Below are positions 1-64,000 of a stretch of DNA of 64,000 bases, one piece after another. The translations under genes and the position numbers were made by a program. Within the stretch, counting starts at the first letter, position 1; every line of letters starts with the position of its first letter. Origin of the DNA: Beijerinckiaceae bacterium (lineage in GTDB: Bacteria > Pseudomonadota > Alphaproteobacteria > Rhizobiales > Beijerinckiaceae); the NCBI GenBank assembly GCA_947452455.1, contig CANGBX010000004.1, positions 62,001-126,000 on the forward strand, read 5' to 3'. The notes beneath the pieces are model-generated. The model was not told the DNA's origin, searched no databases, and saw only the letters and a program-made list of their open reading frames with translations.

Positions 1-2
1 TC

Positions 3-272
3 AAAGCCTACCCGGCGGGCTCCAATGCGCCCGGCTGTTTGCATTTTGGTACCGACAGCGACAAGCGTAGCGACTTCATGAACCGTATGGTGCCGCGTTG
101 GGAAGAACCCCATACGCACCAAGACTGCGTTGCTTTCGATATGACTGTGAAGCTCGGCAAGACAACGCTGATCGACAATGGCTTCCTCATGGCTTTGCGT
201 GATCCGCAGGTCATTGCAGAAGCCAGCAAGCATGGTGATCCGGTGGAGCTGCTTGAAGCTTTCGTCGAATAA
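3..272 (+). CDS. C-terminal part of a protein, possibly M29/NicX-like metal hydrolase or dioxygenase
   Basis: This is the 3' end of a gene that begins before the window; the frame is open from the first codon to the TAA at 270-272. The visible 89 residues include a H-T-H-Q-D-C-V-A-F-D stretch followed by a short L-I-D-N-G segment. That pattern loosely resembles the C-terminal end of the M29 aminopeptidase / 2,5-dihydroxypyridine dioxygenase family, where a His-x-Asp metal site precedes a hairpin with a D-G turn. The match is from memory and weak. It lies 14 bases before a Bug-like receptor gene on the same strand, so it probably belongs to the same operon and acts on the compound that receptor binds. 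Confidence 0.4.
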   Translation, partial: KAYPAGSNAPGCLHFGTDSDKRSDFMNRMVPRWEEPHTHQDCVAFDMTVKLGKTTLIDNGFLMALRDPQVIAEASKHGDPVELLEAFVE

Positions 273-286
273 AAAGGGGAATGGGG

Positions 287-1366
287 ATGAGGTTCAAAAC
301 TTTCCTGACAGCTGGCCTCCTGCTGGTAAGCGCCACATCGGCTATGGCCCAGACGCCCTTCTATCAGGGAAAAGTTCTCACCCTTCTCATCAATTACGGT
401 GTCGGCGGCAATGCCGACACCGAAGCGCGCGTCTATCAGCGCCATCTCGCCAAACATATTCCGGGCAAGCCAGACATTATCATTCAGAATGCGCCGGGTG
501 CCGGCGGCTTCACTGCGATGAACATGCTGGGGCTCGGTATCAATGTGAAAGCCGACGGCTTCACAGCCGGATATTTTACAACGAGCGCGATTGCCCCACT
601 CATTGATGACCCTGCACTCAAAGTGAAAATGGCTGATTTTGCCATTATCGGGGGCGCGCGGGGCTGGAACATGGTCTATGCGCGCAAAGACCTCATTTCC
701 AGCGGTCTGACAAAGCCAGAAGATTTTATCAAAGCTAAGTCGATTTATCTCGCGGGCTATAGCCGCGCGTCCTCGCACGACACACGTCTGCGTCTTGCGA
801 TGGAAATTTTTGAAATGCCCTATACGGTAGTCACCGGTTTTCCGGGCACGGCGCAAATCAATAAGGCAATGCTGCAAAATGAGATCAATCTCACAGGCTC
901 ATCACTACCCGGCTATATGACGCAGGTTATGCCCCAGATCATGCAGACCGGCGTTGGTGTGCCATTGTTCCAATATCCGGTGATCGGAAAAGACGGAAAA
1001 CCAGCGGGCAATCCTGCTCTTGGCAAGTTCGGTCTGGAAACGATGGACAAGGTTTATGAACGCGCTTTCGGTAAGCCGCCATCGGGACCGAAGTGGGAAG
1101 CATTGCTGCTGATGAGTGACATTGGTACGCAGATGCAGCGCGGATTGATGCTGCCAAAAGCTGCGCCGAAAGAAGCCGTCAGCGCGCTTCGTCTCGCCTT
1201 CGACGGCATTATGAAGGATCCGGCTTTCATTGAAGATTATAAGAAAGTCACCAGCGAAGAGCCTGACCTCGTGCGTGGCGAAGATCTACTTCCTCTATTT
1301 GATCGCATGAGCAAAGTGGATCCGGCCATCAGGAAGGTTCTGCGCGATTCTATCGGCAACGAATAA
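287..1366 (+). CDS. Bug/TctC-like tripartite tricarboxylate transporter receptor
   Basis: Predicted periplasmic solute receptor of the TctC/Bug superfamily (about 359 residues). A signal peptide is plain (residues 1-20, ending A-M-A before Q). It is followed by the family start F-Y-x-G-K, a glycine-rich G-V-G-G-N-A-D-T loop that in Bug proteins contacts the ligand carboxylate, and the H-I-P-G-x-P...Q-N-x-P-G-A-G-G block. I use the ATG at 287 because AAGGGGA lies at proper distance; the in-frame ATG at 281 abuts it. Its closest relative in the window is the receptor at 45988-47061. No TctA or TctB membrane partner is present. Ligand unknown; organic acid expected. Confidence 0.85.
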   Translation: MRFKTFLTAGLLLVSATSAMAQTPFYQGKVLTLLINYGVGGNADTEARVYQRHLAKHIPGKPDIIIQNAPGAGGFTAMNMLGLGINVKADGFTAGYFTTSAIAPLIDDPALKVKMADFAIIGGARGWNMVYARKDLISSGLTKPEDFIKAKSIYLAGYSRASSHDTRLRLAMEIFEMPYTVVTGFPGTAQINKAMLQNEINLTGSSLPGYMTQVMPQIMQTGVGVPLFQYPVIGKDGKPAGNPALGKFGLETMDKVYERAFGKPPSGPKWEALLLMSDIGTQMQRGLMLPKAAPKEAVSALRLAFDGIMKDPAFIEDYKKVTSEEPDLVRGEDLLPLFDRMSKVDPAIRKVLRDSIGNE

Positions 1367-1377
1367 AGGCGGGCCCC

Positions 1378-2424
1378 ATGCGTAAGCCCCTCTTTATCGC
1401 AGCCCTCGCACTTCTAGCCAGCCTTCCGGCGAAAGCTGATGCTCTCGTTGATTTCTATCGCGGCAAACAGCTGACAATCATTGTCGGATATGGCCCAGGT
1501 GGCGGCTATGATCTCTACGGCCGTCTTGTTGCGCGCCATATCAGCCGCCACATGCCGGGCGCCCCCAATGCAGTGGTGCAGAACATGCCGGGCGCCGGAA
1601 GCCTTCGCGCGGCAAACCATATTTACAATACAGCGCCACGTGACGGCACGGCCTTTGGCATATTCGCGCGCAATGTTCCGCTGATGGGGCTCTCAGGCCA
1701 TAATCCGGCTGTGCAATTTGATCCGCGTAAATTCAACTGGATCGGATCTTCCGCCAGCTTTGCTGATGACGCCTATCTTCTCTTTCTGCGCAAAGATGCG
1801 AAAAGTGGAACGATAGAAGCTGCCCGCAATTTGTCGGGAGCACCGATTATTCTCGGCTCAACGGGCGAAGGCTCACCCGGCTATGATGTGCCCAATTTGC
1901 TACGCGATATTCTCAAGCTCAATTTCAAAATGATTGCGGGCTTTCCGGATGGCGGCTCGGTCAATCTGGCGGCCGACCGCGGTGAAGTAGATGGACGAAT
2001 GGTCGACTATTCCTCGATCCTTGCAGGAAAGCCGGACTGGCTGAAGCCCGACGGGCAGATGAAAGTACTCCTGCAATTTGGGCGCGCCACACGCCATCCT
2101 GCTTTTGCAGATGTGCCGACAGCCCGAGAACTCGCTGGCGATGCCCGTGTTCGCCAATTGATCGAGCTGGCTGAAGTGCCCTGGCATTTATCGCGCTGCT
2201 TTACAGCGCCGCCTAGCGTTCCAGCTGATCGCGTTGAAGCCTTGCGCAAAGCCTTTGCCGCAGCCCATCGTGATCCGCTGCTGCTGGAAGACGCCGAGCG
2301 CATGAAGCTCGAAGTGCATCCGGGCACGGCTGCTGAAATCCTCGAGCAAATCGACATTGTTGCGAATGCGCCACCTGAAATGCTTAAACAATTGCAAAAA
2401 CTATTTCAGGCCAGCAAAGGCTAA
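1378..2424 (+). CDS. Bug/TctC-like receptor
   Basis: Second receptor of the same operon, 11 bases after the first. Signal peptide at residues 1-19 (A-K-A before D), then F-Y-R-G-K, a G-Y-G-P-G-G-G-Y-D ligand loop, the H-M-P-G-A-P/Q-N-M-P-G-A-G-S block and A-P-R-D-G-T. This is the commoner Bug subtype of the window (also 3494, 34338, 37727, 55214 and 59474), distinct from the 287 and 45988 subtype. Two different receptors in tandem suggest related ligands or one duplicated and diverged receptor. It has no transporter partner nearby. The superfamily assignment is firm; the ligand is unknown. Confidence 0.85.
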   Translation: MRKPLFIAALALLASLPAKADALVDFYRGKQLTIIVGYGPGGGYDLYGRLVARHISRHMPGAPNAVVQNMPGAGSLRAANHIYNTAPRDGTAFGIFARNVPLMGLSGHNPAVQFDPRKFNWIGSSASFADDAYLLFLRKDAKSGTIEAARNLSGAPIILGSTGEGSPGYDVPNLLRDILKLNFKMIAGFPDGGSVNLAADRGEVDGRMVDYSSILAGKPDWLKPDGQMKVLLQFGRATRHPAFADVPTARELAGDARVRQLIELAEVPWHLSRCFTAPPSVPADRVEALRKAFAAAHRDPLLLEDAERMKLEVHPGTAAEILEQIDIVANAPPEMLKQLQKLFQASKG

Positions 2425-2439
2425 TCGAGGGGAGAGGCT

Positions 2440-3486
2440 ATGTCGCGCATCGGGATTATCTTTGCCTGCCTTGCATTCAGCCTCTCGGGCGCACAAGCGG
2501 CTGCCAATGTCGAAAGCCTATCGAATCTCAAAGGTCCAGAGCGCGAAAAAGTTCTGCTTGAAGGCGCACGCGCCGAAGGATTTTTGATGCTCTATTCCTC
2601 GATGCAGGTGGCTAGTATCAACACGCTGCAAAAGGCTTTTGAGGATAAATACGGTATTAAACTTCGCTTCTGGCGCGGCGGCAGCGAAGATATTCTGCGC
2701 CGATCTGTGATCGAGAAAAAAGCGGGCCGTGAAGATGTCGATGTGTTTGAAAGTGACGGGCCTGTGCTCGAAACCATGCACCGCGAAGAGCTTCTGGGCA
2801 AAGCCGCCTCGCCTTTTCATGCCGAGCTCATCCCACAGGCTTTACGTCCGCACCATGAATGGGTCGCCACACGTGTGAATATTTTTGCCGCTGTCTACAA
2901 TACAAAACTCATCGCCAAAGAAGATTTGCCCAAATCTTATGAGGGTTTCATCGACCCGAAATGGAAAGGCAAGCTCGGCATTGAGGCGGACGATTATGAT
3001 TGGTTCGGCTCAATTTCTCATATTGTGGGTGAGGAGCAGACGCGCAAAACATTTTCAGCCATTGCGGCTGCCAACGGCTTCTCACTGCGCAAAGGCCATA
3101 CGCTCATCACCAATCTTGTGGCAGCCGGCGATGTACCTTTAGGGCTGACTGTCTATTTGCAAAATATTGATGTTGCCAAGAAAGCGGGTGCACCGGTTGA
3201 AGCTTTGCTGCTTGATCCCATCATCGCACGGCCCAACGGCATTGCGCTGGCGCGCAATCCACCCCATCCCCACGCAGCTCTTCTCTTCTATGATTTTACG
3301 ATTTCACCCGAAGGGCAGAATGTGCTGCGCACGCGCGAATTCATCCCAACAAGCACTAAAGTGCCGTCAGCGCTCTCTGAGTTGAAAGTTTATTTCGAAG
3401 ATCCCGCCGTACAGCTCGACGAGGGGGACCGATGGCAGAAGGCATTCCGCGAAACCATTGGCGGTCGCGGAAGTAAGGCGCGGTAA
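2440..3486 (+). CDS. ABC-type (FbpA-like, family 1) extracellular solute-binding protein
   Basis: Periplasmic binding protein of the iron(III)/spermidine-type family 1 (SBP_bac_6-like), 348 residues. Signal peptide ends near A-Q-A (about residue 20). The E-G-x-L-x-L-Y-S-S N-terminal strand, the F-E-x-K-Y-G-I motif, the D-V-F-E-S-D segment and P-K-W-K-G-K-L-G-I are typical of the family. A GGGGAGAG ribosome site precedes the ATG. It is the last gene of the 287-3486 operon and meets the minus-strand receptor at 3494 tail to tail. No permease or ATPase follows, so it is an orphan binding protein. Ligand may be a metal complex or an organic acid. Confidence 0.8.
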   Translation: MSRIGIIFACLAFSLSGAQAAANVESLSNLKGPEREKVLLEGARAEGFLMLYSSMQVASINTLQKAFEDKYGIKLRFWRGGSEDILRRSVIEKKAGREDVDVFESDGPVLETMHREELLGKAASPFHAELIPQALRPHHEWVATRVNIFAAVYNTKLIAKEDLPKSYEGFIDPKWKGKLGIEADDYDWFGSISHIVGEEQTRKTFSAIAAANGFSLRKGHTLITNLVAAGDVPLGLTVYLQNIDVAKKAGAPVEALLLDPIIARPNGIALARNPPHPHAALLFYDFTISPEGQNVLRTREFIPTSTKVPSALSELKVYFEDPAVQLDEGDRWQKAFRETIGGRGSKAR

Positions 3487-3493
3487 AAGCCGA

Positions 3494-4564
3494 TCAGCGG
3501 CTACCCGATGGCTTAGGAGCATTCGCCATTTCAGAGCCTGCTGAGGCTGCAATTTCACTGGCTCGCTCTACAACACGCTTGGGCGATGAATAGATTTTGC
3601 GGATCAGATTTTCAATCGCCTCGCCATCAATCGGATCGAGCTCAACGTCCTGATCTTTGGTCGCCTCGATAAATTCAGGGTCCACTGCCGTTTTCATGAA
3701 GGCAACACGCAGGGCTTTCAAACGCTCAGCTGGAACACCTGGCGTGGTAAGAAACGGACGACTCATTTCCTGGCGAGCGAAGAAAAACTCCATGACTAGG
3801 CGATCTTCATCATTGCGCGCATAATCCAAAGCCAGCGGCACATGAGCCAAATCACGATGCTTGCTCAAAGACAATTGCCACAGAGGCACAATCTTCCCAT
3901 CACGCAACCAATCAGGGCGCGCAATCCGCATGGACGTCCATGAGGGCGAAGGCCGTCCCTCTATCTCGCCGCGCTCCATTGCCAGATTGACATCATTGGC
4001 CCCCGGATAGCCCGCGATGAGGTGGATTTTTGCACCCAGCAATTTATTCATCAACGCGGGATAAATGGCGCTATCTGCACCCGAGCCAGTCCCGCCAGCA
4101 ATCAAGCCTCGCGTAAAAAGATCATCGGCTTTTTTGGTAGCTGACGTGTGCCAAGCGAGCGTGACATTGACCTCTTTGCCAAGAGAACCAAGCCAGCCAA
4201 ATTTCAATGGCTCGAATTGCACGCCCTGTCCGCCGGTCAAAGGTTCAAAAGCAATGCCGCGATTGATGGCGCCAATCACTGTGCCATCCCGAGGCGCAGC
4301 ATTGTAGACCCAATTTGTGGCCAGCAAGGAGCCAGCGCCCGGCATATTTTGCGCCACAATCGTCGGCTCACCGGGGATGTGCTTTCCCATAAAACGCGCC
4401 AGCATGCGCGCAAAGGCATCATAACCGCCACCTGACGAATAGCCGATGGCCATACGCATCGACTTTCCGCGATAGAAAGTCTCGACGCTATCAGCTGATG
4501 ATGCAGGTGCGGCACCCAACATCATCAGCACAGTGAAAGAAAACCATCGGGTGAACCTGCGCAT
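3494..4564 (-). CDS. Bug/TctC-like receptor
   Basis: Periplasmic receptor of about 356 residues. The ATG at 4564 is chosen over an upstream TTG at 4570 because GGGAG sits six bases before it. A signal peptide ends around A-S-S-A, followed by F-Y-R-G-K, G-Y-S-S-G-G-G-Y-D, H-I-P-G-E-P and Q-N-M-P-G-A-G-S, then A-P-R-D-G-T. It lies downstream of the double-cupin gene (29 bases apart) and is probably co-transcribed, suggesting it captures the cupin enzyme's substrate. Subtype as the receptor at 1378. No membrane partner. Confidence 0.85.
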   Translation of the reverse strand: MRRFTRWFSFTVLMMLGAAPASSADSVETFYRGKSMRMAIGYSSGGGYDAFARMLARFMGKHIPGEPTIVAQNMPGAGSLLATNWVYNAAPRDGTVIGAINRGIAFEPLTGGQGVQFEPLKFGWLGSLGKEVNVTLAWHTSATKKADDLFTRGLIAGGTGSGADSAIYPALMNKLLGAKIHLIAGYPGANDVNLAMERGEIEGRPSPSWTSMRIARPDWLRDGKIVPLWQLSLSKHRDLAHVPLALDYARNDEDRLVMEFFFARQEMSRPFLTTPGVPAERLKALRVAFMKTAVDPEFIEATKDQDVELDPIDGEAIENLIRKIYSSPKRVVERASEIAASAGSEMANAPKPSGSR

Positions 4565-4593
4565 CTGCAACTCCCGTCAGGAAAAAGAACCTT

Positions 4594-5706
4594 CTACTTC
4601 TTTGCCTCAGGCAAAGTTTCCAGCTCTGCTTCATAGACCGGCTCCATCCGGGTCTCGACGCCATGGCGCGACAAAGACTCGCGGAAAAGATTACGCACTT
4701 GCGTTGTCTCGTCCGCATAATCGATTTGATTGCCGCCCAAGCGTCGCGAAATCCACGACAAGGGCACGCCTTGCGAATTGCGGACAGACGAATGTTTGAA
4801 AGCAAGATAGCGGGCGGGGCTTGCACCAGCATTGAAATGCTGATGAAAAGTATTGTTCGGCGGCACAATCAAAGTGCCGGCCTGCCATGGATAATGCTTC
4901 GGCTCTTCACCATCCTGCCACATGAGCGAATAGCCTTCGCCCGACAAAACGATCACATGCGCGCCAGGTCCGTGTCTGTGGGCTTTCTTATATGTGCCAA
5001 CAGGGAATTGCGAAATATGGCTCGCCATAGAACCGCGCGCCATATTGAAGCGAATATGCCCGCCGCCTGCACCGCGCTCTTTGGCTGTGATCAACGGCAG
5101 ATTGACTGCATCAGGAACAAAATTGGTCCGCAGCAAAAAGCCGTCTTGCTCGCCTTGATTGGCAAAGTAATCCGGCTCGCCATTAAAGCGGCCTTTGAAA
5201 TCACGCGGCGTGTTGAAGATGAAGTCCACATCATCGAACATGTTGAGAAGCTGCGGACAGAAAGTAACGCCCACATAGCGCGCGGGCGCCTGCCCTGATC
5301 CATTGAAATGCTGATAGGTGCAGTTCAGCGGAATAGCGAAAATAGCACCCGCCTTCCACTCAAAGGTAATGCGCTGGCCTGAATCATTCCAAACGGTCGT
5401 TGATCCACGCCCATCAAGCACAAGCACCATTTCTTCATACAGCTGGCGCTGCGGGGCAAGTTTCCCGCCCTTGGGAATCTCGCAAACATAGCAATCATTC
5501 GAGAAACGCGAGGCTTCATGATTGATAAAGACGCCACGCCCGCCGCGCCGCGCCCAAGGCTTCAAATCAACCGTTTTGAGATCGGGTACATAATGGGCGC
5601 TGATAATATCAAGCCCCTCGCTTTGCACCCAGCGCTCATAAGGGGTTTCTTTTTCGGACGCGAATTTGCGCGCAAATTCCGCCGAGACCTGCGGCCCACT
5701 AGACAT
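4594..5706 (-). CDS. double-cupin domain protein, possible ring-cleaving or acid-modifying dioxygenase
   Basis: Cytoplasmic protein of about 370 residues with two cupin barrels. The start is the ATG at 5706, preceded by GGGGAGGA; a longer open frame upstream to 5967 lacks a comparable site. The first cupin lies around residues 80-165 (Y-E-E-M-V-L-V-L-D-G-R-G) and the second around 240-310 (K-x-H-R-H-G-P-G-A-H-V-I-V-L-S-G-E-G-Y, a clear metal-binding His set). The layout recalls gentisate dioxygenase-type or related bicupins acting on aromatic or keto acids, but I cannot name the reaction. It heads a two-gene unit with the Bug receptor at 3494 and is divergent from the amidohydrolase at 5877. 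Confidence 0.75.
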   Translation of the reverse strand: MSSGPQVSAEFARKFASEKETPYERWVQSEGLDIISAHYVPDLKTVDLKPWARRGGRGVFINHEASRFSNDCYVCEIPKGGKLAPQRQLYEEMVLVLDGRGSTTVWNDSGQRITFEWKAGAIFAIPLNCTYQHFNGSGQAPARYVGVTFCPQLLNMFDDVDFIFNTPRDFKGRFNGEPDYFANQGEQDGFLLRTNFVPDAVNLPLITAKERGAGGGHIRFNMARGSMASHISQFPVGTYKKAHRHGPGAHVIVLSGEGYSLMWQDGEEPKHYPWQAGTLIVPPNNTFHQHFNAGASPARYLAFKHSSVRNSQGVPLSWISRRLGGNQIDYADETTQVRNLFRESLSRHGVETRMEPVYEAELETLPEAKK

Positions 5707-5876
5707 AAGCTCCTCCCCAGAGATTCCTTTTTTTTGAAAGTCTAGCCGTGAGTGGCGCCCCGCGCAATTTCGAAAGATGCTGCACTGCGTCGGGAAGGGG
5801 TTGATGCGCGGCATCCGGCGTAGCAGGATGGCCTTGACGCAGGCGCATTCAAGATTGCCGCGACAGGGAGGCCCAA

Positions 5877-7349
5877 GTGGCGAATGATGCAATGACGCAA
5901 AAACCCGCGCGCCCCGAAAAGATTTTCGCTTTCGATTACATTGATCGCAATGCGCGCCAAATTGCATTGCTCAATGACAGCGTCTTCTACTTCGGCGAAT
6001 TGGGCATGCAGGAGCATGAAACGTCGCGCCTGCTTTGCGAACTGCTCGAAGACAACGGCTTTGCCATTGAGCGCAATCTTGCAGGCTTTCCGACGGGCTT
6101 TTGTGCGAGCTGGGGCAAGGCCGGCCCCGTGGTTGCCATTCACACCGAATATGATGCCAATCCGGACAATTCACAGAAAGCGGGCGTCACTGAGCCTGCT
6201 TCTATTGTGGACGGCGCGCCCGGCCATTGCGAGGGCCACAATTCAAACGCCGCTGTCATGGTCGCTGGCGCGATTGCAGCCAAGCAAGCCATGGAAAAAT
6301 TCGGGCTGGCCGGTCAGCTGAAAGTATTTGGCGCGCCAGCAGAAGAACAACTGGTCTCGCGGCCCTATTATGTCCGTGACGGCTATTTTGATGATGTCGA
6401 TGTTGCGCTCACGCCGCACATCGGCGGGCAATTCAATGTCGGTTACGGCCTCATCCAAAGTGCATTGATCTCGGCCTATTTCACTTTTCACGGCGAAAGC
6501 GCCCATGCGGGCAGTGCGCCCTGGAAAGGCCGTGATGCACTCGATGCCGTGATCCTGATGGATGTCGGCATGGCCGAATTTCGTGAGCATATGATGCCGC
6601 AGAGCATGTGTCAGCGCGTGATCACCCAAGGCGGCGACCAGCCGAACGTCATACCAAAACGTGCTCAAGTCTGGTGGTATTTCCGCGGCCCGACCGCGGA
6701 GGCGGCCATGTCCGTCTTTGAGCGTGCCAAGAAAGTGGCGGAAGGTGCAGCGCTCATGACCAACACATCTGTCGAGATTGATGTTCAGAGCGCTGTCTGG
6801 CCGGTGCGCGGCAATCGCACGCTCGCTGAACTTGTCCAAAGCGAATATGAACAAATCGGTGCGCCGGTTTGGTCCGCAGAAGAAGATGCGCTCGCTCGCA
6901 CCTTGCAACAACGTGCGGGCGTCAAAGAGGAAGGCCTGTCGCGCGATGTTGCCCGCATGAAAGGGCCTGCAACACAGAAACCCGCATCGAATGATGCCGG
7001 CGATGTCTCATGGAAAGTGCCGATGGCGAAATTCTACTTTCCAGCCAATATCCCCAATATCAGCTATCACCATTGGGCAGCAGGTGTCGCACTCGCCACG
7101 TCCATTGCTCATAAGGGTACAGTTGCAGGCGCCAAGGTCCTGGCGGCGAGCGTCCTCGAGATTTTTGCCAATCCCGCCATTGTACAGGAAGCAAAAAAGA
7201 CTTTTGCGGAAGAAATTGGCGACAGCCAATGGTTTTCAATGTTGCCCAAGGACCAAAAACCGCCAGTTGATTTGAACCGCGCGACGATGGAACGTTATCG
7301 CGAAAGCATGCGGGGCCATTATTTGAAAGAACGTCCGCGCTTTTTATGA
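5877..7349 (+). CDS. M20-family amidohydrolase (AbgB-like)
   Basis: Cytoplasmic metal-dependent amidohydrolase of 490 residues, like the p-aminobenzoyl-glutamate hydrolase subunit AbgB. The I-H-T-E-Y-D motif is at 89-93, the catalytic P-A-E-E glutamates at 154-157, and a dimerisation domain follows. At the first metal site the sequence reads H117-C-E-G-H121, whereas family members usually have H-G-C-G-H, so the usual Cys ligand position holds Glu119. Glu can bind metal, so activity is plausible. Start is GTG 5877 with GGGAGG five bases before; ATG 5892 is an alternative. It ends 6 bases inside the convergent cyclodeaminase gene. Likely hydrolyses an amide bond of an imported conjugate. Confidence 0.8.
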   Translation: MANDAMTQKPARPEKIFAFDYIDRNARQIALLNDSVFYFGELGMQEHETSRLLCELLEDNGFAIERNLAGFPTGFCASWGKAGPVVAIHTEYDANPDNSQKAGVTEPASIVDGAPGHCEGHNSNAAVMVAGAIAAKQAMEKFGLAGQLKVFGAPAEEQLVSRPYYVRDGYFDDVDVALTPHIGGQFNVGYGLIQSALISAYFTFHGESAHAGSAPWKGRDALDAVILMDVGMAEFREHMMPQSMCQRVITQGGDQPNVIPKRAQVWWYFRGPTAEAAMSVFERAKKVAEGAALMTNTSVEIDVQSAVWPVRGNRTLAELVQSEYEQIGAPVWSAEEDALARTLQQRAGVKEEGLSRDVARMKGPATQKPASNDAGDVSWKVPMAKFYFPANIPNISYHHWAAGVALATSIAHKGTVAGAKVLAASVLEIFANPAIVQEAKKTFAEEIGDSQWFSMLPKDQKPPVDLNRATMERYRESMRGHYLKERPRFL

Positions 7350-8249
7350 GTTCCTAATCTGATCATAGAGCACGGAAGCGGCAGCGAGATCTTCAAGTCC
7401 CGCGCCTAAGGATTTATAGAGCGTCACATCTGCTTTGCTGCGTTCAATCTGGCCTTGTGCAACAAGCTCTGACAAGGACTGCACGCGGCTCCAATCGAAC
7501 TTGTCCCCCAATGCGCGAAACTCGCCACCTTCTATGCGCGCTTGCGCAAGATCATCCGTGGCAAGCAAAGCGCAGGAATCAACGAGCCTCGGATCAATCT
7601 CCATACGGTTGGCCGCATTGGCACCCATCGCATTGATATGAGCACCAGATTGAATGGCAGCGCTATCAAAAACCGGAGTTTCAGATGTTGTTGCCGTCAC
7701 GACAATATCAGCCAGTCCAACAGCCTCTTCAGCGCTTTTTGTGACTTGGAATTCAGCTCGCACCAAAGGGGCCATGCGTCGACAAAAATCGTCTGCTTGA
7801 TCCTTGCGGCGCGCAAAAACGTAAACTTTATCCATCAAGCCAACTGCGTTGAGAGCAAGCAATTGTGCAACGGCTTGTCGCCCTGCACCAATGAGCGCCA
7901 CGCAACGTGATTGCGGCCGCGCCATGATCTGTGCAGCAAGACCATTGGCAGCGCCAGTGCGCAATTGGCCGAGCCAATCAGCTTCTATCGTTGCGAGCAG
8001 GCCACGCGTGCGATCATAAAGATGGATATGAAAATTGCCGCCGCCGTAAATTTTAACCGCATAACGATCCTGATCAGCATCGCTTGCAGCCGTGATGTTC
8101 AAAGATTTCCCCAGCAGCTTGGCGCGGCTCCGCGGGAGATTGATCACACTGCCCTTGGCTTGCGCAAGAAACGCCTCGCGCAAAGCATCTATGACGGTTT
8201 CAATCCGAAGCACATCTCGGACACGGGCCTCGTCAATATAAAGCGGCAT
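7344..8249 (-). CDS. ornithine cyclodeaminase/mu-crystallin family protein
   Basis: NAD(P)-binding enzyme of 301 residues. The central G-A-G-R-Q-A Rossmann fingerprint is near residue 123, followed by a V-Y-V-F-A-R-R strand and later I-N-A-M-G-A-N, all typical of the ornithine cyclodeaminase / mu-crystallin family. Members catalyse ornithine cyclisation, imine reduction or amino-acid dehydrogenation, so the exact reaction is open. A close paralogue sits at 36590-37492, with near-identical N-terminus (M-P-[LI]-Y-I-D-E-A). It overlaps tail to tail with the amidohydrolase at 7349. Confidence 0.85.
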   Translation of the reverse strand: MPLYIDEARVRDVLRIETVIDALREAFLAQAKGSVINLPRSRAKLLGKSLNITAASDADQDRYAVKIYGGGNFHIHLYDRTRGLLATIEADWLGQLRTGAANGLAAQIMARPQSRCVALIGAGRQAVAQLLALNAVGLMDKVYVFARRKDQADDFCRRMAPLVRAEFQVTKSAEEAVGLADIVVTATTSETPVFDSAAIQSGAHINAMGANAANRMEIDPRLVDSCALLATDDLAQARIEGGEFRALGDKFDWSRVQSLSELVAQGQIERSKADVTLYKSLGAGLEDLAAASVLYDQIRNS

Positions 8250-8416
8250 GATTGAATCCCAAATATCGACCCAGTGATGGCAAAGACCCGGTCACCGAAT
8301 GATAGATAATGCATCTCTTCCTGAACTAGTCTCGCATGCCTTCCTCAGATACTACAAATTTACACATTAATCCCAGAAAACTAAGCTTATGGAATGAAAT
8401 GAATCACGCAATTTCT

Positions 8417-9676
8417 CTAGACCCGCAACAAGTCATTCCAGTCGGTCGTATAACGGGCCGACATGAAAGCGCGTCTTAATTGCCAAGACGAATGCATGCC
8501 GGTGGTCGCCAATCGAATAGTCCCGCGCCCGAAACGCCGATTGATGGCATCCATCGCCTGCATACGTGCTTTAGAGATATGCGTATCTGTTTGCTGGAAC
8601 AATGAGCCCTGTACCTGATCAGCCGGCACAAGATCAAGCAGCATGACACCTGCTTTTTTATATAAAAACCCGGCCCGCCAGATGGCTGAGAGGCCCTTCA
8701 AGGCGGCCGTGGTGATTTTTCCGCTATCTGCCGAGGCCACAGAAAGATTGACGGTTTGGCTTGCTCGATATTGCCGGTCTTGCTTCCGGAACGCATTGGT
8801 TTCGATGAACACCACAATATTGGCTGTCGCCAAATTTTGGCGGCGCATTTTTTCTGCAGCGCGATTGGCATAAGTCGCAACAGCTTCACGCATGTCATTG
8901 AGGGTTTCAACCGGCCGCCCAAAAGAACGCGAAGCCACGAGACTTTTGCGTGGTGGCGATATTTCTTCAATCTCCAGACAGGAAACACCACGCAATTCTA
9001 AAGCGATCCGCTCAACGGTTACGCCAAATGCTTGACGGATCAATTTCGGATCAACCTCGCGCAAATCCAGAGGAGATGTGATACCTGTTTCCTGCAGGCG
9101 TAGCGTCAATCGGCGCGCAATACCCCAGATATCTGTCAGCCCTATTTTATTGAGAGCTGCGGTTTGCTGATTTTCTTCCATCAGACAAAAGACACCGCCT
9201 GATCGAACATCCGCTTTGGCTAGCCGGTTGGCGATTTTGGCCAGTGTTTTTGTCGGTCCAATTCCGACACTCACGGGGATTCCCGTCCATTGCGCAACCG
9301 TCCGGCGCAGCTCTCTGGCGTGGTTTTCAAGATCACCGATACCGTCAAGACAGAGGAAGGCTTCATCTATGGAATAGACTTCCAGACTGGGTGCAAAATT
9401 TCGCAGCGTGCGCATCACCCGCGCACTCATATCGCCGTAAAGAGCATAATTGCTTGAGCGAACAATCACACCAAGCCGCTCAAAATTCTCTTTGTTCAAA
9501 TGCCACGGCGCCCCCATCTCGATGCCGAGTGCTTTGGCTTCGTTGGAGCGGGCAATCACACATCCATCATTGTTGGATAAAACAACGACCGGCTTGCCAA
9601 TCAGCCGCGGTTGAAACACGCGTTCGCAGGATGCGTAAAAATTATTGCAATCAATCAGAGCAATGGGCTTGGGCAT
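8417..9676 (-). CDS. umuC: Y-family DNA polymerase V catalytic subunit UmuC
   Basis: Error-prone translesion polymerase, 419 residues. The metal-binding D9 in [12 protein letters not shown] and the D104-E105 pair in Y-S-I-D-E-A-F are intact, followed by helix-hairpin-helix and little-finger regions; length is normal for UmuC. It begins three bases after umuD ends, so the two are one operon. The SOS box at 10157-10171 should control both through LexA. With processed UmuD it copies past damaged bases during the SOS response. Confidence 0.95.
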
Positions 9677-9679
9677 GGC

Positions 9680-10132
9680 TCACAACATACGGATGGCATG
9701 CGAAATCACACCCCAGACTTCGAATGTCGCGCCTTCGGGAATTGCAATGTCTGAAAATTTGGGGTTTTCGGCCTGCAAATAAATATGCCTGCCGCGCATA
9801 CGATAGCGCTTCACCGTGAATTCGCCATCCAGCAATGCCAAGATCATGGAGCCATTGGTGGGCGTGGCCGCACGATCGACCACGGCAATATCACCGGGAA
9901 ACAGCCCCGCCCCCGTCATGCTTTCGCCAGCAATCCGCACAGCAAACGTCGCCGCCGGATTCTTGATCAGCAGTTCGTTGAAATCGAGCGGCTGCTCCAA
10001 ATAATCATCAGCGGGCGAAGGAAAGCCAGCCGCAGCCGTGCAGCTGAAAAACGGCGTCTGGATGGGGCTTCGTGCCGGAGCCGCTGCGAGGGGAATAATC
10101 TCATAGCGCCGGATAGGGGGACTAACGGACAT
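9680..10132 (-). CDS. umuD: SOS mutagenesis protein UmuD (LexA-like autoprotease)
   Basis: LexA/S24-family protein of 150 residues that self-cleaves with RecA help and then joins UmuC. The cleavage site is A35-G36 in T-A-A-A-G-F-P-S-P; the nucleophile is Ser71 in A-G-E-S-M-T and the base is Lys108 in E-F-T-V-K-R-Y. All key residues are present. It is the first gene of the umuDC operon, 24 bases from the LexA box. Confidence 0.93.
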   Translation of the reverse strand: MSVSPPIRRYEIIPLAAAPARSPIQTPFFSCTAAAGFPSPADDYLEQPLDFNELLIKNPAATFAVRIAGESMTGAGLFPGDIAVVDRAATPTNGSMILALLDGEFTVKRYRMRGRHIYLQAENPKFSDIAIPEGATFEVWGVISHAIRML

Positions 10133-10156
10133 GGCATGCTCTCACTCAAGGGATGA

Positions 10157-10171
10157 GAACATAAAGTGAAC
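10157..10171 (-). promoter_or_regulatory. LexA SOS box upstream of umuDC
   Basis: The sequence GAAC-ATAAAGT-GAAC is an exact match to the alphaproteobacterial LexA operator (GTTC-N7-GTTC on the other strand). It lies 24 bases upstream of the umuD start, the expected place for repression of this operon. Confidence 0.9.
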
Positions 10172-10265
10172 AAGTGGACAGGTCAAGCGAGAGGAAAGAA
10201 ACCCAAATTGGCATCGCAGATTTGAAGACGCTGCTTAAAAAATAAATCGTCAGAGAGATCTGCGT

Positions 10266-10736
10266 TCAACCGCCTTTGCGACAATTATAGACGAGATCCG
10301 TCAGATAAGGATTTGAGGATTTTACTTCGACCAGCGTCTCGCCGAGATCATTTTTGATTTTATATCCGCCTTTTTCTAGAAGCGGAAAAAGGCGATCTCC
10401 GAAAGCGAGTTCATTGGAGATGAAATAGCCGTCTTCACCTTGCAACAATTTGCCATTGATCACGGCAATATTTTGCGGATCTTCAATACGAAACGTGGTC
10501 GGGTTTTTCATGCTCTTTGGATCGCGTATCGGGATCGCTATTTTAAGAATAAAGCTTTCACACGAGATGGTGACCGGCCCCAACTTGCCTGGGCGCGAAT
10601 CTATTTCATATGTCGTGAAACGCATCCGCTTCTCTGGTTCATAATAACGCCAGCCTTCGGCTCTGGCCGCAGACAAAAAGCCCGAGGTAAAAAGACAAAT
10701 CGCAAAAAGACTCATCATTGGTGAGCGCATTTTCAC
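10266..10736 (-). CDS. small secreted protein of unknown function
   Basis: Predicted exported protein of 156 residues. A basic N-terminus and hydrophobic stretch end with A-A-R-A before E (signal peptide, about residues 1-26). The mature part has two cysteines, one mid-chain (S-C-E-S) and one at the C-terminus (Y-N-C-R-K-G-G), which may pair. I do not recognise the family. The start is GTG 10736 or ATG 10730; neither has a strong ribosome site. A diverged, frameshifted, truncated copy lies at 11859-12049, and the dispersed repeat at 10739-10795 lies just upstream. Not obviously linked to the metabolic genes. Confidence 0.6.
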   Translation of the reverse strand: MKMRSPMMSLFAICLFTSGFLSAARAEGWRYYEPEKRMRFTTYEIDSRPGKLGPVTISCESFILKIAIPIRDPKSMKNPTTFRIEDPQNIAVINGKLLQGEDGYFISNELAFGDRLFPLLEKGGYKIKNDLGETLVEVKSSNPYLTDLVYNCRKGG

Positions 10737-10738
10737 GG

Positions 10739-10795
10739 ATACAGATAATTTACCGGGAAATTCCAGAGAACCCGGCCTCAGAATTTAGGCCATTT
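10739..10795. repeat. dispersed repeat, copy 1
   Basis: This stretch (core AATTTACCGGGAAATTCCAGAGAA, then CCGGCCTCAGAATTTAGGCC) closely resembles 12270-12330. In the plus frame both copies would read Y-R-E-I-x-E, but there is no start or gene structure, so I treat it as non-coding repeat DNA. It abuts the 5' end of the secreted-protein gene. Confidence 0.5.
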
Positions 10796-10827
10796 TGCCG
10801 ATGTCCTGATCCCTCTGCTAGCGCGCT

Positions 10828-11760
10828 TCAGCTCTTCCAAAGATGGCTGAACTGCGCTGCTACGATATCTTCGAGAGCCAGCGGCTTGTCGACCAAACCG
10901 TTTGCCATTGCGAACTTGTTCAGTCCATCCACGACATCGGGCGAGATGGTGGCATCATAGAAGGGAGCATCACGGCTGATCAGGATTGGCATGACCACCG
11001 CCTCTTCTTCACCGGGAAACAGCTCATCGCAGACTTGTCTTGCCAGCGACGGATCAGCCTGAAGCGCTTTCTGCGTCGCAACGATGGCGCGCACGGCCGC
11101 GGCCGCGACTTCGGGCTGCTTTTCAATCAAGGCTTCGGTGACTGTGAGCGCCGCGAAATTATAGCGATGCGCGCCGGGCGGTCCGTCGCCCCGGCGAAGG
11201 TCGAGATGCAACTTCGCAACACCCGCTTTTTCGGCGAGCGCCAGCCGCATGCCATTGCCCCAGAACCCGTCAGCATGGTTCTGCTGGATGGCTGACACAC
11301 CATCACGGCTGTGCCACTCGGAATCGGTCGGCAAGCTCTCGACGATGCGCACTTCGTCATGGTCCATGTCGAGACCGGCCTCCACGAGCATGTGGCGCAG
11401 TGCCGTGCGCGGAAAGGCGAAGGAAGAGGAGATGCGCAGACCCTTCAGCGCCTTGATATCACCGCGCGGAATGTCGAGATCTTTGCGCACGCCCATGAAC
11501 CAATAAGAGTTCTGCGATAGCGCGCATAGCAGCTTAGCGCCCTTCCAGGCGGGGAAAGCGCGCGTCGCAGCAAACGCCGGCCCGCCAAAGAAATGAATGC
11601 CGCCATCGCGCAGCTGCTCGGGCCCATGCTTGGCGCCGTACTCAGGCACGAATTCGACGTCAATTCCCTGCTGCTTGAAGAAACCGAGTTTGACCGCCGC
11701 CGTCGCCACGAAATACGAGGGTGAATCCACGTCCGCAACCATAAGCCGAAATGTAGGCAT
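10828..11760 (-). CDS. NMT1/SsuA-like substrate-binding protein without signal peptide
   Basis: Protein of 310 residues with the nitrate/sulfonate/thiamine-precursor binding-protein fold: G-F-F-K-Q-Q-G-I-D-V-E-F near residue 26, G-G-P-A-F-A-A-T in the ligand cleft, L-K-G-L-R-I-S-S-S-F domain, and a late A-M-A-N-G-L-V helix. It starts directly at M-P-T-F-R-L with no signal peptide, so it may be cytoplasmic, or the leader was lost. No ABC permease or ATPase adjoins it. The gene is bracketed by the two copies of the secreted-protein sequence (10266 and 11859) in direct orientation, suggesting it sits inside a duplicated or inserted segment. Confidence 0.75.
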   Translation of the reverse strand: MPTFRLMVADVDSPSYFVATAAVKLGFFKQQGIDVEFVPEYGAKHGPEQLRDGGIHFFGGPAFAATRAFPAWKGAKLLCALSQNSYWFMGVRKDLDIPRGDIKALKGLRISSSFAFPRTALRHMLVEAGLDMDHDEVRIVESLPTDSEWHSRDGVSAIQQNHADGFWGNGMRLALAEKAGVAKLHLDLRRGDGPPGAHRYNFAALTVTEALIEKQPEVAAAAVRAIVATQKALQADPSLARQVCDELFPGEEEAVVMPILISRDAPFYDATISPDVVDGLNKFAMANGLVDKPLALEDIVAAQFSHLWKS

Positions 11761-11858
11761 TTATTTCCTCAATACACTGCTTAGAAGGACCGAGTTGATG
11801 ACTGCATCGCCCCGGGTTTGCCGATGGTTGACTATCATTCCCGTTTGGAGAGCCAAAC

Positions 11859-12049
11859 TCAACCGCCCTTGCGACACTTGTAGACTAGATCCTTTAAATA
11901 AGGATTGGAAGATTTGACCTCTATCAGCACCTCGCCGCAATCGGTTTTGATTTTATAACTACCTATTTCAAGAAGTGTAAAAAGGCGATCTCCGAAAGCG
12001 AGCTCGTAAGAGGTGAATAGCCGTCTTCGCCATGCAATAGCTTCCATTG
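11859..12049 (-). pseudogene. broken copy of the 10266 secreted-protein gene
   Basis: The C-terminal third of the protein at 10266-10736 reappears here at clear but imperfect identity (F-G-D-R-L-F, K-S-S-N-P-Y-L-x-D-L-V-Y, C-R-K-G-G). The copy has lost one base where the intact gene reads GATGAAATAGCC (here GGTGAATAGCC), shifting the frame. It stops abruptly at CCATTGAT, where DNA matching the recombinase-module remnant begins (12050). No N-terminal half or signal peptide remains. Confidence 0.75.
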
Positions 12050-12230
12050 ATGGATCTAATCGCGTTACGCGATGAATCGCATATGCCCTGTAGATCGGCG
12101 TTTTCAGGAGCTGCCTGCCAGCACCGTCAAAAAGTTTGAGGCCTCAATTGGAGCCACTGAACCCACGCGCACAAGTCGCGCGTGACAAAGCCAAAGCCGG
12201 ACTGGGGTTCAGAGATGAAAGACTGGCGGA
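12050..12230 (+). pseudogene. deleted remnant of a DUF2924/serine-recombinase module
   Basis: This stretch is a shrunken copy of the module at 61369-63895. Positions 12050-12077 match 61492-61519; 12078-12153 match 61581-61657, so 61 bases are missing; 12154-12230 match 63819-63895, so about 2161 bases, including the end of the DUF2924 gene and the whole recombinase gene, are missing. Matches are interrupted only by point changes. It shows an earlier insertion of the same kind of element, lost by internal deletion. Confidence 0.8.
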
Positions 12231-12269
12231 TGACGCAGTCCGCCCGAACCAGTCTCGCCTCGCTAATGC

Positions 12270-12395
12270 AAATACAGGGAATTTACAGGGAAATACAAGA
12301 GACTCTGGCCCGAGAATTGAGGCCGTTTTCCTGCCTTTCTCCCGAAAACGGGCCACTTTCGGCCGCTGGGCTTGAATTCGGAACAGGGAATTTAA
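12270..12395. repeat. dispersed repeat copy 2, and ACAGGGAA repeats
   Basis: The first 60 bases match 10739-10795 (AATTTACAGGGAAATACAAGAGA, then GGCCCGAGAATTGAGGCC). The octamer ACAGGGAA occurs at 12274, 12285 and 12383. There is no convincing gene between the recombinase remnant and the methyltransferase leader. It looks like non-coding repeat DNA at the edge of an integrated element. Confidence 0.45.
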
Positions 12396-12734
12396 TTCGA
12401 CGGATCAGGAAATCTGCATAAAGAAATCAGGCCGCGATAGAAATAAAAAACCGGCGTGTAAAGGCCATGCTTTACAAATTAGGCATTGGTTGATTCCCCC
12501 ACTGCCCCAAGCATTTATGACATTTTGTCACTCAAAAAAACTCTTGACGATCCGGCACGGCAGTATAGTTTCCGTCATGTCGAAAGCTTGAGAGGCCCGG
12601 CGTCCTCCTTACGAAGCAATCTGCATCGTGAGAGCGAGTAAACCTAGCGGCCAGCCCCCCGGTGTGGGCTTGGGCAGCATCCGAAACCTGAACCGACGTG
12701 CGTGCTGCACGGAGGTCCAAGCTTGGAGGCTCCC
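12396..12734 (+). promoter_or_regulatory. untranslated leader of the methyltransferase operon
   Basis: No gene is seen in this 339-base stretch. TTGACG at 12544 could be a -35 element, but a -10 at normal spacing is not clear. Near the gene, a perfect 12-base palindrome TCCAAGCTTGGA (12716-12727) overlaps the ribosome-binding GGAGG (12724-12728), and GTGC/GCAC flank a five-base loop at 12698-12710. In RNA the palindrome could hide part of the ribosome site, so translation of the methyltransferase may be restrained. Confidence 0.35.
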
Positions 12735-14117
12735 ATGCCCCGGAACCGTAAGACTGCGCATAAAGCAAACCACCAGAACCAGACCGAAGCCCGGTTCAAC
12801 TCGGCCCAAGCCGAGCTGATCCCGATCCTCGAATTCGTGGCCGTCGGGGATCTCAAACCCTCGCCCAAAAACCCGCGCATCCATTCCAAAAAACAGATCG
12901 AACAGATCAAAAAGAGTGTCCTGGAATTCGGGTTCACTTCGCCGGCCCTCATTGACGAAAACAACCGGCTCCTCGCCGGCCATGGGCGCGTGGAAGCCGC
13001 CAAACTGGCTGGGCTCACCTCCATCCCCTGCGTCCGGCTCACCCATATGAGCGAGGCCCAGAAAAGGGCTTATGTGATTGCCGACAACCAGCTCGCCCTG
13101 AAAGCCGGCTGGGACGAGGATTTTCTGGCGGAAGAACTCGAAGCCCTGATGGGGCTCGAGCCCGGCTTCGACCTTTCGCTGACCGGCTTCTCCATCCCTG
13201 AAATCGACGGGCTGATTGCGGGTCATAAGCCCGAAAAGCCCGGCAACCCGGATGACGACCTTCTTCCCGATCCGTCTCAAGTCCCTCGCCGCTGCAACCC
13301 GGGTGATATATTCCGCCTTGGCCGCCACCGGCTCATCTGCGGGGATGCCCGCGACTACAGTACGGTTGCTGCCCTCATGGGCGGCGAACTTGCCCGCATG
13401 GTCTTCACCGACCCGCCCTACAACGTGCCGATTGCCGGCAATGTGGGCGGTCTGGGTAAGGTCAAACACGGCGAATTCGCCATGGCGTCTGGCGAAATGA
13501 CAAGGGGCGAATTCGTCGCCTTCCTGAAAGCTTCCTACACCAATTTTAAAGCCTTCAGCCATGACGGCTCGATCCATTTCATCTGCATGGACTGGCGCCA
13601 TATGGGGGAGATGATGGATGCCGCCGAGGGCATCTATAGCGAGCTCAAGAACCTCAACGTCTGGGTCAAGCACAATGCCGGCATGGGCTCGTTCTATCGC
13701 TCCCAGCACGAGCTGATCTTCGTCTACAAGAACGGGACAGCACCCCACATCAACAATTTCGAGCTTGGGCAGCACGGCCGCTACCGGACGAATGTCTGGG
13801 AATATGCGGGCGCCACATCCTTCAAAGCGAATCGTCTCGAAGAACTGTCGCTCCACCCGACGGTCAAACCCGTCCAGATGCTGGCCGATGCCATCAAGGA
13901 TGTTTCGGCAAGGGGAGATATTGTTCTCGATCTTTTCGGGGGCTCGGGCTCCACCCTGATCGCCGCCCACAAGACGGGGCGGCGCGCATATTTATGCGAA
14001 TACGACCCTCACTATTGCGACAAGATCATCGCCCGCTTCGAGGCCTTTGCGCACGAAGATGCGGAATTCGTGAAAAACATCTCCGGCTCCTCCGACAACA
14101 AGGGGGATGGCCAATGA
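12735..14117 (+). CDS. ParB-domain site-specific DNA methyltransferase
   Basis: Protein of 460 residues joining a ParB/sulfiredoxin-like N-terminal domain (about 35-130; N-P-R-I-H, then A-G-H-G-R-x-E-A-A-K-L) to an amino-methyltransferase domain. The catalytic D-P-P-Y is at 226-229 and the S-adenosylmethionine loop D-L-F-G-G-S-G-S-T lies near residue 400. DPPY before the FxGxG-like motif fits the beta-class N6-adenine/N4-cytosine arrangement. The ATG at 12735 follows GGAGG by six bases. Such fused enzymes are common in prophages and integrated elements, and no restriction enzyme is beside it, so it is probably a solitary methylase. Its stop overlaps the next start (ATGA). Confidence 0.9.
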   Translation: MPRNRKTAHKANHQNQTEARFNSAQAELIPILEFVAVGDLKPSPKNPRIHSKKQIEQIKKSVLEFGFTSPALIDENNRLLAGHGRVEAAKLAGLTSIPCVRLTHMSEAQKRAYVIADNQLALKAGWDEDFLAEELEALMGLEPGFDLSLTGFSIPEIDGLIAGHKPEKPGNPDDDLLPDPSQVPRRCNPGDIFRLGRHRLICGDARDYSTVAALMGGELARMVFTDPPYNVPIAGNVGGLGKVKHGEFAMASGEMTRGEFVAFLKASYTNFKAFSHDGSIHFICMDWRHMGEMMDAAEGIYSELKNLNVWVKHNAGMGSFYRSQHELIFVYKNGTAPHINNFELGQHGRYRTNVWEYAGATSFKANRLEELSLHPTVKPVQMLADAIKDVSARGDIVLDLFGGSGSTLIAAHKTGRRAYLCEYDPHYCDKIIARFEAFAHEDAEFVKNISGSSDNKGDGQ

Positions 14118-14830
14118 GCGACGACCTCAACAAAAAAATCAAAGCGTTGAAGAACAACGTGCCCGACCGCTCTTATGAAGTCGGCTACGCCAAGCCACCT
14201 GCAAAGACCCGCTTCGTCAAGGGCAAGTCGGGCAACCCGGGAGGCCGCCCCAAAGGCTCGAAGAACAGGATGCCTGCTCTGAATGAAGAGCGGCTGGGCG
14301 ATATTGTCATGCAGGAAGCCTATCGCACGATCAAAGTGAAAGACGGTGCAAAGGAGATCTCCATCCCGATGGCGCAGGCAGTCGTGCGTTCAATGGCTGT
14401 CAATGCGGCAAAGGGCGACCACCGCGCCCAGAAAACCTTCACGGATCTCGTCACCAAGAAGGAGGCCAAGGACAAGAAGCTCTACGACGACTATGCGCAA
14501 ACCATGATCGACTACAAATTCAGCTGGGAAGAAGAGATCAAGCACCACAAGCTTATGGGGCTGGCCCCACCTGAACCCGTGCCCCACCCCGACCACATCA
14601 AGATCGATCTTTCAACCGGTCAGGTCTTGATCACCGGGCCCTTTACTCCGGAAGAAAAGGTCAAGTGGGATAAACTCAAGAATCGCAAAGCCGATGCAAT
14701 CAAAGCCATCAAAGCTTACGAAGAGGATCTGAAAGATCCCAAAAACAGGAAGTACAAGCACATCATCGAAGACGAGATTGCCTTCGAAAAGCGCATCATT
14801 GCGATTATTTCGGAGAGGATACCGGATTAG
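14114..14830 (+). CDS. DUF5681 domain-containing protein
   Basis: Protein of 238 residues whose N-terminal part carries the family hallmark G-N-P-G-G-R-P-K-G-S-K-N (about 35-50), typical of DUF5681 proteins found beside phage-like DNA methylases. The rest is charged and helical, rich in Lys and Glu, with no enzyme motif I can see. It overlaps the methyltransferase gene by four bases (ATGA), so the two are translationally coupled. A role in packaging or DNA handling of a mobile element is possible, but function is unknown. Confidence 0.75.
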   Translation: MSDDLNKKIKALKNNVPDRSYEVGYAKPPAKTRFVKGKSGNPGGRPKGSKNRMPALNEERLGDIVMQEAYRTIKVKDGAKEISIPMAQAVVRSMAVNAAKGDHRAQKTFTDLVTKKEAKDKKLYDDYAQTMIDYKFSWEEEIKHHKLMGLAPPEPVPHPDHIKIDLSTGQVLITGPFTPEEKVKWDKLKNRKADAIKAIKAYEEDLKDPKNRKYKHIIEDEIAFEKRIIAIISERIPD

Positions 14831-14898
14831 AAAAGGCGATAAATTCTGAGCCAGATTTTAACCTGCCGATAATTTGTCTGATAGGTAGCAGACCATTC

Positions 14899-16596
14899 TC
14901 AATGACGCCCTTGCGTATGCACATTCAACAACGCAGGAGTACCGCTGCGTACAATTGCCAAAGCTTTTTCAAGAGCAGCAGGCAAATCTTCAGGGCGCTC
15001 CACGCTTGCACCATATCCGCCGCATACATCCATCATCTTCTCAAAGCTGGGTGACGGATCAAGGCTGGTGAGAGGCATGATATTGGTCTTGGCAGCAATG
15101 CCGTCCGGGTAGACTGACAATGTGGCATTACGTACCGCATGCCACGCATGATTGTTGGCGACAATGGTCAATGTCGGCAGCTTCTCAGCGCGCGCGACAA
15201 AATGATAGGGGAGCGGATTACCAAACATATAGCTGCCATCACCCACGACAGCGATAACTTCCCGATCGGGTGCGGCAAGCTTTGCACCCAGCGCAGCGCC
15301 TAATCCGAAACCCAAACCGCCAGACATATTGCCGCCAATATAGGAGCCATACGTCCCCATATTAAGATGGGCGACGTTCAGGCCCAATTCATTGACGATA
15401 ATCGCGTCCTTATGCTTAGCGGCATTCACGCAGGCACTGAGCCACGCCGAATCAATCGGGGTTTGGCTTTTGCCCTTTTCCAGCAGCGTCTTTCTTTTCT
15501 GGTCGATCTCAGCTTTTCTTGTGGCCACAGCCGCTCGGCGCGACGCAATAGCTGATTGCATACCAGACTTGAGCGCATTCAACTCAATGATAAGCGCCTG
15601 CAATGCGGAAGCTGGTGTTGCAGTGATAAAAGCATCGGATTCAAAATCACGAAACGGAACAGTCAGCACAAGTGGGTCGGAAGATATGTGAATAATCCTC
15701 GCTTGCTTCGCCGGCAGGGTGGCCTTGGGAATCCATGGCACTGCCGCGTCGAGCACAATCACAAGATCTGCGCGCGGAAGAACCCCACCAATATCATAGC
15801 CAATGTGCATTGAATGTTCCGTAGGCATGTTCAATTCATTGGGAACACTTTGCACGACTGGAATTGCAAATGATTCAGCCAAATCCTGAAGCGCATCGTA
15901 GGCGCGACGATCTCGACCTACATTGCTGGTAATGATCAACGGAAAACTCGCTTTGGAAATTGAATGAGCCAAATCAGAAATCATGACTGGATCTGGATGA
16001 GGCGCGGTTGCTCCAAGCGAGCGATGCTCTTCACGACGTGGCGAAATGGCCGGATCGGCAAGAACCTCGCGTGGAAGGGTAAGATAAACCGGTCCGCGTG
16101 GTTCGGTCATGGCAACATCAAGGGCTCGGTCAACAATAGATGACACAGGCTGACCATGACGTAATTCATAATCCCATTTCACAAATTCACGCAGCATTCC
16201 GCCTTGATCATAGGCTTCTTGGCCCCAATGAATATGGCTGTTGCGAGAGGCAATATGATCGGAATTGGTAATTGGGGTTCGCCCTGCTGCGAGGAGCAGC
16301 GGGATATTATCGCGCGAGGCATTTATAACGCCGCACAGAGTATTTGCAGTGCCGACAGTCACATGCACCATTACGACAGGCGGCTTACCACTCGTGCGGT
16401 AATAACCATGCGCCATGGACATGGCCACGTTTTCATGCGGTACAATCACGAATTTAGGATAGGCGACGCCATTTTTTTTCGACAGAGCTTCAACAATCGG
16501 CGCAAAATCAGTGCCCGGATTGACAAACACATGCTCAACACCGCGTTCGGCGAGACGGCGGAGATAGGCTTCGGCGGTGATTTCTGGAGTTGTCAT
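14899..16596 (-). CDS. thiamine diphosphate-dependent enzyme (acetolactate synthase-like), copy 1
   Basis: Cytoplasmic ThDP enzyme of 565 residues. The cofactor-activating Glu55 is in V-P-H-E-N-V-A; the N-terminal pyrimidine domain, central domain and C-terminal V-V-G-D-G-S-Y-M-F...N-N diphosphate/Mg site are all present. Start is ATG 16596, with GGAG just upstream. Decarboxylases, carboligases and C-C lyases share this fold, so the substrate (probably a 2-keto acid or acyl-CoA) is open. Its P-G-T-D-F N-terminus is shared with the paralogue at 26400. It is the last gene of the operon that starts at 19186, 16 bases after the decarboxylase-like gene. Confidence 0.85.
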   Translation of the reverse strand: MTTPEITAEAYLRRLAERGVEHVFVNPGTDFAPIVEALSKKNGVAYPKFVIVPHENVAMSMAHGYYRTSGKPPVVMVHVTVGTANTLCGVINASRDNIPLLLAAGRTPITNSDHIASRNSHIHWGQEAYDQGGMLREFVKWDYELRHGQPVSSIVDRALDVAMTEPRGPVYLTLPREVLADPAISPRREEHRSLGATAPHPDPVMISDLAHSISKASFPLIITSNVGRDRRAYDALQDLAESFAIPVVQSVPNELNMPTEHSMHIGYDIGGVLPRADLVIVLDAAVPWIPKATLPAKQARIIHISSDPLVLTVPFRDFESDAFITATPASALQALIIELNALKSGMQSAIASRRAAVATRKAEIDQKRKTLLEKGKSQTPIDSAWLSACVNAAKHKDAIIVNELGLNVAHLNMGTYGSYIGGNMSGGLGFGLGAALGAKLAAPDREVIAVVGDGSYMFGNPLPYHFVARAEKLPTLTIVANNHAWHAVRNATLSVYPDGIAAKTNIMPLTSLDPSPSFEKMMDVCGGYGASVERPEDLPAALEKALAIVRSGTPALLNVHTQGRH

Positions 16597-16612
16597 GTCG
16601 TGCTCCGCATAC

Positions 16613-17587
16613 TCATTTCGTCGCAACAAAAATATCGTCGAGCTTGACGGGCTTTGAGATGAGATATTGATCTTCCAAATATTGAACAAGTGCGTTCAAT
16701 GTTTTTCGGTTTGCATCCAGTCCATAGGGAAACGGATCGCCATCAAAAAGTTCATCAACTTCGGCGATTTCTTCCTGCATCCAAGGCAACATATATCGCA
16801 GCGAGACGACGGCTCGCATTTTGCTCAAGGCAATTTTCTTTGATTGATCGAGCGCCTGAAAGAGGCTTTTGGCGACAAAAGGATGTTTTTCATAAAGAGT
16901 CTTTTGAATCGCCACCAAATGCATGATCGGGAAAATCCCGGTGCGCTGAAAATATTCTCGCTCAACTTTTCGATGATCTGGGAAGAGGCGCACAATATCA
17001 GGATTACGACCCAAAGCTTCAGGAAAACCAGTTCCGATCACTGCATGAATTTCACCCTCTTCGAGCAATTGGCTCAAAGATTTTCCGCTTCCATTCTGCG
17101 TGATGTGAACGGGCCCAACCAATGGCATGGTCGTTGGCGCACCATGTTTATCGCCGCCGTTAATTTGCCCTTCGACCCACTCAACCTGCGACAGGTCGAC
17201 ACCATATTCGTGCTGCAACAGACCTTTGATAAAAATCGATGCCGTCATCGTATACATCGGCAGCCCGATGCGTTTGCCAGAAAGGTCTTTCGGGTTTTTT
17301 ACAAAGCGACGATTGACGACAATGAAACCATGACGGAATGAACGTGACGGAAAAATCGGTATGGCGACAAAAGGGCATTGACCAGCGGCATAGCGTGATA
17401 TGAATTCAGAACTCGAATATTCACTCGCATCAAATTCTTGAGTCGAAGACATGCGATCAAAAATCTCGCGCGGAGAATCAATATTCACGAATGTAAGGTC
17501 TATTCCTTCCGGCTTGACAGCTCCTGTTGCCAAGGCAACCGCTCGATCATAAAGGCCACAAGCAAAAGTCATTGGCACATTCGTCAT
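16613..17587 (-). CDS. 4,5-dihydroxyphthalate decarboxylase-like protein (binding-protein fold), copy 1
   Basis: Protein of 324 residues in the Pht5-like family, which shares the periplasmic binding-protein fold with NMT1. Diagnostic blocks are the Y-D-R-A-V-A-L N-terminus, S-E-x-S-S-S-E-F-I, the R-x-F-R-H-G-F-I segment and G-I-F-P-I-M-H near residue 225. There is no signal peptide, consistent with a cytoplasmic enzyme or sensor. A paralogue is at 35545. Named members decarboxylate 4,5-dihydroxyphthalate, but many relatives are mislabelled, so the activity is a guess. It lies between the crotonase and ThDP genes in one operon. Confidence 0.8.
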   Translation of the reverse strand: MTNVPMTFACGLYDRAVALATGAVKPEGIDLTFVNIDSPREIFDRMSSTQEFDASEYSSSEFISRYAAGQCPFVAIPIFPSRSFRHGFIVVNRRFVKNPKDLSGKRIGLPMYTMTASIFIKGLLQHEYGVDLSQVEWVEGQINGGDKHGAPTTMPLVGPVHITQNGSGKSLSQLLEEGEIHAVIGTGFPEALGRNPDIVRLFPDHRKVEREYFQRTGIFPIMHLVAIQKTLYEKHPFVAKSLFQALDQSKKIALSKMRAVVSLRYMLPWMQEEIAEVDELFDGDPFPYGLDANRKTLNALVQYLEDQYLISKPVKLDDIFVATK

Positions 17588-17596
17588 AAACTCACC

Positions 17597-18409
17597 TCAT
17601 ACGGGAGACTGAGGGTCAAAAGTAGGTTGTCTTTTTTCCATCAGTGAAGATAGGCCTTCCTTCACATCATTGCTCGCAAAGCCCAAAAACTCTAGCGCCA
17701 GAGACGCATCAAAAGTTGGGCCTGCCTGGCGTAACCAATTGTTCAGACTATATTTCGTCAAACGAATAGCGCTTTGTGCGCCCGCAGCAAGGCGCGTTGC
17801 AACTTCCAGCGCTTTTTCATCCAATTCTGAATCTTCAACAGCAAGACTAATGAGCCCGATTTTCTCTGCCTCTGCGCCAGTTAAACGATCGCATAACAGC
17901 AAATAATATTTAGCTTTCGCTAGACCACAAAGAAGCGGCCAGACGATTGCCGCGTGATCTCCTGCGGCAACGCCTAGACGGGTATGTCCATCAACGATCA
18001 CGCAATCTTTGGTGGCAATGGAAATATCACCCAGCAGACCACAAACAAGGCCCGCGCCAACTGAAACGCCACGCATGGCTGTAACAATAGGTTTTGAGCA
18101 ATTGATGAGATTGTAGACAATATCTTTTGCCTCACGCCATCCCTTCAACCGCGCTTCAGGATCATTGATCAAATCCTGAATCATCCCAAAGTCGCCGCCT
18201 GCAGAAAATACTTTTCCCGCACCCGTCAGAATTGCCACATTCACGTCAGGGTCCTGATCAATATCGCGCCAGATACGTGCAAGCTCATCATGCATCACAT
18301 GGTCGGCAGAATTCATTTTGCCATTATCCATAATGATCCGGAGCACTTTTGGTGCAGCAACTTCAATTCGTAGCCGCTGATACGCCTGATACCGGGACGG
18401 TGTACTCAT
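17597..18409 (-). CDS. crotonase-family protein lacking the hydratase glutamates
   Basis: Enoyl-CoA hydratase/isomerase superfamily protein, 270 residues. The oxyanion-hole segment F-S-A-G-G-D-F (68-74) and the G-V-S-V-G-A-G helix (about 114-120) are present. At the sites of the two catalytic glutamates of true hydratases it has Val122 and His142, within G-H-T-R-L-G, followed by G-D-H at 150-152. A His/Asp pair here suggests a hydrolase, C-C lyase or isomerase rather than a hydratase. The ATG at 18409 follows GGAGAG; the TTG at 18424 is less likely. Operon with the SDR upstream and the decarboxylase-like gene downstream. Confidence 0.82.
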   Translation of the reverse strand: MSTPSRYQAYQRLRIEVAAPKVLRIIMDNGKMNSADHVMHDELARIWRDIDQDPDVNVAILTGAGKVFSAGGDFGMIQDLINDPEARLKGWREAKDIVYNLINCSKPIVTAMRGVSVGAGLVCGLLGDISIATKDCVIVDGHTRLGVAAGDHAAIVWPLLCGLAKAKYYLLLCDRLTGAEAEKIGLISLAVEDSELDEKALEVATRLAAGAQSAIRLTKYSLNNWLRQAGPTFDASLALEFLGFASNDVKEGLSSLMEKRQPTFDPQSPV

Positions 18410-18433
18410 TCCCAAACTCTCCAATCCACAAAT

Positions 18434-19186
18434 TTAGCCATGCATTGTAAGCCCGCCGGAAACGCTCACCGTCTGCCCGGTCATAAATGCTGCATCGTCA
18501 CTCAGAAAAAAGACAATCAGCCCGACGCAATCATCAGGCTGGCCAAGACGACCCATTGGAATCGCGCGCGCCAAAGCATCCATAAGCTTTTGATCTGCAA
18601 ATGAACGAAATAAAGGCGTATCTGTAGGGCCTGGCGCGACGACATTGACGCTAACACCACTTTTTGCAAGCTCGCGTGCCAATGTTTTGGAGAAGGCTGC
18701 AATACCGCCCTTACATGCAGAATACACCGCTTCGCCAGACGAGCCAACGCGACCAGCATCAGACGCAACATTGACAATGCGCCCAAACTTGCGTTCTGCC
18801 ATGCCTTTCGCAATGACATGCTGAACATTAAGTGGCCCATAAAGATTAATCGCGATGATCTTGTTCCAGAGCTCGAGGTCACTCTCAAGGAAAGGCTTTG
18901 CCAAATCCCAGCCCGCAACATTGGCGAGGAGCTCAATGGGGCCAACCGCCCCCTCAAACAAATCTGCGGCTTTTTTAACGCATGCATAATCCGAAATATC
19001 GACCTTATAAATGCTCACCTGAGACGCTTTCGCCCCACACAAGCTTCGGGTTTGCTCAGCGCCTTGTTCATCAAGATCAAAAATGCCGACTGAGCATCCC
19101 TCATCAACCAATCGCAAGACCGTCGCGCGACCGATCCCGCTAGCGCCCCCAGTGATAATGACACGCTTACCAACAAGTCCACGCAT
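18434..19186 (-). CDS. short-chain dehydrogenase/reductase (SDR)
   Basis: NAD(P)H-dependent classical SDR of about 250 residues. The T-G-G-A-S-G-I-G cofactor motif is near the N-terminus, N-V-A-G follows, and the catalytic Y-S-A-C-K (Y-x-x-x-K) is complete. I take ATG 19186, which gives the usual seven residues before the first strand; a GTG at 19222 with GGCGGGGA upstream is possible and would add 12 residues. It is the first gene of the operon running down to 14899 and is divergent from the CoA-transferase gene at 19405. Likely oxidises a hydroxyacyl intermediate. Confidence 0.87.
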   Translation of the reverse strand: MRGLVGKRVIITGGASGIGRATVLRLVDEGCSVGIFDLDEQGAEQTRSLCGAKASQVSIYKVDISDYACVKKAADLFEGAVGPIELLANVAGWDLAKPFLESDLELWNKIIAINLYGPLNVQHVIAKGMAERKFGRIVNVASDAGRVGSSGEAVYSACKGGIAAFSKTLARELAKSGVSVNVVAPGPTDTPLFRSFADQKLMDALARAIPMGRLGQPDDCVGLIVFFLSDDAAFMTGQTVSVSGGLTMHG

Positions 19187-19267
19187 TGAAAGCCCAATCT
19201 GAAAACCTGAATGGCAAGGCACTCCCCGCCAAGACTGAATGTCTATTGCGAAAATTATCGCAATGAT

Positions 19268-19331
19268 TTGACATAAATTGACATGTGATCTGGGTATTTA
19301 CAAGCGGTATATGGAAACCTATTGACAAGTT
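19268..19331. promoter_or_regulatory. divergent promoter/operator region with repeated TTGACA
   Basis: Between the SDR gene and the CoA-transferase gene, TTGACA occurs at 19268 and 19278, exactly ten bases apart, and again at 19322. The last lies within CTATTGACAA (19319-19328), which recurs at 28262-28271 before the acyl-CoA dehydrogenase gene. These may be -35 boxes or half-sites (TTGTCA on the other strand) of the MarR regulator at 21072. No clear -10 decides it. Confidence 0.45.
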
Positions 19332-19404
19332 AGCGCCCGTTGGTGTGACCTCGCCAGGGGCCTACGATCAATAAAATCTTAAAGGGTCCGGGGGAGAGCT
19401 CTTT

Positions 19405-20595
19405 ATGTCAGGTCCATTGTCAGGTGTCCGCGTTATCGACCTCACATCGGTTGTGTTTGGTCCATTAGCAACACAGATTTTAGGAGATCTTGGCGCGGAC
19501 ATTATCAAGGTCGAAAGCCCCGAAGGTGACACGACACGCTTCACCGGCCCTGCACGCTCCAAAGATATGGCGGCCCTCTTCATGAGCCTGAACCGCAACA
19601 AGCGGTCCGTGGTACTTGACTTAAAAACACCCGAGGGCAAGGACGCCTTATGGAAACTGATCGAGACGGCTGACGTCTTTATTCATTCAATGCGCCCAGA
19701 GAAAATGATCGGGCTTGGTTTTTCCTATACAGAGGTTCTAAAGAAACACCCTAAAATCGTTTATGTAGGCCTCCACGGTTATCTGTCTGAAGGCCCCTAT
19801 AGTGGCAAGCCCGCCTATGATGATGTGATCCAGGGCCAATGCGGGGCAGCCTCTTTGATGACCAGCATATCCGACGAGCCGCGCTATGTACCCTTGATCA
19901 TTGCCGACAAGACATGTGCATTAGCTGCTTCCAATGCGGTGACATCAGCATTATTTGCGCGGGAGCGTACCGGGAAAGGGCAATTTGTCGAAGTACCTAT
20001 GTTTGAAACCATGGTATTTTTTGTATTTGTTGAACATCTTTACGGCCGAACTTTTGATGAACAGGGCGAGCTAGGTTATTCACGCCTGCTCGCACCTTGG
20101 CGTCGGCCCTATAAGACTAAAGACGGCTATATTTGCATGCTGGCCTATACAGATCCGCAGTGGCGTAAATTCTGGACTGAAATCGGTAGGGCAGAATTGA
20201 TCAACGATCCGCGCTTCATCAATCTGGCAGCTCGCAGCCAAAACATTTCAGAACTTTACCAACTCGCCGGTGAATCGCTGCAGGGCAAGTCGACCGAAGA
20301 GTGGCTCCAAATCTTCGAGAAACTTGATATCCCCTGCGGACGCATTTCAACATTGGACGATGTCTTCAATGACCCCCATTTGAAAGCGGTTAATCTATTC
20401 GAAAAATCTTTCCATCCGACCGAGGGCGAATTTTTTATGACCAATTTGCCTTTAAGGTTTAGTGAAAACCAGATTGACAAGCCACGCATGCCACCCAAAT
20501 TTGGTGAACATGGACCAGAAATCTTTGCTGAAATAGGTTTATCAGAAGATGAAATTGCGAATTTAGTGGCAGTAAGCCATTCACAATACAAATGA
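19405..20595 (+). CDS. class III CoA-transferase (CaiB/BaiF family)
   Basis: CoA-transferase of 396 residues that moves CoA from an acyl-CoA to a free acid. The L-S-G-V-R-V-I-D-L-T N-terminus, G-A-D-I-I-K-V-E-S-P, and the N-x-N-K-R-S-V-x-L-D-L block are diagnostic. The likely catalytic aspartate is Asp168 in I-I-A-D-K-T. A GGGGGAGAG site precedes the ATG. It is the first gene of a two-gene unit with the MaoC-like gene and probably activates the acid substrate of this region as its CoA thioester. Confidence 0.92.
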   Translation: MSGPLSGVRVIDLTSVVFGPLATQILGDLGADIIKVESPEGDTTRFTGPARSKDMAALFMSLNRNKRSVVLDLKTPEGKDALWKLIETADVFIHSMRPEKMIGLGFSYTEVLKKHPKIVYVGLHGYLSEGPYSGKPAYDDVIQGQCGAASLMTSISDEPRYVPLIIADKTCALAASNAVTSALFARERTGKGQFVEVPMFETMVFFVFVEHLYGRTFDEQGELGYSRLLAPWRRPYKTKDGYICMLAYTDPQWRKFWTEIGRAELINDPRFINLAARSQNISELYQLAGESLQGKSTEEWLQIFEKLDIPCGRISTLDDVFNDPHLKAVNLFEKSFHPTEGEFFMTNLPLRFSENQIDKPRMPPKFGEHGPEIFAEIGLSEDEIANLVAVSHSQYK

Positions 20596-21071
20596 GAGAA
20601 GAGATTATGAGAACTGTTGGGATTGGATTTTATTGGCACGATCTAAAAGTTGGAGACCGTTTCAAGACACTCAACAGAACCATTACGGAGACGGATATTG
20701 TTAATTTCATAAGTGTCACTGGGATGCTGGAAACTCTTTTCACCGATCTGACATTTCAAGATCATGGTGTTATCAAAGGGCGTGTGGCGCCTGCAGCCTG
20801 TGTCTACACAATGATTGAGGGCCTGCTTTGCCAGGCAACTATGCAAACAACAGGACTCGCTCTTCTTGAAGTCGAGAAAAAGGTTCTCAATCCTGTCTTT
20901 GCCGGCGACACAATCTACGGCGAGGTTGAGATCACAGGCGTGCGCCCAACAAGCAAGGGTAATCGCGGAATCGTCACGTCACAGAATAATGTCATGATTG
21001 TTGGCAAAGATAAAATGGCCATAACCTATCGTGCTGTGCGCATGATGGCCGGTAATCCTGATCTCAGCTGA
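20592..21071 (+). CDS. MaoC-like hot-dog fold protein
   Basis: Hot-dog fold protein of 159 residues, in the MaoC/(R)-hydratase group by its V-G-D-R-F-K-T N-terminus and the G-R-V-A-P-A helix start. The usual hydratase-2 D-x4-H catalytic pattern is not clear; the region reads F-Q-D-H-G-V-I-K-G. It could be a hydratase of an unusual acyl-CoA or an accessory protein. The start overlaps the CoA-transferase stop (ATGA at 20592); ATG 20607, after a GAGAAGAG site, is a reasonable alternative. It ends one base before the convergent MarR gene. Confidence 0.75.
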   Translation: MREEIMRTVGIGFYWHDLKVGDRFKTLNRTITETDIVNFISVTGMLETLFTDLTFQDHGVIKGRVAPAACVYTMIEGLLCQATMQTTGLALLEVEKKVLNPVFAGDTIYGEVEITGVRPTSKGNRGIVTSQNNVMIVGKDKMAITYRAVRMMAGNPDLS

Positions 21072-21563
21072 TTAAGATAGATCTATATCCTGCAGGCCAG
21101 CTTGCAAATTATTCAGATAGTGAACAAATGAGACACTATCGTCAAAACGAAACTGCACCATGGCTTGGCGATAAAATTCATAGATTTTAGGTTGCAAAAC
21201 AGCCCAGAATTTACGCCCTCCCGGCGTAAGTTTGATAAAACGTGCGCGGCGATCATTATCATTGGTCAGTCTCGCAATATGCCCATCCCGCTCTAAGCGC
21301 TTCAAAACACCATCAAGGTTCTGACGGCTGACAAGCAAATAGTCTGACAATTCACCGAGCGACATGCCCTCTGTCACACGCTGCCGAGACAAAGCGCCAA
21401 GGGTAGCCCATTGTACAGTGCTGACACCAAGCTCTTTGGTGGCCTGCCGCTGGAGAACATTACCAAGCTGAAACAAGCGAAAGAAAATTCGGTTGTTGAT
21501 CCCGTTCAAATCAGAATCAAGTTGCGCTTTGGGAGCGACAATTTTCTGCGCGATTTTTTTCAT
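21072..21563 (-). CDS. MarR-family transcriptional regulator
   Basis: Winged-helix repressor of 163 residues. The helix-turn-helix and wing are readable: L-G-E-L-S-D-Y-L-L-V-S-R-Q-N-L-D-G-V recognition helix (about 80-100), then the D-N-D-R-R-A-R-F wing with its conserved D-x-R. MarR proteins usually sense phenolics or acyl-CoA compounds and regulate neighbouring degradation genes. Recurrent TTGTCA sites lie before its own gene (21624), the Bug gene (21687), the CoA-transferase operon (19268-19331) and the acyl-CoA dehydrogenase operon (28208-28271), so it may control region C. Confidence 0.9.
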   Translation of the reverse strand: MKKIAQKIVAPKAQLDSDLNGINNRIFFRLFQLGNVLQRQATKELGVSTVQWATLGALSRQRVTEGMSLGELSDYLLVSRQNLDGVLKRLERDGHIARLTNDNDRRARFIKLTPGGRKFWAVLQPKIYEFYRQAMVQFRFDDSVSFVHYLNNLQAGLQDIDLS

Positions 21564-21623
21564 ATCTGCTCAAAAAAGCTCATCATAGAACACTCGTTTG
21601 TTTGCATAGCATCATTTCCCAAC

Positions 21624-21692
21624 AACTGACAATTATAAGAGAGGAGAATAGCTGCCGCTTGACACCCGCAAAGAAACTTCAATATGTTGTCA
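21624..21692. promoter_or_regulatory. marR/Bug intergenic region with TTGTCA sites
   Basis: AACTGACAAT at 21624-21633 is the exact reverse complement of ATTGTCAGTT found at 28208-28217. TTGTCA recurs at 21687-21692 inside AATATGTTGTCA, like AACATATTGTCA at 28203-28214. The position between the divergent MarR and Bug genes suits autoregulatory MarR operators. Confidence 0.45.
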
Positions 21693-21732
21693 TAAAATAA
21701 AAAATAATCGGTTTTCATATGGGAGGTTGGCT

Positions 21733-22755
21733 ATGGGAGCATTTCGGAATCCGGCGCCAAGCATGGTGCCCCACATCGTGGCGATGTTGCGTCAGCGTCT
21801 CGGAAAACTTTGTATCGCTACAATTTTAGCTTTAATGAACCTAGGCTCTCCTGCGCTCGCAACTTTCCCCGATCGTCCTGTGAAACTTGTCGTACCTTTA
21901 CCTCCTGGAGGCATTGCAGACATTATAGGCCGGGTTATGCAGCCGCATTTTGAAAGAGCCTTTGGAAAACCCTTCCTGATTGAAAATCGTCCCGGCGCGA
22001 GCGGTATCGTAGGCGCAAACGCCGTGGTCAATGCTCCGGCTGATGGTCATACCTTGCTTTTTGTGACGACCACTTATTCAATCAATGCAGCTTTACGCCC
22101 GACAGTAGGGCAAATCCGCAAACTCGAGCCTGTAAGTATTTTGGGTCTTAGCTCGCAACTTTTTCTCGTCAATCCGACAGTTAAGGCAACAACTCTCAAG
22201 GAATTTGTAGCCCTTGCCAAGGCTGAACCCAAAAAATACTTCTATGCGACAACAGGAATTGCCAGCCACGCGCATCTGCTTTTTGAATTGTGGAGCAGCC
22301 AAGCCGGAATTCAAATGCAGCACGTGCCCTATCCAGGCGGGCCGCCTGCCGTCATGGCCACTGTGAATGGAGAAGCGCATATTACGCTGATCTCACCCGC
22401 CGCATCATTGCCCCAAGTTGAAGCAGGCGCTCTGCGTGTTTTGGCAACCGGCAACATTATTCGCGAACCCGAATTGCCCAACGTCCCCACATCAGCCGAA
22501 GCTGGTTTTCCGGATTTCCAGGCGCGCCAGTGGATTGGTTTGCTCGCCCCTCCCGGCACGCCAAAGCCCATCATTGATCAATTAAACAAGGGCGTTCAGG
22601 ACATTCTAGCCCGGGACGATGTGAAGGCTGTCATGTCAAAGCAAGGCCTCACAGCAAGCAGCGCTTCACCTGAAGACTTTGCCAAGATCATTGCCCAAGA
22701 AATCAAAATGTGGACGGATATTGCGCAAAAGGCGAAAATTGAAGTTCCTGATTGA
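21733..22755 (+). CDS. classical Bug/TctC-family receptor
   Basis: Receptor of about 340 residues of the classical Bug type, distinct from the others: F-P-D-R-P-V-K-L-V-V-P-L-P-P-G-G-I-A-D, then E-N-R-P-G-A-S-G, A-D-G-H-T, and G-F-P-D-F in the second domain. The signal peptide is long (to about residue 42, A-L-A before T). ATG 21733 lies six bases after GGAGG; the TTG at 21727 abuts that site. It is paired with the binding protein at 22799 and lies opposite marR. The conserved Asp in G-I-A-D is expected to bind a ligand carboxylate. No membrane partner. Confidence 0.9.
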   Translation: MGAFRNPAPSMVPHIVAMLRQRLGKLCIATILALMNLGSPALATFPDRPVKLVVPLPPGGIADIIGRVMQPHFERAFGKPFLIENRPGASGIVGANAVVNAPADGHTLLFVTTTYSINAALRPTVGQIRKLEPVSILGLSSQLFLVNPTVKATTLKEFVALAKAEPKKYFYATTGIASHAHLLFELWSSQAGIQMQHVPYPGGPPAVMATVNGEAHITLISPAASLPQVEAGALRVLATGNIIREPELPNVPTSAEAGFPDFQARQWIGLLAPPGTPKPIIDQLNKGVQDILARDDVKAVMSKQGLTASSASPEDFAKIIAQEIKMWTDIAQKAKIEVPD

Positions 22756-22798
22756 TAAAACTTTAAAAATAAAAATGTAAATCATGGAGGCCATCTTG

Positions 22799-23698
22799 AT
22801 GGTACGTCTCGGCATTCTTGAAATGGCTTCTGCAGACGCGGACCGTCTAGCCTATTGGGATATCTTTTTCAATCAGCTCACAAAAGATGGTTTTCAAAAG
22901 GACCTAAATCTCAAAGTTGAATATATTTGGGCTGATGGGCACAAAGAACGCCTTCGCCTAGGTGCAGAAAAATTTGTTGCAGACAGGTATGATCTGATTG
23001 TTACTGCGGGCACACCCGCAGCATCTGCTGCTATTGCTGCTACTACGACCATCCCCATCGTAATGGCAACAGGCGTTAGCCTAGGCACGCAATTATCAGA
23101 TGAAACAAAGCCAGCACAAACCAACATCACTGGCATCAGCGATTTGCCAGCCGGCATTAGCGAGCATCGCCTCGCCCTGTTACGCGATATTGTAAAACCA
23201 GGCCGCGGGCTTGCCATTTTGGCTGATCGGGCGAACCCATCTTCGCCCCTAGCTGTTGCCGAGACAACCGCGGCAGGTCGCAAACTCGGTATCAGCGTGA
23301 GTGATTACTGGCTTCCGACGCCAGATGATATGGATTCTGTTTTGGCGGAAATGTCGCGGGATCAAATTGGTGGCTTTGTTGTCTCACCAGGCGCAATGTT
23401 CTTCGCCAAAAGAGTGGAGCTGGCAAGACTCGCTCTCCAACATGATTTGGCGACCGTATCAGTGCGCCGTGAATATGCGGAGGCTGGCTGCACAATTGCT
23501 TATGGCGCGCCATTACGTGTCAATTATAGCGAGGCCGCAAAACTAGCCGCAAAAATTTTGGCGGGACAAAAACCATCTGAGCTCCCGATTGCAGAGCCAA
23601 CGGAATTTGACTTCCTGATAAACGACACAACTGTAGATCGTTTAGGGCTTACTATCCCCGATCATATGGTGCGCAACGCTGAACATGTGACGCTCTGA
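22799..23698 (+). CDS. ABC_sub_bind-type (PF04392-like) binding protein without signal peptide
   Basis: Protein of 299 residues resembling the ABC_sub_bind family (peripla_BP type 1 fold): V-R-L-G-I-L-E start, D-L-I-V-T-A-G-T-P-A-A-S-A-A, T-T-I-P-I-V-M, L-A-I-L-A-D, and A-G-C-T-I-A-Y-G with A-A-K-L-A-A-K-I-L near the end. The ATG at 22799 is eight bases after GGAGG. It begins directly with the first strand, with no signal peptide, although relatives are usually exported. A cytoplasmic sensing role is possible. Same operon as the Bug receptor before it. Confidence 0.78.
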   Translation: MVRLGILEMASADADRLAYWDIFFNQLTKDGFQKDLNLKVEYIWADGHKERLRLGAEKFVADRYDLIVTAGTPAASAAIAATTTIPIVMATGVSLGTQLSDETKPAQTNITGISDLPAGISEHRLALLRDIVKPGRGLAILADRANPSSPLAVAETTAAGRKLGISVSDYWLPTPDDMDSVLAEMSRDQIGGFVVSPGAMFFAKRVELARLALQHDLATVSVRREYAEAGCTIAYGAPLRVNYSEAAKLAAKILAGQKPSELPIAEPTEFDFLINDTTVDRLGLTIPDHMVRNAEHVTL

Positions 23699-23732
23699 AC
23701 AGACACAATAGTCTGATCAGAGCAAAACAAAA

Positions 23733-24518
23733 TTAGACGACTGGACAGAAGCCACCATCCACGTTGATCGCTGTTCCGGTGACATAGCTTCCAGCATCTG
23801 AGGCCAGAAACAGCATCATATTAGCAAATTCTTCAGCGGTACCGACGCGCTTCATCGGGATGCGCTGCGCCATTTCATCAATATATTCCTCATAAGTACG
23901 CCCTTTATTTTCTGCGGCATGGGCCCGCACCCATTGGTCTGTTTGCAACAGACCAACAATCACAGCATTCACGAGAATATTGTGAGCGGCTCCATCATTC
24001 GCCATAACCTTGGTCAGCGCCATACCAGCGGCACGCGTAACAGATGATGGCGCGCTACCAACACGCGGCCATTTGGCGCCGCTGCTCAGCGTATTAATAA
24101 TACGTCCCCATTTCCGGCTTTTCATGCCAGGCCAAGCGGCGCGCGAGAAACGAATCGCCGAGAAGAGCTTCACATCAAGATCTGCTTCCCATTGTTCGTC
24201 AGTAATCGTCTCAAACGGCTTAGCATTGTGCGAGCCTACATTGTTTAGCAAGACATCGACCTGCCCCAATGCTTTTTCAGCTGCTTCAAAGGCACGTACA
24301 CAATCGGCAGCAGATGAAACATCAGCCGCAATGGTGACGATTTTACCGCGGCCTTCTTTTTCAAGCTCCTGGCGGGCTTCTGCGAGGACATCCTCACGAC
24401 GCGCGACAATGGCAACATGGGCTCCAGCACGGATGAAGTTCTTAGCCGCAGCAAAGCCAACGCCCTTGCTGCCACCAGTTATCAAGGCACAACGTCCATC
24501 CATCCGCATCTCAACCAT
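23733..24518 (-). CDS. SDR-family protein lacking the catalytic Tyr and Lys
   Basis: Rossmann-fold SDR of 261 residues with intact T-G-G-S-K-G-V-G (14-21) and N-N-V-G (92-95). Where classical SDRs have Y-x-x-x-K, it reads Ser158-S-V-T-Arg162 within A-P-S-S-V-T-R-A-A-G. Tyr and Lys are both replaced, so normal hydride-transfer chemistry is doubtful, although the T-G-T-A-I-N-V-D-G-G C-terminus is normal. The ATG at 24518 follows GGAG. It is the last gene of the 28124-23733 minus-strand unit, after aldehyde dehydrogenase. A variant SDR using another acid is possible. Confidence 0.82.
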   Translation of the reverse strand: MVEMRMDGRCALITGGSKGVGFAAAKNFIRAGAHVAIVARREDVLAEARQELEKEGRGKIVTIAADVSSAADCVRAFEAAEKALGQVDVLLNNVGSHNAKPFETITDEQWEADLDVKLFSAIRFSRAAWPGMKSRKWGRIINTLSSGAKWPRVGSAPSSVTRAAGMALTKVMANDGAAHNILVNAVIVGLLQTDQWVRAHAAENKGRTYEEYIDEMAQRIPMKRVGTAEEFANMMLFLASDAGSYVTGTAINVDGGFCPVV

Positions 24519-24554
24519 ATTCCGCTCCAATCCTTTGATTTTATTATCCGCTCA

Positions 24555-25994
24555 TTAGGCCTGAGAAATAAACTTCACATTGAGATAGGCCTCTAGCCCC
24601 TCAATCCCGCCTTCACTGCCATGGCCTGAATGTTTAATCCCCCCGAATGGGGTTTCAGGCGTAGAAATAGCTACAGAATTAATTCCAACCATCCCAGTCT
24701 GTAGCGCATCTCCAATCGCGGTAGCCCGCGCGATTGATGTGGTGAATGCATAAGCGGCAAGACCAAATTCAAGAGAATTAGCGCGCTCAACCACTTCATC
24801 AAAAGTTTTGAAGGTTACGATTGGTGCTATCGGACCAAAAGGCTCTTCCGTCATTATCAGAGAGTGATCCGGCACATCGGTCACAATAGTGGGCTCATAA
24901 TAAAAACCCTCGTTGCCATGCCTTTTACCGCCCGCACGGATTTTACCACCCTGTTCGAGGGCATCCTTTACAAACATATCCATTGCATCCAGTCGACGGG
25001 GATTGGCGAGTGGTCCCATGGTTGTGGAGGCTTCAAGTCCATTGCCCAGCCGCAAGCCTGTAGCATATGCGCTAAATCGCTCAAGGAAACGCGCGTAGAC
25101 GCCTTCTTGGACGTAGAAACGCGTTGGTGAAATGCAGACCTGACCGGCATTGCGGAATTTGTAAGCCGCAATCATATCTGCGACTTGCTCAGGGTTTACA
25201 TCATCAAAAACTACAACAGGGGAATGTCCGCCAAGCTCCATCGTGCTGCGTTTCATGGTTCGAGTAGCCATTTTCGCAAGATGTTTTCCAACACCCACCG
25301 AACCCGTGAAAGAGATTTTGCGAATCTCTGGTCGCGCAAGCAAATTTTCTGAGACCTCAGCAGGCACGCCAAACACCAGATTAAGAACACCTGCAGGCAA
25401 TCCCGCCTCCATAAAGCAGCGGGCCATTTCAACACAGGCGCCTGGAGTTTCTTCAGATGCCTTGATGATGATCGAGCACCCTGCGCCTAATGCTCCTGCA
25501 ATTTTGCGTGCCGGGGTGACAACAGGGAAATTCCAAGGTGTAAAAGCAGCTACAATGCCAACCGGTTCATGCACCACCATTTGCCGGACACCAGCCACAC
25601 GGCCAGGCACGATGCGTCCATACGCCCGACGACCTTCCTCGGCATACCAATCGATAACATCGGCTGCCATTGCAGCCTCGATCATGGCTTCATTTAGGAC
25701 CTTACCCTGCTCTTGCACAATAATCCGGGCAATGGAATCAAGGCGAGTGCGAAACAAATCAGCTGCGCGATGCATGATGTTTGCACGCTCATAGGCTGAA
25801 ATTTTTTGCCAGACACGCATGCCATCGGTTGCGGCAACAACAGAATCGCTTAAATCACGGGCACCGGCATGGGGCAGATTGGCAAGTATTCTGCCATCAG
25901 CTGGATTGATCACGGGTTCTGAGCAGCCAGCATCGCCCTTTGCGCGCCATTCTCCTCCGATCAGCAGTGCAAGATCAGAATACATCGGCGTCAC
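24555..25994 (-). CDS. NAD(P)-dependent aldehyde dehydrogenase (succinate-semialdehyde type)
   Basis: Aldehyde dehydrogenase of 479 residues. F-T-P-W-N-F-P (151-157), F-T-G-S-V (229-233), catalytic Glu253 in M-E-L-G-G-H and nucleophile Cys287 in N-A-G-Q-V-C are all in place. The overall look is that of succinate/glutarate-semialdehyde dehydrogenases. GTG 25994 is used, with ATG 25985 as alternative; GGGAG is close to both. It follows the RidA gene and precedes the variant SDR. Likely oxidises a semialdehyde released by the ThDP enzyme of the same unit to an acid. Confidence 0.92.
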   Translation of the reverse strand: MTPMYSDLALLIGGEWRAKGDAGCSEPVINPADGRILANLPHAGARDLSDSVVAATDGMRVWQKISAYERANIMHRAADLFRTRLDSIARIIVQEQGKVLNEAMIEAAMAADVIDWYAEEGRRAYGRIVPGRVAGVRQMVVHEPVGIVAAFTPWNFPVVTPARKIAGALGAGCSIIIKASEETPGACVEMARCFMEAGLPAGVLNLVFGVPAEVSENLLARPEIRKISFTGSVGVGKHLAKMATRTMKRSTMELGGHSPVVVFDDVNPEQVADMIAAYKFRNAGQVCISPTRFYVQEGVYARFLERFSAYATGLRLGNGLEASTTMGPLANPRRLDAMDMFVKDALEQGGKIRAGGKRHGNEGFYYEPTIVTDVPDHSLIMTEEPFGPIAPIVTFKTFDEVVERANSLEFGLAAYAFTTSIARATAIGDALQTGMVGINSVAISTPETPFGGIKHSGHGSEGGIEGLEAYLNVKFISQA

Positions 25995-26000
25995 GTCTCC

Positions 26001-26381
26001 CTATTCGCTGACAACAGCGAGAAAGTCACATTGAACAAGAACATGTGGCTCCATTGGAGAAAGCATGATCTGTCGTGCCGGACGGGTCGCCTCATCTGGA
26101 AACATTTTAGTCCATTCGACATTAATGGACGCACGATTCATCTGCTCCATCCAAAACGTGACCTTGACGATTGCATCAATTGTCGCCCCTGCAGCCTCAA
26201 CAGTGGCTCGAATATTGTCAAACATATAGGCACATTGCTGCGCCATATCAGCAGGAAATTTATGGGTCTTGGGATCTACACCACGAATAAGTCCTGATGC
26301 GATCACCGACCCCAAACGAGCAGCATTCGGAATCGGATTTTGATGCTGAAACTGGCTGATATAAATTGCCTGCCGTTTCAT
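26001..26381 (-). CDS. RidA/YjgF-family protein
   Basis: Small RidA-family protein of 126 residues, the trimeric enamine/imine deaminase family. The substrate-binding arginine is visible in R-P-A-R-Q near residue 103, and the V-K-V-T-F-W-M-E segment is typical. RidA relatives in degradation operons (for example 2-aminomuconate deaminase-like) hydrolyse reactive enamines, which suggests a nitrogen-containing or enamine intermediate here. It lies between the ThDP enzyme (18 bases) and aldehyde dehydrogenase (6 bases) in one unit. Confidence 0.88.
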   Translation of the reverse strand: MKRQAIYISQFQHQNPIPNAARLGSVIASGLIRGVDPKTHKFPADMAQQCAYMFDNIRATVEAAGATIDAIVKVTFWMEQMNRASINVEWTKMFPDEATRPARQIMLSPMEPHVLVQCDFLAVVSE

Positions 26382-26399
26382 TTTCGCCTCTTCGTTGGC

Positions 26400-28124
26400 T
26401 CAATAGGGACAGATGACATTCACAACCGCTTGCCTATGCTCTTTCACGACGATGTCGCGCGCCTGCTGCAAAATCTTTGCAAGCTCTGCCGCATCAGAAA
26501 CACGCACACCATGCGCACCCTGCGCCATTGCAGCCACTTCAAATTGCGGACTCGGATCCAAGTCGGACATGAAACGTCCGTCATCCTCGCCCGCAACACC
26601 ATCTTTGAACATGGAGAGCGTGGCTGTGCGTACCGCGCCATAACGTGAATTGTTGATGATAATAGTTAAAAAAGGCAATTTATGCGCGTCCGCCGTCCAA
26701 TGCGCGACCATTGGATTTGAGAACAGGTAAGATCCATCACCCACCACTGCAGCAACCAGTTTTTCAGGTGCAGCCAGTTTCGCGCCAAGTGCTGCTCCGA
26801 GGCCCCAACCAAGACCGCCTGCCGAACTTAATCCAAAATAAGTGTTTGGCTTCTCTCGTGGACAATGATCTTGCGACAAGGAATATTCATTGAAAATCAC
26901 TGCATCATCACCCAAAACTTCCCCAATCACGCGGCTTAGATAGGCTAGGGTGATCTGCTCACCGTTAGGCTTCGCAGCTTTTTCCAAAGTGGTTTTTCTA
27001 TTGGCCTTAAATTCTTTCATCCAGCTACGACGCTCTTGCATGGCAACTGCATCAAATGATTGACTATCAAGAGAGATGTTGAGTGCCTCAATTGCGCTTG
27101 CAGCACTTGCCGTGATCGCCATATCTGTCTGGAAATTGCGCATCGGATAACGCACATATGCGGGATCTTCGCCAATGGAGACGATCTTTGTGTTTCGCTG
27201 TGGAGCCCCCTGTACATTGGGGATATAAGGTACATCACATTCAAGCTCGATGATCAGATCAGCTTTTGCCATAAGCGCTGCCGGATCATAGCCTGCATGC
27301 ATAGGATGGCTTGATGGCAAGCAGACCATCAGCTGCCGATGCGTGACAACTGGAATGGCGAAATGTTCTGCCAAATGCATCAAAGCTGGCATGGCATCAG
27401 CACCACTAGAAGTGGTTATGATGATGGGAAAATGCGCTTTTGCGACCCATTCAGAAAGCTGTTGAATGGCTATAGCATCTGGATACGGACGCGTGGGAAT
27501 CGCGCGCGGAGAAGATGACATAAAATTTTCTGGCACAGGTGCAGACAAAGGCTCACGCGGCAAAGTCAGATAGACAGGACCGCGGGGACTTGTCATCGAG
27601 ACCTCATGCGCGCGACAGACCACATCAGAGGCCTGTTCAGGTGCGCGCAATTCATAGTCCCACTTGACAGCCTCACGCAGCATTGAGGCCTGATCAAACA
27701 TTTCTTGACCCCAATGAACGGGTCTATTGCGGCTGCCGAAAGCATCTTTCTCCATAATCGGCGTGCGCCCAGCAATCAGCATCAGCGGAATCCGGTCACG
27801 GCTCATATTCAAGATATTATTGATGGCATTCGCAGTACCGACATTCACATGGAGCATCACAGCCTGCATGCGACCTGTCATTGCATAGGCACCATGTGCC
27901 ATGGCCACAGCCAGATTTTCATGGGGTACGACGAGCGGTTTAGGAACTTTCGCATTGCTTCTTGCTGCGCGCCCGTAAGCTTCAACCACAGGCGGAAAAT
28001 CTGTGCCGGGATTAGCGAACAGATAATCCACTCCACATTCTTGGAGCGATTGAAGAAAGGCCTCTGCCGCGATCTTGTCCCGTCGCCCGGGAACAGGCTT
28101 GCCTGCGGACTTGCTGTCGACCAT
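26400..28124 (-). CDS. thiamine diphosphate-dependent enzyme, copy 2
   Basis: Paralogue of the ThDP enzyme at 14899, 574 residues. P-G-T-D-F-P-P-V, activating Glu in V-P-H-E-N-L-A (near residue 70), H-W-G-Q-E-M-F-D-Q, and C-terminal V-V-G-D-G-S-Y-L-F...N-N are shared. It leads the minus-strand unit with RidA, aldehyde dehydrogenase and an SDR-like protein, and is divergent from the acyl-CoA dehydrogenase operon at 28377. The neighbouring aldehyde dehydrogenase suggests it releases an aldehyde by decarboxylation or C-C cleavage. Confidence 0.87.
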   Translation of the reverse strand: MVDSKSAGKPVPGRRDKIAAEAFLQSLQECGVDYLFANPGTDFPPVVEAYGRAARSNAKVPKPLVVPHENLAVAMAHGAYAMTGRMQAVMLHVNVGTANAINNILNMSRDRIPLMLIAGRTPIMEKDAFGSRNRPVHWGQEMFDQASMLREAVKWDYELRAPEQASDVVCRAHEVSMTSPRGPVYLTLPREPLSAPVPENFMSSSPRAIPTRPYPDAIAIQQLSEWVAKAHFPIIITTSSGADAMPALMHLAEHFAIPVVTHRQLMVCLPSSHPMHAGYDPAALMAKADLIIELECDVPYIPNVQGAPQRNTKIVSIGEDPAYVRYPMRNFQTDMAITASAASAIEALNISLDSQSFDAVAMQERRSWMKEFKANRKTTLEKAAKPNGEQITLAYLSRVIGEVLGDDAVIFNEYSLSQDHCPREKPNTYFGLSSAGGLGWGLGAALGAKLAAPEKLVAAVVGDGSYLFSNPMVAHWTADAHKLPFLTIIINNSRYGAVRTATLSMFKDGVAGEDDGRFMSDLDPSPQFEVAAMAQGAHGVRVSDAAELAKILQQARDIVVKEHRQAVVNVICPY

Positions 28125-28202
28125 GCTTGTTTCCCGCTATTCTTTGTTCTTATGACTTATGCTCGCTCAGCCTCAGCCGACTTGCAACTGCAATTATACA
28201 TC

Positions 28203-28271
28203 AACATATTGTCAGTTTACAAGCGACGAAATAGCCGTTTCAATGCCATAATTATGAAAAGCTATTGACAA
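28203..28271. promoter_or_regulatory. divergent promoter region with TTGTCA-type sites
   Basis: AACATATTGTCAGTT (28203-28217) and CTATTGACAA (28262-28271) each match sites near marR or the CoA-transferase gene. They lie between the ThDP gene (starts 28124) and the acyl-CoA dehydrogenase gene (starts 28377), where one operator pair could govern both units. TTGACA at 28265 could also act as a -35 box. Confidence 0.45.
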
Positions 28272-28376
28272 TTCTGCTTACCCCCCTAACCTTTCCAGCT
28301 ACGCTAGTAAGAACGCGCGCGCATCAAGCCGCCAGCCTGGTTGCCGCGCCAGCGTCGCGATGGTTGAAGGCTAGAT

Positions 28377-29546
28377 ATGGAACTGCAATTCAACGCTGAT
28401 GAAATCGCCTTCCGGGAAGAAGTTCGCGCTTTTATTGCCGACAATCTGACCGAAGAGATGAAGCAGGGCATGTTACGTGGCGGCTATTTGATCCGCGATC
28501 ATGTCATCGAATGGCAGCGCATTCTCAATAAAAAGGGATGGGGCGTGCCTCATTGGCCCGTCGAGTGGGGCGGCGCAGGTTGGAGCCCTATCAAGCAATC
28601 CATTTTTACCGAAGAATTGCAGCTGGCACCCGCCCCGCGACCACTTTCGTTCAGCGTCTATATGGTCGGACCCGTTATTATCGAATTTGGTTCTGAGTGC
28701 CAAAAGAAGCGCTTCTTGCCTCGCATTGCCAATTCGGATGATTGGTGGTGTCAGGGCTTTTCTGAACCCGACGCCGGTTCTGACCTAGCTTCGCTCAAAA
28801 CCAATGCGCGACACGAGGGAGATTATTACATCGTCAATGGCCAGAAGACATGGACATCCTATGCGCAATATGCGGATTGGATTTTTTGCCTTGTGCGCAC
28901 AGACCCTACAGTCAAAAAACAAATGGGCATTTCATTCTTGCTCATTGATATGAAAACACCAGGCATCACAGTTCGCCCCATCCAGACGATTGATGGCGGG
29001 CACGAAGTCAATGAAGTATTTTTTGATAATGTAAAAGTGCCATCAGAAAATCTGGTCGGGGAAGAGAATAAAGGGTGGGATTATGCAAAATTTCTGCTGA
29101 GTGCGGAACGCGTCAATCTCGCCCGTTTGGGTGTCTCAAAAGAGCGACTGCAGCGTGCGCGCGAATTAGCCGCTCGCACCCCATACCAAGGCCGACCCTT
29201 GCTAGAACATGACGGTTTTCGAACCAAGCTAGCCGCCCTTGAAGTTGAGCTCAAAGCTCTTGAAATCACCCAATTACGGGTGCTTTCAGCTGAAGGCCAA
29301 TCGCATGGTGTGCCTGATCCTGCCTCTTCCATTCTCAAAGTCAAAGGTTCTGAGCTACAGCAGGCAACAAGCAATTTGCTTGTTCAGATACTAGGGCCGG
29401 ACGCCCTGCGCCGCCAGGATGATGCCTTTGACGATTGGTCCAGCATGATCACCGCCAATTATTTCAATTGGCGAAAAGTGTCTATTTTTGGTGGCTCTAA
29501 CGAGATTCAAAAGACAATCATCGCAAAATCAATTCTGGGGCTTTGA
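28377..29546 (+). CDS. acyl-CoA dehydrogenase, subunit or copy 1
   Basis: Flavin acyl-CoA dehydrogenase of 389 residues. W-C-Q-G-F-S-E-P-D-A-G-S-D-L (about 122-135) forms the FAD site, followed by N-G-Q-K-T-W-T-S, and the C-terminal G-G-S-N-E-I-Q-K-T-I-I-A closes the flavin pocket. With the next gene, three bases away, it forms the kind of acyl-CoA dehydrogenase pair that in some bacteria makes a heteromeric enzyme for steroid-like or branched acyl-CoA. First gene of the beta-oxidation operon 28377-33577. Confidence 0.92.
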   Translation: MELQFNADEIAFREEVRAFIADNLTEEMKQGMLRGGYLIRDHVIEWQRILNKKGWGVPHWPVEWGGAGWSPIKQSIFTEELQLAPAPRPLSFSVYMVGPVIIEFGSECQKKRFLPRIANSDDWWCQGFSEPDAGSDLASLKTNARHEGDYYIVNGQKTWTSYAQYADWIFCLVRTDPTVKKQMGISFLLIDMKTPGITVRPIQTIDGGHEVNEVFFDNVKVPSENLVGEENKGWDYAKFLLSAERVNLARLGVSKERLQRARELAARTPYQGRPLLEHDGFRTKLAALEVELKALEITQLRVLSAEGQSHGVPDPASSILKVKGSELQQATSNLLVQILGPDALRRQDDAFDDWSSMITANYFNWRKVSIFGGSNEIQKTIIAKSILGL

Positions 29547-29549
29547 CGC

Positions 29550-30701
29550 GTGGACTTCTCACTCTCTGATGAACAAAGAATGATGCAAGATAGCCTGATG
29601 AGGCTGCTGCAAAGATCTTATGCGTTTGATCACCGTTGGAAATATGAAGCAGCAACACCTGGGTGGAGCCGTGAAATCTGGGCGCAATTTGCTGAAATCG
29701 GCCTGCTAGCATTGCCTTTCACAAGTGAAAATGGTGGCCTTGATGGGACACCCGTCGATACGATGATTGTGATGGAGCAGCTGGGCCGCCATATCACTCT
29801 TGAGCCTTATTTGTCGACGATTGTCATGGCTGGCGGTATTCTACGTCGTGCTGCATCTACTGAGCAACATGAAAGCATTTCTACAAAAGTCATCGATGGC
29901 AGTCTGATCGTAAGTCTTGCACATACCGAAAGAGGTACTTTTGGAAGCCCTTCTCGCGTCGGGACGCAAGCAGTCCGCTCTGGTGATCTCTGGCAGATCA
30001 GCGGACATAAATCCTGTGTCTTGCATGGTGACTCCGCTGATCTACTGATCATCTCGGCACGCACCAGTGGCGCTCCTTCTGATGCGAAGGGCATAACTCT
30101 TTTTGCAGTCGATCCGCGCGCCACAAATATTAATATCCAATCATATGCTTTACATGATGGACAAAGAGCATCCGACATTCAAATCAACAGTGTTTTAGTG
30201 CCCCATTCAGCCCTGATTGGCTGTGTGGACGATGGGTTTCGAATCTTGCAATCTGCTGAATATGAAACTCTTGCAGCTGTCTGTGCTGAAGCGGTTGGTG
30301 TGATGTCTGAATTGCATCAGATGACGGTCGATTACCTTAAACAACGCAAGCAATTTGGCGTCCCGATCGGAAATTTCCAAGCCCTACAACATCGTGCCGC
30401 CGACATGTATATTGCGCTTGAACAAGCGCGGAGCATGGCCATGTATGCAGCTATGATGAGTCAAGCAGATGATAAAACAGCTATCGCGCAAGCCGTTTCA
30501 TCAGCAAAAGTTCAAATCGGACGCTCCGCCAAATTGATTGGAGAAGAAGCCGTCCAAATGTTTGGTGGCATCGGCGTCACTATGGAATTTAAGGCTGGGC
30601 ATTATTTTAAGAAGCTCACTCTTCTTGAACAATTCCTTGGCCATGCAGATCACCATCTTGAATTGCTGACGTCAGGACCCGGCCTGTTCGAACTCGAATA
30701 A
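29550..30701 (+). CDS. acyl-CoA dehydrogenase, subunit or copy 2
   Basis: Acyl-CoA dehydrogenase-fold protein of 383 residues, GTG start at 29550, three bases after the first. The FAD loop is degenerate compared with the partner (no S-E-P-x-A-G-S-D), while G-G-I-G-V-T-M-E-F near the C-terminus and R-K-Q-F-G-V-P-I-G-N-F-Q are retained. Loss of half the FAD contacts is known in alpha2beta2 enzymes that share flavin sites between subunits. I therefore favour a heteromer with the preceding protein, although an independent enzyme is possible. Confidence 0.88.
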   Translation: MDFSLSDEQRMMQDSLMRLLQRSYAFDHRWKYEAATPGWSREIWAQFAEIGLLALPFTSENGGLDGTPVDTMIVMEQLGRHITLEPYLSTIVMAGGILRRAASTEQHESISTKVIDGSLIVSLAHTERGTFGSPSRVGTQAVRSGDLWQISGHKSCVLHGDSADLLIISARTSGAPSDAKGITLFAVDPRATNINIQSYALHDGQRASDIQINSVLVPHSALIGCVDDGFRILQSAEYETLAAVCAEAVGVMSELHQMTVDYLKQRKQFGVPIGNFQALQHRAADMYIALEQARSMAMYAAMMSQADDKTAIAQAVSSAKVQIGRSAKLIGEEAVQMFGGIGVTMEFKAGHYFKKLTLLEQFLGHADHHLELLTSGPGLFELE

Positions 30702-30717
30702 CGACAGATGAATCGTC

Positions 30718-32799
30718 ATGAACAGCGCAGAAGAGCACAAACCCGCCAATCTCCTCACAATCTTACGTGAGGATGGGGTGGCTTTTCTGCTCCTCAATCA
30801 TCCCCCGGTGAATGCCAGCTCAGCTGCACTGCGTGCAGCTTTGTATGAAGGTTTACAAGAATCCGCCCATGACTCTTCCATCATCGCTGTTGTCATAATG
30901 GGGCAAGGACAAAATTTCATGGCTGGCGCTGATATTCGGGAATTTGATGGGCCATTGTTAGACCCGCAAATGCCCGCCATTATTCAATTGATCGAAAATT
31001 TGAATAAGCCAGTTATTGCAGCAATTCATGGGGCAGCTTTAGGCGCTGGCTTCGAGCTGGCACTGGCCTGCGATGCCCGCATGGCAACACCACATGCTTC
31101 AATCGGTCTGCCGGAAGTCTCGCTCGGCGTGATCCCTGGCGCCGGCGGTACGCAGCGTTTACCGCGGCTGATTGGTACGGCTAAGGCACTTGATCTTATA
31201 GGCAATGCCAAACGGGTCAAAGGCTCTGAGGCTGTCGACCTAGGTATGATAGACCGCCTCTGCACGACCGAGCTCAAAACAGAAGCCAAAAACTTTGCCC
31301 TTGAATGCGCCAAAAGTACAGGCAAAAAACGCCTCCGTGATCGTGATCATCAGCAAGTGTCCAGCAGTGAGGTCAATACCATTGTTGAAAAGCTGCGCAA
31401 GAAATCAGAGCATGCGCCTGCCGTGACCGCAGCTGTTGAATCTATCATTTTAAGCCAGTCCTTGCCTTTCGATGAAGGCTTGAGCCAAGAACGTGCAACA
31501 TTTCAAAAATTACGATGTGGCTATGACGCCAGTGCACGTCGGCACTTATTTTTCGCAGAACGTGAAGCCACGCGCATACCTGGAATTGAGTCTATCCAGC
31601 CACTTCAAATCACGCAGACCTGTGTTATTGGTGGCGGCACAATGGGAGCGGGCATTGCCGTTTGCCTCTTGGATGCAGGATTTCCAGTCACGCTGATTGA
31701 GCGCGATGAAGTATCACTTGATCAAGGATCAGCCCGTATTCGTGCAATTTATGAACGCAATCTTGCATCGGGTCGGCAGACAGCAAAAAAAGTTGAAGAA
31801 AATCTGGGCCATCTAAGCACCACTTGCCATTTTGACGAGGTCAGGCAAGCAGACCTAGTGATCGAAGCGGTCTTTGAAGATTTTGACGTCAAAACGACAC
31901 TGATGCGAGAGCTTGATCACAAAGTAAAGCCGAGTGCGATTCTAGCCTCGAATACCTCCTATTTAGATCTCAATCGTCTAGCAAGCGTCACATCTAGACC
32001 ACAAAATGTGATAGGCCTGCATTTCTTCGCACCCGCTCATATTATGAAGCTTCTCGAAATTGTAAGGACACAAGATACATCCTTATCGACGCTCGCCACA
32101 GCCATGGATATTGCCCGCAAGATTCGTAAGACGCCGGTTGTCGCCCGTGTCTGCGAGGGTTTCATCGGCAATCGAATTTATTCCGCCTATCGCAAGCAAT
32201 GCGAATTTATGCTGGAAGAAGGTGCACTTCCATTCGAGGTCGATGCAGCTCTGACAGATTTTGGCTTTGCCATGGGTCCTTTTGCTGTGGCAGATTTATC
32301 TGGACTCGATATTGCTTGGCGTACACGTCAGCGTCAGGCAGCCACACGTGATCCGCAAGAACGCTATTCGGATATTTTGGATCGCTTGTGTGAAGCCGGG
32401 CGCGTCGGGCTAAAAGCTGGCAAAGGTTGGTATACCTATCCTGACGGCACAAGACGCGGCGTCGCAGATCCATGGGTGAAGGATGTGATTGAAGATGCAT
32501 CGCGCCGCAAGGGTTTTGAGCGGAGATCCATTCCGGCAGACGAAATCGTGAACCGGGCACTGATTTCGATCATTAATGAAGCGGCTTTGCTTTTATCGGA
32601 AGGCATTGCAGAGCGTGCTTCAGATGTAGACCTTGTCATGGTCACTGGTTATGGTTTTCCAACCCATATAGGTGGCCCATTATTTTGGGCCCAACACGAG
32701 CCCGAAGATAAACTTACATACTGGACTGAGATTTTGGCTCAATCCATTGGACATCGATTCAAAAAAGCTGACCTCAAATGGCTTCATCCAGGGCTTTAA
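30718..32799 (+). CDS. bifunctional enoyl-CoA hydratase / 3-hydroxyacyl-CoA dehydrogenase (FadB/FadJ type)
   Basis: Fusion of 693 residues for two steps of beta-oxidation. The N-terminal crotonase half shows M-A-G-A-D-I-R-E-F oxyanion loop (about 63-71), [11 protein letters not shown] and L-P-E-V-S-L-G with both hydratase glutamates, and [10 protein letters not shown]. The dehydrogenase half opens with [11 protein letters not shown] (about 303-313), has N-T-S-Y-L near 420 and H-F-F-A-P-A-H. It lies between the acyl-CoA dehydrogenase pair and a second hydratase. Expected to convert an enoyl-CoA to 3-ketoacyl-CoA; no thiolase gene is in the window. Confidence 0.93.
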
Positions 32800-32800
32800 A

Positions 32801-33577
32801 ATGATGTCTTTCAAAAGTATTTTGTTTGAAACCAATGAACGGGTTGCGATCATTCGCTTCAACCGGCCAGAAGCACTCAATGCACTCAATCAAAACTTGA
32901 TTGAAGAATTACAGCACGCTGTGCGTGCTGTTGAAGCCGATTCAAATCTCTCTTGCCTGATTATTTCAGGTTCGGATAAAGCTTTTGCGGCGGGTGCCGA
33001 TATCAAAGAAATGGCTGATAAAAGTTTTGCAGATGCTTTCAAAGATGATTTTACGGAAAATTGGAACGTAATTGCACGAATGCGAAAACCAACTATTGCT
33101 GCTGTTTCCGGCTTTGCTCTGGGGGGTGGTTGTGAACTTGCAATGCAATGCGACATGGTATTTGCCGCTGAAAATGCACGCTTTGGTCAGCCCGAAATTA
33201 AAATTGGCGCCATTCCAGGGTTAGGAGGCACCCAACGCCTGACTCGTGCGATCGGCAAGGCGCGTGCTATGGAATTGATACTAACGGGACGGATGATGGA
33301 TGCGCAGGAAGCTTTCTCAGCAGGGCTTATAACGCGCGTTGTCCCAACGGTCGACTTAATGAGTGAAACTCTGAAAGTCGCTCATATTATTTCAAATATG
33401 TCTTTGCCAAGCCTGTGTCTTGCCAAGGAGGCAATTAATCGCAGCTATGAATCCCTTTTATCCGAAGGCCTTCTTTTTGAACGCCGTGCACTACATTCAT
33501 TATTTGCAACACAAGATCAGAAAGAAGGTATGCAAGCTTTTATCGAAAAGCGTGCACCGCGCTTTCAAAACAAGTGA
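32801..33577 (+). CDS. enoyl-CoA hydratase
   Basis: Stand-alone enoyl-CoA hydratase of 258 residues. ATG 32801 is one base after the previous stop; an in-frame ATG at 32672 would overlap the fusion gene and is unlikely. [10 protein letters not shown] (about 63-72), [11 protein letters not shown] and G-Q-P-E-I-K-I-G carry both catalytic glutamates, followed by G-L-G-G-T-Q-R-L. A true hydratase, in contrast to the crotonase at 17597. Last gene of the operon. Confidence 0.93.
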
Positions 33578-33587
33578 GCCCTTGATT

Positions 33588-34289
33588 TTAAGCTTCGGGC
33601 TCGAAACCATTTACTCGCCACAGATTATGGTGAAACGGTGATTTCAAAAATTGGACAAACTGAATGGCTTCTTTCGTATTATTTGAAGAGGTCGGAACGG
33701 ATGAGCAATAAACAATATAATTTTGGACTGAAGTGGGCAAAAAGCCTGCAAGCTGTAAGCCCTCCAAATGCTGTACCTCGCTAACTAAAAACAAACCAAA
33801 ATCAGCTTCGCCCGTGGCGACCAAAGTGCCGCCACCGTGGATCGCCCCCTTATGGATTAGCTTGTCACTAAGCTGTTTGGTGATGCCGAGTTTTTCAAAA
33901 ACAAAAGCTAAATGACGCCCTGTGGGCGTTCTTGGATCAGCAACGACAACATGTCTCGCTTCCAGCAGAAGCTTTTTCAAGCCTGAGAGGTCTGTGAAAT
34001 CCGTCAGGGCTCTCCCGCTTTTTGTTACAAGACCTATTCCAACACGTGCCAATGCGGCACGCCCGTCAACACACGTTTCGACTGTTTCTTCAATATCATC
34101 TATGAGCCTTTGAGGAAGTAGAATTACATCCGGATGGTCGCCTGATAAAACTTGTTTTTGAATATCGGCAACAATCTTTACTACCATATCAACGGCACAT
34201 CCTGTTTCGCGCTCAAAAGCTGGCACCAATTGCTCAAGAACATGCAATGGCGCGCCACCTGTAAAAATTCGGATCCGCTTTTCTAGCAA
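33588..34289 (-). CDS. ModA-like substrate-binding protein without signal peptide
   Basis: Protein of 233 residues with the molybdate/sulfate-binding type 2 fold: R-I-F-T-G-G-A-P near residue 7, F-E-R-E-T-G-C-A-V, H-P-D-V-I-L-L-P, V-A-D-P-R-T-P-T-G-R-H around 115-125, and G-E-A-D-F-G-L-F. No signal peptide is present; relatives (SBP_bac_11) are normally secreted. There is no ModBC beside it. It is convergent with the hydratase gene and followed upstream by a Bug receptor. Possibly an organic-acid sensor rather than a molybdate protein. Confidence 0.78.
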   Translation of the reverse strand: MLEKRIRIFTGGAPLHVLEQLVPAFERETGCAVDMVVKIVADIQKQVLSGDHPDVILLPQRLIDDIEETVETCVDGRAALARVGIGLVTKSGRALTDFTDLSGLKKLLLEARHVVVADPRTPTGRHLAFVFEKLGITKQLSDKLIHKGAIHGGGTLVATGEADFGLFLVSEVQHLEGLQLAGFLPTSVQNYIVYCSSVPTSSNNTKEAIQFVQFLKSPFHHNLWRVNGFEPEA

Positions 34290-34337
34290 AACTAGCCCCT
34301 CATTCAGTTTGACGAACTTATAACTGCCGAATTTTAA

Positions 34338-35372
34338 CTAGGGCCTAATTGCAGCGCGACCCTTGGCGATAATTTCTTTTGGTGTTGCATAAAATGCTTC
34401 AACGAGTTTCTGAACATGCCCACCGCTCGCTGGCGCAATATCAAGGCCACCTTTTTCCATATCAGCTTGGAACTGTGGGTCTTTCATAGTCGAATCAAAT
34501 GCGCTCCGGAGAATGTTGACCAGATTTTGCGGTGTCTGTGGCCCGACGACCAGAGGCCTCTCGAACCCTTTTTGTGCAAGGATGAATTGGGCGACCTTTC
34601 GACTTTCTGCATCGGAGGCATATTTCCAAATTGGTGGAACACCCATTCGCGCCAATTCCTCATCTTCTTCAACGCCCGTCTGCAAGATAATGTTAATCTT
34701 TTTATCGCGAATCCAATCTGCCTTTTGTGATTTTGCGCTCGACCAATTCCAGCCACAAATTCCGTCAATTTCGCCCCTCTCCATCGCAAGCAAAAAATGC
34801 GTCGATCCATTGTAGCCCGTGACAATATTGAATTTTGCGCCGGTTACATTTTGGACCAAATAGGCGAAATCATATGAGACGGCGCCAGGGCCCTGAGCAC
34901 CCATAATTGTCTTGCGAACCAAGGCGTCCTCGAATGTCTTCGTAGTGGATGTATCCATAGTCGCACAAATGCCCACGCCGGCATTGGTTGTTCCAAGATA
35001 GATTAGTTTTGCGGGGTCTACAGATCGATCAGCTTTTTCATCGATCAACGGCGCAACAATAGCGCCCGGTGTAATGGCCGCAATCGTCTGCCCATTGCTT
35101 GGCATGACCGAATAGACCTGCTGCATGGCGCGTACGCCACTTGCACCAGGCATATTTTTGACAACGAAATTTGGTGAGCCTGGAATATGATTGCCAAAAT
35201 GACGCGCCACACCACGGGCATAAAGGTCAATCCCACCACTTGGTGCCCCACCCACAATGACATCAATCGTTTTACCGGCATAATAATCAGCAGCTAGAAC
35301 CTGAGATGAGAAGCCGGAAGCTGCTGTCAAGCCCAACACCAGCTGACATATGGCATCCATTGTCTTTCGCAT
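34338..35372 (-). CDS. Bug/TctC-like receptor
   Basis: Receptor of about 344 residues. ATG 35372 with GGGGG upstream starts a good signal peptide (V-L-A before A-D-Y-Y); the frame is open further upstream but lacks a start signal. Motifs: Y-Y-A-G-K, G-G-A-P-S-G-G-I-D-L-Y, H-I-P-G-S-P, K-N-M-P-G-A-S-G. The glycine loop (A-P-S-G-G-I-D) differs from the other Bug-like proteins. It is 48 bases upstream of the ModA-like gene and probably shares its transcript; divergent from the Pht5-like gene at 35545. Confidence 0.87.
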   Translation of the reverse strand: MRKTMDAICQLVLGLTAASGFSSQVLAADYYAGKTIDVIVGGAPSGGIDLYARGVARHFGNHIPGSPNFVVKNMPGASGVRAMQQVYSVMPSNGQTIAAITPGAIVAPLIDEKADRSVDPAKLIYLGTTNAGVGICATMDTSTTKTFEDALVRKTIMGAQGPGAVSYDFAYLVQNVTGAKFNIVTGYNGSTHFLLAMERGEIDGICGWNWSSAKSQKADWIRDKKINIILQTGVEEDEELARMGVPPIWKYASDAESRKVAQFILAQKGFERPLVVGPQTPQNLVNILRSAFDSTMKDPQFQADMEKGGLDIAPASGGHVQKLVEAFYATPKEIIAKGRAAIRP

Positions 35373-35544
35373 GAGTGCCCCCGTTTCGCGCTGCACAACC
35401 TTGGCAGCCCGACAATATCTTGCTCCTTTTTTCTGAAATTCGTCAAAAGGAAATAATGCTATTACCTCTATGTATTGACACATTTGATCAGAGCAGAAAG
35501 ACTTATGTTGAAGAAGCTCAGTAAGCCGCGGCGAGGAAAATACG

Positions 35545-36534
35545 ATGGCCGGAAAACTGGCACTGACTTTGGCTTGCGGCGACTACGAAATTATTCGTGC
35601 GATAAAAGAAGGCGAGGTCAAAGCAGACGGAATTGAACTGAATGTTCTGACCCAGATGGATTCTACAACACGCCATTGGCGCTTTTTGCGAAATGGTGAT
35701 TTTGACGTGGCTGAATGTTCAGCTTCTGCTTTTATTACAGGCGTGGCACAGCAGCGCCCATTGGCGGCTTTGCCTGTTTTTCTTCATCGTCGTTTTCGTC
35801 ATGGCTTTATCTTTATCAATAAAACAAAAAGTATTTTCCACCCCAAAGATTTGATTGGCAAACGCATAGGCGTGAAATCATTTCAAATTACGGCTGGCGT
35901 CTGGTGTCGTGGTATTTTGGAAAATGAATATAGCATCCCATCTGACCAGGTTGAATGGGTCACCGAACGCGATGAAGATGTTGATTTTCAACTCACCCAT
36001 AAATTCAAAGTGACCAAGATTCCAGATGCTTATAAATCACTCGATGATATGCTCGCTGATGGCGAAATCGACGCCATGTTTGCAGGTGCTTTTCCAAAAT
36101 GTTTCTTGGCAGGGCACCCCAATGTCGGGCGCCTCTTCGAAAATTACGAAGCCGAAGAAGAAGGCTTTTTCCGCAAGACAGGCGTATTTCCGATTATGCA
36201 TGTTTTGTGCATTAAACCTAAAATTATCGAAAAACATCCTTGGGTGACAATCAATCTTTTCAAGGCTTTTGAACGCGCCAAAGATCTCGCCATGAAGCGC
36301 ATGGAAAACCCTCGCATTGTACCTTTGGCATGGTATCGCGGTGCTTGGGAGAGACAACGTGCAATCTTAGGTCATGACCCTTGGGAATATGGGCTTAGCG
36401 ATATCAATCAGAGTAATATCAACATGCTCACAGGTTATTTGCATCAACAAGGAATTACATCCACTCATATGAAGTCGGCAGAGTTATTTTTACCTGTCTC
36501 GCAAGGTCGACGTCGGGGTGAAGATAATATTTAA
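35545..36534 (+). CDS. 4,5-dihydroxyphthalate decarboxylase-like protein, copy 2
   Basis: Paralogue of the protein at 16613, 329 residues, no signal peptide. Shared marks include C-G-D-Y-E-I-I-R near the start, S-A-S-A-F-I, R-R-F-R-H-G-F-I-F-I-N-K, D-L-I-G-K-R-I-G and G-V-F-P-I-M-H. As for copy 1, the fold is a binding-protein fold and the decarboxylase label is by family only. It stands alone on the plus strand, divergent from the Bug/ModA-like pair. Confidence 0.8.
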   Translation: MAGKLALTLACGDYEIIRAIKEGEVKADGIELNVLTQMDSTTRHWRFLRNGDFDVAECSASAFITGVAQQRPLAALPVFLHRRFRHGFIFINKTKSIFHPKDLIGKRIGVKSFQITAGVWCRGILENEYSIPSDQVEWVTERDEDVDFQLTHKFKVTKIPDAYKSLDDMLADGEIDAMFAGAFPKCFLAGHPNVGRLFENYEAEEEGFFRKTGVFPIMHVLCIKPKIIEKHPWVTINLFKAFERAKDLAMKRMENPRIVPLAWYRGAWERQRAILGHDPWEYGLSDINQSNINMLTGYLHQQGITSTHMKSAELFLPVSQGRRRGEDNI

Positions 36535-36589
36535 CTGGCCTGCAGACCAAGAACGCAAATGAGTCAAATCTTAACCGAGTGAATTTTGA

Positions 36590-37492
36590 TCACACTGTCA
36601 GCACATCATAGAGAGCCGATGCGGCTGCCAGATCTTCTGGTCCCGCTCCAAGCGATTTGTAGAAAGTGATATCTTTGTCCGACCGGTCCGATGTTCCGGA
36701 CGCCACCAGATCGCAGAGCGGGCGCACTCGCGACCAATCAAATTTTTCTCCCAGCGCCAGAAATTCACCGGCCTCGCCCCGCGCCTGATCGATATCGTCT
36801 GTCACGATCAACGCACAGACATCAACCAATACAGGATCAATCTCCATGCGATTGGCTGCATTGGCCCCCACACCATTGATATGCGTGCCTGCGCGCACCG
36901 CTGCGCGGGGCACCACAAAATTCAAGGCATTGGTTGCTGTCACAACAATATCTGCCCGCACCACCGCCTTCTCCACGCTATCCGCCATGCGGATGTCGGC
37001 CCTGAGGTGCTTGCCCATCCGCTCACAAAACTCGGCAAGCTTGTCGCGCCGACGGGCATAGACGCTGACCTCTTCCATCAGGCCGAGCGCCTCCAATGCG
37101 AGCAATTGTGCAACGGCTTGGCGACCTGCGCCGATCAATCCGACGACGCGCGATTGCGGTCGCGCCATCAGACTTGCCGCCAGACCATTGGCGGCACCGG
37201 TGCGCAATTGTCCGAGCCAATCTGCCTCGCAAATCGCCAGAAGTCCCTGCGTGCGGTCATAAAGATGGATATGGAAATTGCCACTACCGTAAATTTTCAC
37301 TGCATAGCGGTCGCTCGCGGCATCACTTGCCGCCGTAATATTCATTGAATTGCCAAGCAGCTTTGCACGGCTGCGCGGCAGATTGACGACACTCCCTTGC
37401 GCCTGCGCTAGAAAAGCTTTGCGCAAAGCTGCAATCACCACATCAATGCCGAGCGCATCGCGTACACAGGCTTCGTCGATATAAATCGGCAT
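36590..37492 (-). CDS. ornithine cyclodeaminase/mu-crystallin family protein, paralogue
   Basis: Close paralogue of 7344-8249, 300 residues from ATG 37492, which gives the same M-P-x-Y-I-D-E-A start; a longer frame to 37558 has no support. The G-A-G-R-Q-A-V-A-Q-L-L-A-L nucleotide motif and L-R-T-G-A-A-N-G-L-A-A are shared almost unchanged. Two copies in separate catabolic regions suggest similar imine-reducing or amino-acid chemistry in both. Divergent from the Bug gene at 37727. Confidence 0.87.
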   Translation of the reverse strand: MPIYIDEACVRDALGIDVVIAALRKAFLAQAQGSVVNLPRSRAKLLGNSMNITAASDAASDRYAVKIYGSGNFHIHLYDRTQGLLAICEADWLGQLRTGAANGLAASLMARPQSRVVGLIGAGRQAVAQLLALEALGLMEEVSVYARRRDKLAEFCERMGKHLRADIRMADSVEKAVVRADIVVTATNALNFVVPRAAVRAGTHINGVGANAANRMEIDPVLVDVCALIVTDDIDQARGEAGEFLALGEKFDWSRVRPLCDLVASGTSDRSDKDITFYKSLGAGPEDLAAASALYDVLTV

Positions 37493-37633
37493 GTGCAAAC
37501 CTGTCCCCACCCCAGACGCCGGCAGCAGCGCCAATGTCCACAGCCATAAGGAAATCACCGGAAGCTGACAACCGCGGGCTCATGCGCACCCTTCGCAGAC
37601 GCAGCATATCGCGGGATGGAGATGCCCACGCCC

Positions 37634-37648
37634 ATGCAGATCCTGCAT
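37634..37648. promoter_or_regulatory. LysR-type box (ATGC-N7-GCAT) upstream of Bug gene
   Basis: ATGCAGATCCTGCAT is a perfect inverted repeat holding TGC-N7-GCA, the T-N11-A pattern of LysR sites. It lies 79 bases before the receptor start. The same box precedes the lysR gene (38791) and the hydrolase operon (39845). Confidence 0.7.
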
Positions 37649-37726
37649 GACCAGACCAAAGAAGGCATTGCTGAGGCCCCTACACCGCATGTTATCTATA
37701 ACGAAAAGTATTATGAGGAGCTGGTC

Positions 37727-38773
37727 ATGCGCGGAATTTTCAGGTTCTCCTGGACGATAACAGCCCTGCTGACCTGCTCGAGCCAAAATCTCAAAGCCGA
37801 GACGCCGGCCGAATTCTTCCGTGGCAAAACGATCAGCGTGATCGCCTCGACAGCGGCCGGCGGGCCTTATGATGTGGCGGCCCGTGTTCTCATCCAGTTC
37901 ATGCCCAAACATATTCCGGGCAACCCGACGCTTGTTGTGCGCAACATGCCAGGTGGCGGGCATATGCGCGCGACCAATTATCTCTACAGCCAGGCGCCAA
38001 AAGACGGGACGACTTTTGCAACACTCGTCAACAGCATTGCCGTTCATCAGGCCGTCGGCGGTGCCGGCGCCATGTATGATGCGCGCCGTTTCAGTTGGAT
38101 CGGCGCCATCGGCCAAAGCAATTTGACTGTCTATGTGACCGCACGTTCAGGCATCAAATCCATCGCCGACATGCAGAAGCGTGAAATCGTTCTGGGCGCA
38201 ACCGGTGTCGGTTCCGGCACATTCATCTATGCCAATGCGCTGAACCAGATCATCGGTACAAAATTCAAATTGATCGCCGGCTATCAGGGCTATCCTGAAA
38301 TCGACATGGCGATTGAACGCGGCGAAGTAGAAGGCATGGGCGGGCGTAGTTGGCGCGCGCTCTTGCAGGAACGCCCCGAATGGCTAGAGAAAAAAACCAT
38401 CACGATTCTCACACAAGTCGGCCCCAAACGTGAGAAAGGACTTGAAAACGTACCGCTGATGGAAGAGCTCGGCCAGAACGAGCAGCAAAAGCAAATCCTG
38501 CGCTTTATTTCCTCGCCGACCAATGCCGGCCGCCCCTATCTTGCACCGCCCGATGTGCCAGCAGACCGCCTGAAAGCTCTGCGTGCCGCCTTTGTCGCCA
38601 CGATGGAAGACAAGGATTATCTGGTTGACGCGGTGAAGCTCGGCCTCGACCTGCCCTACCGCACGGGCGCTGAACTCGAATCGGAAGTGATTGAAGTGCT
38701 CAACACGCCGCCGGGCCTGATCGAACAGGCCAAAGCGGTGATGGACCCGGGCGAGGCACCCGCCCCCAAATAA
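37727..38773 (+). CDS. Bug/TctC-like receptor
   Basis: Receptor of 348 residues. ATG 37727 follows GAGGAG; the open frame from 37616 would add 37 residues with no leader character and is rejected. The signal peptide ends near L-K-A before E-T-P, then F-F-R-G-K, A-A-G-G-P-Y-D-V-A-A-R, H-I-P-G-N-P, R-N-M-P-G-G-G-H, A-P-K-D-G-T. It probably forms a regulon with the following LysR gene and hydrolase operon through the box at 37634. Confidence 0.87.
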   Translation: MRGIFRFSWTITALLTCSSQNLKAETPAEFFRGKTISVIASTAAGGPYDVAARVLIQFMPKHIPGNPTLVVRNMPGGGHMRATNYLYSQAPKDGTTFATLVNSIAVHQAVGGAGAMYDARRFSWIGAIGQSNLTVYVTARSGIKSIADMQKREIVLGATGVGSGTFIYANALNQIIGTKFKLIAGYQGYPEIDMAIERGEVEGMGGRSWRALLQERPEWLEKKTITILTQVGPKREKGLENVPLMEELGQNEQQKQILRFISSPTNAGRPYLAPPDVPADRLKALRAAFVATMEDKDYLVDAVKLGLDLPYRTGAELESEVIEVLNTPPGLIEQAKAVMDPGEAPAPK

Positions 38774-38790
38774 CAGACCCTTTGCATCCC

Positions 38791-38807
38791 TATGCAGAGG
38801 ATGCATA
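38791..38807. promoter_or_regulatory. LysR-type box upstream of lysR
   Basis: TATGC-AGAGGAT-GCATA, a 17-base inverted repeat with T-N11-A spacing, lies 41 bases before the regulator start. It suggests autoregulation. An overlapping repeat TGCATCC...GGATGCA spans 38783-38805. Confidence 0.72.
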
Positions 38808-38848
38808 ATCTCTCTCAAAGTCGGCCAAGACCGGCGCAGGGGGGGGAT

Positions 38849-39823
38849 ATGGGAAGCATCCAACGTCTCAGCCGGCGTATACCCGGGCTGTTCCAATTGA
38901 TTGCCATTGCCGAACACCGCAGCATCAACAAGGCTGCGGAGGCACTGCATATTTCGCAATCCTCGCTGACACGTTCACTCGCCGCACTTGAAGCAGACAT
39001 CGGTGCGGCCTTGTTCGAACGCTCCGCACGCGGGGTACGCCTGACACAGGCCGGCGAGATTGCCCTCGTCCACGCTGTCGCCATCCAGAAGCAATTAAAG
39101 GGCCTGCAAGACACGTTGGAAACTTTGCTTGCGCTCAGCCCAAAACCATTGCGACTAGGCGCGACGCCGCTGGTTGAAAGCTTCTTCCTCGCACCCGCGT
39201 TGCACGCTTTGCAAAAGCGGTTTCCCAAACTCACAGTCCGCCTTGTCGAAGGCTCACGCCCCGATCTGATTACGCGACTGCGACTGCAGGAACTTGACCT
39301 TGTTCTCTCGACTTTTCCTTATCATATGCAGGAAGAAGATCTTCTTCTCAAGCCCTGCTTTGATCTGGATTTGCGGGTGGTCGTGCGCGCTGCGCATCCC
39401 CTGACTCGCCGCAGCAAACATGGTTTGCGTGATCTGGCGCAATATCGCTGGGTTTTGCCGCGCTCCGACACCGATCTCTATCGCCGTGTCAGTGATGATT
39501 TTTGTAGGGCAGGCGCTGTCTTTCCAGGCGCCTCTGTAGAAACATCCTCGCCCGGCGCCACACGCAATCTGGTTCTGGAATCGGATTATCTTGCCATTTT
39601 GCCGCTGCGCAGTGTGGAAGGCGATCTTGCCGCCGGCACGATGTGCGCATTAAGCGGAGACTGGAGTTTTCAACGTCGCACCGTCGGCTTTTTCCTTGCC
39701 TATGGCGAGATGAGCACCGAGATCCGCTATCTGCTGGATTTGCTTCTCGACAAGCCTGCACTCGCGATACCCAAATCAAATGCCGGACACATGAAACGCA
39801 TGGCCGAGGCCGGTTTTGCATAA
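38849..39823 (+). CDS. LysR-type transcriptional regulator
   Basis: LysR-family regulator of 324 residues. ATG 38849 is preceded by GGGGGGG; a frame from 38792 would add a meaningless tail. The winged helix-turn-helix is at about 14-72 (S-I-N-K-A-A-E-A-L-H-I-S-Q-S-S-L-T-R), followed by the periplasmic-binding-like effector domain. It sits between a Bug gene and the hydrolase-molybdenum hydroxylase-UbiD operon, each with an identical-spacing TGC-N7-GCA box, so it is their likely activator. The effector is probably the pathway substrate or an intermediate. Confidence 0.92.
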   Translation: MGSIQRLSRRIPGLFQLIAIAEHRSINKAAEALHISQSSLTRSLAALEADIGAALFERSARGVRLTQAGEIALVHAVAIQKQLKGLQDTLETLLALSPKPLRLGATPLVESFFLAPALHALQKRFPKLTVRLVEGSRPDLITRLRLQELDLVLSTFPYHMQEEDLLLKPCFDLDLRVVVRAAHPLTRRSKHGLRDLAQYRWVLPRSDTDLYRRVSDDFCRAGAVFPGASVETSSPGATRNLVLESDYLAILPLRSVEGDLAAGTMCALSGDWSFQRRTVGFFLAYGEMSTEIRYLLDLLLDKPALAIPKSNAGHMKRMAEAGFA

Positions 39824-39844
39824 CCGGCCTTCTGCGGACCGTCC

Positions 39845-39861
39845 TATGCTGAACATGCATA
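39845..39861. promoter_or_regulatory. LysR-type box upstream of the hydrolase operon
   Basis: TATGC-TGAACAT-GCATA, 40 bases before the hydrolase start, has the same arms and spacing as the box at 38791-38807 but a different centre. This supports selection on the arms, as expected for a protein-binding site. Confidence 0.72.
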
Positions 39862-39901
39862 AGAAGACAAGCGCGACCGGCACCCAAAAGGACTGACATA
39901 G

Positions 39902-40804
39902 ATGAGCGAGACAGCAATTGCCTTCCAATCAAATGGTGTGGAACTGATTGGCACAATCCGCGTGCCGGACGGACTGAAGGCAGGCGAAAAAAGACCGGCC
40001 TTCATTGTCATGCATGGCTTCGGCAGCACGAGTTCAGCAGGCAATGTTTTGGCGCCCTGCGCCATTCTGGAAAAACTCGGCTATGTGACACTGCGCTACG
40101 ACCAGCGCGGATGCGGGCAGAGCGGGGGCCCGCGCGGCCATCTCATCATGCAGGAACAAGTCGCCGATGCGCGCAATGCGCTGACCTTTCTCGCGCAGCA
40201 TGAATATGTTCAAGGCGACAAGATCGGTATGCTAGGCTCGAGTTTCGGGGCTGCCATTTCTGTTTACACTGCCGGTATTGATCAGCGCGTCGGCGCTGTT
40301 GTTTCAGCTTCAGGTTTCGGCCATGGCGCACGCAAATTCCGCGGGCAGCACAAAAGCGATGCCGAATGGGCGGCTTTCACCAAAATGCTCGCAGACGGCC
40401 GCGCCCACCGCGAAAAAACCGGCGAGCCGTTAATGGTGGACCGATATGCCATTGTGCCGATCCCGCAGGGCTTGCGCACCCATGTGCTGAAAGGCTCCAT
40501 CCTGACATTCACGGCCGATACGGCGCAGAGCATTCACGATTTCAATCCGGAAGATGTTATCGGACAGATTACGCCGCGACCTGTTCTGCTGATGCATTCC
40601 ACTTCGGATTCCGTAACGCCGGTCGAACAGGCGCTTGGTCTCTTCAAAAAATCGGAATCACCGACCGATCTGTTTCTCTTCGCCGAGACAGATCATTTCA
40701 TGTTCGCCGAACATAACCAGCGCGTGCATCGCGTGCTCGAAGACTGGCTTGCGGCCTGGTTCCCCGCACAGGGTAACCCGACGCAGAAAACGGGTGGGCA
40801 TTAA
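39902..40804 (+). CDS. alpha/beta hydrolase
   Basis: Alpha/beta-hydrolase fold enzyme of 300 residues, similar to dienelactone hydrolase / S15-type or acyl-esterase families. The nucleophile elbow is G112-S-S114-F-G116; the oxyanion segment M-H-G-F-G-S lies at about 37-42, and the D-x-R-G-C-G motif at 67-72. A late E-T-D-H provides the likely histidine. It is the first gene of a tight operon (the stop overlaps the next start, TAATG) and probably opens the pathway by splitting an ester, thioester, lactone or amide. Confidence 0.87.
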   Translation: MSETAIAFQSNGVELIGTIRVPDGLKAGEKRPAFIVMHGFGSTSSAGNVLAPCAILEKLGYVTLRYDQRGCGQSGGPRGHLIMQEQVADARNALTFLAQHEYVQGDKIGMLGSSFGAAISVYTAGIDQRVGAVVSASGFGHGARKFRGQHKSDAEWAAFTKMLADGRAHREKTGEPLMVDRYAIVPIPQGLRTHVLKGSILTFTADTAQSIHDFNPEDVIGQITPRPVLLMHSTSDSVTPVEQALGLFKKSESPTDLFLFAETDHFMFAEHNQRVHRVLEDWLAAWFPAQGNPTQKTGGH

Positions 40805-43143
40805 TGCAGCACGCCGGAAAAACCGGACATGCACGGCTGGAAGACGATCGCCTGTTGCGCGGACAGGGTCGCTTTGTCGATGATCTCGATGTGCCTGATC
40901 TTTTGCATGTTGTTTTTTTGCGCAGCGCCTATGCGCATGCACGGATCGGAAAAATCGACAAAAGCACGGCCGAAAAAATTGTCGGCGTGCATGCTGTTCT
41001 GACGCTGGCCGATCTGAAAGAGGTTCTGACCTGCGAGCGTCTGCCGGCAGCAACACCCGCCAGCGCCATCCACTTTCATGTCGATCCTTGTATCCTGGTA
41101 AAAGATGAAGCCTGTTATGTCGGCGAGCCGATTGCCATGGTGGTCGCGGATACGCGCGCCATTGCCGAAGATGCGGCAGCACTCATCGAAATCGATGCCG
41201 AAATTTTGCCAGCGGTCACTGAGATCCGCGCGGGTCTTTCGTCCGACAGTCCGCGCACGCGCCTCGACCAACCGGATAATTGCGTCGCCCGCTGGACCAT
41301 CGGCTATGGCGATTGCGAAAGTGCTTTTGCAAAAGCCGCGCATAAGATTTCAGCCTCTTTCGAATTGCACAAGGGGGGCGCCATTCCGATGGAAGGACGC
41401 GGGCTTTTGGCGCGACCCGATCCGCTTGACGGTGTTTTGACCGTCTGGGACAGCACGCAAATGCCCCACCGCGTGAAGCGTGTGCTGGTTACCACTTTGG
41501 GCCTCAATGAAAACCAGATCCGCGTGATCGCGCCTGATGTCGGTGGCGGCTTTGGCCCGAAAGGCCCCGTCTATGCGGAAGAAGTCGCCGTCAGTGCGGC
41601 AGCGCTGCTTTTGCAAAAGCCGCTGAAATGGATCGAAGACCGTTACGAGAATTTTATCTCGACCAATCAGGAACGCGATCAATATTGGGATGTCGAAGGC
41701 GCGTTCGATGCAGACGGCCGCTTGCTCGGTATTCGCGGCACGCTATTGCATGACCACGGCGCCTGCACGCCATCGGGCATCCAGCTGCCGCAGAATTCGA
41801 CGACCAATCTGATCGGCCCCTATATTCTGCCTACCTACAAACTCGACGTTTCGCTATGCCTAACCAATAAAACGCCGACCACATCGACGCGCGGCGCTGG
41901 TCGTCCGCAAGGCACTTTTGTCATGGAGCGCCTGCTCGACCGCATGGCAGCCAAGCTGGGCATCGGTCGCGATGAGATCCGCCGACGCAACCTGATCCCC
42001 GCCGATGCGCTTCCCTATGTCACGCAAGTGCTGACGCGCGACGGTCTGCCGATGACCTATGACAGCGGCGATTATCCCGAATGCCAGCGGCGCGCATTGG
42101 AGGCGGCCGGCTGGCATGATTTTCTGGCCCGCCAGAAAGCAGCGCGCGAAAAGGGCCGATGGATTGGCCTCGGTCTCTCCAATTATGTGGAAGGCACTGG
42201 GCGCGGCCCGTTCGAAACAGCCTCGCTGCGCATCGGGCCGTCGGGAAAAATTTTGGTCGCCAGCGGTGCAGCCTCGCAGGGGCAGGGCACATCAACCATG
42301 CTTGCGCATATTGCGGCAAAAGTTCTGGGCGTACGCCCCGAGGTCATTGACGTCACGTGCGGCGATACACATGCGATTGCCATGGGCCTTGGCGCCTATG
42401 CCAGCCGCCAAACTGTCACGGCGGGCAATGCCCTGCATGCGGCCTCGCTTGAAATTGCACAAAAGATCAAACAGACCGCTGCCCATCTTCTCGAAGTCTC
42501 TGCCGATGACCTCGAATTGCGGGACAGCTTTGTGCAGGTGAAAGGCGTTGCCTCCATGAAGAAGAGCTTTGGCGAGATTGCCAAAACCCTCAGCGGCAAT
42601 GCGGGCTTTGCTTTACCTGGCGGCATGAAGCCCGGGCTCTTTGCTGCCGTTGATTTCGAGCCGCCGGCCATTACCTACACCAACGGCACGCATCTGGCGG
42701 AAGTCGAAGTCGATATTCGCACCGGCCACATCAAAATTACACGCTATGTCATCGTTCATGATTGCGGCAATATGATCAATCCGCAGATTGTCGAAGGACA
42801 GGTGCTCGGCGGTGTCGTGCATGGCATCAGCGCCACACTTTTCGAATGGATTCGCCATGATGCGCAGGGACAGCCTCTCACTGTCAGTCTGGCAGATTAT
42901 CTTCTGCCGACCGCCCATGATGTGCCGCGTATAGAAATCCACCATATGGAATCGCCGACACCGCTCAATCCGCTCGGTGTCAAAGGTGCGGCCGAAAGCG
43001 GCACGATCGGTGCGCCGGCTGCCATTGTCTCGGCGATTGAAGATGCGCTCGCACCGTTGAAGATCGAAATCAGCCAATTGCCAGTCACACCGCAGAGATT
43101 GCAGAAGCTGATTCGCAAAGCACAGGCCGGAGGCTCGCCATGA
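40804..43143 (+). CDS. molybdenum hydroxylase large (molybdopterin-binding) subunit
   Basis: Xanthine-dehydrogenase-family catalytic subunit, 779 residues. G-G-G-F-G-P-K-G near 248-255 binds molybdopterin, R-G-A-G-R-P-Q-G near 362 is the aldehyde/xanthine-type loop, and the catalytic glutamate is Glu731 in K-G-A-A-E-S-G. The CO dehydrogenase active-site Cys loop (A-Y-R-C-S-F-R) is absent, so this is a hydroxylase of an aldehyde or N-heteroaromatic ring, not CO dehydrogenase. With the two genes that follow it forms an L-M-S enzyme in the cytoplasm. It needs a MCD or MPT cofactor made elsewhere. Confidence 0.93.
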   Translation: MQHAGKTGHARLEDDRLLRGQGRFVDDLDVPDLLHVVFLRSAYAHARIGKIDKSTAEKIVGVHAVLTLADLKEVLTCERLPAATPASAIHFHVDPCILVKDEACYVGEPIAMVVADTRAIAEDAAALIEIDAEILPAVTEIRAGLSSDSPRTRLDQPDNCVARWTIGYGDCESAFAKAAHKISASFELHKGGAIPMEGRGLLARPDPLDGVLTVWDSTQMPHRVKRVLVTTLGLNENQIRVIAPDVGGGFGPKGPVYAEEVAVSAAALLLQKPLKWIEDRYENFISTNQERDQYWDVEGAFDADGRLLGIRGTLLHDHGACTPSGIQLPQNSTTNLIGPYILPTYKLDVSLCLTNKTPTTSTRGAGRPQGTFVMERLLDRMAAKLGIGRDEIRRRNLIPADALPYVTQVLTRDGLPMTYDSGDYPECQRRALEAAGWHDFLARQKAAREKGRWIGLGLSNYVEGTGRGPFETASLRIGPSGKILVASGAASQGQGTSTMLAHIAAKVLGVRPEVIDVTCGDTHAIAMGLGAYASRQTVTAGNALHAASLEIAQKIKQTAAHLLEVSADDLELRDSFVQVKGVASMKKSFGEIAKTLSGNAGFALPGGMKPGLFAAVDFEPPAITYTNGTHLAEVEVDIRTGHIKITRYVIVHDCGNMINPQIVEGQVLGGVVHGISATLFEWIRHDAQGQPLTVSLADYLLPTAHDVPRIEIHHMESPTPLNPLGVKGAAESGTIGAPAAIVSAIEDALAPLKIEISQLPVTPQRLQKLIRKAQAGGSP

Positions 43144-43994
43144 AAGCCGCCGGCTTTGGCTATCACCGGCCCGAGACCATGGCCGAATTGCTGACGCTCC
43201 TTGCCGATCTTCCCGATGCACGCATCATAGCCGGCGGACAATCGTTGATGCCGATGATGAACTTCCGCGTCGCCATGCCACAACATCTCGTCGACATCGA
43301 AAAAATCGACGGACTCGACAGCATCAATCTGCGCGATGGAACTTTACAGATCGGCGCCATGGTGCGACAAGCCGATGCACTCGCCTCGCCTGTCATCAAG
43401 AAAAATTGTCCGGTACTGGCCGACGCAATTGCCTATATCGGTCACCAGCAGACCCGTAATCGCGGCACTGTCGGGGGCAGCCTGTGCCATCTCGATCCGG
43501 CTTCCGAAATTCCGCTCGTCTGCGCCCTGCTTGACGCGCAGCTCTATATTGCAAGCCGACGCGGGACGCGCATGATGAATTTCCGCGATTTTGCCGATGC
43601 GCCGCTGACGACATCGCTCGCAGAAGATGAAATTCTCACCCGTATTGACCTGCCTATTTGTGATCCCGACACGCGTCACGGCTTTGGCGAATATGCCCGC
43701 CGTTCGGGTGACTTTGCTGTTGTAGCCGTCGCGACGCATTTGCGCTTTGCTGGAGAAACCATCACAGAAGCGCGCATGGCTTTTGCGGGCCTTGGCGCCA
43801 TTCAGGCGCGCGCTGACAGGCTGGAAATGTTTGCAACGAGCCAGAAGCTGAGCCCTGCATTGATCGATAAATTGGCGCAAGAAGCCGCGCAAATGCCAGC
43901 AGAAAGTGATCTGCATCATGATGCAGATTACAAGCGGCATCTGGCAGCCTGTCTCCTGCGCGAGGTTCTGGAAAGGATTTTGCGCCATGGATGA
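43140..43994 (+). CDS. molybdenum hydroxylase FAD-binding (medium) subunit
   Basis: FAD subunit of 284 residues (CoxM-like). I-I-A-G-G-Q-S-L-M-P-M-M-N-F-R near 33-47 is the first FAD motif and the T-R-N-R-G-T-V-G-G-S-L-C-H-L-D-P second motif is near 105-120. It overlaps the large-subunit stop by four bases (ATGA) and the iron-sulfur gene by eight. Electrons pass from the Mo site through the iron-sulfur subunit to this flavin. Confidence 0.93.
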   Translation: MKAAGFGYHRPETMAELLTLLADLPDARIIAGGQSLMPMMNFRVAMPQHLVDIEKIDGLDSINLRDGTLQIGAMVRQADALASPVIKKNCPVLADAIAYIGHQQTRNRGTVGGSLCHLDPASEIPLVCALLDAQLYIASRRGTRMMNFRDFADAPLTTSLAEDEILTRIDLPICDPDTRHGFGEYARRSGDFAVVAVATHLRFAGETITEARMAFAGLGAIQARADRLEMFATSQKLSPALIDKLAQEAAQMPAESDLHHDADYKRHLAACLLREVLERILRHG

Positions 43995-44475
43995 GCGCAT
44001 CATCACAATCGAAGTGAACGGGAAACAGTACAGGCTGAAGGTGCCAGTTCGCGAAAATCTCGCCGATTTTCTGCGCCACCGCCTTCATCTCACCGGCACA
44101 CATACGGGCTGCGAACATGGCGTTTGCGGCTCCTGCACCATTTTGCTCGACAGCCGCTCGGTGCGCTCCTGCCTGATTCTTGCCGTGCAATGCGATGGCA
44201 GATCCGTGCGGACAGTCGAAAGCCTGGCAGATGCAGCCGGCAAACTCGACCCCTTGCAGGATGCTTTTTCGCGCCATCATGCTTTGCAATGCGGCTTCTG
44301 CACTCCGGGCGTATTGATGACGCTTGTCGAGTTGCGCGAAAACGCTGATCCCTCCGAGATCAACGAAGACATGATCCGCGAAAAGCTCTCAGGCAATCTG
44401 TGCCGCTGCACCGGCTATCAGGGCATGGTGGATGCTGCGCTTGAAACTCTCTCTCGGCCCGACAAACGGCTGTGA
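43987..44475 (+). CDS. molybdenum hydroxylase [2Fe-2S] (small) subunit
   Basis: Iron-sulfur subunit of 162 residues. Plant-type cluster cysteines Cys42, Cys47, Cys50 and Cys62, and the second cluster Cys102, Cys105, Cys139 and Cys141 (C-G-F-C and C-R-C-T-G), are all present. The start at 43987 sits inside the end of the FAD gene; the longer frame from 43906 overlaps it further and is not needed. Order L-M-S differs from the common M-S-L or S-M-L of CO dehydrogenase clusters. Confidence 0.93.
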   Translation: MDERIITIEVNGKQYRLKVPVRENLADFLRHRLHLTGTHTGCEHGVCGSCTILLDSRSVRSCLILAVQCDGRSVRTVESLADAAGKLDPLQDAFSRHHALQCGFCTPGVLMTLVELRENADPSEINEDMIREKLSGNLCRCTGYQGMVDAALETLSRPDKRL

Positions 44476-44488
44476 AAAGGACTCCGCA

Positions 44489-45958
44489 ATGACCGAACCG
44501 CATATTGCCTATCATGATTTACGCGAATGGCTGACCGCGACCGAGCGACTTGGCGAATTACGCCACGTGAAAGGCGCTTCCTGGCAAGAAGATATCGGCC
44601 TTGCGGCAGAAGCCGTGCTACGTGCGGAAGACGGACCCTGCGTTCTCTTTGACGAAGTTCCAGGCTGCCCGAAAGGCTTCCGTCTTCTGCTCAATATGTT
44701 CGCCGGGAAACGTCGCAATATGACGTTGGGTTTTCCTGACCATTTCAATAAGTGGGAATTAAGCGATGCCTATCGCCGCGCTTATTTGGAAAATCCGAAA
44801 AGCATTCCCCATGTCATGGTCGAAGACGGTCCGATCTTTGAAAACATCCTCACCGGCGATGCGGTGGATGTGACGAAATTTCCCGCGCCCGTCTGGCACG
44901 AGAAAGATGGTGGCCGCTATATCGGGACCGGCACCTACAGCATCACCCGTGATCCGGAAGAAGACTGGCTCAATGCGGGCGCCTATCGCGCACAAGTGCA
45001 TGACCGCAACACTGTTGGCATTGTCATGGCGCGCGGTCACCATGGTTTCCTACACCGCGAGAAGTATTGGAAGAAAGGCGAAGCCCTGCCGATTGTCATG
45101 GTGCTTGGCGGCGACCCGATCGCCTTTTTCTACGGCGGCATCGAAGCGCCTTACGGCACATTCGAACTGGATATGGTGGGCGGCATGCGCGGCAAACCAG
45201 TGCCCATGGTGCGCGGCAAAGTGACAGGCCTGCCCATCCCCGCCCATGCCGAAGTCGTGCTCGAAGGCTATGTCAACAAGGACCGAATGATGACCGAGGG
45301 GCCGTTCGGTGAATGGTCGGGCCATTATGCGGGCGGTGCGCGGCAAATGCCGGTTATCGACATCAAGGCCATTTATCACCGCAATGATCCGATTCTCCTC
45401 GGTGTGCCGCCGATGGGTGCGGGACCCGATGAAATGGCGCGCTATCGCGCGGTCATGCGCTCGGCAATGATCAAACAGAATATGACCAATGCCGGCGTGC
45501 CGGATGTGCGTCAGGTATGGTGTCACGAAGTCGGAGGCGCGCGCATGTTCCATGCGGTTGCGATCAAACAGCGCTATCCAGGTCATGCCGTGCAGGCGGC
45601 CCATATTGCAGCACAATGTGGCGCCTCCGCCTATGCCTCGAAATATATTGTCGTGGTCGATGACGATGTCGATGTCACCAATCTTGACAATGTCCTCTGG
45701 GCCATGCTGACACGCACAGATCCTGTTGAATCCATCCAGTTCATCCGCGGATCATGGGATTCTGGTGCCGACCCGGCTCTACCGCCGGACCGGCGCGCGG
45801 TGGGCGACATGACGCATTCAGTTGCACTTATCAATGCCTGCAAGCCCTATCACTGGATGGATAAATTCCCGCCGAGCAATGCGCCGAGCCATGAATTGAT
45901 GCGTCGTGCGCAGGAAAAATTCGGCTGGCTCCTGAAGGGCGAAACACCACCGGCTTGA
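44489..45958 (+). CDS. UbiD-family prenylated-FMN decarboxylase
   Basis: UbiD-type (de)carboxylase of 489 residues acting on aromatic, heteroaromatic or alpha,beta-unsaturated acids. Catalytic Arg167 in G-A-Y-R-A-Q and Glu270/Glu275 in E-G-P-F-G-E match the Arg-Glu-Glu set of ferulate decarboxylase. The ATG at 44489 follows AAAAGGA. No UbiX prenyltransferase is in the window, so the cofactor must come from elsewhere. Its place after the molybdenum hydroxylase suggests hydroxylation of a carboxylated ring followed by decarboxylation, or the reverse order. Confidence 0.92.
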   Translation: MTEPHIAYHDLREWLTATERLGELRHVKGASWQEDIGLAAEAVLRAEDGPCVLFDEVPGCPKGFRLLLNMFAGKRRNMTLGFPDHFNKWELSDAYRRAYLENPKSIPHVMVEDGPIFENILTGDAVDVTKFPAPVWHEKDGGRYIGTGTYSITRDPEEDWLNAGAYRAQVHDRNTVGIVMARGHHGFLHREKYWKKGEALPIVMVLGGDPIAFFYGGIEAPYGTFELDMVGGMRGKPVPMVRGKVTGLPIPAHAEVVLEGYVNKDRMMTEGPFGEWSGHYAGGARQMPVIDIKAIYHRNDPILLGVPPMGAGPDEMARYRAVMRSAMIKQNMTNAGVPDVRQVWCHEVGGARMFHAVAIKQRYPGHAVQAAHIAAQCGASAYASKYIVVVDDDVDVTNLDNVLWAMLTRTDPVESIQFIRGSWDSGADPALPPDRRAVGDMTHSVALINACKPYHWMDKFPPSNAPSHELMRRAQEKFGWLLKGETPPA

Positions 45959-45987
45959 AAACTGGCATCGACGAAAAGAGGGACATC

Positions 45988-47061
45988 ATGCGTCGCAGTC
46001 TTTCAATTCTTGGCGGGCTTTGCCTGTCTCTCGCACCGGCATTTGCGCAAACGCCTTTTTATGAAGGCAAAACGATTTCGATCATCGTCAATTACGGCGC
46101 GGGCGGCAATGTCGATACGGATGCGCGCATTATGATGCGCCATATTACCCGCCATATTCCGGGCCAACCGACCATTATCATCCAGAATATCCCAGGTGCA
46201 GGCGGCGCGCTCGGAATGAATATGTTGGGTCTCAATATCAATTCAAAAGCTGATGGCATGACCGGCGGCTTTTTTACTGTGAGCCCCGTAGAGCCTCTGG
46301 TCGATGCGCCGACGCTGAAAATCCGGCTTGAAAAAGCCTATGTGGCCATCGGCGGGTGGCGCGGCTGGACAATTGCCTATGCACGCAAGGATTCCCCGCC
46401 CGGCCTCGTCGTACCCGCCGACATCGGCAAGGCGACACGCATGTTTACCGGTGGCTATAGCAAAGCAGCCTCGCATGATACGCGGCTTCGTCTCGCACTC
46501 GAAGTGATGAACGTACCCTACAAACCCGTAACAGGCTTTCCGACGGCTGGTGACCTCAACAAGGCGTTTATCCAGAACGAGATCAATATGACAGCGAGCT
46601 CGCTGCCTGCTTATCGCACGCAGGTCATTCCCAATATTATTACGCCCGGCATCGGTATGCCACTCTGGTATTATGATGTCATCGGCGATGATGGAAAACC
46701 GTCGGGCAATCCTGCGCTGGATGCGCAAGGGATCGAAGCCTATAGCGTCGTCTATAAGAAGGCTTTCGGTAAAGAACCCTCCGGCGTGCGCTATGAGGCT
46801 TTGTTGCAGGTGAACAATATTGCGACAAAATTGCAGCGCGGGTTTTTCCTGCCGACCGGCTCTCCGCCGGAAGCCGTATCCGCTCTACGGCAAGGATTTG
46901 AAGCTTTGCGCAAAGATGCCGCTTATCTCGAAGAATATGAACGCATCAATCAGGAAAAGCCGGATATGGCATCGGCTGCAGAAGTCGAACGCGTGCTAGA
47001 TCTGATGGGCAAGGCGACACTGGAGATCAAGAAGCTTCTGATAGAGTCGATTGCCGAGTAA
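45988..47061 (+). CDS. Bug/TctC-like receptor (same subtype as 287)
   Basis: Receptor of 357 residues ending the LysR-linked operon. ATG 45988 follows an AGAGGGA site; signal peptide ends A-F-A before Q-T-P-F-Y. It shares with 287-1366 the rare G-A-G-G-N-V-D-T-D-A-R loop, the R-H-I-T-R-H-I-P-G block and S-K-A-A-S-H-D-T-R-L-R-L-A, so the two likely bind related compounds. Probably supplies the operon's substrate from the periplasm, but no TctAB partner is here. Confidence 0.87.
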   Translation: MRRSLSILGGLCLSLAPAFAQTPFYEGKTISIIVNYGAGGNVDTDARIMMRHITRHIPGQPTIIIQNIPGAGGALGMNMLGLNINSKADGMTGGFFTVSPVEPLVDAPTLKIRLEKAYVAIGGWRGWTIAYARKDSPPGLVVPADIGKATRMFTGGYSKAASHDTRLRLALEVMNVPYKPVTGFPTAGDLNKAFIQNEINMTASSLPAYRTQVIPNIITPGIGMPLWYYDVIGDDGKPSGNPALDAQGIEAYSVVYKKAFGKEPSGVRYEALLQVNNIATKLQRGFFLPTGSPPEAVSALRQGFEALRKDAAYLEEYERINQEKPDMASAAEVERVLDLMGKATLEIKKLLIESIAE

Positions 47062-47118
47062 ATTGAAAATCCCTTCGGACTACACAGCAAGCATCAAATT
47101 GGGATCTGTCGCTGACAC

Positions 47119-47156
47119 AAAAGCCTCTCTGATTGAGAGGTTTTCTTATTTTTTTA
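47119..47156 (+). terminator. rho-independent terminator after the hydroxylase/UbiD operon
   Basis: CCTCTC-TGATT-GAGAGG (47124-47140) is a perfect six-pair stem with a five-base loop, followed by TTTTCTTATTTTTTT. It ends the plus-strand operon 39902-47061 and, by its preceding A-run, may also act for the minus-strand gene ending at 47214. Confidence 0.85.
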
Positions 47157-47178
47157 ATTTTGACTTTTTTGGAATGTA

Positions 47179-47198
47179 GGCTGCGGGGACGCGCAACC
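47179..47198. repeat. 20-base hairpin motif, copy 1
   Basis: GGCTGCG-GGGACG-CGCAACC forms a near-perfect seven-pair hairpin. The same design, GGTTGCG-GGGAGG-CGCAGCC, occurs at 60642-60661. Both follow directly after a terminator T-run. Meaning unknown. Confidence 0.4.
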
Positions 47199-47213
47199 TC
47201 TACCAAACGATGC

Positions 47214-48707
47214 TTATTTCATCGTAGGCATGATGAATTCCGCATGAACCCGGCGCCCGTCTGGCCAACGCGACGTCACCGTTTTAAGCCTTGTATAGAA
47301 ACGCACACCATCTGTGCCATGCACGTTGTGATCGCCGAACAAGGACCGTTTCCAGCCACCAAAAGAGAAGAAAGCCATCGGTACCGGAATGGCAACATTG
47401 ACCCCGGCCATGCCCACCTTAATGCGATTTACAAAATGTCGTGCGGCATCGCCATCTTGCGTAAAGATTGCGGTTCCATTTCCATATTCATGACTATTGA
47501 TCAGATCGATCGCTGATTCCAGCGTCGGGCAACGCACCACACAGAGCACCGGACCGAATATTTCATCCCTGTAGATGCGCATCTGCGGAGTTACATGATC
47601 GAATAAACTGCCGCCGAGATAGGCGCCTTTTTCATAGCCTTGCAATTTGAGGCCGCGCCCATCGACAATCAATGAAGCACCTTCAGATACGCCAATATCA
47701 ACGTAAGTCGAAACCTTATCGCGATGCTCCCGAGTAATCAATGGACCCATATCCGAGTCGGGCGCTTTACCCGGACCAACCTTCATTCCCCGCACACGCT
47801 TGGCGAGACGATCGACCAATGGCCCTGCAATATCACCAACCGCTACCGCGACAGAAACAGCCATACATCTCTCGCCTGCCGACCCATAAGCGGCCCCCAT
47901 CAAGGCTTCCGTTGTATTATCGAGATCGGCGTCAGGCATGACGACGAGATGATTTTTAGCACCGCCCAAGGCCTGTACGCGCTTACCCGCTGCAGTACCC
48001 GTGCGATAAACATATTCTGCAATAGGTGTAGAACCAACAAAACTAATAGCTTCAATCAGTGGATGATCAAGAATGGCGTCTACACAATTTTTTCCACCAT
48101 TGACGACGTTTAAAACACCATTTGGCAAGCCTGCTTCTGTGAACAATTCCGCCAAACGCATAGCGCAGCTTGGAACTTTCTCAGATGGTTTGAGAATGAA
48201 AACGTTTCCACAAGCAATAGCGATTGGAAACATCCACATCGGTACCATGGCCGGAAAATTAAATGGTGTAATCCCAGCACAAATACCAACGGGCTGTCGC
48301 AGCGAATAAGAGTCAACACCGGTTCCGACATTTTCAAGAAACTCGCCCTTGAGTAGATGGGGAATGCCACAAGCAAACTCGACCACTTCCAAGCCGCGCT
48401 GAAGTGATCCGCGCGCGTCCGCTAAGACTTTGCCATGCTCACGGGTGATAAGATTTGCCAATTCATCTGCATGCTTTTCAATTAAATCACGAAAACGAAA
48501 CAATATTGCAGCGCGACGCGCAGGGGGTGTCGCAGACCACCCCGGCAAAGCTGCTTTTGCTTCTTGAACAGCAGCTTGAATATCTCGCTCGCCGCCTAAA
48601 CAAACTTTGTCGATTGCAAGGCCGGTGGCCGGATCTATCAACTGCAACATGTCCGATTCCTCGGACTTCACATGCTGACCGCCAATGAAATGACCGATGA
48701 CCGCCAT
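47214..48707 (-). CDS. mmsA: CoA-acylating methylmalonate-semialdehyde dehydrogenase
   Basis: MmsA-type dehydrogenase of 497 residues that turns methylmalonate or malonate semialdehyde plus CoA into propionyl- or acetyl-CoA. Nucleophile Cys281 is in A-G-E-R-C-M-A; the usual general-base Glu of other aldehyde dehydrogenases is replaced in A-L-G-G-A-K-N-H, as expected for CoA-dependent enzymes. T-P-F-N-F-P and V-G-S-T-P-I-A are present. The ATG at 48707 follows GGGGGGAG. It is the last gene of the minus-strand block starting with the Rieske oxygenase and fits as the terminal step. Confidence 0.92.
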   Translation of the reverse strand: MAVIGHFIGGQHVKSEESDMLQLIDPATGLAIDKVCLGGERDIQAAVQEAKAALPGWSATPPARRAAILFRFRDLIEKHADELANLITREHGKVLADARGSLQRGLEVVEFACGIPHLLKGEFLENVGTGVDSYSLRQPVGICAGITPFNFPAMVPMWMFPIAIACGNVFILKPSEKVPSCAMRLAELFTEAGLPNGVLNVVNGGKNCVDAILDHPLIEAISFVGSTPIAEYVYRTGTAAGKRVQALGGAKNHLVVMPDADLDNTTEALMGAAYGSAGERCMAVSVAVAVGDIAGPLVDRLAKRVRGMKVGPGKAPDSDMGPLITREHRDKVSTYVDIGVSEGASLIVDGRGLKLQGYEKGAYLGGSLFDHVTPQMRIYRDEIFGPVLCVVRCPTLESAIDLINSHEYGNGTAIFTQDGDAARHFVNRIKVGMAGVNVAIPVPMAFFSFGGWKRSLFGDHNVHGTDGVRFYTRLKTVTSRWPDGRRVHAEFIMPTMK

Positions 48708-48755
48708 AATCTCTCCCCCCATCTGACATTTTATTTGACGCGCGCGTATCCAATT

Positions 48756-49595
48756 TTATCCGAAAAACTTAGGCATCTTTGATACGCCTGTAGATAAGCT
48801 ATCCCAAGCTGCCGGGGTACTCACGCGTTCCAGCACCGGTAGTGTCCATGACTTGTCCCAGGATTTTGCATCAAAGCGGCGACCTGTGATGCGATTTGCT
48901 TGATCACTGCACATCCATAAAATTGGCATGGCCATAATTTCGGGCTGTAGCATTTCATGCAATTCCGAGCCACGCGACTGGGCATGAATGGGCGTTGCTG
49001 TCGGACCGCCCGGATTTAGAATGTTGACAGTCACGCCAGTCTCATAAAGCTCTTTGCTCCAAATGAGCGTGCTGGCTTCAAGCCCCGCCTTACCTGGCCC
49101 ATAGCAGGAACGACCCGCGCCAAGCATCGTATGAAAATTAGTTGTCACATTGATGATCCGCCCCCATGATTGCGCGATCATAAAAGGGGCAAGATGCCTC
49201 GCGAGATGGAAAGGCGCCTGGTGATTTAGGAAAATGGCCTGATCCCATTTCAACGGATCACATTCCCAAAACCGCAATGGACCAACATGACCTGTCGGAC
49301 GTGCGAAATTCGCTCCAACGCCAGCATTGTTGATCAAAATATCAACGCCTTCGGAATGTGATTGCACCTGCTGAAGCGCAGCATCGCACCCTTCTCGCGT
49401 TGATAGGTCTGCGGGAACCGGTACAAACAAATCCTGCCCGGTTAGAGCCTTTGCATCCTGCGCAAGAGCATCTAGCAAATCGACACTGCGGGCGAGTCCG
49501 TAAACACGCACTCCAGCAGCCACGAGAGACTGACTCATCACCTGACCAAGGCCATAGCTCGCGCCGGTAATGACTGCGCTTTTACCCGCCAACAT
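48756..49595 (-). CDS. short-chain dehydrogenase/reductase
   Basis: SDR of 279 residues. T-G-A-S-Y-G-L-G near residue 10 binds cofactor, N-N-A-G is near 90, and the catalytic Y-G-P-G-K is complete. The C-terminal part is longer than in the other SDRs, ending without the usual D-G-G. It starts 5 bases after the deacetylase-fold gene stop and lies before mmsA. Likely oxidises an alcohol or hydroxy acid in the same route. Confidence 0.85.
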   Translation of the reverse strand: MLAGKSAVITGASYGLGQVMSQSLVAAGVRVYGLARSVDLLDALAQDAKALTGQDLFVPVPADLSTREGCDAALQQVQSHSEGVDILINNAGVGANFARPTGHVGPLRFWECDPLKWDQAIFLNHQAPFHLARHLAPFMIAQSWGRIINVTTNFHTMLGAGRSCYGPGKAGLEASTLIWSKELYETGVTVNILNPGGPTATPIHAQSRGSELHEMLQPEIMAMPILWMCSDQANRITGRRFDAKSWDKSWTLPVLERVSTPAAWDSLSTGVSKMPKFFG

Positions 49596-49600
49596 AATTA

Positions 49601-50539
49601 TTACTCAGCTCTATAGGAATAGGCTTTCTTTCGCGCTTCTTCTCCGCCAAGACCAATACCCAAACCATAAATTTTATCAGAATTAGCGGCCTCAGGATAA
49701 AATTTAGACAGGTCCATGTGAGGATATTTGGTCAAAACCCAATTGGCTATTTCTCCACGCGTCGCAACCCAGACTTTATCTTTGCTCTGCACATATTTGA
49801 GCACATCTTCGATCGGCTTAATGCGATGACCATGAGCGTGTGCAGGATGTGTTCCATAAGCGAGCATTTTCGGGAACCCGCGGCGTCCTTCTTCATACAG
49901 CACGTCAAAATAGTCTTGCCACATTTGCAAGACTTCACGTGGGGTTAGCGTACTACGTGCCGTAGGCGTATCGGAGACCGCATAGCTTGTCATACCGACT
50001 AATTTTTTCTCGCCCACGGGAATGATGAATGGAACTTCCGCATTGCGCAGACCGCAGGAATACGTGAAGCCCTGTTCCGCCAAAATAGAAAAAGTTTCGG
50101 CTGTCAAATGGCCACCCGCGCTTGAAAAACCGTAGGCACGCTTGCCAGTTACATCGAGAAGGGTCTTATTGGTTCGCCGAATAGCCTCTGCCTGCTCTTG
50201 CGCTGTCATTTCATAAAGAAACTCATGCGTCCAACCCTGAACGATGAATTCATGACCGAGATCGCAAACACTTTTTGTCAGCTTTGGAAATTGCTCGACT
50301 GTGAGCCCGTCAATGTAGCAACTCGTACTAATATTGAAGCGATGCCACAGATCAACAAGTCTTTGCACCCCCCCCGTATCGGCAAATGCAGCTTCATAAA
50401 TAGGTCGCATCGCACGCTTGTATTTTCCATTGGGACGTATACCGACACCATGATCCGGTGTTTCCCAAGACATGTTGAAAACAACGGCAATGTGAGCACC
50501 GTTAGGCCAAGAGAAATCACCCTCATACATTTTGGGCAT
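49601..50539 (-). CDS. polysaccharide-deacetylase-fold (NodB/PuuE-like) hydrolase
   Basis: Protein of 312 residues with the CE4/PuuE fold. In classical CE4 enzymes the first motif is F-D-D and a H-x3-H pair binds metal; here it reads V-V-F-N-M-S-W-E (Asn22, Glu26) and V-Q-G-W-T-H, so one Asp and one His are replaced. This pattern is closer to PuuE-type allantoinases and cyclic-imide hydrolases than to sugar deacetylases. No signal peptide, so it acts in the cytoplasm, probably on a C-N or similar bond of a pathway intermediate. ATG 50539 follows AAAGG. Confidence 0.8.
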   Translation of the reverse strand: MPKMYEGDFSWPNGAHIAVVFNMSWETPDHGVGIRPNGKYKRAMRPIYEAAFADTGGVQRLVDLWHRFNISTSCYIDGLTVEQFPKLTKSVCDLGHEFIVQGWTHEFLYEMTAQEQAEAIRRTNKTLLDVTGKRAYGFSSAGGHLTAETFSILAEQGFTYSCGLRNAEVPFIIPVGEKKLVGMTSYAVSDTPTARSTLTPREVLQMWQDYFDVLYEEGRRGFPKMLAYGTHPAHAHGHRIKPIEDVLKYVQSKDKVWVATRGEIANWVLTKYPHMDLSKFYPEAANSDKIYGLGIGLGGEEARKKAYSYRAE

Positions 50540-50566
50540 GATCGAACCTTTCAAAATACATGCGGC

Positions 50567-52234
50567 TTAAACCAAACGGGTTTTATCTCGATTTGCTGAA
50601 GGTGACTGCGCTTCACGGCTCACTTTCACATCCAATAATGCAGGCTGTCCGCAGGCCAAAGCCTCAGCGATGGCAGCATCGAGGTCGTTGGCATCCTCAA
50701 TACGCTTACCCCAGGCTCCGAAAGAGCGTGCCACGGCAGCAAAATCAACATCATTAAAATCAAGAACTGATTTGACGACACGCTGGTGACGCTTTTGTGT
50801 CTGATATTCTGAAGCGAGGCAGGCATTATTCATAACGACGACAACAATGGGAATGCCGCAACGCATAGCGGTCTCAAATTCGGCGATATGATAAAGCATG
50901 CCACCGTCACCTGTAACGGCGACAACCCGCTTTGAAGGATCGCCTAATTTTGTACCAAGAGCGCCCGGGAAGACCCAGCCGAGTGACCCATTTGCGCGAA
51001 ACATCGTTTGACCAGCAGAGACTGAGAAAAGTGCGCCGACCCAACCACCGTGAGCACCCGTATCCGCACCAATAACATCCTCTGGCTTCATCACACGCGA
51101 CAAAGCCGCTATCACTTGTGCCGGATGAATAGCATCAACTTTTTGCGTTACATGCATTTTGGCCGCATGGCCACGCCATTCTTCGACTCGCGCCGTCATG
51201 GATTGTGACCAATCACTTTCCTTACGATTGGGGTATAGGCGGCGGGCAATATCAACTGCAGATGCAAGTGCTAGCTTTGCATCGGCCGCCACGGCAAGCT
51301 CTGTCTGGAAATTATGCCCCAGAATATGCGGATCGGCATCAATCTGGAAAAGTCGCTTCTGGTTAAAAGGTAAAGTCCATCGATGGGTGGCAAGTCCACC
51401 CAAGCGGGTTCCAATAGCTAAAATAGTATCGCACTCACGCACAGCATCATTACCAATCTTGCGCGAATTACGACCAATTACCCCGACGGCCATCGGGTGC
51501 ATTTCTGAAATAGCGCCCTTGCCACCCAAAGATGTGGCGACCGGTATTTGCATGGAATCAGCAAATTTTGTTAGCTCATCCCAAGCCTTTGACAGCACCA
51601 CACCCTTACCGGCAACGATCAAAGGTTTTTTGGCGCCTGCGAGCGCTTGGACAATTTTTTCAATCCGGCTCACATCAGCAGGTGCGCGGGCAACGTTAAT
51701 TTGAACATAGTCACTCTCACAATAAATATCTTCACCCGATTCCAGATGGAACATATCGGCCGGGATTTCGAGATGCACAGGACCTGGCGACGGTGACAAA
51801 GCAATACGAATTGCAGCTCGCAACATGGCGGCTGCACGATCCGGTGAGGAAACCGTTTTATTCCATTTGGTCACACCTTGATGAAGCGGAATACCGTCCA
51901 TTTCTTGATATTCAAAACGATCTCGTGAGGACAGGGCGATAGACGAGGTGAGCGAAATCACCGGGCTCTTGGCCCACCATGCATCTGCAAGAGAACCTGC
52001 CAAATTGGCAACACCAGGACCGCGCTGGCCATAGACAAAACCCGGCTTTCCTGACATGCGCGCATAACCATCAGCCATATAGACGGCCGCGTTTTCTGTG
52101 CGGCAGTTAATAATTTCAATACCAACATCATCAAGCGCGTACCAAAGATCATGATCGCCGCCACAAAGGCAAAAGAATTTTTCAGTCCCATAGGCTTTGA
52201 GTGTCTGGGCTATCACCTGTGCAACGGTTGGCAT
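50567..52234 (-). CDS. thiamine diphosphate-dependent enzyme, acetolactate synthase-like (third ThDP protein)
   Basis: ThDP enzyme of 555 residues, of a different branch from 14899 and 26400: activating Glu in C-R-T-E-N-A-A-V-Y-M-A-D-G-Y (near residue 50), R-G-P-G-V-A-N, and C-terminal V-T-G-D-G-G-M-L-Y...N-N. The N-A-A-V-Y-M-A-D-G-Y-A-R motif is that of acetolactate synthase/benzoylformate decarboxylase relatives. It is between the SDR at 52258 and the deacetylase-fold gene, 27 bases from the latter. Substrate is probably a 2-oxo acid from the oxygenase route. Confidence 0.88.
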   Translation of the reverse strand: MPTVAQVIAQTLKAYGTEKFFCLCGGDHDLWYALDDVGIEIINCRTENAAVYMADGYARMSGKPGFVYGQRGPGVANLAGSLADAWWAKSPVISLTSSIALSSRDRFEYQEMDGIPLHQGVTKWNKTVSSPDRAAAMLRAAIRIALSPSPGPVHLEIPADMFHLESGEDIYCESDYVQINVARAPADVSRIEKIVQALAGAKKPLIVAGKGVVLSKAWDELTKFADSMQIPVATSLGGKGAISEMHPMAVGVIGRNSRKIGNDAVRECDTILAIGTRLGGLATHRWTLPFNQKRLFQIDADPHILGHNFQTELAVAADAKLALASAVDIARRLYPNRKESDWSQSMTARVEEWRGHAAKMHVTQKVDAIHPAQVIAALSRVMKPEDVIGADTGAHGGWVGALFSVSAGQTMFRANGSLGWVFPGALGTKLGDPSKRVVAVTGDGGMLYHIAEFETAMRCGIPIVVVVMNNACLASEYQTQKRHQRVVKSVLDFNDVDFAAVARSFGAWGKRIEDANDLDAAIAEALACGQPALLDVKVSREAQSPSANRDKTRLV

Positions 52235-52257
52235 ATCTTATTCCCTTTTTCTTTGCC

Positions 52258-52959
52258 CTACTGAGCCGTACGACGCGAGATTGAGATACATGCGCCATTA
52301 AAGGCGAGCGCATCTGATGACAGCAATGGAAGAATCGCATCCGCAACATGTTCGGGCTGATTCAGTCCGACAATTTGCGCCACCTGTTCTTCACTGCGCG
52401 TTCCGCGCAAAAGGGGCGTATCTGTAGATCCTGGCAAGATCGCGTAGACGCCAACATTAGACGGTGCGAGCTCCAAGGCAGCTGATTTTGTGAGCGCTAA
52501 AACCGCGCCTTTCGAGGCAGCGTAGGGCGAGCCATTTCTCAATCCATGCAACCCACGATTAGATGCAATGTTGATAATCACGCCACTTTTTTGAACTGAC
52601 ATAATTTTGGCAGCCTCGCGCATACAGGCGAATGTACCAAAAAGATTGATATCAAGAACCCTTGTCCATTCTTCATCGCTTATCGTCGCGACCGTCCATC
52701 GGCCGCTGACGCCGGCTGAATTGACAACCACATCCACGCGACCATGCACTTTCATCACATGGGCAAAAGTGGATTTAATCTGTTCAGATTTGCGGATGTC
52801 ACAATCTATGCGCTCAAAGACGGCATCTTGGCTAATTGGCTGACGCCACATCACATCAAGACCCGTGACCGCATAGCCTTCTTTGACCAAGCGACAAGCA
52901 ATCGCAAACCCAATGCCACTGCCAGCACCCGTAACGATTGCGGATTTTTTGACACTCAT
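52258..52959 (-). CDS. short-chain dehydrogenase/reductase
   Basis: SDR of 233 residues with T-G-A-G-S-G-I-G at the start, N-S-A-G in the middle and intact Y-A-A-S-K. Its ATG overlaps the monooxygenase stop by four bases (ATGA at 52956-52959), so the two are translationally coupled and likely catalyse consecutive steps. The C-terminal part is short, with the usual D-G-G replaced by A-C-I-S. Confidence 0.87.
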   Translation of the reverse strand: MSVKKSAIVTGAGSGIGFAIACRLVKEGYAVTGLDVMWRQPISQDAVFERIDCDIRKSEQIKSTFAHVMKVHGRVDVVVNSAGVSGRWTVATISDEEWTRVLDINLFGTFACMREAAKIMSVQKSGVIINIASNRGLHGLRNGSPYAASKGAVLALTKSAALELAPSNVGVYAILPGSTDTPLLRGTRSEEQVAQIVGLNQPEHVADAILPLLSSDALAFNGACISISRRTAQ

Positions 52960-54455
52960 GGCTCACCAATCCAAGGATGCCCTTCGAATTCATTTGCATT
53001 ATAGGCCGTGACAGACGCTAGATGGTGTTCGAAATCTTCGCGCATGAAGCCACCACAAATGCCGACCATCAATCGCTTGATTCCATATTTCAATCCGCTC
53101 ACACGCCCTGTCGGGCCCATACTCAAAGTTGAGGATTGATTGTAGCAATATATATGCTTCAGCCAGGGCGCCTGGCCGGGGTTCTTCTCGACGAATTCGT
53201 AATTTCGTCCAAGATAAGGTGAGTTCAGATATTTTTCAGAACCGCCACCCGGTGGGTGATATTTGTCGCGCCAGACAGCGATCTGATCAAAAATTTCTTT
53301 TAGCGGCTTACTTTTCTTCAAGTCGAAACTAAAACCGGTCGCAAGAATAATAAAATCTGCTTCAATTTTTCCAGAATCCGTCGTTAGCTCAACCTTATCA
53401 CCCAGCATGCGCGCCGATTGAATGACCGAACTAAAGTGAATAGAGAAATTACTCTTGCCTTCGACACGCTTCAAAGCACGCGGAGTTGGCGGAGCAGCAT
53501 TCCGCTGCACCTGATGCATCAATTTCCATTTTTGTTCGTCGGCAAGATCAGCATATGTCTGCAAGAAACCTGACCAATCTGTCCAACGGATAACACTCAC
53601 AGGTGGAATTTTCGGGCGTCGCATGATCAAATCCACATGCGCCGCGCCGCTCTCAACCGCCTCCCCCGCATTATCAAAAGCTGATGCGCCGGCACCTACC
53701 ACAACCACGCGTTTGTTCTTCAACCGACTAAAATCATATTCATCATAGGCTGAAATATAATGTGTGGCCGGAATTGTTTGGCGAATCTCATCGGGAATAT
53801 TTGAGCCACCCATTGATAATGGCCCCGTCGTCATGACGACGCGCCGCGCATAAATCTGCTTCGTATGGCCTGCGTGCCTGGTAGTTAATCCAAATATTTT
53901 GCCTTCCGGTGAGATGCGCTCTAATTCCGTATCATTCTGCACTGGAATCTTCAGAAAACGGCGTAACCAGAGAAGATAGCAGGTCCACTCATCGCAGCTG
54001 ATCCGCTGTAATTGGGCATAGGCCTCAATGCCCTCGCGCGCCTCATAATAAGCGCGAAAAGTGAGATTGGGATAACCCAATTCATTCCCAGTGACATTTT
54101 TGCGCGTCCGCAAATCCGGCATACGCGCATAGGTCTGCCAAGGTCCTTCACTCCCTTCCGGACTTTTTTCAATGACAAGGATATTCGTGACCTTCTCGCG
54201 AAGCAGCGCAAAAGCAGCCGTCACACCGCAATGACCAGCCCCAACCACAACCACATCATAAACATGCGAGCCGTGCGGACCTTCAGTTTTCGGTAGCCAG
54301 CTCTTAGTGGGGTATTCGAGAAATTCGAGGTCCCGCAAAATTTGCTTTTCAAGTTCAGCAAGGGACCGATCCGCTTTTTCTCGCAGTTTCACAATCGAGG
54401 GTTTTTCTAGAATGGAAATATTCACGGGGATCAATTCCTTGGGTGTCTTGGACAA
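52956..54455 (-). CDS. flavin-containing monooxygenase-like NAD(P)/FAD oxidoreductase
   Basis: Class B flavoprotein monooxygenase-like protein of 499 residues. The FAD G-A-G-H-C-G-V motif is at 72-78, the second Rossmann G-A-G-A-S-A-F-D-N near 250 binds NADPH, and a T-G-F-S-F-D motif near 365 is typical of FMOs. The Baeyer-Villiger fingerprint (F-x-G-x3-H-x3-W) is not obvious; the region reads P-A-T-H-Y-I-S-A-Y. It starts with TTG 54455, six bases after the SDR gene stop, with only a weak ribosome site. Likely oxygenates a ketone, amine or sulfide intermediate. Confidence 0.85.
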   Translation of the reverse strand: MSKTPKELIPVNISILEKPSIVKLREKADRSLAELEKQILRDLEFLEYPTKSWLPKTEGPHGSHVYDVVVVGAGHCGVTAAFALLREKVTNILVIEKSPEGSEGPWQTYARMPDLRTRKNVTGNELGYPNLTFRAYYEAREGIEAYAQLQRISCDEWTCYLLWLRRFLKIPVQNDTELERISPEGKIFGLTTRHAGHTKQIYARRVVMTTGPLSMGGSNIPDEIRQTIPATHYISAYDEYDFSRLKNKRVVVVGAGASAFDNAGEAVESGAAHVDLIMRRPKIPPVSVIRWTDWSGFLQTYADLADEQKWKLMHQVQRNAAPPTPRALKRVEGKSNFSIHFSSVIQSARMLGDKVELTTDSGKIEADFIILATGFSFDLKKSKPLKEIFDQIAVWRDKYHPPGGGSEKYLNSPYLGRNYEFVEKNPGQAPWLKHIYCYNQSSTLSMGPTGRVSGLKYGIKRLMVGICGGFMREDFEHHLASVTAYNANEFEGHPWIGEP

Positions 54456-54461
54456 GTTCCA

Positions 54462-55196
54462 TCAATGGAGCAAAGTGCCACCGGACAGATCAAGGCAACT
54501 GCCCGTCACATGCGCAGCTTTATCGGATAAGAGGAAGCAAATGCCATTGGCAACATCGCGGGCTGTTGTGCGTGTCCCAAGAGGAGATGAACGGCCCTGA
54601 TGCGCAGCCGTCAAATCAGGAGACCACCGCGATTCCGCGCTGCCTGGTGCAATCGTGTTCACGCGGACACCAAAGGGCGCCACCTCAAGTGCAATAGCTT
54701 GACTAAAGCCGACGATCCCATGTTTGACGGCTGAATAAACCGCCATACGCGCTTGACCGCGCAAGGCCATCCCGGATGCGACCGAGACAATTCCACCACG
54801 CTTGGCATTGATCATATGTGGCACAACGGCATGCACACAATGCATCACCCCATAAAAGCTCGGACGAATGACCTTCTCCCAATAGTCAGGATCTGATTCA
54901 TGAAAAGGCAAACGTGCGGTTGAAAGATGATTTGTTCCACCGGCTATATTGACTAATGCATCTATATTGCCATCTTTTTGGGCAATCTTTTGCACATAAG
55001 CCCTAACCTTCTCACGATCCGTGACATCAAGACGAGTGCCTTTGACCTGAGCTGGCCTATTCAATTCAGCCATTACCTCTTCTAGATGGTCCATATTGAT
55101 GTCGCTCAGCTCGACATTCCAACCTTCGTCCAAAAGAATACGAGCCGTTTCACGGCTAAACCAGCTTGCCCCACCGGTTATCATTGCAACGGGCAT
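54462..55196 (-). CDS. short-chain dehydrogenase/reductase
   Basis: Classical SDR of 244 residues: T-G-G-A-S near the start (the usual third Gly replaced, T-G-G-A-S-W-F), N-I-A-G in the middle, intact Y-S-A-V-K, and a D-L-S-G-G-T end. The cofactor loop T-G-G-A-S-W-F-S departs from T-G-x3-G-x-G, so nucleotide binding may be altered. ATG 55196 follows GGAG. Between the Bug gene and the monooxygenase. Confidence 0.85.
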   Translation of the reverse strand: MPVAMITGGASWFSRETARILLDEGWNVELSDINMDHLEEVMAELNRPAQVKGTRLDVTDREKVRAYVQKIAQKDGNIDALVNIAGGTNHLSTARLPFHESDPDYWEKVIRPSFYGVMHCVHAVVPHMINAKRGGIVSVASGMALRGQARMAVYSAVKHGIVGFSQAIALEVAPFGVRVNTIAPGSAESRWSPDLTAAHQGRSSPLGTRTTARDVANGICFLLSDKAAHVTGSCLDLSGGTLLH

Positions 55197-55213
55197 TTAT
55201 ATCTCCAACCAGT

Positions 55214-56239
55214 TTAGTTAGATGAAAGTATTTTCTGCATGCGATCAAGAATAGGGCGAGGGACAGCATAAAGCTCACCCACAAGTCGTTCGAGCTCTTC
55301 CGCACTCACAGGATCAATATCGACATTCAGCTTTTCAGCGTCTGCGAGAAAAGCTTTATCCTTCATGGTCGCAGAGAAAGCCTTTCGCAGAGCCTCCAAA
55401 CGGTCCTGCGGCACATCAGCTGGCGTCATGAAAGGTCGCCCAGTGATCTGGCGTGAGTACATGAGGTTGAAAAGTTGACGCTCCTCCTCCGATTTTCCGA
55501 TTGGGAAAAGCGGTACATTTTGCAGATCGTAATGCTTTTGCATGCCGAAAGCCGCAATCACGCGAATGCGCCCTGTAGCTATATCGTCGACGAAATCAGA
55601 TTTGACTGAGGCCCAACCATGTCCAGCCAATGCATGAACTTCACCACGCTCCATCGCGAGGCGACTTTCATGGGAGCTACGATAGCCAGTTACAATACGG
55701 AACTTCGAACCCAAGAGCTCATTGGTCAATAATGGATAGTCAAATGGCGCGCCTCCCGGAGCCGTTGCACCAACAATGACTTCACGCTTAAATACATCCT
55801 CAAGCGTGGTAATGGGCGCCGTATGCCACGCAATTAACACATGAGCTTCACGAGCTGGTGCGCCAATGAATTTGAATTTACGAGGATCATATTTAACGAC
55901 AGAGGGCGTCAACAAAGGCGTCAAAATCATGCCCGTATTGAAAATGCCAAAGACCGATCCATCACGCGGCACGATATTGGCAAAGTTATTTGCGAGCGCC
56001 AGACTGCCACCACCTGGGACATTTTGCGGAACGATTTTGGGATTACCACTGATATATGGGCCCATAAATCGGGCAAAGAGCCTACCAATTATGTCATAGC
56101 CACCGCCTGAACCAGAACCGATTTGCAAGAATACCGTTCTATTCTTGTAAAAATCAGGGGCAGACTGTGCTTGTGACAAAGTAGGAATCAAAAGCAAAGT
56201 GAGAAGCAACAAGACACGCTTGTAATTGTTGTAAACCAT
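55214..56239 (-). CDS. Bug/TctC-like receptor
   Basis: Receptor of 341 residues, ATG 56239 after GGGGGGAGG. The signal peptide ends near S-Q-A before Q, then F-Y-K-N-R, G-S-G-S-G-G-G-Y-D, Y-I-S-G-N-P and Q-N-V-P-G-G-G-S, P-R-D-G-S. Third gene from the promoter of the Rieske block, so it probably binds that block's substrate. Similar to the receptor at 59474 on the other side of the LysR gene. Confidence 0.87.
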   Translation of the reverse strand: MVYNNYKRVLLLLTLLLIPTLSQAQSAPDFYKNRTVFLQIGSGSGGGYDIIGRLFARFMGPYISGNPKIVPQNVPGGGSLALANNFANIVPRDGSVFGIFNTGMILTPLLTPSVVKYDPRKFKFIGAPAREAHVLIAWHTAPITTLEDVFKREVIVGATAPGGAPFDYPLLTNELLGSKFRIVTGYRSSHESRLAMERGEVHALAGHGWASVKSDFVDDIATGRIRVIAAFGMQKHYDLQNVPLFPIGKSEEERQLFNLMYSRQITGRPFMTPADVPQDRLEALRKAFSATMKDKAFLADAEKLNVDIDPVSAEELERLVGELYAVPRPILDRMQKILSSN

Positions 56240-56344
56240 GGTGAACCTCCCCCCAGACGAGCCCATGTTTGCCCCGATTTTTTGGATCAGGGCTTTATTA
56301 GGATAAAGTGGATATCAAAACTCTGAGTATGACAATAGCTTATT

Positions 56345-57241
56345 TCAAGCCGGCTCAAGCTCTGGACGGCTCGCCATCTTCTCTACATGGAAAGGTTTTG
56401 GCGGCGCATCACAGAAGACTGCGAAGCGACGCAAGAGACGGCGCTGGGTCGGGTCAAAATCTGAACGCCCGTGTTGGGTGCGTCGATTGTCCCACAAAAC
56501 AAGATCGCCCTTGCGCCATTTATGCGAATAGCGAATTTCAGGACGGTCGACGAGATCAAAGAATTTCTCAAGAACCTGGTCCGATTCTTCTTTCGTCATA
56601 CCATTGATTTTGTAAGTCTGATGACGATTGACATAGAGGATCGGCAAACCACAATCAGGGTGCGATATCACCATTGGATGCACTGCTTTGCGCGCCGTGC
56701 GGATACGCTCTTCTTGCGTCTGTGTTGGATCAAGCGGCAAGGATGGCAAATGAATATTTGTCACCCATTTGTCAGCAATGAAACGCTTCGTTTCCTCTGA
56801 AAGACTATTGTAAACATCACACATATCTACAAAGAGCGTATCACCCCCAATAGTCGGAATCTCGATGCCATACAGCAAACCAGCTTTCGAGGGAATTTCA
56901 TCGAAAGAGGAATCCGAATGAAAATTCAGGGCGCCAGTTGGGGATGTTCCAATCAAGACGCCATTCTCCTTGATATTTGAAACGAACATTACATTGGGGT
57001 TCTCGGCTGCGGTCGCGCCCTGCTGACCGGTTTTACGCAGACGCGGCTTTAATCGACCAAAGCGTTGTGCAAATGCTTCGTGACCATTCACATCAAATGT
57101 CTGATCACGAAAGACCAGTATAGGATGCTTCATCCAAGTTGCATGGATTGCTGCAAAGGTTTCATCGCTTAGAGGCTTCCCAAGATCAATATTCGTGATT
57201 TCTGCTGCGAAGGGCTTATCTAGTTGATTGAGAGAAAACAT
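56345..57241 (-). CDS. TauD/TfdA-family 2-oxoglutarate-dependent dioxygenase
   Basis: Non-heme iron dioxygenase of 298 residues. Iron ligands His108-x-Asp110 (F-H-S-D-S-S-F) and distal His257 (T-Q-H-G-R), with an Arg around 268 to bind 2-oxoglutarate, are all present. Members hydroxylate taurine, 2,4-D and many other acids, often releasing the part bonded to the hydroxylated carbon. AGGAGG precedes the ATG. Second gene of the block, after the Rieske oxygenase. Confidence 0.9.
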   Translation of the reverse strand: MFSLNQLDKPFAAEITNIDLGKPLSDETFAAIHATWMKHPILVFRDQTFDVNGHEAFAQRFGRLKPRLRKTGQQGATAAENPNVMFVSNIKENGVLIGTSPTGALNFHSDSSFDEIPSKAGLLYGIEIPTIGGDTLFVDMCDVYNSLSEETKRFIADKWVTNIHLPSLPLDPTQTQEERIRTARKAVHPMVISHPDCGLPILYVNRHQTYKINGMTKEESDQVLEKFFDLVDRPEIRYSHKWRKGDLVLWDNRRTQHGRSDFDPTQRRLLRRFAVFCDAPPKPFHVEKMASRPELEPA

Positions 57242-57262
57242 GCTTGATTCCTCCTGTTAAAT

Positions 57263-58387
57263 TTAAATTCCACGAGACGTTTTAAGATCGCGCGGCACAT
57301 GCCACGCGGTCAGAGTCCTACCCTCATCTAGAGCTTTCAACTCGGCATTCCAAAGGCGGCGCACCATTACGACTTGTCGATCTGAGGCACCAAGATATTC
57401 GGTTGTGCGATCTTTGCGGAACGGCTGCGCCAAACAGGCGACACCATCTTGAATAAGGACAATGTCAGGGTGATCTGCCGGGAGATCATCAATATGCATG
57501 CGGCCAGCGATAATCTCTTTCATCAGGTCGATCGCTGCAGGCATGGACCGGCGTTTAGTGCGTTTCGCTTCTTTTGCTTTCGTAAAAGCCGCCCGCTCAT
57601 TTTCGTTCTGATAGAAAATTTCGCAGGTGAAACTGATATGCGCGTCATCTTCAACGGGAACACGCCAAACGACATGGTCAGACCAACCTTCGTCATGTTC
57701 ATATTTGGACGACAAGCTCCAATTCGGCATGAAGAAATGACCCTCGCGGACAGACGCCCCGCGTTGCGCCATGCGCCGCATGCCATAAGCAGTCTTTTCA
57801 GAGGTCAGGACCGGCATTTCTTTATTCATGCCAATGTCATCAAACTTCGTGCGACGATGGACAAAGTTAAAATGCGTCTCATCAACGCTATTTTCGATCT
57901 GGGCAAAAAAAGGCCAAGGTCTGTAGCTCGCGCGATTTTCAATCCGCCCCTGCTCAAAAACATTCAGCACGGGAAAATCTGGCGGCTCTCCTTCGCCCAA
58001 ATAGGCAAAGATCAAGCCTAAAGTCTCATGCACCGGATATGTTGCAATGCAAACTCCTTTTTTGAATTGCGCATCTTCTGCAGGTTGTGCGGCGCAATGA
58101 CCATCGGCTGCGAAAGTCCAGCCGTGATAGAAACATTCTATCGAGTCGCCAATCACGCGCCCAACAGACAATGAAAGACCTCGATGAGGACATTGCGGCG
58201 CAACAAGATGGACGGCTCCTGTCTCACCGCGATATAGCGTAAAATCTTCCCCCAAAATACGAATTGGCAAGGGACGCTTGGGTTTCAGCGATTGCGTCAG
58301 AGCCACGGGCTGCCAGAACCGACGCAGAAAACGACCGGCCAAAGCCTGTGGCCCAATGGATACGACATCCTCGTATCGCGCCCCCAT
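57263..58387 (-). CDS. Rieske non-heme iron oxygenase, large subunit
   Basis: Aromatic-ring-hydroxylating or demethylating oxygenase of 374 residues. Rieske cluster ligands Cys66-x-His68 and Cys85-x2-His88 and the mononuclear iron site D169-E-T-H172-F-N-F-V-H177 are intact. Size and layout match the phthalate 4,5-dioxygenase/O-demethylase class that works without a small subunit. No ferredoxin or reductase gene is in the window, so electrons come from elsewhere. It is the first gene of a ten-gene minus-strand block and is divergent from the LysR gene, with AGGGAG before the ATG. Confidence 0.92.
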   Translation of the reverse strand: MGARYEDVVSIGPQALAGRFLRRFWQPVALTQSLKPKRPLPIRILGEDFTLYRGETGAVHLVAPQCPHRGLSLSVGRVIGDSIECFYHGWTFAADGHCAAQPAEDAQFKKGVCIATYPVHETLGLIFAYLGEGEPPDFPVLNVFEQGRIENRASYRPWPFFAQIENSVDETHFNFVHRRTKFDDIGMNKEMPVLTSEKTAYGMRRMAQRGASVREGHFFMPNWSLSSKYEHDEGWSDHVVWRVPVEDDAHISFTCEIFYQNENERAAFTKAKEAKRTKRRSMPAAIDLMKEIIAGRMHIDDLPADHPDIVLIQDGVACLAQPFRKDRTTEYLGASDRQVVMVRRLWNAELKALDEGRTLTAWHVPRDLKTSRGI

Positions 58388-58534
58388 GCGCTCCCTCGCT
58401 CTTTTATGCTCCGGGGAAGTGCATCACAGGCGGGATGGGCCGACTAGCGCCAAAGATGTTTGCGCTGTGTCAACAATATTGCAACAATCAGGACAGCCTA
58501 AATCCACTAAGCTTGTGCAGGTTATTTCGTTCTC
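58388..58534. promoter_or_regulatory. divergent promoter region between Rieske block and lysR
   Basis: This 147-base gap must carry the promoters of both units. CAATATTG (58474-58481) is a perfect eight-base palindrome within GTGTCAACAATATTGCAACA, and is the best candidate for a LysR operator half. No boxes like those of region D occur here. No -35/-10 pair is obvious. Confidence 0.35.
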
Positions 58535-59437
58535 ATGAACCGTCTCAAAGCAATCGAAACTTTTATTGTCAGCGGCCAGACGAAAAATTTCTCTGTTGCC
58601 GCACGTAAACTGCGGATTTCGCGTGCGATGGTCAGTCGCCACATCAGCGAATTGGAGGCCTCTTTGGGAACGCGCCTCTTTCATCGTACTACACGCGATG
58701 TAGCGCTCACCGATGCTGGGCATCAATATTTGAGCGCCTGCATCAAACTCACTTCGCAATTTGCTGTTGAAGAATCACGTTTGGCTGATCTACACACAGA
58801 AATTCAAGGCAATCTTCGGCTGGTTTCCGCTCGTTCATTTGGCGAACTTCATATGGCGACAGCCATTGCAGATTTTCAGGCTCTGCATAAAGATTTGAAA
58901 ATCGAAATGGAGTTAGCAGCTGGCACTAAAACACCATTGCAACTTCATGACAGCGGCTTTGACCTCGGAATCAGCATTTCTCACAGCAAGACCATGTCAT
59001 CGGTTGAAACTAAGCTCGCTGATTTTGAATGGATACTATGTGCTAGCGAAATTTACCTTGATCGATATGGCCCGATTGAAAAACCAAATCAATTGATTGA
59101 ACATCCGACAGCAATCAATCAGATACAAATTCCAAACTCAACAATTATACTCCGAAAATCTGGACGGAAAATTCACGCAAAAATTAAAACTGCCGTCGCA
59201 ATTACAAATTATCTCGCCCTACGCCAGATTGTACTCAATGACAGCGGACTGAGTATTCTGCCGAGTTTCTGCATCAAGGAAGATCTAGAGACAGGCCGCA
59301 TCCGCCGCATCTTACCAGATTTCGAATTTTCAACAGGTCGGATCACAGCGGTCTATCCGCATTATGAATATGTGCCACGAAAAGTGCGCGCCTTTACAGC
59401 TTTCCTAAAAGCACGGTTCAAGGATAAATTTGAATAA
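58535..59437 (+). CDS. LysR-type transcriptional regulator (second)
   Basis: LysR-family regulator of 300 residues. The helix-turn-helix is at about 15-60 (F-S-V-A-A-R-K-L-R-I-S-R-A-M-V-S-R-H), with E-A-S-L-G-T-R-L-F-H-R-T-T-R wing, then the effector domain. It belongs to the single-substrate CrgA/AphB-like branch by its S-R-A-M-V-S-R-H-I helix. Divergent from the Rieske block and followed 36 bases later by a Bug receptor, so it likely controls both. Base composition is AT-richer in its second half. Confidence 0.9.
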   Translation: MNRLKAIETFIVSGQTKNFSVAARKLRISRAMVSRHISELEASLGTRLFHRTTRDVALTDAGHQYLSACIKLTSQFAVEESRLADLHTEIQGNLRLVSARSFGELHMATAIADFQALHKDLKIEMELAAGTKTPLQLHDSGFDLGISISHSKTMSSVETKLADFEWILCASEIYLDRYGPIEKPNQLIEHPTAINQIQIPNSTIILRKSGRKIHAKIKTAVAITNYLALRQIVLNDSGLSILPSFCIKEDLETGRIRRILPDFEFSTGRITAVYPHYEYVPRKVRAFTAFLKARFKDKFE

Positions 59438-59473
59438 AATCGCACAGATAAGACGCATCATCAGGGGGACGAT

Positions 59474-60502
59474 ATGCTCAAGACGCTCATTACTAGCTTG
59501 GTCGCATGCGGGCTTTGTGCGCCGCACATTGCCCATGCAGAAACAGCTGAAGAATTTTATCGCGGCAAACAAGTAACCGTCAAAGTGGGCTTTCCCCCAG
59601 GATCAGGCTATGATCTCGCCGGACGCTTGGTGGCTCGCCATATAGGAGTACATATCGCGGGCAACCCGACGATAATTGTACAAAATGTTGTAGGCGCCGG
59701 AAGCCTTACGCTTGCCAACCAAATGTATCGAACAGCACCACGCGATGGCACAGCATTAGCGCTAGTATCTAATGCGGTCGCAGCGACGCCACTTCTATCA
59801 CCGTCAACAGCGCAATTTGATCCGCGACAATTTAATTGGATCGGAAGTAACGCGCCTGAAATCGATGTCGTAGTCGCATCAAATCAAGCCCCACATCAAA
59901 CAATCAATGATTTACAAAGCAAGACCTTGATCGTGGGCGCCTCAGGTCTTGGTGGCGCTATATTTGACCTACCTCAAATGTCGAATGCTTTGCTTGGCAC
60001 AAAATTTCAAATCATCGCAGGTTATGATGGCGCTGCTAAAATTTTTCTGGCGATCCAACGCGGAGAATTACAAGGGATTTCAGGAATAGGCTGGTCGAGC
60101 GTCAAGGCAAGCCAATTGAGTGAGATTAAATCGGGGCGTTTACGCGTGTTGGCCCAATTCGGATGGAAGAAGCATGCCGAACTCCCCGATGTCCCACTAT
60201 TTGATAAATCCAAGGATGAAATTGATTACCAAGCTGTTAAATTCATGTATGCGCGCATGCAATATGGTCGCCCCTTTCTGATGCCACCAGAGACACCGCA
60301 AGATCGCGTGCGTGCCATGCGCGAAGCGTTTAAAGCCACGATGAAAGATAAAGACCTGTTGGCTCAAGCGGAGCGTTTTGAATTTGAAATTGACCCCATT
60401 TCAGGTGAGGAATTAGACGAACTCACCAAAGAAATCATGGCTACACCACCTGCTGCTGTGGCACGCCTGCGTGAGATTCTTGATCTCACCAAAGAAAAAT
60501 AA
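59474..60502 (+). CDS. Bug/TctC-like receptor
   Basis: Receptor of 342 residues, preceded by GGGGGA. Signal peptide ends A-H-A before E; then F-Y-R-G-K, G-F-P-P-G-S-G-Y-D-L, H-I-A-G-N-P, Q-N-V-V-G-A-G-S and A-P-R-D-G-T. Same subtype as 1378 and 55214. It is the last gene of region E, followed by a strong terminator at 60594. No membrane partner. Confidence 0.87.
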   Translation: MLKTLITSLVACGLCAPHIAHAETAEEFYRGKQVTVKVGFPPGSGYDLAGRLVARHIGVHIAGNPTIIVQNVVGAGSLTLANQMYRTAPRDGTALALVSNAVAATPLLSPSTAQFDPRQFNWIGSNAPEIDVVVASNQAPHQTINDLQSKTLIVGASGLGGAIFDLPQMSNALLGTKFQIIAGYDGAAKIFLAIQRGELQGISGIGWSSVKASQLSEIKSGRLRVLAQFGWKKHAELPDVPLFDKSKDEIDYQAVKFMYARMQYGRPFLMPPETPQDRVRAMREAFKATMKDKDLLAQAERFEFEIDPISGEELDELTKEIMATPPAAVARLREILDLTKEK

Positions 60503-60593
60503 TTGCGAAATGATGATCAGGTCGCGCCTCAGATAAATTTCTGAGATGCTCGAGACGACGCCTCTACCCGCCATCGCTTAGCATACCAAATAT

Positions 60594-60630
60594 AAAAAGC
60601 CCCACATTTTGGTGCGGGGCTTTTTTTGTT
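60594..60630. terminator. rho-independent, probably bidirectional terminator
   Basis: AAAAAGCCCC (60594-60603) and GGGGCTTTTT (60616-60625) form a ten-pair stem around a 12-base loop, with T-runs on the right and A-run on the left. It closes the lysR-Bug unit. The rest of 60503-60827 holds the hairpin motif at 60642 and no gene. Confidence 0.88.
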
Positions 60631-60641
60631 TTATGAATTTT

Positions 60642-60661
60642 GGTTGCGGGGAGGCGCAGCC
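60642..60661. repeat. 20-base hairpin motif, copy 2
   Basis: GGTTGCG-GGGAGG-CGCAGCC, related to 47179-47198 with swapped arm bases so that the hairpin is kept. It lies between the terminator and the recombinase module and could mark the left limit of integrated DNA. Confidence 0.4.
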
Positions 60662-60827
60662 AAATGAGTATTTAAGAACATTTTTTTGGCTGGACTTCCT
60701 CTAATAACCACGCATGTGTGTAGTTACTGTAGCTTTTGAAACGGCGCACGATTTTGAATGCCCCTGATCCGGGGCTTGTCTCAGTGAGGTGCTAAGAATT
60801 ACGCCTCCTTCGAGACAGGAGATCGCC

Positions 60828-61364
60828 ATGAATTTCAAACTTACGACCACGCAGCGCAACATGCTTTCTGTTGCTGCGCAACGAGAAGATCGCTGCGTAG
60901 AGCCCTCTCCGGAACTGAGAGGATCAGCTGCCCGCGCGTTTGCAACCAAAGTGATTGATTCAGGCCTTGCACGAGAAATCCGCGCAAAAGAGGGGCTTCC
61001 AGTCTGGCGACAGGACAAGGATACCGGACACAATTACGGCCTAAAGCTGACCGTTTCAGGGATGAAGATTGCACTAGAAAATGCAGACACGATCCAACCT
61101 GATTCAGATACGCGCTCGAATTTTAAATCATCCCCGCCTCGAGAACATTCAAAACTCTCGCAGGTAATGCTGATGCTCTCGCAAGAAGGAGGCAGCACGG
61201 TTGAGGAGGTTTCCAAAGCGATGGGCTGGCTCCCACATACGACACGTGCAACGCTGACGGGCTTGCGCAAGCGAGGCATCCAGATCATCCGGCTGACTCG
61301 TGAAGGCGAGCGCGGTTCGTCTTACAGGATTGAACCATCGCCCGAGACCAAATTGGCGGCTTAA
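60828..61364 (+). CDS. DUF3489 domain-containing protein
   Basis: Protein of 178 residues; ATG 60828 follows AGGAGA. The C-terminal half (about 105-165) reads as a winged-helix-like DUF3489 domain: L-S-Q-E-G-G-S-T-V-E-E-V, M-G-W-L-P-H-T-T-R-A-T-L-T-G-L-R-K-R-G. The N-terminal half is a small basic domain. Members occur next to DUF2924 and large serine recombinases, as here, and are likely DNA-binding accessory factors of the element. Function is otherwise unknown. Confidence 0.85.
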   Translation: MNFKLTTTQRNMLSVAAQREDRCVEPSPELRGSAARAFATKVIDSGLAREIRAKEGLPVWRQDKDTGHNYGLKLTVSGMKIALENADTIQPDSDTRSNFKSSPPREHSKLSQVMLMLSQEGGSTVEEVSKAMGWLPHTTRATLTGLRKRGIQIIRLTREGERGSSYRIEPSPETKLAA

Positions 61365-61368
61365 GGCC

Positions 61369-61884
61369 ATGGCTCGCTTGATGCCGGCATGCAAAGAAAT
61401 CGGGCAGACAACTCCTGTCCGATATTCCTGCCTTTCGCGGAAGAACGATCAATCTACCCAAATTGCAGAACAGCTTGAAGCGCTGCAATCCATGGATCTG
61501 ATCGCGCTGCGCGATGAATGGCGCAAGCTGAAGGGCTCCGAGCCTCAGCGCCTCAGTCGCGACCTGATGTTGCGGGCGGTCGCCTATGCCCTGCAGATGC
61601 AGGCTTTCGGAGAGCTATCGGCCAGCACCATCAAAAAGCTTGAGGCCTCAATTGGAGAGGTCGGGGAAGCGATACCCCCGGCCGAACAGCCCCGACGCGA
61701 TCTTTCTGCAGGCGCCCGTCTGGTTCGTGAATGGCATGGGCGTACTCACAGCGTCGAGGTCTTGAGGCAAGGCTTCCTGTTCGAAGGCAAGGTCTACCGA
61801 TCGCTGTCAGAGATCGCCCGCTACATCACGGGCTCGCATTGGTCGGGTCCCCGGTTCTTCGGCCTGACCAAGAAGCGGAGATGA
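61369..61884 (+). CDS. DUF2924 domain-containing protein
   Basis: Protein of 171 residues starting five bases after the DUF3489 stop (in-frame ATGs further upstream overlap that gene). The C-terminal part is the DUF2924 signature: W-H-G-R-T-H-S-V-E-V-L, G-F-L-F-E-G-K, S-L-S-E-I-A-R-Y-I-T-G, W-S-G-P-R-F-F-G-L. The stop TGA overlaps the recombinase start ATG (ATGA). Always linked to this recombinase type in my recollection; role unknown, probably a recombination partner. A deleted copy is at 12050. Confidence 0.87.
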   Translation: MARLMPACKEIGQTTPVRYSCLSRKNDQSTQIAEQLEALQSMDLIALRDEWRKLKGSEPQRLSRDLMLRAVAYALQMQAFGELSASTIKKLEASIGEVGEAIPPAEQPRRDLSAGARLVREWHGRTHSVEVLRQGFLFEGKVYRSLSEIARYITGSHWSGPRFFGLTKKRR

Positions 61885-63611
61885 AAACCGCCATGTCGTC
61901 GTCTGCTCCCCGCCGAAAAATCCGCTGCGCGATCTACACCCGCAAATCCTCCGAAGAAGGGCTTGAACAGGAGTTCAATTCCCTCGACGCCCAGCGGGAA
62001 GCCTGTGAGGCCTATATCAAGAGCCAGAAACATGAGGGATGGATTGTCATTCCGATCCTTTATGACGATCCGGCCTATTCCGGCGGCAATATGGATCGCC
62101 CCGCCCTGAAACGACTCCTAGCCGATATAGATGCGGGCCTCATCGACACGGTCGTCGTCTATAAGGTCGACCGCCTGACCAGGGCGCTTGCCGACTTTGC
62201 CAAGATCGTGGAGGCCTTCGATGCGGAAGGGATCTCGTTTGTCTCGGTCACCCAAGCCTTCAATACGACAACCAGCATGGGGCGGTTGACGCTCAATGTA
62301 CTGCTCTCCTTCGCGCAATTCGAAAGAGAGGTCACGGGCGAGCGTATCCGCGACAAGATTGCGGCTTCCAAAAAGAAGGGCATGTGGATGGGCGGCCTGC
62401 CGCCTCTGGGCTTTGATGTTCAGGAGCGGAAGCTCGTCGTGAATGAAAAGGAGGCCGAAACTGTCCGCCACATATTCGGGCGCTATTGCATCCTCGGATC
62501 GGTCCGCGAACTCCAGAGAGAGCTGGAAATCGGCAAGATCGTCAGCAAAGCGAGAATAGCTGCGGACGGTACCAGCTACGGAGGAAAGCCGTTCTCGCGA
62601 GGCGCTCTCTACCAGCTCTTGCAAAACAAAATTTACATCGGCCTGACAACCCATCGGGGCGAAGCCTATCCAGGAGAGCATCCGGCTATTCTCGATAATG
62701 ATCTCTGGGAAAAGACCCAAGAGCTTCTGGATTCCAATCGGGTCGGTCGGCGCGCCCTTGAAAAGAATGTCTCAAAAAGACTGACCGGTATCGTCTTTGA
62801 TACGTCGGGCGAGGCCATGACCCCATCACATGCCAGCAAGAAGGGGATCCGCTATCGCTATTACATCTCGAAATCACTGACCACGAATAGCAAAGAAGAG
62901 CACCCCGAAGCACAACGCATTCCAGCAATCCTGCTTGAAGACCTGGTCATCAAACGCATCAAAGAGTTTTTGAAAGAGCCGAAGGGTCTGTCCCAAGCCC
63001 TACCCCAAGCATATCAAAGCGCTGCTTTCCAAATGCATCTGGACGAGGGGGCGGAAAAGCTACTGGCCAAACTGGAACAGAACTCGGCGACATGCTGGAG
63101 CGATGTGATCCCGAATTTTCTGACACGTGTCCAGGTTCATCGTGACCGCGTCGAGATGCAATTGAACAGCCAAGCATTTGCTCAGGCCATCTTCGGAGAT
63201 AAAGCTGCCTCGGCAAGTGATGATGATGCGGAAGACGACGAGATTACACTTACCATCAGCGCAACGTTGAAACGGACCGGCAAGGAATTGAGGTTCGCCA
63301 TCACCGTAGCGGCAGATGAGGCAACACCCGACCAATCTCTGATCCGGCTACTGCAACGCGCACACGCTCTTCAATTGGCAATCGAACAATCTGGCAGTGC
63401 TTCGATTGAAGAAATCGCATCATTACAGAATATGACGCCCTCTTATGCAACGCGGCTGATGCGTCTTAATTTTCTGGACCCCGATATTGTCGCTGCCATC
63501 TTTGATGGAAAACAGCCCGTGGAACTTTCGGCAAAGAGGCTGATGAAGGATACGCGCTATCCGCTCGGCTGGCATGAGCAGCGCATCGCGCTCGGATTTG
63601 CGCAGGCCTGA
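61881..63611 (+). CDS. large serine recombinase
   Basis: Serine integrase/resolvase of 576 residues. The N-terminal catalytic domain opens I-Y-T-R-K-S-S with nucleophile Ser23, contains D-R-L-T-R near residue 95 and F-E-R-E-V...R-I-R-D-K near 150. The Recombinase domain follows (P-P-L-G-F-D-V, E-T-V-R-H-I-F-x-R-Y) and then a zinc-ribbon-like region without the usual Cys motif and a C-terminal tail. ATG 61881 overlaps the DUF2924 stop; ATG 61893 is possible. It probably moves the element that holds it. No phage structural genes are next to it within the window. Confidence 0.92.
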   Translation: MKTAMSSSAPRRKIRCAIYTRKSSEEGLEQEFNSLDAQREACEAYIKSQKHEGWIVIPILYDDPAYSGGNMDRPALKRLLADIDAGLIDTVVVYKVDRLTRALADFAKIVEAFDAEGISFVSVTQAFNTTTSMGRLTLNVLLSFAQFEREVTGERIRDKIAASKKKGMWMGGLPPLGFDVQERKLVVNEKEAETVRHIFGRYCILGSVRELQRELEIGKIVSKARIAADGTSYGGKPFSRGALYQLLQNKIYIGLTTHRGEAYPGEHPAILDNDLWEKTQELLDSNRVGRRALEKNVSKRLTGIVFDTSGEAMTPSHASKKGIRYRYYISKSLTTNSKEEHPEAQRIPAILLEDLVIKRIKEFLKEPKGLSQALPQAYQSAAFQMHLDEGAEKLLAKLEQNSATCWSDVIPNFLTRVQVHRDRVEMQLNSQAFAQAIFGDKAASASDDDAEDDEITLTISATLKRTGKELRFAITVAADEATPDQSLIRLLQRAHALQLAIEQSGSASIEEIASLQNMTPSYATRLMRLNFLDPDIVAAIFDGKQPVELSAKRLMKDTRYPLGWHEQRIALGFAQA

Positions 63612-64000
63612 ACCCGTCAAACACGATCCTTCCGCCCGGGCTTGCGCGCGCGTTCCGTATTGAAGGCCGTAAATGCGGCGAAAAAGGCGACTGCCCAGCA
63701 GGCAGTCAGAGACTTCCGTACCACCAAAAACAGGCTTCGAGAAAAGCGGAGCAAATCCGCCCAGAAAAGGCGGCCAAAGCGTCTCTGCAAATTGAGCAAA
63801 GGAAACGCGGCTCACAAGCCACTGAAACCACGCTCATAAGTCGCGCGTGACAGAACCAGAGCCGGACTGGGGTTCAGAGACTAAAGAGTGGCGGAGCAGA
63901 GGCTCCGAGACGTAACCTCGTCTGGGCGGATGGGGGATAAATCGAAGGAAAAGCTGCGTAAAGCGCCCCGCTCAGCCCCTCCCGCACCTCTACGCAGAAA
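63612..64000. other. 3' flank of the recombinase module, no clear gene
   Basis: I see no convincing gene in these 389 bases; short open frames on both strands have no start signals and low-complexity Arg/Lys content. Positions 63819-63895 match 12154-12230, so at least this part belongs to the mobile module. The remainder shows no terminator or attachment site that I can name. Confidence 0.6.

Follow-up and report, generated by a model that had tools for sequence, protein, structure and literature searches.

How is an uncharacterised operon that encodes a molybdenum hydroxylase and a UbiD-family decarboxylase controlled, and by which protein? In the window analysed here, a stretch of 64,000 nucleotides from a Beijerinckiaceae bacterium, this operon follows a lysR gene and a gene for a Bug/TctC-like receptor, and each of these three units is preceded by a palindromic box, ATGC-N7-GCAT (Table 1). 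The boxes tie the operon to one candidate regulator and provide exact candidate operator sequences, and these are a possible handle on the substrate of the operon. The regulatory mechanism itself is of an ordinary, well-known kind and the interest of the locus lies in the pathway, a gene set with a hydroxylase/UbiD core that is found again in related members of the genus. We consider it likely, on the sequence data presented below, that the three boxes are operators through which the LysR-type protein encoded at 38849-39823 controls its own gene, the Bug receptor gene and the operon.

Table 1. Features of the locus (coordinates of the window; strand "." for the palindromic boxes).
Feature	Coordinates	Strand	Sequence, match or remark
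Ornithine cyclodeaminase/mu-crystallin-family (OCD-like) gene	36590-37492	-	Pfam OCD_Mu_crystall 134 bits; divergent from Bug
Box 1	37634-37648	.	ATGCAGATCCTGCAT; intergenic between OCD-like and Bug receptor genes
Bug/TctC-like periplasmic solute receptor, candidate target	37727-38773	+	Pfam TctC 24.6 bits, just under cut-off 27
Putative lysR promoter	38781-38809	+	TTTGCA-17-CATAAT; sigma-70-like consensus match
Box 2	38791-38807	.	TATGCAGAGGATGCATA; upstream of lysR
LysR-type regulator, candidate binder	38849-39823	+	Pfam HTH_1 69.4 bits, LysR_substrate 112.8 bits
Box 3	39845-39861	.	TATGCTGAACATGCATA; upstream of the operon's first gene
Alpha/beta hydrolase, operon gene 1	39902-40804	+	Pfam Hydrolase_4 61.8 bits
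Molybdopterin-binding large subunit, xanthine dehydrogenase/CO dehydrogenase-family hydroxylase	40804-43143	+	Pfam MoCoBD_1, MoCoBD_2
Hydroxylase FAD-binding subunit	43140-43994	+	Pfam FAD_binding_5
Hydroxylase [2Fe-2S] subunit	43987-44475	+	Pfam Fer2, Fer2_2; start by eye
UbiD-family decarboxylase	44489-45958	+	TIGR00148 247.2 bits (cut-off 244.85); Pfam UbiD 212.7 (cut-off 23.3)
Second Bug-like receptor, final operon gene	45988-47061	+	start by eye

All three boxes lie where the initial annotation had placed them, and two of the three distances that it gave to the downstream start codons also hold: 41 bp for lysR (start 38849) and 40 bp for the operon (start 39902), both counted from the 17-base form TATGC-N7-GCATA (42 and 41 bp from the 15-base form). 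The third, 79 bp for box 1, has to be corrected to 78 bp (15-base form, start 37727). Read from its longest open frame, the Bug gene would begin at 37616 and take in box 1. We prefer 37727 because a stretch that by eye resembles a signal peptide begins there and because the equivalent box of a diverged relative, G014 (ATGCAGAACCTGCAT), has a matching gap of 78 bases, provided that, of two adjacent ATGs, the earlier one serves as the Bug start in that genome (the gap is 84 bp with the later one). The arms are the same in all three boxes, as had been reported. The central bases, described at the same time as differing from box to box, are less free: in every box this stretch opens with A or T, continues with G and closes with T, and the motif is therefore better written ATGCWG-N4-TGCAT. 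This long form is derived from these very sites and its presence in them is by construction. The T-N11-A pattern characteristic of LysR-type sites, also pointed out in the initial annotation, is found as TGC-N7-GCA in each of the three boxes here and in each of three in G014.

The genes between 39902 and 47061 all have the same orientation and either overlap or are closely spaced, so that they plausibly form a single transcript. The large subunit of the hydroxylase scores under the cut-offs of every NCBIfam model that it matches. Aerobic CO dehydrogenase was considered for 40804-44475 and rejected (CO_dehy_Mo_lg, 532.5 against a cut-off of 991.15; CODH_aero_grp5, 738.9 against 950), and the three subunits are assigned by sequence to a hydroxylase of the CO dehydrogenase superfamily. 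The closest solved chain to the UbiD protein is 7pda_A. Searches of the literature for papers joining UbiD, molybdenum hydroxylase and decarboxylase, or 7PDA and UbiD, found none. The receptor encoded by the last gene has no match in Pfam or NCBIfam and is called Bug-like by eye and from a 46% match to part of the Bug gene of G014. The operon is probably dedicated to the breakdown of a ring-shaped (hetero)aromatic acid, by import, hydroxylation and decarboxylation.

The product of lysR passes both domain cut-offs for a LysR-type regulator (HTH_1, 26.6; LysR_substrate, 28). Its best NCBIfam match is TF_pcaQ with 149.5 bits, far under the cut-off of 303.8, and an identity as PcaQ was therefore rejected. 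According to the available text of PMC4834489, and similarly that of PMC8407307, regulators of this type recognise a T-N11-A dyad that usually lies near position -65 of the target and overlaps the regulator's own promoter. In the region 37480-39960 there is one sigma-70-like promoter match, ahead of lysR; shuffled sequences give 1.3 +/- 1.0, so that this promoter is to be taken as a consensus match only. Box 2 overlaps this -35/-10 match, extending across the larger part of the spacer and into the -10 element, of which it takes in the first four bases, and autorepression is the natural reading of such a position. Boxes 2 and 3 both seem to lie away from the usual -65 of a plausible transcription start, which counts against the proposal, and box 1 could fit it. 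Searching the same region gave no sigma-70-like match near box 3, which is too close to the start codon to sit at -65 of a promoter preceding the gene; repression, or an unusual mode of activation, is thus more likely there. The lysR gene is co-directional with the operon, in tandem, and not divergent from it, a further point against the proposal. Its adjacency, the box over its own putative promoter and the co-occurrence of gene and boxes make the LysR protein the likely binder. Box 1 could serve either the OCD-like gene or the Bug gene, and the former may be a further target. A stretch of the lysR leader at 38818-38836 (AAGTCGGCCAAGACCGGCG) is nearly unchanged in G014.

How far could such boxes arise by chance? 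The genome to which the window belongs (G000; 3,054,433 bases in 13 contigs) contains 85 copies of the short form ATGC-N7-GCAT. A triplet within 2.2 kb is consequently expected about 0.16 times somewhere in the genome, which makes clustering weak proof by itself; we rejected it as the main argument, and the 85 sites also led us to reject the short core as a means of finding the regulon across the genome. The initial annotation had itself named many random occurrences in the genome as a result that would count against its proposal, and the short form fails on that point, so that specificity has to come from the longer motif. A reversed control pattern gives 8 sites against these 85, although its different dinucleotides make it an unfair null. 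Nor is the short form enriched in the window, with 6 sites observed against 4.17 +/- 2.00 expected; the three further ones (9785, 19083 and 54831) are all inside open reading frames.

The three intergenic stretches that carry the boxes total 388 bp, in which 0.011 short-form sites are expected. Among 5376 palindromic patterns (256 four-base arms combined with gaps of 0-20), ATGC-N7-GCAT is the sole one that the three promoters of the window have in common, and when G014 was tested separately the same pattern was again the single one out of 5376. The 17-base form TATGC-N7-GCATA occurs three times in G000, as boxes 2 and 3 and inside a coding frame at 9784-9800; its reversed control pattern occurs twice. 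Genome counts of the long motif are 7 in G000, 10 in the close relative G038 and 11 in G014, with three at this locus in each. The four other sites of G000 are all inside reading frames and no further target is proposed from them. Judged by their intergenic placement, by the pattern control in both genomes and by their conservation in G014, the three boxes exceed what chance would be expected to produce and are very probably sites of protein binding.

Orthologs of the LysR protein appear to be rare in the genomes sampled, in samples that overlap and of which the large ones were scored with few candidates per genome: three of 51 genomes of the genus (E <= 1e-45) and two of 397 in a family sample (1e-60), the window's own genome included in both, two of 397 in an order sample (the own genome and G606; E <= 1e-45) and one of 385, the own genome, in a class sample (1e-55). 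Within the family of G606 the count is one of 11, G606 itself (1e-55). G038 is 99% identical and adds little independent evidence. A search of a contig collection gave one locus, that of G038 itself, on contig CAINNX010000155.1 of an uncultured Rhizobiales assembly.

The full footprint comes from one diverged genome, G014, whose LysR protein is 74% identical to that of the window. In its 17-kb locus (L035) ATGC-N7-GCAT is found three times and no more, always at an orthologous promoter, so that the comparison of orthologous loci that had been suggested at the outset recovers the boxes at all three promoters. The site at the operon promoter reads ATGCTGTTTTTGCAT, and the gaps to the start codons, counted from the 15-base form, are 46 bp for lysR and 44 bp for the operon. 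Between the two genomes all eight arm bases are kept at each of the three boxes, and of the seven central bases six are kept at box 1, five at box 2 and three at box 3. Identity outside the boxes is 0.64 at the Bug promoter (with long gaps), 0.79 at the lysR promoter and 0.51 at the operon promoter. Raised to the eighth power these values give 0.027, 0.15 and 0.0045 for boxes 1, 2 and 3; since the lysR promoter is so similar outside the box, the conservation of box 2 is weakly informative. The OCD-like gene is conserved as judged by a 66.7% blastn match together with a reading frame.

The gene content of the G014 locus is not the same throughout. In L035, ubiD follows directly after the gene of the hydroxylase large subunit (5472-5554), and no match to the genes for the FAD-binding and [2Fe-2S] subunits, located at 43140-44475 in the window, was found in that locus. 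Elsewhere in G014 the best matches to the FAD-binding subunit reach 41-43%, with one fragment of 77 residues at 51%. This absence may be a real loss or a fault of the assembly, which is 86% complete. The flank of the G014 cluster encodes a LigB-type dioxygenase and a member of the fumarylacetoacetate hydrolase family. Beside the cluster, a protein of 397 amino acids (L035 1667-2860) gave no sequence match in Pfam, NCBIfam or PDB; it is loosely reminiscent of M29-type/2,5-dihydroxypyridine-dioxygenase proteins.

UbiD relatives are more widespread than the regulator, with matches in 27 of 397 genomes (G000 and G038 included). As controls we used 12 loci from 11 genomes (L077-L088) with UbiD proteins about 71-78% identical, leaving out G000, G038 and matches of 55% or less. 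None of the 12 loci has a match to the LysR protein, and no ortholog was detected in their genomes at E <= 1e-45. The long form ATGCWG-N4-TGCAT is absent from all 12 (164,287 bp in all, several of the contigs being short). Ten of the loci have a match to the hydroxylase large subunit (the exceptions are L085 and L088; in L087 it is 35% identical). Eleven other genomes of the genus have a UbiD relative of about 71-78%, in most cases next to a molybdenum hydroxylase, but not this LysR protein. The short form occurs at six sites in four of the control loci (one each in L078, L085 and L086 and three in L087). That of L078 lies about 60-70 bp before UbiD in a locus devoid of the LysR gene and would count mildly against an exclusive pairing of box and LysR protein; it scores 2.5 bits on the matrix built from the six sites of G000 and G014, against 18.9-23.4 bits for the boxes themselves.

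A distant relative of the LysR protein, 52% identical, is found in G606, a member of another family. Divergently oriented to its gene are a dioxygenase-like frame, of LigB type as judged by eye, and a 56% relative of the operon's alpha/beta hydrolase (L064, 38-3267), an arrangement that suggests an old partnership of LysR and hydrolase. The upstream region of this lysR gene does not contain ATGC-N7-GCAT. The half-sites ATGCA/TGCAT occur 12 times in 12 kb, and four of them, at 1004-1097 of L064, make up the densest 100 bp; those at 1004 and 1034 are inside the longest lysR frame (38-1057) and those at 1062 and 1093 precede it. The best weight-matrix match in the 12 kb is at 1062 with 13.0 bits, a value exceeded by the best match in six of the 12 control loci, and the half-site cluster is thus suggestive only. 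The helix-turn-helix segment SQSSLTRSLAALE is identical in G000 and G014. Where these two read SQSSLTRS, G606 reads SQPALTRS, and the changed residues would fit an altered site in that genome.

Three other explanations have to be weighed against control by this LysR protein. One is that a common eight-base core fell three times into intergenic DNA and that the G014 sites were inherited without function. The abundance of the short form, with the triplet expectation that follows from it, and the 79% identity of the lysR promoters of the two genomes are what speaks for such an accident. We nevertheless hold it to be very improbable, given that one and the same pattern was singled out from 5376 in each of two genomes, that the arms survived at flanking identities for which this has the low probabilities given above (0.15 at box 2, far lower at boxes 1 and 3) and that so few sites are expected in 388 bp. 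It is also conceivable that the LysR protein binds the boxes and regulates lysR and Bug alone, the box of the operon being weak or vestigial. The lack of a sigma-70-like match near box 3 would agree with this, as would the score of its G014 copy, the lowest of the six sites (18.9 bits against 21-23 for the others), but all eight arm bases are kept there between flanks that are 51% identical, and we regard this restricted regulon as distinctly unlikely.

A near-perfect dyad can be bound by several classes of regulator. Another dimeric protein encoded elsewhere, of the MarR, GntR or TetR kind for example, might thus occupy the boxes and the LysR protein bind other sequences, and the closeness of boxes 2 and 3 to the start codons, common for repressor operators, would suit such a protein. 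Against it stand the position of box 2 over the putative promoter of lysR itself, the absence of the long form from 12 UbiD loci without a LysR ortholog and the clustering of half-sites around the start of the lysR relative of G606. T-N11-A within a 4-7-4 dyad is moreover a LysR-type form, as far as the available portion of PMC6628147 describes it. A regulator of another class seems to us unlikely, if somewhat less so than a vestigial operon box. The boxes are probably LysR-type operators, a real and conserved set that defines a candidate regulon. The proposal that one dimeric regulator governs lysR, the receptor and the operon 39902-47061 accordingly gains from the boxes kept in G014 and from the LysR-less loci that have no long form, and loses the genome-wide specificity once looked for in the short form.

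Under control by the LysR protein of 38849-39823, the ATGCWG-N4-TGCAT boxes would act as its high-affinity T-N11-A operators, each occupied by a dimer that is probably half of a tetramer. At box 2 the regulator would cover the spacer and a portion of the -10 element of lysR and repress its own gene. Box 3, at a similar distance from its start codon, would subject the catabolic operon to control in response to a pathway compound, and box 1, in the stretch from which the OCD-like and Bug genes diverge, would do the same for the receptor. A (hetero)aromatic acid would then be imported, hydroxylated by the molybdenum enzyme and relieved of its carboxyl group by the UbiD enzyme. A bolder version, which we put forward tentatively and think rather less probable than not, is that of a LysR subgroup with a code of its own, ATGCWG-N4-TGCAT, that has three full operators in a tandem cluster, with boxes on or beside the core promoter both of lysR and of the operon, and acts mainly as an inducer-released repressor of an undescribed (hetero)aromatic acid degradation.

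Our literature searches found no paper pairing LysR with ATGC-N7-GCAT or TGC-N7-GCA, and known systems resemble the locus in part. The PcaQ-type regulators provide the best NCBIfam match of the protein. The PcaQ site has a different sequence from the boxes found here. Closer in form are the sites of BenM and CatM, regulators of benzoate/muconate catabolism, which the available portion of PMC6628147 gives as ATAC-N7-GTAT: they share with the boxes the 4-7-4 dyad with T-N11-A and the vicinity of aromatic-catabolism genes. The arms here are ATGC/GCAT and not ATAC/GTAT, so that the boxes do not conform to the BenM/CatM consensus as given there. They also differ in having a central W and G, and a T beside the right arm, common to all three, in the closeness of boxes 2 and 3 to start codons and in the co-directional placement of lysR and operon. 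With the canonical LysR unit, as far as the available text of PMC4834489 outlines it, the locus shares the palindromic T-N11-A site and the autorepression that we infer for lysR. That canonical unit has a divergent regulator and target with a primary site near -65 and a secondary one near -35, whereas the present locus is a tandem arrangement with three full boxes.
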